From Actinomycetospora sp. (GTDB taxonomy: Bacteria; Actinomycetota; Actinomycetes; Mycobacteriales; Pseudonocardiaceae), in NCBI GenBank assembly GCA_029266415.1, contig JAQSWW010000026.1, forward strand, positions 1-42,731: DNA of 42,731 nucleotides. The letters are read 5' to 3'. A program made the position numbers and the translations under genes. Below are positions 1 to 42,731 of the stretch, piece after piece; positions within the stretch are counted from its first letter, which is position 1; the number at the start of each line of letters is the position of its first letter. A model generated the notes under the pieces. That model ran no database searches and had not been told where the DNA came from. It saw nothing but the letters and a program-made list of their open reading frames with translations.

Positions 1-114
1 GTCGGCGGGCACGGGCTGGTGAGCCGGGTCGCCGCGGTGCTCGACCTCGGCGAGGTGTTCGCGATCGTCGTGAGCCTCCCCGCCGCGCTGTGCGGGTCCG
101 CCGAGGCGGGCTGA
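1..114 (+). CDS. C-terminal end of a protein truncated by the window edge, possibly a STAS-domain anti-sigma factor antagonist
   Basis: Frame 1 reads VGGHGLVSRVAAVLDLGEVFAIVVSLPAALCGSAEAG*; the G-x-V-x-R-V-x-x-L-x-L-x-x-V-F pattern resembles a STAS C-terminus. Confidence 0.35.
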   Translation, partial: VGGHGLVSRVAAVLDLGEVFAIVVSLPAALCGSAEAG

Positions 115-126
115 CCGGCTGCTCCT

Positions 127-864
127 CTAGGCCGGCTCCTCGCGCTCGCCCACCTCGTCCCCGTGCTCGGCGTGCTCGGCGGCCAGGGCCACGTTGCGCG
201 CCCGTCCCCGCAGCCGCCGCCGGACGTTGACCACCAGCTGCACCGTGGCGACGAGGGCCAGGACCGCCCACAGCGCGGCGCCACCGGCGACCACGGTCGC
301 GCCGACGGACGGCACCACGCCGGCCGCGGCCAGCGAGAGGCCGCCGATGAGCAGCCGGGCCGGGCGCTCGGCGATGGTCACGAGACCGACCTCGGCCACG
401 CCCTCCGCGGCGGCGCTCGCCCGCACCGACTCGTCGAGGACGGTGAGCACCGCGGCCGCCGCACACACCGGTCCGGGCGCCCCCAGGGCCCAGAGGGCGA
501 CGATCATGCCGAGGTCGCTCACGCGGTCGACGAGCTGGTCGAGGATGCGCCCCCACGCGGTGGCGGAGTCGGTCAGCTCCGCGAGCGCGCCGTCGACGCC
601 GTCGAGCAGGGCGACGAGCACGACGAGGACCGCCGCGAGCAGGGCCCACCGGCCGCCGAGCCAGGCGACCCCGCCGATCGAGACCGCCCCGAGGCCGCCG
701 AGGACGGTCACCCGCCCCGGCGGGACCCCCCGGCGCGCCAGCGGGGCGGCGAGGCGGTGCGCGACACGCAGCCACAGGCGCGTCGCCGGGGAGGAGCGGA
801 CGTCGTAGTCGCCGTGCGCCCGCGACCAGCGGTCGAGGTAGCCGTCGAGGTCGTCGACGTCCAC
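127..864 (-). CDS. CDP-alcohol phosphatidyltransferase family membrane protein
   Basis: LLDGVDGALAELTDSATAWGRILDQLVDRVSD resembles the Dx2DGx2A...G...D...D signature; multiple hydrophobic segments; GTG start chosen at VDVDDLDGYLDRW. Confidence 0.7.
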   Translation of the reverse strand: MDVDDLDGYLDRWSRAHGDYDVRSSPATRLWLRVAHRLAAPLARRGVPPGRVTVLGGLGAVSIGGVAWLGGRWALLAAVLVVLVALLDGVDGALAELTDSATAWGRILDQLVDRVSDLGMIVALWALGAPGPVCAAAAVLTVLDESVRASAAAEGVAEVGLVTIAERPARLLIGGLSLAAAGVVPSVGATVVAGGAALWAVLALVATVQLVVNVRRRLRGRARNVALAAEHAEHGDEVGEREEPA

Positions 865-949
865 ACGCCACCCCCGCTGCCCCGACCGGCCGACGCCGCC
901 ATCGTAGAGGCGGCGGCCGTCCGCGATCGGACGACGCGGGCGAACGGGC

Positions 950-1387
950 TCAGAGGTCGGCCCCGACACTGCGCCGATCGCGGCGCGCGTCCCACACGAG
1001 CTGGCGGACCTGCTGGCGCACCCGTCCGACGTCCTCGAGCGGGGAGTCGACGAGCAGACCGAAGAACTGGCTCCAGCGCACACCGTGGAGGACCAGGCCG
1101 GGCCCGGCGTCCCCCGAGTACAGCGCCAGCAGCACCCCGAGCCCGTCGGCGTCGCAGGCGCGCACGGCGCTCACGTCGACGACGATCTCCGTGGCCTCCG
1201 CCGGGGATCGCCGGCGGCAGTGCTCCAGGAGGTCCTCCGCGGCCCGGGCGCCCAGGTCGCCGTCCAGCACGATCCGGGTGCTCACCCGCCGCGAGGCATC
1301 GTCGGTCTCCACGCCCACCCCCACACAGCACCGCGCCACGCGCGGGCGCACCGGGGTCCGGGGCACGTCCACGACCGTCCGGATCAC
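950..1387 (-). CDS. STAS-domain protein (anti-sigma factor antagonist-like)
   Basis: Translation ...TRIVLDGDLGARAAEDLLEHCRRRSPAEATEIVVDVSAVRACDADGLGVLLAL... fits a STAS fold; GTG start. Confidence 0.6.
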   Translation of the reverse strand: MIRTVVDVPRTPVRPRVARCCVGVGVETDDASRRVSTRIVLDGDLGARAAEDLLEHCRRRSPAEATEIVVDVSAVRACDADGLGVLLALYSGDAGPGLVLHGVRWSQFFGLLVDSPLEDVGRVRQQVRQLVWDARRDRRSVGADL

Positions 1388-1615
1388 CGTAGCCCCGGAC
1401 GGGCGCTCCTCCACGCCCCCGAACGGAGGTAGCGGCGACGGGGTCCGCGGTGACGCACGGTGCGCCCGGGCCGGCCGTGGGACGATGGTGTGGCGCGGCA
1501 CCTCTCGGTGCCGGGCGTCGTGTCTGCCCCGGACCCGGTGGACGTCCTGCACCCCCGATCCGGAGGCGTCTCCCGTGCTGCCTCGCGATCTCCCGGCACC
1601 CGAGAGGCACCGCCC

Positions 1616-2632
1616 GTGACCCGATCCGTCCCCCGCCGCACCGAGTTCGCCGAGCTGACGCACACGCTGCGTGCCGCGGGGCTGCTCGAGCGCCGTCGTG
1701 GCTGGTACGCCGCCTACATCGCCATCACCCTGGGCGTCCTCGCCGCCGGCGGCGTCGCGTTCGTCGCCATCGGCGACTCGTGGTGGGCGGTGGCCCTGGC
1801 CCCGGTGTTCGCCGTCGTCGCCACGCAGTGCGGCTTCATCGGCCACGACGCGGGCCATCGCCAGATCTTCGACAGCGGGACCGCGAACGACGCGGTGGGC
1901 TACGTGGCCGGCAACCTCGCGATCGGGCTCGGTTTCAACCGGTGGGTGGCCGACCACAACGCGCACCACGCCAACCCCAACCACGAGGACCGCGACCCGG
2001 ACGTCCGGATCCCGGTGCTCGCCTTCAGCCCCGACCAGGCGGTCGGCCGTCGCGGGATCGCCGGGTTCATCACCCGCCACCAGGCCGGCCTGTTCTTCCC
2101 GCTGCTGCTGCTCGAAGGGCTGAGCCTGCACGTCACCAGCATCCGGGCGCTCGTCGAGGACCGGGTCCGCGCTCGCGGTCTCGAGGCGGGTCTGCTCGCC
2201 GCCCACACGGTGCTCTACCTCGGCGCGGTGTTCCTCGTGCTCTCCCCCGGCCCCGCCGTGGTGTTCATCGCCGTGCAGCAGGGGCTCTTCGGGCTGTACC
2301 TCGGTGCGGTGTTCGCCCCGAACCACAAGGGCATGCCCATGGTGTCGGCGGAGGACCAGCTCGACCCGATCCGCAAGCAGGTGCTCACCTCGCGGAACAT
2401 CCGCGGGAACGTCCTGATCGACCACGCCATGGGTGGGTTGAACTACCAGATCGAGCACCACCTGTTCGCCCGGATGCCCCGGCCGAACCTCCGGCGTGCC
2501 CAGCCCCTCGTCGCCGCCTTCTGCGCCCGGCAGGACATCTCCTACGCGGAGACCGGACTGATCGACTCCTACGTGCAGACCCTGCGCCACCTGCGAACGA
2601 GCGCGGCGCCGGCGCGCGTCGCCGCGGCCTGA
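1616..2632 (+). CDS. Fatty acid desaturase (acyl-CoA/acyl-lipid type)
   Basis: Three His boxes: GHDAGH, HNAHHANPN, QIEHHLF; GTG start at VTRSVPRRTEF. Confidence 0.85.
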   Translation: MTRSVPRRTEFAELTHTLRAAGLLERRRGWYAAYIAITLGVLAAGGVAFVAIGDSWWAVALAPVFAVVATQCGFIGHDAGHRQIFDSGTANDAVGYVAGNLAIGLGFNRWVADHNAHHANPNHEDRDPDVRIPVLAFSPDQAVGRRGIAGFITRHQAGLFFPLLLLEGLSLHVTSIRALVEDRVRARGLEAGLLAAHTVLYLGAVFLVLSPGPAVVFIAVQQGLFGLYLGAVFAPNHKGMPMVSAEDQLDPIRKQVLTSRNIRGNVLIDHAMGGLNYQIEHHLFARMPRPNLRRAQPLVAAFCARQDISYAETGLIDSYVQTLRHLRTSAAPARVAAA

Positions 2633-2655
2633 CCGGTCTGGGGCACAGTGGCGCC

Positions 2656-3123
2656 ATGGCTCCCCACCGCACGGCTCCCCGCGGCACGGCCGTTCACGGC
2701 TGGCGCGCGACGCTCGTCCTGCCCGGTCGGACGGTGGTGCGGGGTCGCGGCGTGCAGGACCCGCTGCCGGCGGGCCGCGAGCCCGAGTTCGGCCTCTACC
2801 TCGGCGTCGAGTACCACCCGGCGTGGGAGCACGAGCGGCTCGCGTGGCCCGACTTCGGCGTGCCCGACGACCCGCACGCCGCGGTGCGGGCGATCGCGCA
2901 GCTCTACGCCCGGGCACGCGCCGGGGAGCGCGTCGAGACCGCGTGCCGGGCCGGCAAGGGCCGCACCGGCACCGTCATCGCCTGCCTGGCGATCCTCGAC
3001 GGCCTCCCCGCCGACCACGCGGTGAGCTGGACCCGGCGCCACCACCACCACCGCGCGGTGGAGACCCCGTGGCAGCGGCGCTGGGTCCGGCGCTTCCCCC
3101 AGCTCCTGGCGTCCTCGGGCTGA
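2656..3123 (+). CDS. Protein-tyrosine-phosphatase-like (CX5R) protein
   Basis: Active-site loop CRAGKGRTGT in a 155-aa ORF with ATG start. Confidence 0.7.
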   Translation: MAPHRTAPRGTAVHGWRATLVLPGRTVVRGRGVQDPLPAGREPEFGLYLGVEYHPAWEHERLAWPDFGVPDDPHAAVRAIAQLYARARAGERVETACRAGKGRTGTVIACLAILDGLPADHAVSWTRRHHHHRAVETPWQRRWVRRFPQLLASSG

Positions 3124-3158
3124 GCCTCGGTCGATCCGGACGCCGCCGAGCCGGGCCG

Positions 3159-5615
3159 TCACGCCTCGTCCTCCAGCACGCGGACCGTGCCGGTGTCGCC
3201 GTCGACGCGCACGCGGTCGCCGGTGTGCAGCCGGTCGGTGGCCGAGCCCGTGCCGAGGACGGCGGGGATGCCGTACTCGCGGGCCACGATCGAGCTGTGG
3301 CTCAGCGGGCCGCCGATGTCGGTGACCACCGCCGCGGCGCGCGCGAACAGCGGCGTCCAGGCCGGGGTGGTCATGCGGGCGACCAGCACCTCGCCCGGCT
3401 GCATCGCCCCGAAGTCCTCCGGGCCCCGCAGCACCCGCGCCGTCGCGGTGACCGTGCCCGTCGAGCCGGGGACGCCGGTGAGCTCCTCCCCCGCGGGGGT
3501 GTCCGCCCCGGGCATGAACGGGCCGACGAGCCTCGTCAGCCACCGGCCGCGCGGCAGCATCTGGGGTGGCGAGACCAGGGCGCGGCCGCGGCGCAGGGCC
3601 CGGCGCTCGGCCACCGGCGGGTCCACCGGCTCGCCGCGGATCGCGGTGCGCAGCTCGGCCTCGGTGAGCCAGAAGACGTCGTCGGCGCCGACCGGGAGCC
3701 GCCCGCCGAGCTCACGCAGCATCCGGTGCATGAGCGGCCAGGCCAGCCCGACGTCGGCCAGCGCGTCCTCGCGGACGGGTCCCAGCGTCCGGGCCCGGGC
3801 GAGCAGGGCGTCGAAGACGCGGCGCCGGACCGGGCCCAGCCGGGACCGGATCGCCCGCGCCCTGGCGTCGCGCCCGGCCCGGAGGCGGTCGCCGCGGACG
3901 GCGGGGTCGGTGGCCTGGTCGGACATCTGGAAGCGGATCGCGTCGAGCAGCGTGCTCGGGTCGTCGGCCGGGGTGGGCACGGCGAAGTCCAGGTCGAACA
4001 CCGTGTGCCCGTAGCGGTCGAGGTGCTCCCGGAAGCGCCGGCGCCACGCCGGATCGTCCATCCCGCTGGCCTTCGCCTCCATCGCCAGCGCGTGCAGCGC
4101 CCGCTCGGCCCGCAGCGGCTCGCTGTCCTCGCCCAGCAGCAGCACGTGCGCGGCGGGGTCGCCGGCGCGCCGGACGAGGCGCTCGTAGAACTGCGCGAAG
4201 GCGATCTCGGCGGTCGCCGCGAGCGGGATGACCGACTGCACGGCCGTGTAGTACGTCGCGCCCGCCCGCAGCAGGGCGACGACACCGTCGAGGAGCTCTT
4301 CGGACGACAGCGCCGCGAGGTCCTCCGCCGCCCACGCCGCGACGGTGGCCGCGTAGGAGGGATGGGCCCGCTCGCGCCAGCCGCGCACGCCGCCCCGGAC
4401 CTCCGGCCGGTTCAGCCCGCGGATCGCCAGGGGCGTCCGCAGCGTCAGCGAGACCAGCCCGCGGGTGCGGTAGAAGTAGTAGGCGTAGCCGTTGATCGTC
4501 GGGAAGGCGATGTCGCCCTCGGGCACCGGTCGCCCCATCGCCTGGGTCAGCAGCTCCCGGATCGACCCCGTCACCGCGGGCCCGATCAGGTCGGCGAACA
4601 GCGGGGTGAGCGGGCTCGGCATCTGCTCGACGATGCTGGCGCGGAAGTAGACGCCGTGCGGGTACGGCAGCGGCCAGGTCTCCGGCGGCGGGGCGGTCGG
4701 GGCGGGCAGCGCGGTGATCGGACGGGACTGGACCAGCGCGAACGCGCCGTCCGCCCGCACCCACTCGATGTCCTGGGGCGCCCCGAAGTGCTCATCGGCG
4801 CGCACCCCCAGGCGCGCGAGCTCCCCCACCGCGGCGGCGTCGAGCACCGGCGCGCGCCGCCGGTCCGCGGGCACGGGGACCTGGGCGGTGCCGCCGCCGG
4901 TGGACACGGTCATCTCGGTCTTGTCGGCCACGGTGCGCCCGACCTCGGCGAACGTCGCCCGGTCGACGACGAGCTCGTCGGTGGCCACCAGCCCGCCGAC
5001 CACCGACTCGCCCAGCCCCCAGGCCGCGCTGACCACCACCCGGTCGCGCCGGCCCGTCGTCGGCTCCGCGGTGAACAGGACCCCGGACGCCTCGGCGTCC
5101 ACCATCCGCTGGATGACCACCGCGAGGCGCACGTCGTCGGGGGCTGCGAGGGCCGTGCCCTGCCGGTCGCGGTAGTCGATCGCCCGCGCGCTCCACAGCG
5201 AGGCCCAGCACCGGACCACGGCGTCGAGCAGCGCGTCCTCGCCGCGGACGTCGAGCATCGTCTCCTGCTGACCGGCGAAGCTGGCGTCGGCGAGGTCCTC
5301 GGCGGTGGCGGAGGAGCGCACCGCGACCGGCGGCGCGCCGAGGTCGGCGTAGACGGCGCGGATCTCGGCGGCCACGGCGCCGGGCACCGGCGCGGCCCGG
5401 AACGCGGCCTGGACCGCCTCGGCCCCTCGGGCGGCCAGCGCGGGGACGTCCAGGCCCGCCGCCGCGACGAACGCCGCGTAGGCGTCGGTGGTCAGGACCA
5501 CGCCCGGCGGCACCGGGAGCCCGGCCCGCACCAGCTCGCCGAGGTTCGCTCCCTTGCCCCCGGCGAGGGCGACATCAGCGGCGCTGACCTGCGCGAACGT
5601 CCGCACGAAGTCCAC
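3159..5615 (-). CDS. PEP synthase / rifampicin phosphotransferase-like protein (ATP-grasp + swivelling His domain)
   Basis: N-terminal GGKGANLGELVRAGLPVPPGVVLTTDAY, AVRSSATAEDLADASFAGQQETMLDV; C-terminal His domain GGPLSHSSIVAREYGIPAVLGTG. Confidence 0.8.
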   Translation of the reverse strand: MDFVRTFAQVSAADVALAGGKGANLGELVRAGLPVPPGVVLTTDAYAAFVAAAGLDVPALAARGAEAVQAAFRAAPVPGAVAAEIRAVYADLGAPPVAVRSSATAEDLADASFAGQQETMLDVRGEDALLDAVVRCWASLWSARAIDYRDRQGTALAAPDDVRLAVVIQRMVDAEASGVLFTAEPTTGRRDRVVVSAAWGLGESVVGGLVATDELVVDRATFAEVGRTVADKTEMTVSTGGGTAQVPVPADRRRAPVLDAAAVGELARLGVRADEHFGAPQDIEWVRADGAFALVQSRPITALPAPTAPPPETWPLPYPHGVYFRASIVEQMPSPLTPLFADLIGPAVTGSIRELLTQAMGRPVPEGDIAFPTINGYAYYFYRTRGLVSLTLRTPLAIRGLNRPEVRGGVRGWRERAHPSYAATVAAWAAEDLAALSSEELLDGVVALLRAGATYYTAVQSVIPLAATAEIAFAQFYERLVRRAGDPAAHVLLLGEDSEPLRAERALHALAMEAKASGMDDPAWRRRFREHLDRYGHTVFDLDFAVPTPADDPSTLLDAIRFQMSDQATDPAVRGDRLRAGRDARARAIRSRLGPVRRRVFDALLARARTLGPVREDALADVGLAWPLMHRMLRELGGRLPVGADDVFWLTEAELRTAIRGEPVDPPVAERRALRRGRALVSPPQMLPRGRWLTRLVGPFMPGADTPAGEELTGVPGSTGTVTATARVLRGPEDFGAMQPGEVLVARMTTPAWTPLFARAAAVVTDIGGPLSHSSIVAREYGIPAVLGTGSATDRLHTGDRVRVDGDTGTVRVLEDEA

Positions 5616-5692
5616 GAGGACCAGTATGCGCGCGGAGGCGTCGGCCGTCGGGCGGCATCGCCGTGCGGCGGTCCCGCCGTAGTGTTCGGACC

Positions 5693-7012
5693 GTGGCGAC
5701 GGCGGGGCGGACCTGGGGCGACGTCTTCACCGCGCTCACCGACCGGTCGCACCTCGTCGTGGGCGAGGGCCTGTCGGCCATGGTCGACGAGGTCGTGGCG
5801 CCGATGGGCCTGCGCGCCGACGTGTTCCTGGTCGACCTGGGCCAGCGGGTGATGACCTCGTTGCGGGTCGATCCCCCGACACCCCTGTCGGTGGACGGGA
5901 CGCTCGCGGGGCGGGCCTTCCAGCACGGCGAGTTCGTCGCCGGCCTCGACGAGCAGGGCCGGCGCCTGCTCTGGATCCCGATGCTCGACGGCACCGAGCG
6001 CGCCGGCGTGGTGCGCCTCGAGCTCGACGCCGACGTCGTCGACGACCTGGAGTTCCGGCGCCGCTGCTGGACGCTGTCGGGGCTGATGGGCCACATCGCC
6101 ATCGCCAAGCTGCCCTACAGCGACCGCGTCCGCCGCATCCGGGCGCCCCGGCCCCTGTCGGTGGCCGCCGAGCTGCTCTGGCAGCTCGTCCCGCCCCGGA
6201 CCTTCGCCACGCGGGACGTCGTCGTCACCGCGCTGCTCGAGCCCTACGACGAGGTCGCCGGCGACGCCTACGACTACGCCGTCGACACCGACACCGCCTA
6301 CGTCGCGGTCTTCGACGGCGTCGGGCACGACCTCGCGGCCGGCAGCGCCACCGCGCTGGCGGTCAGCGCCATCCGCAACGCCCGCCGTCGCGGCGTCGAC
6401 GACCTCGTCGCGCTCGCCGCCGAGGCCGACGTCCAGATGCAGGCCGCCGGCACCCGGCCCCGGTTCGTCACCGGCGTCCTGGCCCGGCTCGACCTGCGCA
6501 CCGGCGAGCTGCGCTACCTCGTCGCGGGCCACCCGCGCCCGCTGCTGCTGCGCCACGGGCACCTCGTCGACGCGTTCCGGGCGGCACCGCGCCTCCCGCT
6601 GGGGCTCGGGCCCCACCTCACCGGCCAGCGGGCCGTGCCCGTCGAGGTGGCGGTCGAGTGGCTCGAGCCCGACGACCGCGTCGTGTTCTACACCGACGGG
6701 ATCACCGAGGCCCGCGACGCCGACGGCGTGCTCTTCGGGGAACGCCGCCTGGTCGACCTCAGCGAGCGCGCCGAGCTCGACGACGTCTCCGCCCCCGAGC
6801 GGCTGCGCCGCCTCGCCGCCGCGGTCCTCGACCACCAGAGCGGGCTGCTCCAGGACGACGCGACGCTGCTGATGCTCGACTGGTCCACCACGGGCCACGA
6901 ACGCCTGCTGCCCTCGGTCGCCCGCGCCGCCACCGCGTCCGCGTCCCCGGACCTGCGCCCCCAGCAGGTGTCGGCCACCGCGGCCGGTGGCTTCCGTACG
7001 CCCTCGCCTTGA
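5693..7012 (+). CDS. PP2C-family SpoIIE serine/threonine phosphatase
   Basis: EVAGDAYDYAVDTDTAYVAVFDGVGHDLAAG and FYTDGITEARDADG motifs; GTG start. Confidence 0.8.
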   Translation: MATAGRTWGDVFTALTDRSHLVVGEGLSAMVDEVVAPMGLRADVFLVDLGQRVMTSLRVDPPTPLSVDGTLAGRAFQHGEFVAGLDEQGRRLLWIPMLDGTERAGVVRLELDADVVDDLEFRRRCWTLSGLMGHIAIAKLPYSDRVRRIRAPRPLSVAAELLWQLVPPRTFATRDVVVTALLEPYDEVAGDAYDYAVDTDTAYVAVFDGVGHDLAAGSATALAVSAIRNARRRGVDDLVALAAEADVQMQAAGTRPRFVTGVLARLDLRTGELRYLVAGHPRPLLLRHGHLVDAFRAAPRLPLGLGPHLTGQRAVPVEVAVEWLEPDDRVVFYTDGITEARDADGVLFGERRLVDLSERAELDDVSAPERLRRLAAAVLDHQSGLLQDDATLLMLDWSTTGHERLLPSVARAATASASPDLRPQQVSATAAGGFRTPSP

Positions 7013-7120
7013 CGTCCTCCGGAGGCGGCGACGAACCCGTCGATGGCGGCGGCGAGGGCCGGCGGACAGGAGCGCGACGGGCACCGTGATCACCTCGGTG
7101 GTGGGGACGGGCGGGACGGG

Positions 7121-7954
7121 TCACGGGTCCGCCCGCAGGTCGACGACGACACCGGCGTGGTCCGACGGCCACGCGCCCGCGGCCGGCGCACGGTCGGCGA
7201 AGAGCCCGACGCGCTCGACCGCGACCGGCACCGTGCCGCGCCCCAGCCCGAGCAGCACGTAGTCGACCCGCGAGGGCGGTTCGCCGCGGGCGGCGATGTA
7301 CGGGTTCTCGCGCCGCCAGGTGGCGCCGTCCATGCGGTCCGGCCCGGTCGCCCAGCGCCAGGTGTCGGCCAGCAGCAGGTGCGGCTCCGCCGGGGCGGTG
7401 AGGTGGCCCTCGAGCAGCCGCACCTCGTCCGACGCGGGCTCGGCGTTGAGGTCGCCCACGACCACCGGCGGCAGGTCGGTCTCCTCCGCCGTCGCGACGT
7501 GGCGCACGATCGCCCGCACCTGCGCGACCCGCAGCGCCGAGGCGGTCAGGGCCGACGCCAGGTGGGTCACCACGACGCGCAGCGACCCGGCGGGCGTGTC
7601 GATCACCGTGCTGAGCAGCACCTGCGCGGCCGGTCCGTCCGCGCACGGCAGGGTCTCGGTGTGGACGTCGCGCAGGGGCCAGCGGCTGAGCACGGCGTTG
7701 CCCAGGCCCCACGAGTCGTCGCCGAGGCGCCCGGTCCACGGCGAGGCGTCGGGCACCCCGGCGAACGCGACGTGGCGGTCGAGCTCGTCGGCGAGCCCGG
7801 CGGCGAGGTGCTCGTCCCCGCGCGACCACACCTCCTGCAGACCGACGACGTCGGCGTCCAGCGCCCGCAGGGCCGCGGCGATCGCGGGGCGCCGGCCGTC
7901 GGGGTCGCCGAAGCGCCACCAGAGGTTCCAGGTGGCGATCCGCACGGCGGTCAC
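7121..7954 (-). CDS. Endonuclease/exonuclease/phosphatase family protein
   Basis: VRIATWNLWW, VVGLQEVW, VVVGDLNAEPASDEVR, RVDYVLL, SDHAGVVVDL motifs. Confidence 0.85.
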   Translation of the reverse strand: MTAVRIATWNLWWRFGDPDGRRPAIAAALRALDADVVGLQEVWSRGDEHLAAGLADELDRHVAFAGVPDASPWTGRLGDDSWGLGNAVLSRWPLRDVHTETLPCADGPAAQVLLSTVIDTPAGSLRVVVTHLASALTASALRVAQVRAIVRHVATAEETDLPPVVVGDLNAEPASDEVRLLEGHLTAPAEPHLLLADTWRWATGPDRMDGATWRRENPYIAARGEPPSRVDYVLLGLGRGTVPVAVERVGLFADRAPAAGAWPSDHAGVVVDLRADP

Positions 7955-8433
7955 CGGGCCGCCCGGGCCAGCAGCCACCAGAGTGCGCGCTGTGGGGCGT
8001 CGGGCAGGCCGGCGACCGTGAACGACAGGTCGTGCGCGGCGTTGATGCGGGCGAGCTCGAGCAGCGGCGGGCGATCCGGCGCCGCGGCCAGGGCGCGCAG
8101 CTGCTCCTGCAGCGGGCCCGCCGGGGTCTCGACGGTCCGGAACCGGACCGGCTCGTCGCCCGGGTTGGCGAAGGAGTGCGTGGTGCCCGGCGGCACGCTC
8201 ACCGACTCACCGGGCAGCACGAGGCGCCGTTCCCGCCCGCGGCGGACCAGCAGCCGGCCCGACTCGACCGTGAACACCTCGGCCTCGTGGCGATGGCGGT
8301 GCGCCGGCGGACCGGGGTGCCGCGGCGGGAGGACCGCCGAGAACACGAAGTCCGGCGCCGACGCCTCGACGGTGATGCGCTGGCCGTCGGCGAACTCGAT
8401 CGCGGTCACGCCGCCACCTCCGGGTCCGGTCAC
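7951..8433 (-). CDS. Cupin-domain protein
   Basis: PPAHRHRHEAEVFTVESGRLLVRRG...VPPGTTHSFANPGDEPVRF; start may be internal; 4-nt overlap with the downstream gene. Confidence 0.75.
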   Translation of the reverse strand: MTGPGGGGVTAIEFADGQRITVEASAPDFVFSAVLPPRHPGPPAHRHRHEAEVFTVESGRLLVRRGRERRLVLPGESVSVPPGTTHSFANPGDEPVRFRTVETPAGPLQEQLRALAAAPDRPPLLELARINAAHDLSFTVAGLPDAPQRALWWLLARAAR

Positions 8434-8654
8434 TGCTGCGGGTCCACCCCCTCGACGACGCGGGGCCGTCGAGCGTGACGGGCACCGGCGTGCCGTGGGT
8501 CACATGTCCGCAGCCGCGGTCGGCGCACCGCGGGGAAACCCGATCCGGCTGTGAGCAGCGCCATCGCCGTACCGGATGGTAGGACTTCCGAGTAACCGCG
8601 ACCGGCCCGCATGGTGGAGGTCGGCGTCGTCGACCACGGCGTGACCGCACCGCC

Positions 8655-9692
8655 GTGGAGGGTCCCCCCGTGCCCCGAGTCCCGATCGCCGACCGCCCCA
8701 CCACCGCGCGGGGGCCACGGCTGCTCGGGGCGGGGGCGTACCGGCCCCGGCGGGTGGTGGACAACGCCGAGGTCTGCGCGCCGATCGAGGGCGCCGACGC
8801 CGACTGGGTGTTCGCCCGCTCCGGCATCCGCACCCGCCGGTTCGCGGGGGCCGACGAGACCGTCGTCGCCATGTCCGCCGCCGCGGCCGGCGACGCCCTC
8901 GCCGCGGCCGGGCTGACCGTGGCCGCGGTCGACGTCGTGCTCGTGGCGACGATGTCGGCCGACACCGCCTGCCCGCAGGTCGCCCCGCGCGTCGCCGCCG
9001 AGCTCGGCACCACCGCCCCGGCGTTCGACCTGGGCGCCGCGTGCTCGGGGTTCTGCTACGGCCTCGAGACCGCCGCGGCGCTGGTCGTCGCGGGCACCGC
9101 CCGCCACGTCCTCGTCGTCGGGGTCGAGCGCATGAGCGACCTGCTGGACCCGACCGACCGCGGCACCGCGTTCCTGTTCGGCGACGGCGCCGGCGCGGTC
9201 GTGGTCGGCCCGGGCGAGACCACGGGCATCGGCCCGGTGGTGTGGGGCAGCGACGGCGGCCAGTCCGACCTCATCGTCCACGCCCCGTCCGACCCCGTGG
9301 ACGGGTCGGCGGGCGAGGGCGTGTCCGGCCTGCGGATGCAGGGCCCCGCGGTGTTCCGCTGGGCCAGCACCGAGATCGCCCCGGTCGCCGGGAAGGCGCT
9401 GGCGGCCGCCGGGGTCGGCGTCGACGACCTCGGCGCCTTCGTGCCCCACCAGGCCAACAACCGGATCACCGACGCCCTCGTGCGCGCGCTCGACATCCCC
9501 GACCACGTCGCCGTCGCCCGCGACGTGACCGGCACCGGCAACACCTCCGCGGCGTCGGTCCCCCTCGCCCTGCACGCCCTGCTGGTCGACGGCGATGCCC
9601 GTCCCGGCGACCTGGCCCTGCTCTGCGGCTTCGGCGCGGGGCTCACCTACGCGGCCCAGGTCGTCGAGCTCCCGCCGGTGTCGCCCGCCTGA
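8655..9692 (+). CDS. 3-oxoacyl-ACP synthase III family (FabH-like)
   Basis: GAACSGFCYGLETA (Cys), VPHQANNRI (His), GNTSAAS (Asn) catalytic triad. Confidence 0.9.
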   Translation: MEGPPVPRVPIADRPTTARGPRLLGAGAYRPRRVVDNAEVCAPIEGADADWVFARSGIRTRRFAGADETVVAMSAAAAGDALAAAGLTVAAVDVVLVATMSADTACPQVAPRVAAELGTTAPAFDLGAACSGFCYGLETAAALVVAGTARHVLVVGVERMSDLLDPTDRGTAFLFGDGAGAVVVGPGETTGIGPVVWGSDGGQSDLIVHAPSDPVDGSAGEGVSGLRMQGPAVFRWASTEIAPVAGKALAAAGVGVDDLGAFVPHQANNRITDALVRALDIPDHVAVARDVTGTGNTSAASVPLALHALLVDGDARPGDLALLCGFGAGLTYAAQVVELPPVSPA

Positions 9693-9710
9693 CGCGCGTC
9701 GGCCGTGGTC

Positions 9711-9740
9711 GTGCACGACGACGCCGTGCACGACGACGCC
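9711..9740. repeat. Two tandem 15-bp units GTGCACGACGACGCC
   Basis: Exact tandem duplication read directly from sequence in the gap between convergent genes. Confidence 0.9.
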
Positions 9741-9751
9741 GCAGGTCGGGG

Positions 9752-10414
9752 TCAGGCCGCCCGGAAGTCGGCGGGCCGCTCCGGCGACGCCTCGGCGAGC
9801 GCGGCGCGGGTGCCGTCGGCGTCGAGGTCCTTGCCGTAGACCGGCGTGCCCGGCTGCTGGCGCCACGACTCCTCGAGGGGGCCGGCGTCGACGGGGTCGA
9901 AGCCCAGCTCGTCGACCAGGGCGACCACGGTGTCCTTGGCCGGGCCGTCCGCCCCCGCGATCGGGAGGGCGATGCGCCCCGCGGTCCCGGGCGGGGTGCC
10001 GCGCCCGAGCAGGTGCTTCCACCAGATGCCGTTGAACACCTTGTACACCGGCACGCCGAGGAGCCCGGAGACCCAGACGCTCTCGGGGGTGCCGTCCTCC
10101 AGCGCCGCGATCCGGCCGTCGCGCTGCTGCGGGTAGTAGTTGTTCGTCTCGATCACCGGGGCGCCCGGACGGGCCGTCGCCACGATGCCCGGCGCGAGGT
10201 CGGGGGTGTTCCGCTGCGGGATGCTCACGACCACGACGTCGGCGTCGACGGCGGCCTCCCGCGCCCACACCGCCGTCACCCCGGTCTCCGCGGCGAGGTC
10301 GGCCAACGTCTCGGGCGCCCGCGAGTTCGCGACGCGGACCTCGTGGCCGAGCGCGGTGAGCCGCCGCGTCAACGTGCCGCCGATCATGCCTGCACCGATG
10401 ATCCCGATCCTCAT
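9752..10414 (-). CDS. NAD(P)-binding oxidoreductase (F420-dependent NADP reductase-like fold)
   Basis: MRIGIIGAGMIGGTLTRRLTALGHEVRVANSR Rossmann motif. Confidence 0.75.
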   Translation of the reverse strand: MRIGIIGAGMIGGTLTRRLTALGHEVRVANSRAPETLADLAAETGVTAVWAREAAVDADVVVVSIPQRNTPDLAPGIVATARPGAPVIETNNYYPQQRDGRIAALEDGTPESVWVSGLLGVPVYKVFNGIWWKHLLGRGTPPGTAGRIALPIAGADGPAKDTVVALVDELGFDPVDAGPLEESWRQQPGTPVYGKDLDADGTRAALAEASPERPADFRAA

Positions 10415-10464
10415 GGACCGGGGAACCACCAGTCGTCCCCGGCTGTTCCGCGGTCCGGGCGCGA

Positions 10465-10803
10465 TCACTCGGCGGCGGCCAGCTCCCGGTCGCCCGCGCG
10501 TACCGAGTCGTCCACGTAGACGACGCCGTCGGAGACGTTCACCTGGTGGGTGCGCACCGCCTTCTTGGCCGGCGGGCCGCTCGGGCGGCCGGTGCGCAGG
10601 TCGAAGCACGCGGCGTGCAGCGGGCACTCGACCGCGCACCCCTCGAGCCAGCCGTCGGACAGCGACGCGTCCTGGTGGGTGCACGTGTCGTCGATGGCGT
10701 AGAGCTCACCGTCCACGTTGAAGACCGCGATGGCCGCCACCGAACCCTGGACCCGGACCGATTCCCCGACGGGGATGTCAGCGATCTCGCCCACGTAGAT
10801 CAT
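10465..10803 (-). CDS. Rieske [2Fe-2S] ferredoxin (non-haem oxygenase electron carrier)
   Basis: CTHQDASLSDGWLEGCAVECPLHAACFDLRTG (CxH...CxxH); 112 aa. Confidence 0.9.
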   Translation of the reverse strand: MIYVGEIADIPVGESVRVQGSVAAIAVFNVDGELYAIDDTCTHQDASLSDGWLEGCAVECPLHAACFDLRTGRPSGPPAKKAVRTHQVNVSDGVVYVDDSVRAGDRELAAAE

Positions 10804-10812
10804 TCTTGCTCC

Positions 10813-10850
10813 TGTTGCGCTCTGCGCATCGAGTCTTGCTATCCGCAACA
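10813..10850. promoter_or_regulatory. Operator-like element A (35-bp core, probable IclR-family site)
   Basis: TTGCGCTCTGCGCATCGAGTCTTGCTATCCGCAAC at 10815-10849; same length and ends as elements B and C. Confidence 0.6.
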
Positions 10851-10930
10851 CTAATCGTGAGGCTCGGAGATCGTGCCGTCAAGACGAAAGGCCGACATCA
10901 GGGGTTGACTCGTTCCAGCAGCGGAGTGTT

Positions 10931-10940
10931 ACTGATACAT
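10931..10940. promoter_or_regulatory. Candidate GntR-type motif (reverse complement ATGTATCAGT)
   Basis: actgatacat; 9/10 match to the motif upstream of sdaA and glyA. Confidence 0.35.
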
Positions 10941-10981
10941 GTCTAATATTTCATTCGTGTGCAGCAGTTTGAGGTGACGAG

Positions 10982-12400
10982 GTGCCGGGACGTCGCAGTG
11001 GCGGTGCGCGGGCGATCGAGGGTGAGCACACCCTGCGCCGGGCGACGGCCGCGGCGGCCATCGGCAACGTCGCCGAGTGGTACGACTTCGGGATCTACTC
11101 CTACCTGGCCGGAGCGGTCCTGAGCCGGGTGTTCTTCCCCGACGCCGGGCCGTGGGCCACCGTCTACACGCTCGGCGCCTTCGCCGCGGCGTTCCTCGTG
11201 CGCCCGCTGGGCGGCCTGTTCTTCGGCCCGCTCGGCGACCGCGTCGGCCGCACCCGGGTGCTCTCGGCGACGGTGCTGCTCATGGCAACGGCGACCGTGC
11301 TGCTCGGGCTGATCCCGGACCACGGCGCGATCGGCGGCGCCGCCCCGGTCCTGGTGCTGGTCATGCGCCTGCTGCAGGGCTTCTCCGCCGGCGGGGAGTA
11401 CACCGGCGCCCTGACCCTCATCGCGGAGTACGCGCCGGACCGGCGCCGAGGGCTGTTCGGGAGCTGGCTGGAGTTCGGCACGCTCACCGGCTACACCCTG
11501 GGCGCGGCCGTCAGCGCCGCGGTCATCGGCCTGCTGTCCGACGAGGCCCTCCTGGCCTGGGGCTGGCGGCTGCCGTTCATGCTCGCGCTGCCCCTGGGCG
11601 TCGCCGGCATCTACCTGCGCCTGCGCCTCGAGGACACCCCCGCGTTCCGCCAGCTCATGGAGCGCTCCCCCGCCCTGGCCACCATGCCGCTGCGGCGGGC
11701 GCTCCACATCCTCGGGGTCCGCCACCGACGCGCGCTGGTGGTCGCGGGCGGTCTCGTCGTCACCTGGAACATCACCAACTACGTGCTGACCAACTACGTG
11801 CCGACCTACCTCACCAGCACGCTCGCCGAGCACGGCGGGACCGGCACCGGGGAGACGACGTCGACGCTGCTGCAGGTCGTCGTGATGGTGGCGATGCTGT
11901 GCGTCATCACCTCGCTCGGGCGGCTGTCCGACCGCGTCGGGCGCCGGCCGATCCTGTTCGCCGGGAGCCTCTCGCTCGTCGTCCTCGGGCTGCCCGCGGT
12001 CTGGCTCCTGCGCCAGGGCGTCCTCGGCCAGCTCGCAGGCCTCGCCCTCCTGGGCGCGTGCCTGGTGTGCTTCGCCGCGGTGGCCCCGTCGACGCTGCCG
12101 GCGATGTTCCCCACGCTCGTGCGCTACGGGGGGCTCGCCCTCACCGTCAACGTCTCGATCTCGCTGTTCGCCGGCACCGCGCCGACCGTCATCGCCGCGG
12201 CGACGACCGCGACCGGGGACCTCGACTGGCCGGGCTACTACCTCGTCGCCGCCGGCGTGGTCGGGCTGGTCAGCGTCCTGTTCCTGACCGAGTCCGCGGG
12301 CCGCCCCCTGGCCGGCGCCGCGCCCCTGACCTCGAGCGCCGACCTCCCGCCCCCGGTCCTGTCGCCCGACGGGGTCCCCCTGGAGCGGCCGGGCGCGTGA
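10982..12400 (+). CDS. MHS-type MFS transporter (ProP/KgtP-like)
   Basis: GNVAEWYDFGIYSYLAGAVLSRVFF...FLVRPLGGLFFGPLGDRVGRTRVL; about 12 hydrophobic segments. Confidence 0.9.
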   Translation: MPGRRSGGARAIEGEHTLRRATAAAAIGNVAEWYDFGIYSYLAGAVLSRVFFPDAGPWATVYTLGAFAAAFLVRPLGGLFFGPLGDRVGRTRVLSATVLLMATATVLLGLIPDHGAIGGAAPVLVLVMRLLQGFSAGGEYTGALTLIAEYAPDRRRGLFGSWLEFGTLTGYTLGAAVSAAVIGLLSDEALLAWGWRLPFMLALPLGVAGIYLRLRLEDTPAFRQLMERSPALATMPLRRALHILGVRHRRALVVAGGLVVTWNITNYVLTNYVPTYLTSTLAEHGGTGTGETTSTLLQVVVMVAMLCVITSLGRLSDRVGRRPILFAGSLSLVVLGLPAVWLLRQGVLGQLAGLALLGACLVCFAAVAPSTLPAMFPTLVRYGGLALTVNVSISLFAGTAPTVIAAATTATGDLDWPGYYLVAAGVVGLVSVLFLTESAGRPLAGAAPLTSSADLPPPVLSPDGVPLERPGA

Positions 12401-12412
12401 CGGCGGCGGCGC

Positions 12413-13606
12413 TCAGGCGGCCGCGGCCGGGCGCCGGAGCTCGCTGCGGCGGAACCGGCCGAAGGCCCGCGGGTCACCCATCGCGAAGACGCCGGTGGTC
12501 GTGCCCTCGCCGTCGAGGTAGCGCGCGACGAACCGCCCGTCGCCCACCTCGCCGTCGACGATCTCGACCCGGTCGTGCGCCGACGGGTGCCCGGCGAGCT
12601 GCAGCATCCGCCCGTACTGCTCGGACCAGACGTAGCCGCTGGGGCGGAAGGTCGCCCCCGGCCCGCCCGCGAGCAGGTTGGCCGCCGCGACCTCGGCCTG
12701 CTCCCCCGCGCTGGTCCAGTGCTCGTGACGGCGGGCGCCCGCCCCGCGCGACCAGCGGGCGACGTCGCCGACCGCCACGACGTTGGGCAGGTCGGTGACC
12801 ATGCCGGCGTCGGTGCGCACACCGTTGTCGACGGTCAGCCCGGACCCGTCGAGCCAGCCGGTGTTCGGGACGATGCCGATGCCCACGATCACCACGTCGG
12901 CCGCGACGGTGGTGCCGTCACCGAGCTCCACGCCGGCGACGCGGCGCCCGCCGTCGCGCGAGGGCACCGTCGCGAGCCCGGACACGCTGGTGCCCGGCCG
13001 CAGCTCGGTGCCGTGGACGGCGTGCAGGTCGACGCAGCTGCGCGCGATCCGTGGGCCCAGGACGGGGGCCAGGGGCAGCGGGAGCCCGTCGAGCACGGTG
13101 ACCGTCAGGCCCATCGCGCGACAGGTGGACGCCACCTCGGCGCCGATGAAGCCGCCGCCCACGATCACGACGCGCGGCGAGCCGTCCCGCAGGTCACGCC
13201 GCAACGCGACCGCGTCGTCGAGCGTCCGCAGGGTGTGCACGCCCTCGACGCCCTCGGTACCCGGCAGCCGCCGGGCCCGCCCGCCCGTGGCGACGACGAC
13301 CCCGTCCGTGGCGATCTCGGTGCCGTCCGCGAGCACGACGCGGCGTCCGGCGGGGTCCAGGCGCGACGCGGTGGCGCCGAGGCGCAGCTCGAGGGCGAGC
13401 TCCGCCTCGTCGTCGTCGTCCACCAGGCCGATCGCGTCCTCGTCGACGCTCCCGGCGAGGAACGCCTTCGACAGCGGCGGGCGGTCGTAGGGCCGGTGCG
13501 CCTCGTCGCCGACCAGGACCAGCCGGCCCCCGAAGCCGGCCCGGCGCAGCGCCTCGGCGGAGCGGATCCCGGCGACGGACCCGCCGACGACGGTGATGGT
13601 CTTCAT
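12413..13606 (-). CDS. NAD(P)/FAD-dependent ferredoxin reductase
   Basis: ITVVGGSVAGIRSAEALRRAGFGG, YDRPPLSKAFL, VVIVGGGFIGAEVAS, NVVAVGDVARW. Confidence 0.9.
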   Translation of the reverse strand: MKTITVVGGSVAGIRSAEALRRAGFGGRLVLVGDEAHRPYDRPPLSKAFLAGSVDEDAIGLVDDDDEAELALELRLGATASRLDPAGRRVVLADGTEIATDGVVVATGGRARRLPGTEGVEGVHTLRTLDDAVALRRDLRDGSPRVVIVGGGFIGAEVASTCRAMGLTVTVLDGLPLPLAPVLGPRIARSCVDLHAVHGTELRPGTSVSGLATVPSRDGGRRVAGVELGDGTTVAADVVIVGIGIVPNTGWLDGSGLTVDNGVRTDAGMVTDLPNVVAVGDVARWSRGAGARRHEHWTSAGEQAEVAAANLLAGGPGATFRPSGYVWSEQYGRMLQLAGHPSAHDRVEIVDGEVGDGRFVARYLDGEGTTTGVFAMGDPRAFGRFRRSELRRPAAAA

Positions 13607-13670
13607 GCGGTCTCCTCGTGAGCCTCTGCGGGCGGGACCGGTGGAGACGACACCCCGGGGTCTGGAGTGA

Positions 13671-13711
13671 CGAGTTGCGCTTGAGGAAACAAGATGCTCA
13701 ATACGCAACAC
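13671..13711. promoter_or_regulatory. Operator-like element B (35-bp core)
   Basis: TTGCGCTTGAGGAAACAAGATGCTCAATACGCAAC at 13675-13709. Confidence 0.6.
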
Positions 13712-13830
13712 GAGACCGTCCGCGAGCGGGGGCCTGCTTGTCAAGAGGGGATCCAGGTGGTCCGGGGCGCGAGGGTGACGACGTCGTGTCCCGGGGACCC
13801 TTGACACGCGGCTTCCGCTCCCGGACCGTC

Positions 13831-13872
13831 CTTGTTGCGCAGTACGAATCGAGTTTTGTAAAGCGCAACAAG
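13831..13872. promoter_or_regulatory. Operator-like element C (35-bp core, 10-bp perfect arms)
   Basis: CTTGTTGCGC (13831-13840) and GCGCAACAAG (13863-13872) are perfect inverted arms; core 13835-13869. Confidence 0.65.
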
Positions 13873-13909
13873 ATGGCACGCCGGAGCCAGTACCCCAGGA
13901 GCACGGATC

Positions 13910-15055
13910 ATGACCACCGGAGAGATCGCACCGGCGGCCGCGGCGCCGGGGCTGCCGCCGAGCCTGCGCACGACGCTCCCGGGCCGGTACTACACGGACC
14001 CGACGATCTTCGCCGCTGAGCAGGCCTTCGTCTTCGAGACCGGCTGGTTCTGCGCCGTGCTCGCCGCGGACATCCCGTCACCCGGCGCCTTCGAGACCGT
14101 CCAGGTCGGCCGGGAGAGCGTCATCGTCGCCCGCGGGCGCGACGGCGCGGTCAACGCCTACCTCAACGTCTGCCGCCACCGCGGGGCGCGGATCTGCACC
14201 GAGGACAAGGGCGCCGTGCGCCGCTCGTTCCAGTGCCCGTACCACGCCTGGACCTACGGGCTCGACGGCAAGCTGATCGCCGCACCGAACATCGGCGAGA
14301 TGCCGGACGTCGACCGGGTCGAGTACGGCCTGCACCGCGTGCACGTGCGGGAGTGGCTGGGCTACGTGTGGCTGTGCCTGGCCGACGAGCCGCCGTCGTT
14401 CGAGGCCACGGTGATCGGCGACGTCGGCGCCCGCCTGGGCTCGCCGGACGCCATCGTCGGTTACCAGGTGGCCGACCTGGAGCTGGGCCGGCGCATCGAG
14501 TACGACGTGGCGGCGAACTGGAAGCAGATCGTCGAGAACTTCATGGAGTGCTACCACTGCGCGACGATCCACCCCGAGCTCACCGAGGTGCTGCCGGAGT
14601 TCGCCGACGGGCTCGCGGCGCAGTACTTCGTGGGGCACGGCGCCGCGTTCGGCGAGGACGTCGAGGGGTTCACCGTCGACGGGTCCGCGGGCCTCGAGCG
14701 CATCCCGGGGGTGGGCGAGGAGCAGGACCGGCGCTACTACGCCATCACGGTCCGGCCCCAGGTCTTCATCAACCTCGTCCCCGACCACGTGGTGTTCCAC
14801 CGCATGTTCCCGCTCTCGGCCTCGCGGACCCTCGTGCGCTGCGACTGGCTCTACCTCCCCGAGGTGGTCGACTCCGGAGCCGACATCGACCGGTCCGTCG
14901 AGCTGTTCCACCGGGTCAACCTGCAGGACTTCGACGCCTGCGAGCGCTGCCAGGTGTCCATGGAGTCGCGCTCCTACGCACGCGGCGGCGTGCTCGTCCC
15001 CAGTGAGCACCACATCGGCGAGTTCCACGACTGGGTCCGGCAGAAGGTCGGCTGA
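13910..15055 (+). CDS. gbcA: Rieske non-haem oxygenase alpha subunit, glycine betaine monooxygenase (GbcA)-like
   Basis: CRHRGARICTEDKG...CPYHAWTYGLDGKL Rieske motif; NWKQIVENFMECYHCATIHPEL mononuclear iron site; genomic context. Confidence 0.8.
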   Translation: MTTGEIAPAAAAPGLPPSLRTTLPGRYYTDPTIFAAEQAFVFETGWFCAVLAADIPSPGAFETVQVGRESVIVARGRDGAVNAYLNVCRHRGARICTEDKGAVRRSFQCPYHAWTYGLDGKLIAAPNIGEMPDVDRVEYGLHRVHVREWLGYVWLCLADEPPSFEATVIGDVGARLGSPDAIVGYQVADLELGRRIEYDVAANWKQIVENFMECYHCATIHPELTEVLPEFADGLAAQYFVGHGAAFGEDVEGFTVDGSAGLERIPGVGEEQDRRYYAITVRPQVFINLVPDHVVFHRMFPLSASRTLVRCDWLYLPEVVDSGADIDRSVELFHRVNLQDFDACERCQVSMESRSYARGGVLVPSEHHIGEFHDWVRQKVG

Positions 15056-15102
15056 CGAGCCACGACGTCCCTCCACCCACTCCCGAGCACCAGGAACCGA
15101 TC

Positions 15103-15309
15103 ATGTCCTCCCTCTCCCCCGAGAGCTCGCCCGAGAGCTCCGACCCGTCCGGGACGAACGCGCCCGAGGAGCGGTACCGCGACGCGTTCGGGGTGGCCGA
15201 CGAGCTGGCCGTGCACGGCAGCGACTGCGTCTGCCCGCGGTGCGCCGGGCGCCTGACCGGCCTCCTGGGCGAGCTGTCGCGGGCCATCGAGCGGGACACC
15301 CCTCGGTGA
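15103..15309 (+). CDS. Small hypothetical protein with CxCPRC motif
   Basis: 68-aa ORF MSSLSPESS...GSDCVCPRCAGRLTGLLGELSRAIERDTPR between gbcA-like and iclR genes. Confidence 0.55.
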   Translation: MSSLSPESSPESSDPSGTNAPEERYRDAFGVADELAVHGSDCVCPRCAGRLTGLLGELSRAIERDTPR

Positions 15310-15330
15310 TCGCCCCGTAGGGTCACGCAG

Positions 15331-16125
15331 ATGCCGGGGACGAAGAAGTCCGACGACACGGCCGAGAGGACCTCCTCGGTCCAGTCGGTCGACCGCGCGA
15401 TCTCGATCCTGGAGCTGGTCGCGGCACGCGGCGAGCTCGGGATCACCGAGATCGCCGAGGAGCTCGACGTCCACAAGTCCACGGCGTTCCGTCTCGTCGC
15501 TGCCCTCCAGAACCGCAACCTCCTCGAGCAGCTCGGCGAGCGCGGGAAGTACACGCTGAGCTTCGCCATCGTGCGGCTCGCCGCCGCCTCCACGGCCCGT
15601 CTCGACGTGGCCCGTCTCGGGCAGCCGATCTGTCAGCGCCTGGCCGAGAGCCTGGGCGAGACCGTCAACATCGCCGTCACCGACGGCGAGGCCGGCATCA
15701 CCGTCGCGCAGGAGGACGGCACCGCCACCATCACCTCGCAGAACTGGGTGGGTCGCCGGACCCCGCTGCACGCCACGGGCGCGGGCAAGGTGCTGCTCGC
15801 GTGGATGGACGAGGAGGAGCGCCGTCCGATCCTGCGCAAGCGGCTCAAGCGGTTCACCGACGACACCATCGTCACCGTCGCCGAGCTGCGCACGGAGCTG
15901 GCGCGGGTCCTCGACGAGGGCCACGCGCGGTCGTTCGAGGAGCTCGAGGTCGGGATGCACGCCGTCGCGGTCCCCGTGTTCTCCGCCGACGGCACCGTCG
16001 GCTCGGCGCTGAGCGCCACCGGCCCGGTGTACCGGCTGCCGCGGCGCCGGGCGCGTGCGGTCGTCGGCGATCTGCGCGAGGGCGCCGCCGAGCTGTCGGC
16101 CAAGCTCGGCTACACGGGCGTCTGA
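15331..16125 (+). CDS. IclR-family transcriptional regulator
   Basis: [41 protein letters not shown] w[19 protein letters not shown] effector domain. Confidence 0.95.
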
Positions 16126-16134
16126 CGGACGCCC
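16116..16134. terminator. Stem-loop overlapping the IclR stop codon
   Basis: GGGCGTC-TGACG-GACGCCC, 7-bp perfect stem, 5-nt loop; no clear U-tract. Confidence 0.4.
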
Positions 16135-16141
16135 GGCCGGC

Positions 16142-16295
16142 TCAGCGGAAGACCACCTGCAGGTGGCCGTCGAGCAGGACCCGCCGCTGGCAGTGCCAGC
16201 GCACCGCCCGCGAGAGGGCCAGCGCCTCGACGTCCCGGCCGACGGTCTGCAGGGCCTCGGGGTCATCGGGAGTGGTCGATGCGCACGACCTCCTG
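16142..16295 (-). pseudogene. purU: Frameshifted 3' remnant of formyltetrahydrofolate deformylase
   Basis: QEVVRIDHS / frameshift at about 16268 / [41 protein letters not shown], matching the PurU C-terminal pattern; begins right after the sdaA stop. Confidence 0.7.
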
Positions 16296-16300
16296 ACTCG

Positions 16301-17680
16301 TCAGCACTCGACGACGGTGAGAGCGAGCCCGCCGCGGGCCGTCTCCTTGTACTTGACCTTCATGTCGGCGCCGGTCTCGCGCATGGTCCGGATCGCCTTG
16401 TCCAGCGAGACGTGGTGGACGCCGTCGCCGCGCACGGCCATGCGGGCCGCGGTGATGGCCTTGACCGAGGCGACGGCGTTGCGCTCGATGCAGGGGATCT
16501 GGACGAGTCCCCCGACGGGGTCGCAGGTCAGGCCCAGGTTGTGCTCGATGCCGATCTCGGCGGCGTTCTCGACCTGCTCGGGCGAGCCGCCGAGGAGCTC
16601 CGCGAGCCCCGCGGCGGCCATCGAGCAGGCCGACCCGACCTCGCCCTGGCAGCCGACCTCCGCGCCCGAGATCGAGGCGTTGCGCTTGAAGAGCAGGCCG
16701 ATCGCGCCGGCGGTGAGCAGGAAGCGCACGACGGCGTCGTCGTCGAACCCGCGCACCGACTGCGCGGCGTGGTGCAGGACCGCGGGCACGATGCCCGCCG
16801 CGCCGTTGGTGGGGGCGGTGACGACCCGGCCGCCGGCGGCGTTCTCCTCGTTGACGGCCAGGGCGTAGAGGGTCACCCGGTCCATGGCCTGCGCGGGGCT
16901 CCCGGCCTCCTCCTCCTCGTCGAGGTGGCGGCGGAGGGCGGCGGCACGGCGGCGGACCCGGAGCCCGCCGGGCAGCACGCCCGGCGTCGTCGAGCCCCGC
17001 TCCACGCACTCGCGCATGACCCACCAGAGGTGCAGCAGGCCGGCGCGGGTCTCCTGCTCGGGGCGCCACACCGCCTCGTTCGCGAGCATGACGTCGCTGA
17101 TGCGGAGCCCGTGGGCCCGGGCGATCGCGACGAGCTCGTCGCCGGAGGGGAAGGGGTGGCGCACCGGCGTCGGGTCCTCGCGGAGGACCGGCTCGCCCGT
17201 CTCGTCCTCGTCGAGGACGAACCCGCCGCCGACCGAGTAGTACTCGCGGCGGTCGACCAGGTCTCCGTGCTCGTCGTGCGCGGTGAACACCATGCCGTTG
17301 CTGTGGAACGACAGCCGCGCCCGGCGGTGGAGCACCACGTCGTCGTCGACCGAGAACGGGACGATGTGCTTGCCGGCCAGCGCGAGCCGCCCGCCGTCCC
17401 GGACGGCGGTGACGATCGGCTCCGCCTCCACGGGGTCGACGAGGTGGGGCTGCTCGCCGCAGAGGCCCAGCACCACCGCTCGCACGCTCCCGTGCCCGTG
17501 CCCGGTGGCGCCGAGCGACCCGAAGAGCTCGCAGCGCACCGACGCGACCCGGTGGAGCAGGTCGGCGTCGTGCAGCCGGGAGACGAACAGGTGGGCGGCG
17601 CGCATCGGACCCACCGTGTGGGAGCTCGACGGTCCGATCCCGACCTTGAACAGGTCGAACACGGAGATGGCCATGGACAC
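16301..17680 (-). CDS. sdaA: L-serine ammonia-lyase
   Basis: [65 protein letters not shown]; likely start at 17680 or 17674. Confidence 0.95.
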
Positions 17681-17710
17681 CCCCAGGGGTGATCGGCTGC
17701 AGTCGCATTA

Positions 17711-17720
17711 ATATATCAGT
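17711..17720. promoter_or_regulatory. Candidate GntR operator ATATATCAGT in the sdaA/gntR divergent region
   Basis: atatatcagt shared exactly (inverted) with the glyA upstream region at 27679-27688. Confidence 0.45.
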
Positions 17721-17769
17721 CGTTGCTAGCTGTTAGAAGACACGATCCCACTACGGTAAGGTCCGGATC

Positions 17770-18438
17770 GTGAGCCTTCTTTCGGACGAGCAGGTGTCGA
17801 ATCCCCCGCTGTCGCTCTCCGAGCGCGCCTACGCGGCCATCCAGGACAAGCTGATCATGTTGGAGATCCCGCCGATGGCCCCGATCGACGAGGTCGGCCT
17901 GGTGGAGTCGCTGGGTGTGGGGCGCACGCCCGTACGCGAGGCCCTCAAGCGGCTCGAGGTCGACCGCCTCGTCGTGTCCTACGCACGGCGCGGGACGTTC
18001 GCCACCGCCGTCGACATCTCCGACCTCGCCTACATCTCCGAGATCCGCGTACAGCTCGAGCCGCTGGCGGCCCGCCGGGCGGCCGAGAACGCCGGTCCCG
18101 CGATGCGCGAGGACCTGGCGAAGCTCGCCGACGCCACCGATGCCCTCGAGGTGCCGTCGCTGACGCGCGACGAGCTGATGCGCTGGGACCTGCGGGTGCA
18201 CCGCGCCGTGTACCGGGCCTCGGGCAACCCGCACCTCGAGGACACGCTCGTGCGCTACGACAACCTGGCCACGAGGATCTTCTGCATCTTCCTCGACCGC
18301 ATGACCGACTTCGTCTCCCACGTCGAGGAGCACGCGGGGCTGCTGCGCACGATCGCCGAGGGCGACGCCGACGGGGCCGCGCGGCGCGCGCGCCAGCACG
18401 TGATCGGCTTCGAGAAGGCGATCCGCGCGGTGATCTGA
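17770..18438 (+). CDS. GntR-family regulator (FCD-type)
   Basis: LSERAYAAIQDKLIMLEIPPMAPIDEVGLVESLGVGRTPVREALKRLE; FCD-like C-terminus. Confidence 0.95.
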   Translation: MSLLSDEQVSNPPLSLSERAYAAIQDKLIMLEIPPMAPIDEVGLVESLGVGRTPVREALKRLEVDRLVVSYARRGTFATAVDISDLAYISEIRVQLEPLAARRAAENAGPAMREDLAKLADATDALEVPSLTRDELMRWDLRVHRAVYRASGNPHLEDTLVRYDNLATRIFCIFLDRMTDFVSHVEEHAGLLRTIAEGDADGAARRARQHVIGFEKAIRAVI

Positions 18439-18451
18439 GCGCCTGCCGGCC

Positions 18452-18985
18452 TCACCGCAGGACGCGCTCCCGGACGAACGCCGTGATCTTCGCGGCCCGC
18501 AGGACGAGGTCGTCCACGGGCTCGATCGCCGTGAGGAGCCGCTCGCGCTCGGCGGGGTCCGCGACGCCCGCGAGGTCGACCTCGACGTCGACGCGGGCCG
18601 TGCCGGCGGCGGCGCGGACCGCCTCGGCCGCCGCGGCGAGGTCGACGGCGGCCGTGCGGCGCGCCAGCGGGCGCAGGGCCTCCACGAGACCCAGGAGGCG
18701 GTGGGCCAGGTCGATGACCTGCACCGACGAGCCTCCGGGCCCCACGGCGGCGCCCTCGTCGACGACGAGGCGCAGCGCGGTCGCGCGCAGCGCGTCCGCG
18801 TCGTCCCGCGTCCTCGCCAGGGCGTCGACGTGCTCGGCGGGCACCGCGGGCTCGGCGTCGCGGGCCGCCTTGGCCACGAGCGCCGCGCCGTGGGCGGCGT
18901 GCAGGGCGGCCCCGGCACGACCCCCCGGCCCGGGGCCGGGGGACGCGAGGGACTCCAGGAAGTGTTCGACCGTCTCGCTGCGCAC
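18452..18985 (-). CDS. Cyclodeaminase/cyclohydrolase (FTCD/FchA-like) family protein
   Basis: VEHFLESLASPGPGPGGRAGAALHAAHGAALVAKAARD resembles the FchA N-terminus; downstream of DMG oxidase in the same operon. Confidence 0.65.
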   Translation of the reverse strand: MRSETVEHFLESLASPGPGPGGRAGAALHAAHGAALVAKAARDAEPAVPAEHVDALARTRDDADALRATALRLVVDEGAAVGPGGSSVQVIDLAHRLLGLVEALRPLARRTAAVDLAAAAEAVRAAAGTARVDVEVDLAGVADPAERERLLTAIEPVDDLVLRAAKITAFVRERVLR

Positions 18986-19025
18986 AGAGGACCCCTTTCG
19001 CGGGGGCTCGCGGAGGCCCGGGGGG

Positions 19026-22097
<3,072 letters not shown>

Positions 22098-22105
<8 letters not shown>

Positions 22106-24845
22106 CGCGGCGCGCTCCTTCGGGGTCGACGAGGACGGTGTCGCCGATCTGCGCGGCCACCAGCTCGCCGCCGACGGGGACCCCCACGACCTCGCCGATG
22201 CGCTCGCGGCCGCCCTTGACCAGGGCGAGCGCGAACGGCCGGGCGAGGGCCGCGCTGTGGTAGCTGGAGGTGACGTGGCCGAGCATCGGGACCGGCGGGG
22301 CGGGCAGCCGCCCGTCCTCGGCGAGGTGCACGATCTGGGAGCCCTCGGGCAGCCTGGTCGCGGCGTCGACGGGCAGCAGGGAGACGAGCTGCTTGCGCAG
22401 CAGGTCCTGGTTCTGCGGGCGGGCGAAGGAGCGGCGGCCGAGGAAGTCGGGCTTCTTCCTCGACACCGCCCAGCCGAGGCCGAGGTCGTGCGGCGAGACG
22501 GTGCCGTCGGTGTCCTGCCCGATGATCGGGTAGCCCTTCTCGGCCCGGAGGACGTGCATCGTCTCGGTGCCGTACGGCGTGATCCCGTAGGGCCGGCCGG
22601 CCTCGATCAGCCGGTCCCACAGCGCGGGCGCGTACCAGGAGCTGACGGCGACCTCGAAGGCGAGCTCGCCGGAGAACGAGATGCGCGCGAGGCGGACGGG
22701 CACGCCGTCGAGGGCGGTGTCCTGCCAGCTCATGAAGCCGAACGCGTCGTTGCCCACGTCGAGGTCGGCGAAGACCGCGCCGACGACGTCGCGGGAACGG
22801 GGCCCCGCCACCGCGAAGATCGAGAGCTGCTCGGTGACCGAGGTCAGCCGCACCCGCAGGTCCGGCCACTCGGTCTGGAGCCACTCCTCCATCCAGTCGA
22901 GGACGGGCGCGGCGTTGCCGGTCGTGGTGGTGACGAGGAAGCGGTCGTCGGCCAGGCGCAGCACGGTGCCGTCGTCGAAGACCATGCCGTCGTTTCCGCA
23001 CATGACGCCGTAGCGCACGCGCCCGACCTTCAGGCTGCTCATCATGTTCGTGTAGAGCCGGTCGAGCAGGACCGCCGCGTCCGGGCCGCGGACGTCGATC
23101 TTGCCGAGGGTCGAGCCGTCCAGGATCCCGACGCCGGTCCGCACCGCGGCGCACTCGCGCAGCACCGCGGCGGTCATGTCCTCCCCGGGCTGCGGGTAGT
23201 GCCGGGCGCGCTTCCACTGCCCGACGTCCTCGAACTCCGCGCCCGCGGCGACGTGGCGGTCGTGGATCGCCGTCGTCCGCACGGGGTCGTAGAGGTCGCC
23301 GCGCGCCCGGCCGGCCAACGCGGCGAACGCGACGGGCGTGTACGGCGGGCGGAAGGTGGTCGTGCCGAGGTCCTCGATCGGCCGGCCGAGCAGCTCCGCG
23401 GTGATGCCCGAGGCGACGACCCCGGACGTCTTGCCCTGGTCGTGCGCGGTACCGATCGTCGTGTAGCGCTTGACGTGCTCCACCGAGCGCATGCCCGCGC
23501 CCACGGCCCGGGCGATGTCGGCGACGGTGGCGTCGCGCTGGAGGTCGACGAACTGGCGGGCGGGCTCGCCCGCGGTGCGCCAGAGCACCATCGTCGGCTC
23601 CCCGTGCTCCTCCTCCGCGTGCGGCGCGTCCGCGCCGCCGGCCTGGCGCAGGCACCCGGCGAGGTCGAGGGTGCCGTCGGCGGCGCCGACGACCTCGACC
23701 CCCGGCAGCGGCGCCGCGGGCCGGAAGGCGCCGAGCGCGGGGTCCCACCCCAGGCGGCCCCCGACGTGGGTGAACAGGTGCACGGTGGGATTCCAGCCGC
23801 CGCTGACCAGCAGCAGGTCGCAGGGCACCTCGCGGCGCTCCGCCCCCACCAGCGCCGCAGTCACGCGGTCGTCACCCAGCGTCCCGTGGACCTGCGTGTC
23901 CGCGGAGACCTCGATGCCGCGCTCGGCGCACCGCCGGGCCCAGACCTCGGGGACCCGCGCGCGGGCGTCCAGGACCCGGACCGCGGCACCGGCGTCGTGC
24001 AGGTCGACCGCCGCGGAGTACGCGGCGTCGTCGCTGGTGAACACGACGACCTCGCGACCGGCGAGCACGCCGTGGCGGTGCAGGAAGTCGCGCGCCGCCG
24101 AGGCGAGCATGACGCCCGGGCGGTCGTCGTCCTCGAACACGACGGGCCGCTCGATCGCGCCGGCGGCGATGACCACCCGCGCGGCGCGGATGCGGTGGAC
24201 GCGCTGGCGGGACGCGCCCCGCTCGCGGCGCTCCAGGGCCAGGACCAGGCCGTCGTCGTAGTGCCCGAACGCCGTGGTGCGCTGCAGGTGGGTGACACGG
24301 GGGTCCGCCGCCAGCTCGGCGACGACGTCGGCGACGAACTCCCGCGACGGGCGGCCGTCGATGGTCTCGGTGCCGGTGAGCGTGCCGCCGGGCTCGGGGC
24401 GGTCGTCGACGAGGACGACGTCGAGCCCGTCGCGGGCGGCGCGGCGGGCCGCGGTCAGCCCGGCGGGGCCGGCGCCGACGACGAGGACGTCGCAGTGGAC
24501 GTGGCGGTGGTCGTAGCGGGCGACGTCGGCGACGTCGGAGAGCCGGCCCTGCCCGTTCACGCCGCGGGCGACCAGGCCGTCGGTGATCTCGACCGTGGAG
24601 GCGAGCACCATCGGCTCGGGAAACGGCTCCTCGATCTGGACAAGGCCCGTCGGGTCCTCGACCCACGCGGCGCCGATGCCGCGGGGACGCCCGAACTTGA
24701 CGCTGGTGCCCAGCGGGCGGGCGTCGTGGGCGAGCAGCACCGAGGCGAGGGTGTCGCCGGGGTGGCCCGTGTACTCGGTGCCGTCGACGGTGACGGTCAC
24801 CGTGCGGCTGCGGTCGACGCGGCCGTAGCCCTCGATCCTGCTCAC
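22098..24845 (-). CDS. soxA: Sarcosine oxidase alpha subunit
   Basis: SVKFGRPRGIGAAWVEDPTG; CDVLVVGAGPAGLTAARRAARDG; GIGILDGSTLGKIDVRG-type and ISFSGELAFEV GcvT motifs; GTG start. Confidence 0.95.
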
Positions 24846-25117
24846 GGGGTCGCCTCCGATCCGGCGAGGGGGCCGACGCTGACGAACTGGTGGGTGCGGG
24901 TGTCGCGCACCGCGGTGAACCAGCGGCGGCAGCCCGCGCTGTGGGCCCAGCGCTCGGCGAAGGGGCCCTTGGGGTTGTCGCGGAAGAACACGTAGCGGGC
25001 CCACTGCTCGTCGGTCAGCCCCGCGGGATCCGCCGGGTACGCGACGTGCGCCTGGCCGCCGTAGGAGAACTCGAGCTCCTCGCGGGGGCCGCACCAGGGG
25101 CAGGCGATGAGTTGCAC
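24842..25117 (-). CDS. soxD: Sarcosine oxidase delta subunit
   Basis: MQLIACPWCGPREELEFSYGGQAHVAYP; GCRRWFTAVRDTRTHQF. Confidence 0.95.
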   Translation of the reverse strand: MQLIACPWCGPREELEFSYGGQAHVAYPADPAGLTDEQWARYVFFRDNPKGPFAERWAHSAGCRRWFTAVRDTRTHQFVSVGPLAGSEATP

Positions 25118-25129
25118 GGGTGTCTCCGC

Positions 25130-26368
25130 TCAGTGCGCGACGGCGGCGGCGCCGTGCTCGTCGACGAGGGCCCCGGTGACGAACCGGTCGAGCCCGAAGG
25201 GGGCGATGAGGGGGTGCGGGCGGCCGTGGGCGACGGTGTCGGCGAACGCCCAGCCGATGCCCGGGGTGGCCTTGAACCCGCCGGTCCCCCAGCCGCAGTT
25301 GAGGAACACGTTGTCGTAGGGGGTGCGCCCGACGATCGGGCTGGCGTCGGGCGTGACGTCGACGACGCCGGCCCAGCTGCGCAGCAGGTGCGCGCGGGCG
25401 AACACCGGGAAGAGCTCGACGGCGGCCGCCATCTGGCGCTCGATGATGTGGAAGGCGCCGCGCTGGGCGTAGCCGTTGTACGAGTCGACGCCCGCGCCCA
25501 TCACCAGCTCGCCCTTGTGCGCCTGCGAGACGTACACGTGCACGGCGTTGGACATGACGATCGTCGGGTGCACGGGCTCGAGGAGCTCCGAGACGAGCGC
25601 CTGCAGCGGGTGCGACTGCAGGGGCGCGGGGACGCCGAGCATGTCGAGCAGCACCGAGGTGTGGCCCGCGGCGCAGAGGGCGACGGTGCCGCAGCCGATG
25701 TCGCCGCGCGTCGTGCGGACGCCGGTCACGCGGTCGCCGTCGGTGACGAAGCCCGTGACCTCGCAGTCCTGGATGATGTCGATGCCGGCGTCGCTGGCGC
25801 GGCGGGCGAAGCCCCAGGCCACGTAGTCGTGCTTCGCGATCCCCGCCCGCGGCTGGAACGTCGCGCCCTGCACCGGGTACCGGATGTCGGCGGAGACGTT
25901 GACGATCGGGCAGACCTTCGCCACCTCGTCGGGGTCGAGCCACTCGGCGTCGATCCCGTTGAGCTTGTTGGCCTCGACGCGGCGCACCGAGTCGCGGACG
26001 TCCTGCTCGGTGTGGGCGAGGTTGAGCACGCCGCGCTGGCTGAACAGGATCGGGTAGCCGAGGTCCTCCTCGAGCCCCTCCCACAGCCTGAGCGCGTGCT
26101 CGTAGATGCCCGCGGACTCGTCCCACAGGTAGTTCGAGCGGATCAGCGTGGTGTTGCGGGCCATGTTCCCGCCCGCCAGCCAGCCCTTCTCCACGACGGC
26201 GACGTCGGTGATGCCCAGCTTCGCCAGGTAGTGCGCGGTGGCCAGGCCGTGTCCCCCGCCGCCGACGATGACGACGTCGTAGGACCTCTGGGGCTCGGCG
26301 TCGCGCCAGAGGGCGTCGGGGTGCTCGGGCAGCGCGGCGCCCGGCGGTGTGGCGTGTGCGGTCGTCAT
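25130..26368 (-). CDS. soxB: Sarcosine oxidase beta subunit
   Basis: [56 protein letters not shown]. Confidence 0.95.
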
Positions 26369-27657
26369 GCCTGCAGCTCCGGGTAGAGGGGGTGGCGGTC
26401 GGCGAGGGCGGCGACGCGGTCGGCGAGGGCGTCGAGCTCGGCGTCGGTGACGTCCGGGCGCAGCGCGCGGGCGACGACGTCGGCGACGACGCGGAAGTCG
26501 TCGGTGTCGAACCCGCGGGTGGCCAGCGCGGCGGTGCCGATGCGGACCCCGGAGCTGACCATCGGCGGGCGGGGGTCGAACGGGACGGCGTTGCGGTTGA
26601 CCGTGATCCCCACACGGTGCAGGCGGTCCTCGGCCTGCTTCCCGTCGAGCTCGGAGTCGCGCAGGTCGACCAGGACGAGGTGGACGTCGGTGCCGCCGGA
26701 GACCACGCCGATGTCCGGCTCCTCGAGGAGCCGCTCGGCGAGGATGCGGGCGCCGGCGAGCGTGCGCTCCTGGCGCTCACGGAACTCCGGCTGCGCGGCC
26801 AGCCCGAACGCCACGGCCTTCGCGGCGATCACGTGCTCGAGCGGCCCGCCCTGCTGACCGGGGAAGACGCTCGAGTTCAGCTTCTTGGCGAGCTCGCGCG
26901 TGCCCGCGAGGATCACGCCACCGCGCGGGCCACCGAGCGTCTTGTGCGTCGTCGACGTGACCACGTGGGCGTGCGGCACGGGCGAGGGGTGCAGGCCGGC
27001 GGCGACGAGGCCGGCGAAGTGCGCCATGTCGACCATGAGCCAGGCGCCCACCGCGTCGGCGATCCGCCGGAACGCGGCGAAGTCCTGCTGGCGCGGGTAG
27101 GCCGACCAGCCCGCGATGATCAGCTTCGGGTGGTGTGCGTGCGCGAGCCGCTCGACCTCGGCCATGTCGACGCGGTGGTCGTCCTCGCGGACGTGGTAGG
27201 CGGCGACGTCGTAGAGGCGGCCCGAGAAGTTGAGGTGCATGCCGTGCGTGAGGTGGCCGCCGTGGGCCAGCGCGAGGCCGAGGATCGTGTCCCCGGGTGC
27301 GAGCAGGGCGGCCATGACCGCGGCGTTGGCCTGCGCTCCGGAGTGGGGCTGGACGTTGGCGTACTCGGCGCCGAACAGGTCCTTCAGCCGGTCGATCGCG
27401 AGCTGCTCGACGACGTCGACGTGCTCGCAGCCGCCGTAGTACCGCCGCCCCGGGTAGCCCTCGGCGTACTTGTTCGTCAGGACCGAGCCCTGCGCCTCCA
27501 TGACCGCCTGCGGCGCGAAGTTCTCGCTCGCGATCATCTCGAGCGTGCGGTCCTGCCGCCGGAGCTCCGCCACGACCTGGGCGTGGACCTCGGGATCGGT
27601 GTCGGCGAGCGACCGGCCGAGCGCCGCGGCGTGGTCGGGAGCGGTTGTGATCGACAT
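26365..27657 (-). CDS. glyA: Serine hydroxymethyltransferase
   Basis: [59 protein letters not shown] lysine. Confidence 0.97.
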
Positions 27658-27678
27658 GCGTGGTCCTCTTGCTCGCCA

Positions 27679-27688
27679 ACTGATATAT
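27679..27688. promoter_or_regulatory. Candidate GntR operator upstream of glyA (ACTGATATAT)
   Basis: Reverse complement is the same 10-mer as at 17711-17720. Confidence 0.45.
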
Positions 27689-27775
27689 CTACTGCCGAGG
27701 ACTGTAGACACGGCGGTTCCGCGTCGTCAACACTCGGCCCGGACGGGAGCAGTCGACGGCGAAGGAGGCCGCGAG

Positions 27776-28000
27776 ATGACGGACCTGTGGACGGCGGGGT
27801 TCGAGATGGGGCGGCTGGACCAGCAGCTCGCCGCCAGGGTCCTGCGCGACCAGAAGGTGGGCCTGACGATCCGGCGCGTCAACCGTGCCGAGGCGGCGGC
27901 GATCGCCCGCCGCCACGGCTACGTGCTGCATGTCCACGACGTCGAGGAGCCGGACCGCGTGTGGGCGGAGTTCTGGCCGGACGCCGCGACCGGCTCCTGA
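27776..28000 (+). CDS. Hypothetical protein, 74 aa
   Basis: MTDLWTAGFEMGRLDQQLAARVLRDQKVGLTIRRVNRAEAAAIARRHGYVLHVHDVEEPDRVWAEFWP; amino-acid composition looks coding. Confidence 0.55.
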   Translation: MTDLWTAGFEMGRLDQQLAARVLRDQKVGLTIRRVNRAEAAAIARRHGYVLHVHDVEEPDRVWAEFWPDAATGS

Positions 28001-28142
28001 GGATGGCTCCCCGGGCGCAGGCTCGCGCGCGCTCCCTCCGGTCGACACCGGGTCGTCCCCGCGGCAGGGTGGGCCGGGCCGCCCCGGACCTCGTCGGCGA
28101 CGTCTCCCGTGCGGGGCGGGGGCCCGAGGCGCAGAGGACGTC

Positions 28143-28484
28143 ATGACGCAGTCCGGACGGAGCAGGGACAGGCTGCGCGTCGAGCGCGAACTGCGCGAGG
28201 CGGAGCGGGTCCTGGCCCACCTGCGCGGCATCACCCTCGATGAGGCCGCACGGGCGTTGGGTGATCACGCGAGCCTGACGGGCACCTCGGTCCTCGAGGT
28301 GGCCCGCGACGTGCTCGCGCACCGCCCGGTCATCCGGCCACGGGTCCTGCGGCACATCACGGACCTGGAGTCGTGGGCCGAGACCGGCCGGGCCGGCACC
28401 GACGCCTCGGGACCCGGCGTCCCCACGCAGCGCACGATGTCGCCCGGGGACGACGGCACCGGCGACACCGATCACTCGCACTGA
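28143..28484 (+). CDS. ANTAR-domain-like small protein
   Basis: VERELREAERVLAHLRGITLDEAARALGDHASLTGTSVLEVARDVL matches the ANTAR helical pattern. Confidence 0.5.
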   Translation: MTQSGRSRDRLRVERELREAERVLAHLRGITLDEAARALGDHASLTGTSVLEVARDVLAHRPVIRPRVLRHITDLESWAETGRAGTDASGPGVPTQRTMSPGDDGTGDTDHSH

Positions 28485-28494
28485 CCGGTGGCGG

Positions 28495-28782
28495 CTACAC
28501 CTCGGTCGTGGGCGTGGGCCGGCCGCTGCGCTCGGTGCCGGCACGCGCCCGGCGGTGCAGCAGCCACGGGGCGCAGGCGACGGCCAGCAGCAGCACGGCC
28601 TGGCCGGCCAGTCCGAGCAGGACGAGACACACGGCGACGACGACACCGAGACCGGCGACGACGGCCCGCCAGGACGGTCTCCACCGGCGCGGCGGGTCGA
28701 GCCTCCCCCGGAGGTCGGGATCGTCCTGGTCGAGCCCCTGCTCGATCGCGCTCAGGATGCGGCGTTCCCGTTCGTTCAGCAC
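28495..28782 (-). CDS. DUF3040-type membrane protein
   Basis: MLNERERRILSAIEQGLDQDDPDLRGRL N-terminus plus TM segments. Confidence 0.75.
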   Translation of the reverse strand: MLNERERRILSAIEQGLDQDDPDLRGRLDPPRRWRPSWRAVVAGLGVVVAVCLVLLGLAGQAVLLLAVACAPWLLHRRARAGTERSGRPTPTTEV

Positions 28783-29096
28783 CTCGGCCTCCCTGGCCTC
28801 GACCGTCGTCCGACGTCAGGAGGGGGACCCTGCCCGGACCCTCCGGTCAGGTGCGTGCCTGTTCGGACCACGACACCGGGGGCCGGGGCGTCGAGAACAC
28901 GGAGCGTAAGGCCCTGCGCGGACCCCCACAAGCGCCGCATCACGAGGCCGTACGCCCCCCGCCGGACACCGTCACCGGCCGCCCGCGACCGGGTGCGCGG
29001 CGGGCGCTCCGCCTGTAGTTTCGCCGGCTCGTACCGCGACGTCGCCCCGGCCCCCGGCGACCCGCCCTTCGGCGTTACCGGGAGGCCGCAGACGCC

Positions 29097-29345
29097 ATGA
29101 CTCCTCACACCGTCGTCCCGCTGAGCCCGCGTGCGGACGCCCCCGAGCCGCTCGGGTGCACCGACCGGTCGCGGGCGCTCGGGGCGTTCGCCGACGTGCT
29201 CGACCTGGTCGGCGAGGCCGTCACGGCGGCCACCGTCTGCATCGGCGCCGTGCTGGGCTCTGCCCTCGCACCCGCGCGCCGGGTCCGCGTCGACCACCAC
29301 GGGCGGACGTCGGAGCTCACCGGACAGGTACCTCGGCGAGGCTGA
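29097..29345 (+). CDS. Hypothetical protein (weak)
   Basis: ATG ORF with some non-random composition; overlaps the antisense extension of the formamidase frame. Confidence 0.25.
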   Translation: MTPHTVVPLSPRADAPEPLGCTDRSRALGAFADVLDLVGEAVTAATVCIGAVLGSALAPARRVRVDHHGRTSELTGQVPRRG

Positions 29346-29394
29346 TGCCCGCCGCCGCATCGAGCACGGCCGCCACCACCTCGTCCGGGTGCGA

Positions 29395-30626
29395 TCACCG
29401 CCCTGGTCGACCCGGGCCGGGCCGTTCTTGCCGGGCTTGACGTCGAAGTCGAAGATCCCGGTCGGGATGTAGACGGTGGAGCACGAGTTGGGGATGTCGA
29501 CCACGCCGGAGAGCCGGCCCTCGATCGGCGCGGCGCCCAGGATCATGTAGGCCTGGATGGGCGAGTAGCCGAAGGTCGTCAGGTAGTCGATCGCGTGCAG
29601 GCACGCCCGCTGGTACGACAGGTGCGAGTCGAGGTAGCGCTGCTCCCCGTCGAGCGTCACCGACGTGCCGGAGAAGGCGATCCACTCGCTGTACTGCGGG
29701 TCGGTGTTGCCCGGGATGAAGATCGCGTTCTCGCTCACCCCGTACGTCGACATCCCGCCCTTGATGAGGTCGACGTGCAGGTCGATGAAACCGCCCATCT
29801 CGATCGCGCCGCAGAAGGTGATCTCGCCGTCGCCCTGCGAGAAGTGCAGGTCGCCCATCGAGAGGTTCGCGCCGTCGATGAACACCGGGTAGAAGACCCG
29901 GCTGCCCTTGGTGAAGTTCTTGATGTCCTGGTTGCCGCCGTTCTCCCGCGGCGGCGCGGTGCGGGCCGCCTCGTTGCGGGCCCGTTCGAAGTCGTCGCCG
30001 GAGAGCGACCCGAGGATCGCGGCCTCCGGCTGGGGCGGCAGGGCGAGCGGCGGCACCCGCTGGGGGTCGGTGTCGATCAGGGCCTGCTCGCGGGCGTTCC
30101 ACTTGCGCAGCAGGTCGTGCGAGGGCGCGGTGCCCATGAGGCCGGGGTGCACGATCCCGGTGAAGGCCACCCCCGGCACGTGCCGCGACGTGGCCCGGCC
30201 ACCCATGAAGTCCCAGATCACCTTGTAGGCGTCGGGGAAGTGCTCGGTGAGGAAGCCGCCGCCGTTGGTCTTGGCGAACACCCCGGTGTAGCCCCAGCCC
30301 TGCCCGGCCAGTGGACCGGAGTCCTCCTGCGGGATCGGGCCGACGTCGAGGATGTCCACGATCAGGAGGTCGCCGGGCTCGGCGCCCTCGACCGAGATCG
30401 GGCCGGAGAGCACGTGCACGTTGTTCAGCGGTGCGTGGAGGATGTCGTCGGCGGAGTCGTCGTTGACGATCGCGCCGTCGAACCACTCGCGGCAGTCCAC
30501 GCGGAACACGTCGCCCGGCCTGACGTGCACCTGGGCGGGCACGTCGGGGTGCCACCGGTTGTGGCCGACGATCTGCTGCTCGGTGAACTTCTTGCTGCTG
30601 TCGAGCGGGAACACCTTCTGCGGCAT
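29395..30626 (-). CDS. fmdA: Formamidase / acetamidase family; 3' end probably frameshifted
   Basis: FTEQQIVGHNRWHPDVPAQVHVRPGDVFRVDCREWFDGAI...PTGIFDFDVKPGKNGPARVDQG; expected about 410 aa; the annotated frame runs on to 28776. Confidence 0.85.
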
Positions 30627-30668
30627 CGGATCTCTCCCTGGTCGGGGTCGTGCGGAGGTCGGCGGACG

Positions 30669-31307
30669 TCAGGCGACGGCGTGGTCGCCGGTGGGGGCCG
30701 GGGTCGCGGGGGTGTGCTGCGCCCGCCGGGCCCACGGGATCAGCAGGACGAACACGACGACGCCGAAGATCGCGAGGCCGATCGCGAGCTGGGGCCCGAT
30801 CGCGGCGAAGGTGCCGGTCAGGAGCAGGAGCGCGGGAATCCAGGCCGTGACCCAGCCCTGGATGGCGCACACCGCCCCGGTGTAGCGCCCGATCCCGGCG
30901 CGCTTGCGGCCGAGGAGCACGAAGAACAGTGACCAGAGGAACGCCCAGTACAGCCAGATGACGCCGAAGGCGGGGTCGGCGAGGCGGGTGAAGTTGAGGA
31001 ACGAGAAGACGAGCGCGGTGACGGCGACGAACAGGCAGAAGTAGCCGAGCCCGGTGCTGTCGAGGTCGTAGGTCAGGTTCACCGCGACGTAGAGGTAGGT
31101 GAAGGAGAACAGGAACAGGCCCGACGCCCCGAGGATGACGTCGGTGTCGCCCTCCGCGGTGAAGATCAGGTAGAGGGGGGTGATGATCTGCAGCCCGCCG
31201 ACGAAGAAGTTCATCGGTGCGGCCGATCGCGCCTCGACCCACCCCAGCAACATCGCGCCGTTGATGAACAGGACGGCGCCCACGAAGAGCAGGCCGACGC
31301 TAGCCAC
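30669..31307 (-). CDS. amiS: AmiS/UreI family amide/urea channel
   Basis: GLLFVGAVLFINGAMLLGWVEARSAAPMNFFVGGLQIITPLYLIFTA; six TM segments. Confidence 0.9.
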   Translation of the reverse strand: MASVGLLFVGAVLFINGAMLLGWVEARSAAPMNFFVGGLQIITPLYLIFTAEGDTDVILGASGLFLFSFTYLYVAVNLTYDLDSTGLGYFCLFVAVTALVFSFLNFTRLADPAFGVIWLYWAFLWSLFFVLLGRKRAGIGRYTGAVCAIQGWVTAWIPALLLLTGTFAAIGPQLAIGLAIFGVVVFVLLIPWARRAQHTPATPAPTGDHAVA

Positions 31308-31441
31308 GGGACGTCACTCGGATCAGCACGGATGCCTCCAGGAGGGGAGCCCCCACGGGACGAGGGCAGGGCGGGACGGCACGGGGCGGGTGGCGCCGCG
31401 CTGCCGGGTCGGCCGGCGAGGGCCGGGCGGGTGCGGGTGGG

Positions 31442-31729
31442 TCAGGGCCGCGGCAGCGCCGCGGTGCGGGGGTCGAGAGGGGCCGGGCGGGGCGCCCGCG
31501 AGGTCCGGGAGGGCGGCGCGGAGACCACCGTGGGCTCGGTGCGCGAGGCCTCGGCCCGATCGATCGCGGCCATTCGCGTGCGGTCGGCCAGCCCGAGCAT
31601 CGGCGCCGTGACCATGCGCGCCGCCTCGCCGCCGCAGATCGGGCACGGGATCGCCGGCGGCGCGGCGCCCATGGGCCACATGGCCTCCACGGCGCCGTCA
31701 TCGCCGCACCGATACGCGTAGAGGGGCAT
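31442..31729 (-). CDS. fmdB: FmdB-family zinc ribbon protein
   Basis: MPLYAYRCGDDGAVEAMWPMGAAPPAIPCPICGGEAARM. Confidence 0.8.
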   Translation of the reverse strand: MPLYAYRCGDDGAVEAMWPMGAAPPAIPCPICGGEAARMVTAPMLGLADRTRMAAIDRAEASRTEPTVVSAPPSRTSRAPRPAPLDPRTAALPRP

Positions 31730-31776
31730 CGGTCGGGCTCCCTTCACTCGTGGCCCGGGAGCCGATACATGCACGA

Positions 31777-31823
31777 GAAATGATTTCCCAGGAAAATTAG
31801 CGAGGGTCGGCCGACGCTGTCAA
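31777..31823 (-). promoter_or_regulatory. Promoter plus nested inverted repeats for the fmdB-amiS-fmdA operon
   Basis: Minus strand TTGACA (31818-31823), 18-nt spacer, TAATTT (31794-31799); GAAATGATTTCCCAGGAAA at 31777-31795. Confidence 0.55.
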
Positions 31824-31860
31824 CGACCGTGGCGGACCGTCGCGCTCCGGGGTCGGACGG

Positions 31861-32958
31861 TCACAGTTGCTGCACGACGTCCCAGCTCAGACCGTCGGCG
31901 ACGGCCAGGAAGACGTCCTGGCGCAGGTGCCGGTCACGGAGCTCGACCGTGCCGCGCGGACTCTCGTACGCCAGCCCGTCGGCCACCGACATCATCGCCG
32001 GCACCGCGGACGAGCCGGCCCGGCGCATCAGCTCGGTGAGCAGCCGCACCCCCTCGTAGCACGACTCGCCCAGGCTGTTCAGGACGGGCGCGTCGTCGCC
32101 GAACCGCCGGAAGTAGGTGGCGGCGAAGTCCAGCCCCGCGCTCGTCGCGAGGTCCTCGAAGTAGCCCGCGGACGTCGTCAGGCCCCGGGTGCTCTCCGCC
32201 CCGCTCGCGAGCAGGACGTTCTCCTCGATGAGGGAGCTGAAGCGGAGGATGTCGCGGTCGAGACCGGCCGCACCGAAGGCGCGGTTGAACTCGACGGCGT
32301 CCTCGCCGATCAGCAGCATCAGCACGGCCTCGCAGCCGCTGCGCTCGACCCGGCGCAGGACGTCGGTGAAGTCGGTCGTGCCGAGCGGCACGTACATCTC
32401 GTCGCAGACGGTCCCGCCGATGCGCCGCAGGTAGCGCGACGCCACCGCGGCGGAGCGGCGCGGCCAGACGTAGTCGTCCCCGACGATGGTCCAGCGTCGC
32501 ACCCCCGCCGTGCCGGCGAACCAGTCCAGCGTCGGGCCCAGCTGGAGGTCCGGGGTCTCGCCGGTGAGGAACAACCCCGGCCGGTGCTCGCCCCCCTCGT
32601 AGAGCGCCGTGTAGGCGTACGGGACGCGCCCGTCGATCACCGGCGCCACGGCTTCCCGGACGGCCGAGATGTGCCACCCGGTGACGGCCTCGATCGCCCC
32701 GGCACTGATCAGGGCGTCGACCTCGGTGGCGACCGCCTCGGGGTCGGCGCCCCCGTCGACGGGCACCAGGTTCAGTTCCCGGCCGAGCACTCCCCCGGCG
32801 GCGTTGATCTCGTCCACGGCGAGGGCCGCGCAGCTCTCGCACGAGGGCCCGAAGATGCCCGCGGGACCCTGGAGCGGGACCACGAGCGCCATGTCGAGCG
32901 CGTCGCGCCCCCGCGACCGGCGCGCGGTCCCCAGCCGCGGGACCGTGGGCTCAGCCAT
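31861..32958 (-). CDS. AmiC-like / urea-ABC-type substrate-binding-domain protein without evident signal peptide
   Basis: MALVVPLQGPAGIFGPSCESCAALAVDEINAAGGVLGRELNLVPVDGGADP; no hydrophobic N-terminal segment. Confidence 0.8.
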   Translation of the reverse strand: MAEPTVPRLGTARRSRGRDALDMALVVPLQGPAGIFGPSCESCAALAVDEINAAGGVLGRELNLVPVDGGADPEAVATEVDALISAGAIEAVTGWHISAVREAVAPVIDGRVPYAYTALYEGGEHRPGLFLTGETPDLQLGPTLDWFAGTAGVRRWTIVGDDYVWPRRSAAVASRYLRRIGGTVCDEMYVPLGTTDFTDVLRRVERSGCEAVLMLLIGEDAVEFNRAFGAAGLDRDILRFSSLIEENVLLASGAESTRGLTTSAGYFEDLATSAGLDFAATYFRRFGDDAPVLNSLGESCYEGVRLLTELMRRAGSSAVPAMMSVADGLAYESPRGTVELRDRHLRQDVFLAVADGLSWDVVQQL

Positions 32959-33056
32959 TCCCCGACGCTAGCGACCCGAGCGACGTGTGGTGCTCCCCCG
33001 ATCGCACCATCTGCGGTCATCCGGCGATCGCGTCCCGTCCCGCTACCATCCGAGGG

Positions 33057-33545
33057 GTGTCAGCCAGTGCGGAGCGCGCCGCGCGCACCGACGACGAAGC
33101 GCTCCGCTTGCTCTCGCTCGTCGAGCGCACGCTGACCCAGCGGCTCGAGGAGGCGCTGCGCTCCTGCGGCTCCAGCCTCGACCAGTGGCGCATCATGCGG
33201 CTGCTCGTCGACCGGGGCGGGTGCCCGATGAACGTGGTCGCCGACCACGTGCTGCTGCTGGCGCCCAAGCTGAGCAAGCTCGTGGACCGCATGGTGGCGG
33301 CCAACCTCGTCCTGCGCCGCCGGGACGACGAGGACCGGCGGCGCGTGCTCATCGTCGCCTCCGCCCGTGGACGGCGGGCGCTCGCGGAGTGGGAAGACGC
33401 CACGGCCGACATCCGCCAGCAGTACCGGGACGTCCTCGGCCCCGACGCCGAGCAGTTCGAGGCGTTGCTGCAGCGCCTGCAGGACGGCCTCGACCCCGCC
33501 GCGTCCCCCACAGTGCTGGACCAGCCGGAGGCCGCTCAGGGCTGA
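33057..33545 (+). CDS. MarR-family transcriptional regulator
   Basis: LDQWRIMRLLVDRGGCPMNVVADHVLLLAPKLSKLVDRMVAANLVLRRRDDEDRRRVLI; GTG start. Confidence 0.9.
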   Translation: MSASAERAARTDDEALRLLSLVERTLTQRLEEALRSCGSSLDQWRIMRLLVDRGGCPMNVVADHVLLLAPKLSKLVDRMVAANLVLRRRDDEDRRRVLIVASARGRRALAEWEDATADIRQQYRDVLGPDAEQFEALLQRLQDGLDPAASPTVLDQPEAAQG

Positions 33546-33578
33546 CGTCCCGGAGACCGGCGGAAACCCTCGGGCGGT

Positions 33579-33896
33579 TCAGAACGGCTTGGAGCCGGTG
33601 GGCGACAAGGGCCGGGGACCTCGCGGCAGCCAGGAGCCCCCACCGCCATCGGGACGATCATCGTCTTCCGGGGGCGCACACCAGAAACGCACCCTCCCGC
33701 CGGCGGCCATGCGTTCGTGCGGGCGCGGGTCCTGCCCGCAGACGACCGCGCCGTCCCGGCGGTCGGTGCAGGCGTCGTCCCGGCCCGGTGACACCCGCTT
33801 CGGCAGCAGACCGGCGTCGAGCACGGCGTTCTCGGCGGCCGTCACCGACAAGCCGCCCAGGTCGGGCACCTCCACGACCGACCGCCACCGACTCAT
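33579..33896 (-). CDS. Single-PASTA-domain protein
   Basis: VEVPDLGGLSVTAAENAVLDAGLLPKRVSPG. Confidence 0.65.
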   Translation of the reverse strand: MSRWRSVVEVPDLGGLSVTAAENAVLDAGLLPKRVSPGRDDACTDRRDGAVVCGQDPRPHERMAAGGRVRFWCAPPEDDDRPDGGGGSWLPRGPRPLSPTGSKPF

Positions 33897-33995
33897 GACG
33901 ACTCCCGGCCGCCCCGGGCCGAGCCCGGACCCACGGACGATCTGCCCGCACGAATCCTGCGACACGGAGGGACGACACGTCCCGTTCGTCGACGC

Positions 33996-34187
33996 TCAGG
34001 GAGAGTGGTCGTTCACCACGGCGATCTCGCTGTCCGGTCCCGGAAAGACCAGGCACGGGTCCCGCCCTTCGAAGCGCACGAGGAACGGCCCGTCCTCGCC
34101 GCGTACTTCGACGATCGTCCCGACCCGGTCAGCCTGATCGACTCGCCGACCGTGTTGGATGATCCGATCTCCCACGTTGCCGCGCAT
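33996..34187 (-). CDS. DUF1918-domain protein
   Basis: VGDRIIQHGRRVDQADRVGTIVEVRGEDGPFLVRFEGRD. Confidence 0.8.
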   Translation of the reverse strand: MRGNVGDRIIQHGRRVDQADRVGTIVEVRGEDGPFLVRFEGRDPCLVFPGPDSEIAVVNDHSP

Positions 34188-34582
34188 GGCGACTCGCCTT
34201 CTTCCCTCCAGCGCCGGCCTCACTCCGAGCACCGTCCTACGATCTGCTCGTTCGCCGATGGCTGTCAACGCAGCCCCAGGGCACGTCGATCCTTCCCGAC
34301 GAGGTTCCGGAGCGGCCTGCTGTTCCTCCCGCCGGGGACGACACCACTTCGCGTCACCGCGCTCGGGCAGATGGTCAGGGGAGCTGACTTCTCCTAGGCA
34401 GATCGAGTGACGATGCTCGGTGTGGATCGCGACGCACTGCCACACTCGCCGCACAGGTGGACGCGGCGTCGCCCACGGTCTTTCGTCGCGGGTCCAGGCG
34501 CCGTCGCCCCGCACGTTGATTCGTGCCGGCGGAATTCGTCGACGAGCAGACAAGGATCACCGAACGAGGGACGGGGACCGAC

Positions 34583-34915
34583 ATGGCGAAGTACGTGGTG
34601 TTCTTCAACTACACCGCCGAGACCTGGTCGAAGATGATCTCGACCCCGAGTGACCGTCTCGCTGCCGTGCGGGAGATGGCACGGACGGTCGGCGGTGACG
34701 TCGAGAGCCTGTACTTCATGTTCGGCGCCAAGGACGGCCTCGTGATCGTCGATGTACCCGACGCGGCCGCTGCGGCGGCCATCGCGATCGCGGTGTCGAG
34801 CACCGGCGCGGTCCAGGGCCTCGAGACCCATGAGCTGATCGACCCGGCCGACCTGGGCGGCGTGCTCGAGCGTGCCGGCAGCGCGAGGGGCGGGTACCGC
34901 CTGCCCGGTACCTGA
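34583..34915 (+). CDS. GYD-domain protein
   Basis: YVVFFNYTAETWSKMI...GGDVESLYFMFGAKDGLVIVDVPD. Confidence 0.8.
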   Translation: MAKYVVFFNYTAETWSKMISTPSDRLAAVREMARTVGGDVESLYFMFGAKDGLVIVDVPDAAAAAAIAIAVSSTGAVQGLETHELIDPADLGGVLERAGSARGGYRLPGT

Positions 34916-34962
34916 CCAACGGCGCGACGGACGACGCAGGCGAGGCCCTCGCGGCGAGCGCG

Positions 34963-35718
34963 TCAGCGGCGGTGGTGGTCGGACAGCGTCGCACCGGCCG
35001 GCAGCGCATGGATCTCGAGACGGTCGAGGTCCCGTGGACCCACCCCGACCGGACGACGCCGCTGCCGCCAGGGACGCATCGCCCACCGTCGGGACCACTC
35101 GGGCGTGGCGATGAGCGGGAGGAATCCGGCCCAGAAATCGTTCATCAGCTCCCAGAGGCAGGCTCCGTCGCTCGCCTCGGACACCGTCGCGCGGCCGGCG
35201 AAGCCGGCGACGACCTCGTCGGCGATCCAGCTCGGGTCGGCCTCGGGTAGCAGCAGGCCGTCGGTCTCCGCGTCGCTGAGCACCTCCTCGACCTGGTCAC
35301 GCCACCAGCCGATGACCTCGGCCAGGGTCGGCGAGGCGACGACGCGGTCACGCAGCAGGCGCCCGGCACCCCGCACGATCGGGTCGTCGAGACGGATGAT
35401 CACGGCGTCGGTCAGGAGGACCAGCGCTTCGAGGCCGTCCCCGGCCGCACGACGGACCGCGGGCAGGACCTGGTCCCACGATTCGCTCATCGCCGAGACG
35501 AGGGCCTCGGCGACGGCGTGCTTGGACGCGAAGTGGAAGTAGAGCGCGCCCTTGGTCGGGGCGCCGTCCCCCACCAGCTCGGTCAGCGCCGTGCCGTGGA
35601 AGCCCTGCAACGCGAAGCGCTCTCCCGCCGCCGCGAGCAGGGCACGCCTCGTGGCACGGGACCGCGCCTGCTGCGGCACCCGCGCGCCCTCCGTCGCCGA
35701 CGCGGTCTCACTCGCCAC
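34963..35718 (-). CDS. TetR/AcrR regulator, ScbR/gamma-butyrolactone-receptor-like HTH
   Basis: RRALLAAAGERFALQGFHGTALTELVGDGAPTKGALYFHFASKHAVAEALV. Confidence 0.85.
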   Translation of the reverse strand: MASETASATEGARVPQQARSRATRRALLAAAGERFALQGFHGTALTELVGDGAPTKGALYFHFASKHAVAEALVSAMSESWDQVLPAVRRAAGDGLEALVLLTDAVIIRLDDPIVRGAGRLLRDRVVASPTLAEVIGWWRDQVEEVLSDAETDGLLLPEADPSWIADEVVAGFAGRATVSEASDGACLWELMNDFWAGFLPLIATPEWSRRWAMRPWRQRRRPVGVGPRDLDRLEIHALPAGATLSDHHRR

Positions 35719-36082
35719 GGCATCTCCCCCCACCCGTCGACCAGCGCACCGACCTCGCACTCCGCTGGCCGCACCGGTCCGAGAAGTGTGGAGCCCACCC
35801 GGGCGACGTTCCATCCACCGGTCGGCGCTGTGGTGGCCGACGAATGCACGGTGTGGCCGACGAGCGGCTCCGAGCCCTTCCTCTCGAACCATACCGCCGG
35901 GTACGGTTCTGGCGCGGGCCTGGCGTCGGGGGCTGATCCGCGAGCGGGGCGGCGACGTCGCCGGAGAGGGGGCCGGCGACGTCGTCCCGCTTCCGTCGCG
36001 ACCGCCGCTCGCCGACGGGGTTCCCACTGCCGGGCCGGGTGGCACCGTGTCGATCGATGCGGGCCCGAACGGCCGGGGCGAC

Positions 36083-37495
36083 TCAGCGCGCGGGCGCGAG
36101 GGCGAGGACTTCGTCGAAGCCGGCCCGGAGGTCCTCGAGGAACGCGTCCGGGTCGGTGATGGCCGCCGGGTCGAGGGTCACCGCGATACAGCACGTGTCG
36201 CCGTGGGAGGTCAGCGTGATCATCGCCGCGCCACCCGGCAGCGGCGCGAACGCGTAGCTGCGCACGATCTGCGCGCCCGCCAGGTACGCGGGGCCTGTCA
36301 TGCCCGGGACGTTGCTGGCCTGCAGGTCGTTGGCGCTCGTCGCCCCGCCCTGGATCCGCGCGAGCAGCGGCGGCGGCAGCACGGCCAGGATCGGGGCGAT
36401 GAGGCCGAGGCCGTCGACCACCCGCTCGCCCGTGGTCCGCCGGACGACCTCCCGGACGTGCCGGATGCGCGCGACGGGGTCGGCGTCGCCCAGGGGCGCC
36501 GCGAAGCGCGTCCCGGCCCAGTGGTTCCCGCCGACGGGGTCGTCGCGGTCCCGCGTGTTCACCGGCATGCCCATCGCGAGGTGCTCGGGAATCGCGCCGA
36601 ACCGCTGGTGGTACCGACGCATCCCGCCGAGCAGGGCGGCCAGGTACGCGTCGTTGAGCGACCCGCCCGCTGCGCGGCCCGCGGCCTTGAGCGCGCCGAG
36701 GTCCACGTCGAGCGACTCGAAGCGGCGGTCCAGGCTCCGGCCGCGCAGCAGCGCCGATCGGGGCACCACGGGTCCGACGGCCGCCCGCAGCGCCGACCCG
36801 AGGAACGCGGAGCCGTCGGAGACCGTCGCCAGGGGCCGCGTGACGATCCGTCCCACCAGACCGGCGCCGACGGAGACCACGCCCAGCGCCCGGGCCGGCA
36901 CGCCCGCGACGGCCCGCGCCGCCTGCGTTACGGTGAGCCCCCACCGCGAGGGGCCGTGCCGGTCGGGCTCGGGGCGTTCGGGCTGGTCGGTGTGCTCGCG
37001 CACCCCGCTGTGCAGCATGCGCAGGATCTGCACCAGCCCCAGGCCGTCGGCGACGCTGTGGTGCACCTTGAGCACGTACGCCGCCCGCCCGCCCTCGAGC
37101 CCGGTGACGATCCGCGCCTCCCACGGTGGGCGCTCGCGGTCGAACGGGGTCCGGGCCATCGACGCCGCGAGGTCGAGGAGCTCACGCCACCCCCCGGCGC
37201 CGGGCACCTCCTCGCGGCCGAGGTGGTGCGCGAGCGCGAAGTCCGGGTCCGGCACCCAGGCCGGCGTGCCCCAGTCGCCCCACGGCTCCAGGACGCGCTC
37301 GCGCAGACGCGGCACGAACCGCGTCGCCCACTCGTGGGACGCGACGACCCGATCCCAGTCCGGCGCGGTGTCCAGGACGTCGAGGATGATGACCGGCGAC
37401 CGCAGGCGCGGGTCGACCTCGGCGCGCCACATCATGGTCTCGAGCGGGTTCATCTCGCTCGGGGTGCTGACCAGATCGCCGGTCCCGCTCGTCAT
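36083..37495 (-). CDS. Wax ester synthase/diacylglycerol acyltransferase (WS/DGAT)
   Basis: HHSVADGLGLVQIL (HHxxxDG); PFDRERPPWEARIV; SNVPGMTGPAYLAGAQI. Confidence 0.9.
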   Translation of the reverse strand: MTSGTGDLVSTPSEMNPLETMMWRAEVDPRLRSPVIILDVLDTAPDWDRVVASHEWATRFVPRLRERVLEPWGDWGTPAWVPDPDFALAHHLGREEVPGAGGWRELLDLAASMARTPFDRERPPWEARIVTGLEGGRAAYVLKVHHSVADGLGLVQILRMLHSGVREHTDQPERPEPDRHGPSRWGLTVTQAARAVAGVPARALGVVSVGAGLVGRIVTRPLATVSDGSAFLGSALRAAVGPVVPRSALLRGRSLDRRFESLDVDLGALKAAGRAAGGSLNDAYLAALLGGMRRYHQRFGAIPEHLAMGMPVNTRDRDDPVGGNHWAGTRFAAPLGDADPVARIRHVREVVRRTTGERVVDGLGLIAPILAVLPPPLLARIQGGATSANDLQASNVPGMTGPAYLAGAQIVRSYAFAPLPGGAAMITLTSHGDTCCIAVTLDPAAITDPDAFLEDLRAGFDEVLALAPAR

Positions 37496-37685
37496 GCCGT
37501 CCTCTCCGGGCCCGTCCGCCGAGCGCCGGACCAGCGTAGGACCTCGCGGGTCACGAGCGACCAGCGCGCCGCTGGGCGCCCGGTCCACCGGTGCGTCCGT
37601 CCTCGTGGGGTCCGACCGTCGGTCGGGTCGACGCGACACCGAGCTGTCCCGAGCCGCTGGACGAGAGCTCGGTGCGGAGAGGCCG

Positions 37686-39686
37686 TCAGACCTCGGGGTC
37701 GGGGACGAGGAAGTCGACCTGGGTTCCCTGCGGCCCTGGTCTGATGTGGACGTCTTCGGCGAGCTCGTGGAGGAGCTTCAGGCCGCGACCGCGGTACCCC
37801 GGGTCTCGAGGAGGCGCCCGCCATCGTCCGGTGTCCTCCACCGCGACTCGAATGCGACCGGTGTCCGTTCGGGCCACCTCGTAGGCGAAGTGGCCGTGGC
37901 CATCCGGGTAGGCGTGCTCGACGGCGTTGGTCGCCACCTCGCTGAGGGCGAGGTGGAGGTCGACCGCGTGGCCCTTGGACAGGCCCGTGCGGGCGGCCCA
38001 GGCGGTCACCTGCTGACGCATCGTCCGCAGCGATGCGGGGTCCGCGGGCAGCCGGGCGCGAAGCGGAGCGGGTATCCAGCGGACCATGACCAGGGCGATG
38101 TCGTCGTCGGCGCCGTGCCCGTCACCGCCGTCGACGGCGGCGTCGACCAGGCCGCTCGCGAGCTGTTCGGGGTGTCGGTGACCGACGGCGGCGGTCGTGC
38201 GAAGGAGTCGGTCGAGGCCCTCGTCGAGCGACTCGCCCCGCCGCTCGACGAGGCCGTCGGTGTAGAGCAGCACCGACGAGCCGGGTGTCAGCTCGAGGCT
38301 CGCCGAGCGGTAGGCAGCGACGCGCTCGCGCACCCCGAGCATCGTGCCTGCGCCTCCCGCAGGGAAGCGGACCCCGTCGTCATCGACGAGCAGCAGAGGC
38401 AGGTGCCCGGCGAGGGCCCACGTCAGGACCCCGGTCTCCCAGTCGAGGGTGAGGCAGGCGCAGGTGCTGCCCAGCGCGCCGGGGACGCCGGCGGCGAAGC
38501 GGTCCAGGCGCTCGAGTGCCTCCGCCGGGGGGTGGCCCTCGAGCAGGTAGGCGGAGAGCGCGCTGCGCAGCTGCCCCATGACCGCGGCGGCCTGCGGGCC
38601 GTGCCCCACGACGTCGCCGACCGCCAGGGCGACGGTGGTCGCGCCGATCTGCACGAGGTCGTACCAGTCGCCGCCGGCCTGGGCCTCGGTGGTGGCCGGC
38701 AGGTAGCGGGTGGCGGTGGTCAGGCGGGCGAGGGCCGGCGCGTCACGGGGCAGCAGGCTGCGTTGCAGGGTCTGGGCGAGCTCGTGCTCGACGCGATAGA
38801 GACGCTCACGTTCGAACTCGGCCAGCCGGCGCGCCGTGACGTCACGACCGATCGCCTGCCAGAGACCGTCCGGGGTGAACCACACGCTCAACTCCACCGC
38901 CACGGTCCCGCCGGCCCCATGGCGAATCTCCCAGGTCTCGTGGGCGGCCTCGTCGCGGCGAAGCCGTTCGACCAACGACGCGAGCCGGTCCTGGTCCTCG
39001 GCGCGCACGAGGTCCTGCACCCGGAGAGTCACGTGCTCCTCGCGGGACAGGCCGACCATGGCGCAGGCGGCCGGGTTGGCGTCGAGGAACTGGCCGTCCT
39101 GGTCGGCGAGCCAGATACCGTCGGTGGCGCGTTCGAACAGCAGCCGGAAGCTGTCCTCGCTGCGCTGCGCGGCCGAGACGGCCCGGGCCCGCGCCAGCGA
39201 CTCCCAGCAGCGGTTGGTGACGGTGCCGATGAGCTCGATCTCGGCTGATGTCCACTTCCGCGGGTGTGCCTGGTGCACGGCCATCCCCGCGACGAACCGT
39301 TCCTGCTTCGTGAGCGGAAAGGTGACCACGGCACGGATCCCGGTGTCGGTATAGACCGACCGCTGGACGTCATCGAGGCGGGGGTCGGTCTCGGCGTCCT
39401 CGACGACCCACGGCTCGCCCCGCCGCATCGCGTCCACCGCCTCCGCGCCGAACCCGGACATGGCGAACCGTCCGGTCAGGTGCGGAAGCCCCGAAGCCCA
39501 GTCGCCGGTCATCGTGAAGTGGTCCTCGTCGGCCTCCACCTGCGCATACGCACACCGGTCGGCTCCGACGTACTCGCCCAGCCGTTGCGCCACCAGGACC
39601 GTGATCTCATCGGCGTCCTCGAGCGGGTGCAGCTCACGCTCCAGCGACATCACGAACTCCTGGTCGGACGCCGCGGTCACCGGCAC
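37686..39686 (-). CDS. GAF-PAS-SpoIIE phosphatase-HATPase_c multidomain regulator
   Basis: GAF-like N-term, PAS (RSEDSFRLLFERATDGIWLADQDGQFLDAN), SpoIIE (AQAGGDWYDLVQ, LLYTDGLVERRGES), HATPase (LALSEVATNAVEHAYPDG). Confidence 0.9.
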   Translation of the reverse strand: MPVTAASDQEFVMSLERELHPLEDADEITVLVAQRLGEYVGADRCAYAQVEADEDHFTMTGDWASGLPHLTGRFAMSGFGAEAVDAMRRGEPWVVEDAETDPRLDDVQRSVYTDTGIRAVVTFPLTKQERFVAGMAVHQAHPRKWTSAEIELIGTVTNRCWESLARARAVSAAQRSEDSFRLLFERATDGIWLADQDGQFLDANPAACAMVGLSREEHVTLRVQDLVRAEDQDRLASLVERLRRDEAAHETWEIRHGAGGTVAVELSVWFTPDGLWQAIGRDVTARRLAEFERERLYRVEHELAQTLQRSLLPRDAPALARLTTATRYLPATTEAQAGGDWYDLVQIGATTVALAVGDVVGHGPQAAAVMGQLRSALSAYLLEGHPPAEALERLDRFAAGVPGALGSTCACLTLDWETGVLTWALAGHLPLLLVDDDGVRFPAGGAGTMLGVRERVAAYRSASLELTPGSSVLLYTDGLVERRGESLDEGLDRLLRTTAAVGHRHPEQLASGLVDAAVDGGDGHGADDDIALVMVRWIPAPLRARLPADPASLRTMRQQVTAWAARTGLSKGHAVDLHLALSEVATNAVEHAYPDGHGHFAYEVARTDTGRIRVAVEDTGRWRAPPRDPGYRGRGLKLLHELAEDVHIRPGPQGTQVDFLVPDPEV

Positions 39687-39924
39687 TCCCGCCCGGACCG
39701 GTCGGGGACGGGCAGCGGGTCACCGGACACCTTCACCCTCCCTCGATCGCATCGGACCAGGGCCTGACCCCCGTGGCTGATGGGCACCGGCTCGCCGCCC
39801 GATCCTAGGCGCCTGTCGTCCGCGACGGCCTCGGGCAACGACGTCGACCTGGCGGGCGCCCACGGGATCCACGAGGCCGAGGGCATGCTCGCGGCGCGCG
39901 TCGCGGGTGCAGTAGTTCCGCGTG

Positions 39925-40070
39925 CGCCCGCCGGGGAAGAGCGGGTGGGTGGCATAGCGCTCCCGCGCACCGCGGATGACGTCACCTACGGTGATGCTGC
40001 CCGTCCGCGCCTGCCTCCTCGTCGATCATGTCCAGGATGTGGGCGCGCATCAGCTCGTACCGCGCGGGTT
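39925..40070 (-). pseudogene. Frameshifted coding remnant lacking its 5' end
   Basis: PEPARYELMRAHILDMIDEEAGADG / single-nt shift / SITVGDVIRGARERYATHPLFPGGRTRNYCT. Confidence 0.4.
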
Positions 40071-40072
40071 CC

Positions 40073-40112
40073 GGGCGCGGCAGGATTCGAACCTGCGACC
40101 GACGGCTTGCAA
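40073..40112 (-). other. tRNA 3'-half fragment (T-arm, acceptor 3' strand, part of anticodon arm)
   Basis: Reverse complement TTGCAAGCCGTCGGTCGCAGGTTCGAATCCTGCCGCGCCC; T-arm GCAGG-TTCGAAT-CCTGC; no matching 5' half. Confidence 0.65.
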
Positions 40113-40384
40113 GGATGTGAGAAGTCGTGCCGCGAGGCTCCTACCAGCATCTTTGTTCTCACTCGAGTGTCTCTGAGGGGCCCACGAGTCCTTCGTGGTC
40201 TCTAGTTCGCACCACGATCCGCACCACGCGGGGCGATCTTTCTCAGCTCGCGTCCGATTCGAGGCCGGTCTCGCCTCGCGGTGGCTTTCCAACACCCGGC
40301 CAGTTCATGGCACCAGCTGCTCCGCGTAGCGAGCTGATGCCCATCCCCGGTGCCGCACGGATCAGGGCGCCGCCCTGAGCGGAC

Positions 40385-40530
40385 CAACGATCCGGCCCGG
40401 GGCAGGCGGATTCGGCCCTCGCGCGGCAGCCGGCCCGTACGAGTCGGAGGGACGTCGTCCACCGCGCTGACCATGGTGGCGCGGGCGACGAGCCCGCAGA
40501 CCAGAGTGTCGAGGACGTCGTCGGAGGCCA
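40385..40530 (-). pseudogene. C-terminal remnant resembling a DUF429 protein
   Basis: ASDDVLDTLVCGLVARATM...LPREGRIRLPRAGSL resembles DUF429 C-termini (DALVAALVARA...EGWIHLP). Confidence 0.4.
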
Positions 40531-40622
40531 CGCACGCTTCGTTCAGCGGCGACCTGGTAGCGCGGGCGGGCCGGTGCGCGGCTCTGCGCTCATCCCTGGT
40601 TCGACCCGGCAGCGCCTCCACA

Positions 40623-41462
40623 TCAGCTCACTCCACCGCTTTCGAGGTTGGCCAGGGCGTGATCGAGTTCGTTGGCGAGTGCGCGGAGTCTGCGGATCTC
40701 GACCTGGACCGGGGAGGCCTGGTGGTCCACGCGGGCGTCGACATCGAAGACGGTGTTCGCGCGGTGCCAGACGCTGAACGCCTCCAGCCCTCGTCCTCCG
40801 GCGTCCTGGGTCACGCCTTCCAGGAGCAGGAGCGGGTCCCCGTTCGGGACGGCGAGGACGGAGGCGGGTTCGCCCTGGGCGGCGACGGCTTGTACCTGTC
40901 GGGGGCCTCCCACCGGCACGTGCCCCGCGTCGCGCATCAGGGAGAGCAACGAGGAGCCGTCCAGGAGCTCCGCGGTGAAGTGGGGGAACAGCTCGATCGG
41001 CACGAAGGTCCGGACGAAGGCCACGGGGACGTCGTCCAGGCAGCGCACCCGCTCGATGCGCCAGGTGCGTCCGGGTCCCACCGCGGCGCGGGCGGCCGCG
41101 GTGGGCTCGGCCTCGGTCAGGCTGAGAACCCGGGTCGCCAGGTGCTGACCGCGGGCGGCGGCCTGCTCGTCGAGCCCGCCGGCCCGTTGCAGCGTCCGGC
41201 GGAGGACGGGTGGGGTGGCCACGACGCTGCCCCGCCCCCGTTGTCGGTGGATCAGGCCTGCGGCAGCGAGCCCGGCCAGTGCCTGCCGCACGACGCTGCG
41301 TGCCACGCCGAACCGACGCTGGAGTTCCTCCTCGGTCGGCAGGGCGTCGCCGGGGACGAAACGCTGCTCCTCGATCCACCGGCGGAGGATGTCGCTGATC
41401 TGTGCGTGCAGCGGCTCGGCCGCCGACCGGTGCAGCTGCGCGGAGAGGTCGTCCGCGTCCAC
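40623..41462 (-). CDS. GntR-family regulator with UTRA domain
   Basis: PLHAQISDILRRWIEEQRFVPGDALPTEEELQRRFGVARSVVRQALAGLAAAGLIHRQRGRGSVV. Confidence 0.92.
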   Translation of the reverse strand: MDADDLSAQLHRSAAEPLHAQISDILRRWIEEQRFVPGDALPTEEELQRRFGVARSVVRQALAGLAAAGLIHRQRGRGSVVATPPVLRRTLQRAGGLDEQAAARGQHLATRVLSLTEAEPTAAARAAVGPGRTWRIERVRCLDDVPVAFVRTFVPIELFPHFTAELLDGSSLLSLMRDAGHVPVGGPRQVQAVAAQGEPASVLAVPNGDPLLLLEGVTQDAGGRGLEAFSVWHRANTVFDVDARVDHQASPVQVEIRRLRALANELDHALANLESGGVS

Positions 41463-41495
41463 GTGTGTCCCCCGTTCGACGTGCCGGAGGCCAGT

Positions 41496-42551
41496 CTAGG
41501 ACGGGGCTGGTCCGTTGCCCGGAACCAAGAGGACCTTGCCCGCTTCCCCGGTGAGCAGCTCGACGGCCTCGTCGACCCGGTCGAGGGGCATGCGATGGGT
41601 GATCAGCCAGTCGAGGTCGAGTCTGCCGCCGTCGAGCAGGAGCATCGTCTGCTCCCAGGTCTCCCACAGTCGCCGGCCGAAGATGCCGCGCAGCGTGACG
41701 CCCTTCTTGTTGACGTGCGCCGCGATGTCGATCTCGGTCGGTCGGCCGGGGTGCCCGATGGTGACGACGGTGGCCTCCCTGCGGACCGCCTCGAAGAGTG
41801 TCGCCAGGGTGCCGGGCGCTCCGGAGCACTCGAAGGCGACGTCGAAGCCACCCCGGTGGCCGGTGAGGTCTCGGCACTGCTGCACGACGTCGTCGTCGGG
41901 GGACATGGTGCGGACGTCGAGGGCGTCGGCCTGGCCGCGCCGGTAGGGGTTGGGTTCGACGACGACGAGGTGCGCGGCGCCCATCTGGCGGGCGAGGTGG
42001 GCGAGGATCAGCCCGACCGGGCCGCCGCCGCTGACCAGGACCGCGCGGCCGGCCACCGAGTAGTCGGCCCGTTGGATCGCGTGGACCGCCACACCGGCGG
42101 CCTCGAGCAGGGCACCCGTCTCGAGTGTCGCGGACTCGGGTAGAGGCACGCAGATCTCCTGGGGTGCGGCCATGTACTCGGCGAAGACACCGTCGATGTG
42201 CATCCCGATGATGCCGGTGAGCTCGCAGGTGTGTGCCGCGCCGGTGCGGCACGGGAAGCATCGTCCGCAGGCCAGGTGACTCTCGAGCGCGACCCGGTCG
42301 CCCACCCGGAGCCCGACGACGCCGGCTCCGACCTCGACCACCGTGCCCGCGCCCTCGTGGCCGAGCACCACGGGCAGGTTCATACCGAACGCCTGTGCCG
42401 ACGGGGTCCACTCGTAGAGCTCGCGGTCGGTGCCGCACAGCGACGACGCAGCGATCTGGATGACCACGTGCCCGTCGGTGGCCTTCGGGTCGGGGTGATC
42501 GGCGACGTAGTCGACCCCGCGACCGGGGGCGCTCTTGATGACAGCCTTCAT
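41496..42551 (-). CDS. Zinc-dependent medium-chain alcohol dehydrogenase
   Basis: CGTDRELYEW, LGHEGAGTVVEVG, CGRCFPCRTGAAHTC, VLVSGGGPVGLI. Confidence 0.92.
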   Translation of the reverse strand: MKAVIKSAPGRGVDYVADHPDPKATDGHVVIQIAASSLCGTDRELYEWTPSAQAFGMNLPVVLGHEGAGTVVEVGAGVVGLRVGDRVALESHLACGRCFPCRTGAAHTCELTGIIGMHIDGVFAEYMAAPQEICVPLPESATLETGALLEAAGVAVHAIQRADYSVAGRAVLVSGGGPVGLILAHLARQMGAAHLVVVEPNPYRRGQADALDVRTMSPDDDVVQQCRDLTGHRGGFDVAFECSGAPGTLATLFEAVRREATVVTIGHPGRPTEIDIAAHVNKKGVTLRGIFGRRLWETWEQTMLLLDGGRLDLDWLITHRMPLDRVDEAVELLTGEAGKVLLVPGNGPAPS

Positions 42552-42570
42552 GTTCTGGTCCGTTCTCGTC

Positions 42571-42731
42571 TCAGGCGTGCGAAGTGCGGCCGGCGAAGCG
42601 GCGCAGGATGTCCGGCGGCCCGACCTGACCGCCCTTGAGCAGCAGTCGGCATCCCGCCACGTCGGCGGAGTCGTCGGTGCGACAGACCGGGCCCGCGGTG
42701 ACGAACTGCTCCTCGACACGCAGCTCCCGAA
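42571..42731 (-). CDS. C-terminal part of a protein truncated by the window edge, possibly a four-carbon acid sugar kinase (DUF1537) family member
   Basis: RELRVEEQFVTAGPVCRTDDSADVAGCRLLLKGGQVGPPDILRRFAGRTSHA*; LKGGQVG-x-x-D motif. Confidence 0.35.
   Translation of the reverse strand, partial: RELRVEEQFVTAGPVCRTDDSADVAGCRLLLKGGQVGPPDILRRFAGRTSHA

Follow-up and report, generated by a model that had tools for sequence, protein, structure and literature searches.

The three 36-bp elements designated A, B and C here are very probably tandem operators of the IclR-family regulator encoded at 15331-16125, which would act on them at +1 to repress a betaine-demethylation regulon. They lie in the window, the 42,731-nucleotide stretch of Actinomycetospora sp. 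DNA that was analysed as a whole. The model draws on the structure, conservation and position of the operators, on their co-occurrence with IclR and on the gene families of the pathway, and from these features of sequence we infer direct binding, the tetrameric state, repression and the existence of an inducer.

A sequence-only reading of this DNA had reported the sequences of A, B and C, and all three were found where it had placed them. It had described them as exactly 35 bp long with conserved inverted ends. The inverted ends are real, but each site measures 36 bp once the symmetric outer G/C is counted. The sites are as follows:

10814-10849, minus strand: site A, tandem IclR-type operator; ferredoxin start codon 10 bp downstream; PWM score 32.5
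13674-13709, minus strand: site B, tandem operator; reductase start 67 bp downstream; PWM score 41.9
13834-13869, plus strand: site C, tandem operator; oxygenase start 40 bp downstream; PWM score 42.2; outer arms 13831-13872

The 10-bp arms claimed for site C, CTTGTTGCGC and GCGCAACAAG, are present at 13831-13840 and 13863-13872. The pattern GTTGCG-N24-CGCAAC matched the window three times (A, B and C) compared to 0.00 expected per shuffled window, and for TTGCGC-N23-CGCAAC the number of matches expected in shuffled windows was 0. When the spacing between GTTGCG and CGCAAC was allowed to vary over 18-30 bp, A, B and C were still the only occurrences in the window (0.07 expected). Besides A, B and C, a PWM scan of the window gave a score of at least 8 only at a shoulder of site A (11.9 at 10795); the maximum over 40 shuffled windows was 7.9. 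The same scan found no operators before the sdaA, dimethylglycine-oxidase, sox and glyA genes of the window.

The genome-wide motif scan that the sequence-only reading had proposed yielded one further exact copy of GTTGCG-N24-CGCAAC in the organism's own genome (site D, C86:20244-20279). This genome amounts to 4.73 Mb, is about 85% complete and was scanned by pattern matching. The statement that the elements lie only at the ferredoxin, reductase and oxygenase promoters is thus true in the window but false in the genome, where site D precedes a GcvT/DMSP-demethylase-like gene. An element scattered without relation to Rieske genes, which had been named as the outcome that would speak against the proposal, was not observed, since site D and the copies in relatives mostly precede betaine-pathway genes.

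Judged from its sequence, the unit is more plausibly a tandem operator of 36 bp, composed of two imperfect 17-bp palindromes and a 2-bp gap, than one long palindrome. A second, weaker inverted pair is present in the interior of the sites (CGCAAC at 12-17 and GTTGCG at 20-25), and the ATCGAGTyTTG that had been noticed in both A and C is part of this inner dyad. A, B and C have 24 of 36 inner matches, a value that none of 20,000 shuffles of the interiors attained. The inner dyad was also kept in a symmetrised matrix of 118 distinct sites from related loci, which reads GTTGCGYATNRCGCAAC-NN-GTTGCGYNATRCGCAAC; the consensus of the single palindrome in the 118 sites is GTTGCGYATNRCGCAAC. Because the inner CGCAAC/GTTGCG pair is conserved, each site appears to consist of two 17-bp palindromes, and a single palindrome of 35 or 36 bp was rejected on the inner dyad, seen both in the 118 sites and in A, B and C. 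In A, B and C, as in the relatives, the boxes follow a 17 + 2 + 17 bp arrangement that puts 19 bp between their centres. With one mismatch allowed, half-site pairs in related loci numbered 134 at a spacing of 24 compared to about 5 at most other spacings, the exceptions being 25 (24 matches) and 39 (20 matches); these counts were made on 114 loci, nearly all of them around oxygenase homologues.

This layout has counterparts among known IclR-family operators. The main text of Suvorova & Gelfand (2021, PMC8222616) describes sites of the GTT-11-AAC type as 17-bp palindromes (GTTYCRYW3RYGRAAC) and reports that tandem palindromes with centres 18-22 bp apart, a distance that fits tetramers, are bound by regulators of 94 groups. 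As described there, the group-1 tandem sites consist of the same 17-bp palindromes with GTT...AAC ends, have centres 18-22 bp apart (19 here) and, as in our loci, are located mostly <80 bp from gene starts and are common in Actinobacteria (PMC8222616). They differ at position 4, where the sites here have G for Y (GTTGCG compared to GTTYCR; PMC8222616); each window box has 2-4 mismatches to GTTYCRYW3RYGRAAC, partly owing to this change. The main text of PMC8222616 names neither this regulog nor its pathway. The same source gives the TphR operator of Comamonas sp. E6, TTTTTGCGCATAGCGCAAAAA, whose 15-bp core TTGCGCATAGCGCAA fits the consensus GTTGCGYATNRCGCAAC, although TphR belongs to terephthalate metabolism in a betaproteobacterium and its operator is listed as a single palindrome. 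It also cites TtgV as an IclR-family tetrameric repressor whose structure on DNA is available (PDB 2xrn/2xro; Lu et al. 2010, via PMC8222616). The window IclR matched the structure 2xrn/2xro in a PDB sequence search; the operator sequence of TtgV, however, differs from the window operators. TtgV is a regulator of an efflux pump. The E. coli IclR box, TGGAAATNATTTCCA, serves the same protein family but is a different, A/T-rich palindrome, which accounts for the motif having gone unrecognised in the sequence-only reading. In a library of papers searched for IclR with betaine or with this motif, no description of this regulator turned up.

The genes around the operators indicate what is regulated:

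10465-10803, minus strand: Rieske [2Fe-2S] ferredoxin (Pfam PF00355, 2.4e-18)
10982-12400, plus strand: ProP-like MFS transporter (closest model, with a score below its cut-off, that of the glycine betaine/proline transporter ProP)
12413-13606, minus strand: FAD-dependent ferredoxin reductase (PF07992, 1.4e-55; PF14759)
13910-15055, plus strand: alpha subunit of a Rieske oxygenase (closest NCBIfam model that of the glycine betaine monooxygenase GbcA)
15331-16125, plus strand: IclR-family regulator, predicted binder (PF01614, 1.5e-39; PF09339, 1.5e-14)
16301-17680, minus strand: L-serine ammonia-lyase SdaA (TIGR00720, 655 bits, above cut-off)
17794-18438: GntR/FCD regulator (domain search)
19026-21494, minus strand: dimethylglycine-oxidase-like protein of 822 aa (FAD oxidase plus GcvT fold)
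21491-27657, minus strand: heterotetrameric sarcosine oxidase (soxG, soxA, small ORF, soxB) and glyA (pathway context)

Site A is intergenic, between the ferredoxin gene and the divergent gene for the ProP-like transporter. GbcA (NF058607) was the best NCBIfam match of the oxygenase, but at 220 bits compared to a curated cut-off of 670 the protein was not filed as GbcA. The oxygenase also matches a demethylase structure, 4qup, at 2.5e-50; we take this structure to be stachydrine demethylase. The 822-aa dimethylglycine-oxidase-like protein (DMGO) was assigned by its domain layout and reached no equivalog model. Scores for soxB (599 bits) and glyA (596 bits) were above their cut-offs, while soxA scored 1131 bits compared to a cut-off of 1164. 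With DMGO, sarcosine oxidase, SHMT and serine dehydratase beside the oxygenase, the locus has the composition of a betaine-catabolic cluster, and its gene families resemble those of a betaine-to-glycine-to-serine pathway more than those of aromatic degradation. Aromatic degradation was suggested by the Rieske genes and was rejected on these neighbours and on the targets in relatives, among them genes for choline dehydrogenase, betaine-aldehyde dehydrogenase and BCCT.

Two smaller features were seen on either side of iclR. A small ORF of 68 residues (15103-15309, plus strand), located between the oxygenase gene and iclR, had no Pfam or NCBIfam match. At 16145-16264 on the minus strand there is a remnant of purU (formyltetrahydrofolate deformylase) comprising only the last ~40 residues. 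The space separating iclR from sdaA is too short for the rest of purU; in most relatives in the genus a full-length copy of purU occupies this place.

Phylogenetic footprinting, also proposed in the sequence-only reading, was carried out on 136 related loci, where the tandem recurs upstream of Rieske ferredoxin, reductase and oxygenase genes. In related loci it was also found upstream of DMGO-like, glyA, purU and folD genes, and in relatives upstream of genes for choline dehydrogenase (844 bits compared to a cut-off of 732), a betaine-aldehyde-dehydrogenase-like protein, BCCT and S-(hydroxymethyl)mycothiol dehydrogenase. Because a simple codon-usage script was used for gene calling in the comparison loci, start codons there are approximate. 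The operator precedes DMGO-like genes beside unlinked IclR orthologues in relatives. Downstream of site D the order is a DMSP demethylase/GcvT-like gene, an MTHFR-like gene and a second dimethylglycine-oxidase-like gene. The predicted regulon thus extends past the three Rieske genes, and by their annotation its targets together describe choline/betaine demethylation and disposal of the one-carbon units released. The DMSP-demethylase/GcvT-like gene at L151:4700-6190 (G000 contig 86) apparently loses its frame about halfway; its profile match ends at residue ~258 and the remainder is arginine-rich, which points to an error of assembly or to decay of the gene.

Predicted promoter elements were located upstream of all three sites:

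10877-10882, minus strand: predicted -35 TTGACG of the ferredoxin promoter, from the genus alignment; -10-like CACGAT at 10854-10859, 17-bp spacer
13739-13744, minus strand: reductase promoter, predicted -35 TTGACA; -10-like hexamer GACGGT at 13715-13720, 18-bp spacer
13801-13806, plus strand: oxygenase promoter, predicted -35 TTGACA; -10-like hexamer GACCGT at 13824-13829, 17-bp spacer; operator C begins 5 bp beyond it

A near-invariant order was evident in the promoter alignment of the genus: TTGACA or TTGACG, 17-18 bp, a -10-like nACnnT, about 4 bp and then the operator. When all loci were considered, about 151 of the 240 operator-promoter pairs had a TTGAC that started 28-35 bp before the operator, compared to 0 for the reversed TTGAC that served as a control over the same range. 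Because the predicted -35 and -10 sit upstream at a constant offset, the operator covers the predicted transcription start (+1). The divergent reductase and oxygenase promoters are near mirror images of each other (13714-13734 compared to 13810-13830, 81% complementary over 21 bp), and their GACCGTC blocks overlap the predicted -10 regions. A second element, ACTGATAC-N4-CTAATAT, which differs from the IclR operator, occupies 10925-10960 in the gap between the ferredoxin and MFS genes; it is conserved genus-wide, with CTGATAT in relatives, and is perhaps the MFS promoter or a site for another regulator.

The window IclR carries HTH_IclR and IclR_C domains, both above gathering scores, which places it in the family, and its recognition-helix region is near-invariant among IclR homologues, HKST(A/V)(F/S)RL. 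Its gene is probably under the control of site C, because it is on the same strand as the oxygenase gene and downstream of it. The idea that the local IclR is the natural binder gains support from the geometry of the half-sites and tandem, from sites upstream of IclR orthologues and from co-occurrence in genomes. Of 300 relatives, 160 had an IclR orthologue (E <= 1e-50) and 140 had none; the strict motif was present in 104 of the former compared to 10 of the latter, and the odds ratio of 24 (p 2.7e-27) is indicative only, since the counts share ancestry. A reversed-pattern control in the same 300 genomes gave an odds ratio of 2, and outside the genus the motif was present in 87 of 143 genomes with IclR compared to 9 of 139 without. 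The strict pattern was absent from 56 of the 160 IclR-positive genomes, and some loci have weaker sites. In the 19 genomes for which both coordinates were listed, the site was 48-215 bp from the IclR gene. Many loci of Amycolatopsis, Pseudonocardia-type organisms and Nocardiopsis have an operator with no IclR gene within 6 kb; those that were checked have an orthologue elsewhere in the genome, except for the 59%-complete G013.

The other regulator of the cluster, the GntR/FCD protein, is very unlikely to be the binder. It is a neighbour of the operators and was found in 65 of 126 motif-bearing loci, but among the loci collected 31 of the 65 IclR orthologues have an operator in the 300 bp before the start, compared to 0 of 65 GntR neighbours. 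Such a link to the regulator's own gene is also a property of group-1 tandem operators. Given IclR, moreover, GntR adds no association, as the motif is present in 51 of 79 genomes with IclR and no GntR and in 53 of 81 with both, and the double 17-bp dyad is an IclR design; on the own-promoter counts and this lack of added association GntR was rejected. A binder from within the IclR family other than the window protein deserves more weight. On sequence grounds the window IclR is the likely but not exclusive binder of A, B and C, since a 70%-identical paralogue in the same genome (G000:C266:8743-9471) could bind too. This paralogue has the same recognition-helix sequence, HKSTA(F/S)RL, and in G007, G009 and G015 a single IclR (72-74% identical to that of the window) adjoins both operators and dimethylglycine-oxidase-like genes. 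That the paralogue is the main binder, or that the sites are shared by both, is a real but minority prospect, as the window IclR is encoded in the cluster, just downstream of the oxygenase and in the same orientation, and most other genera searched have a single orthologue alongside the motif.

With IclR as the probable binder, the operators might still serve activation, bound IclR helping RNA polymerase, as some members of the family are listed as activators or dual regulators in the introduction of PMC8222616. An operator over the predicted +1 is an improbable site for an activator, and we regard this role as distinctly unlikely; from the same position, repression by bound IclR would be the natural reading. 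There is next to no likelihood that A, B and C reflect chance or a mobile, selfish repeat. A repeat might account for three near-identical copies inside 3 kb, but the genome holds 4 exact copies only, half-sites and spacing are kept while interiors diverge, and the sites are tied to orthologous promoters across many genera. The shuffles, the genome copy number and the spacing preference led to its rejection.

In the repression model, two dimers, or one tetramer, would bind one DNA face of each operator, because the centres are 19 bp, or about two helical turns, apart. Bound IclR would keep transcription of the ferredoxin gene, the reductase gene and the oxygenase-orf-iclR unit from starting until it is released by a metabolite of the pathway, which may be dimethylglycine, glycine betaine or a different betaine. 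The regulon would then cover quaternary-amine (betaine) demethylation and the ensuing metabolism of dimethylglycine, sarcosine, glycine and serine.

By its sequence features the operator set, which recurs across many actinobacteria, is well supported; as gene regulation it is of an ordinary kind. In pseudomonads, GbdR is a regulator of the AraC type. We lean slightly towards the view that the GTTGCG tandem operator marks an undescribed, Actinobacteria-wide IclR regulog, a counterpart of GbdR, in which a single repressor acting on unlinked loci coordinates the route from choline through betaine, dimethylglycine and sarcosine to glycine and C1 units. For a regulator that many actinobacteria possess, the analysis offers an assignment that joins regulator, operator and pathway. 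It also points to the substrate class of the Rieske oxygenase, which is otherwise unassigned, and two copies of GTTGCGYATNRCGCAAC placed 2 bp apart may serve as a motif for annotating betaine/choline catabolism.
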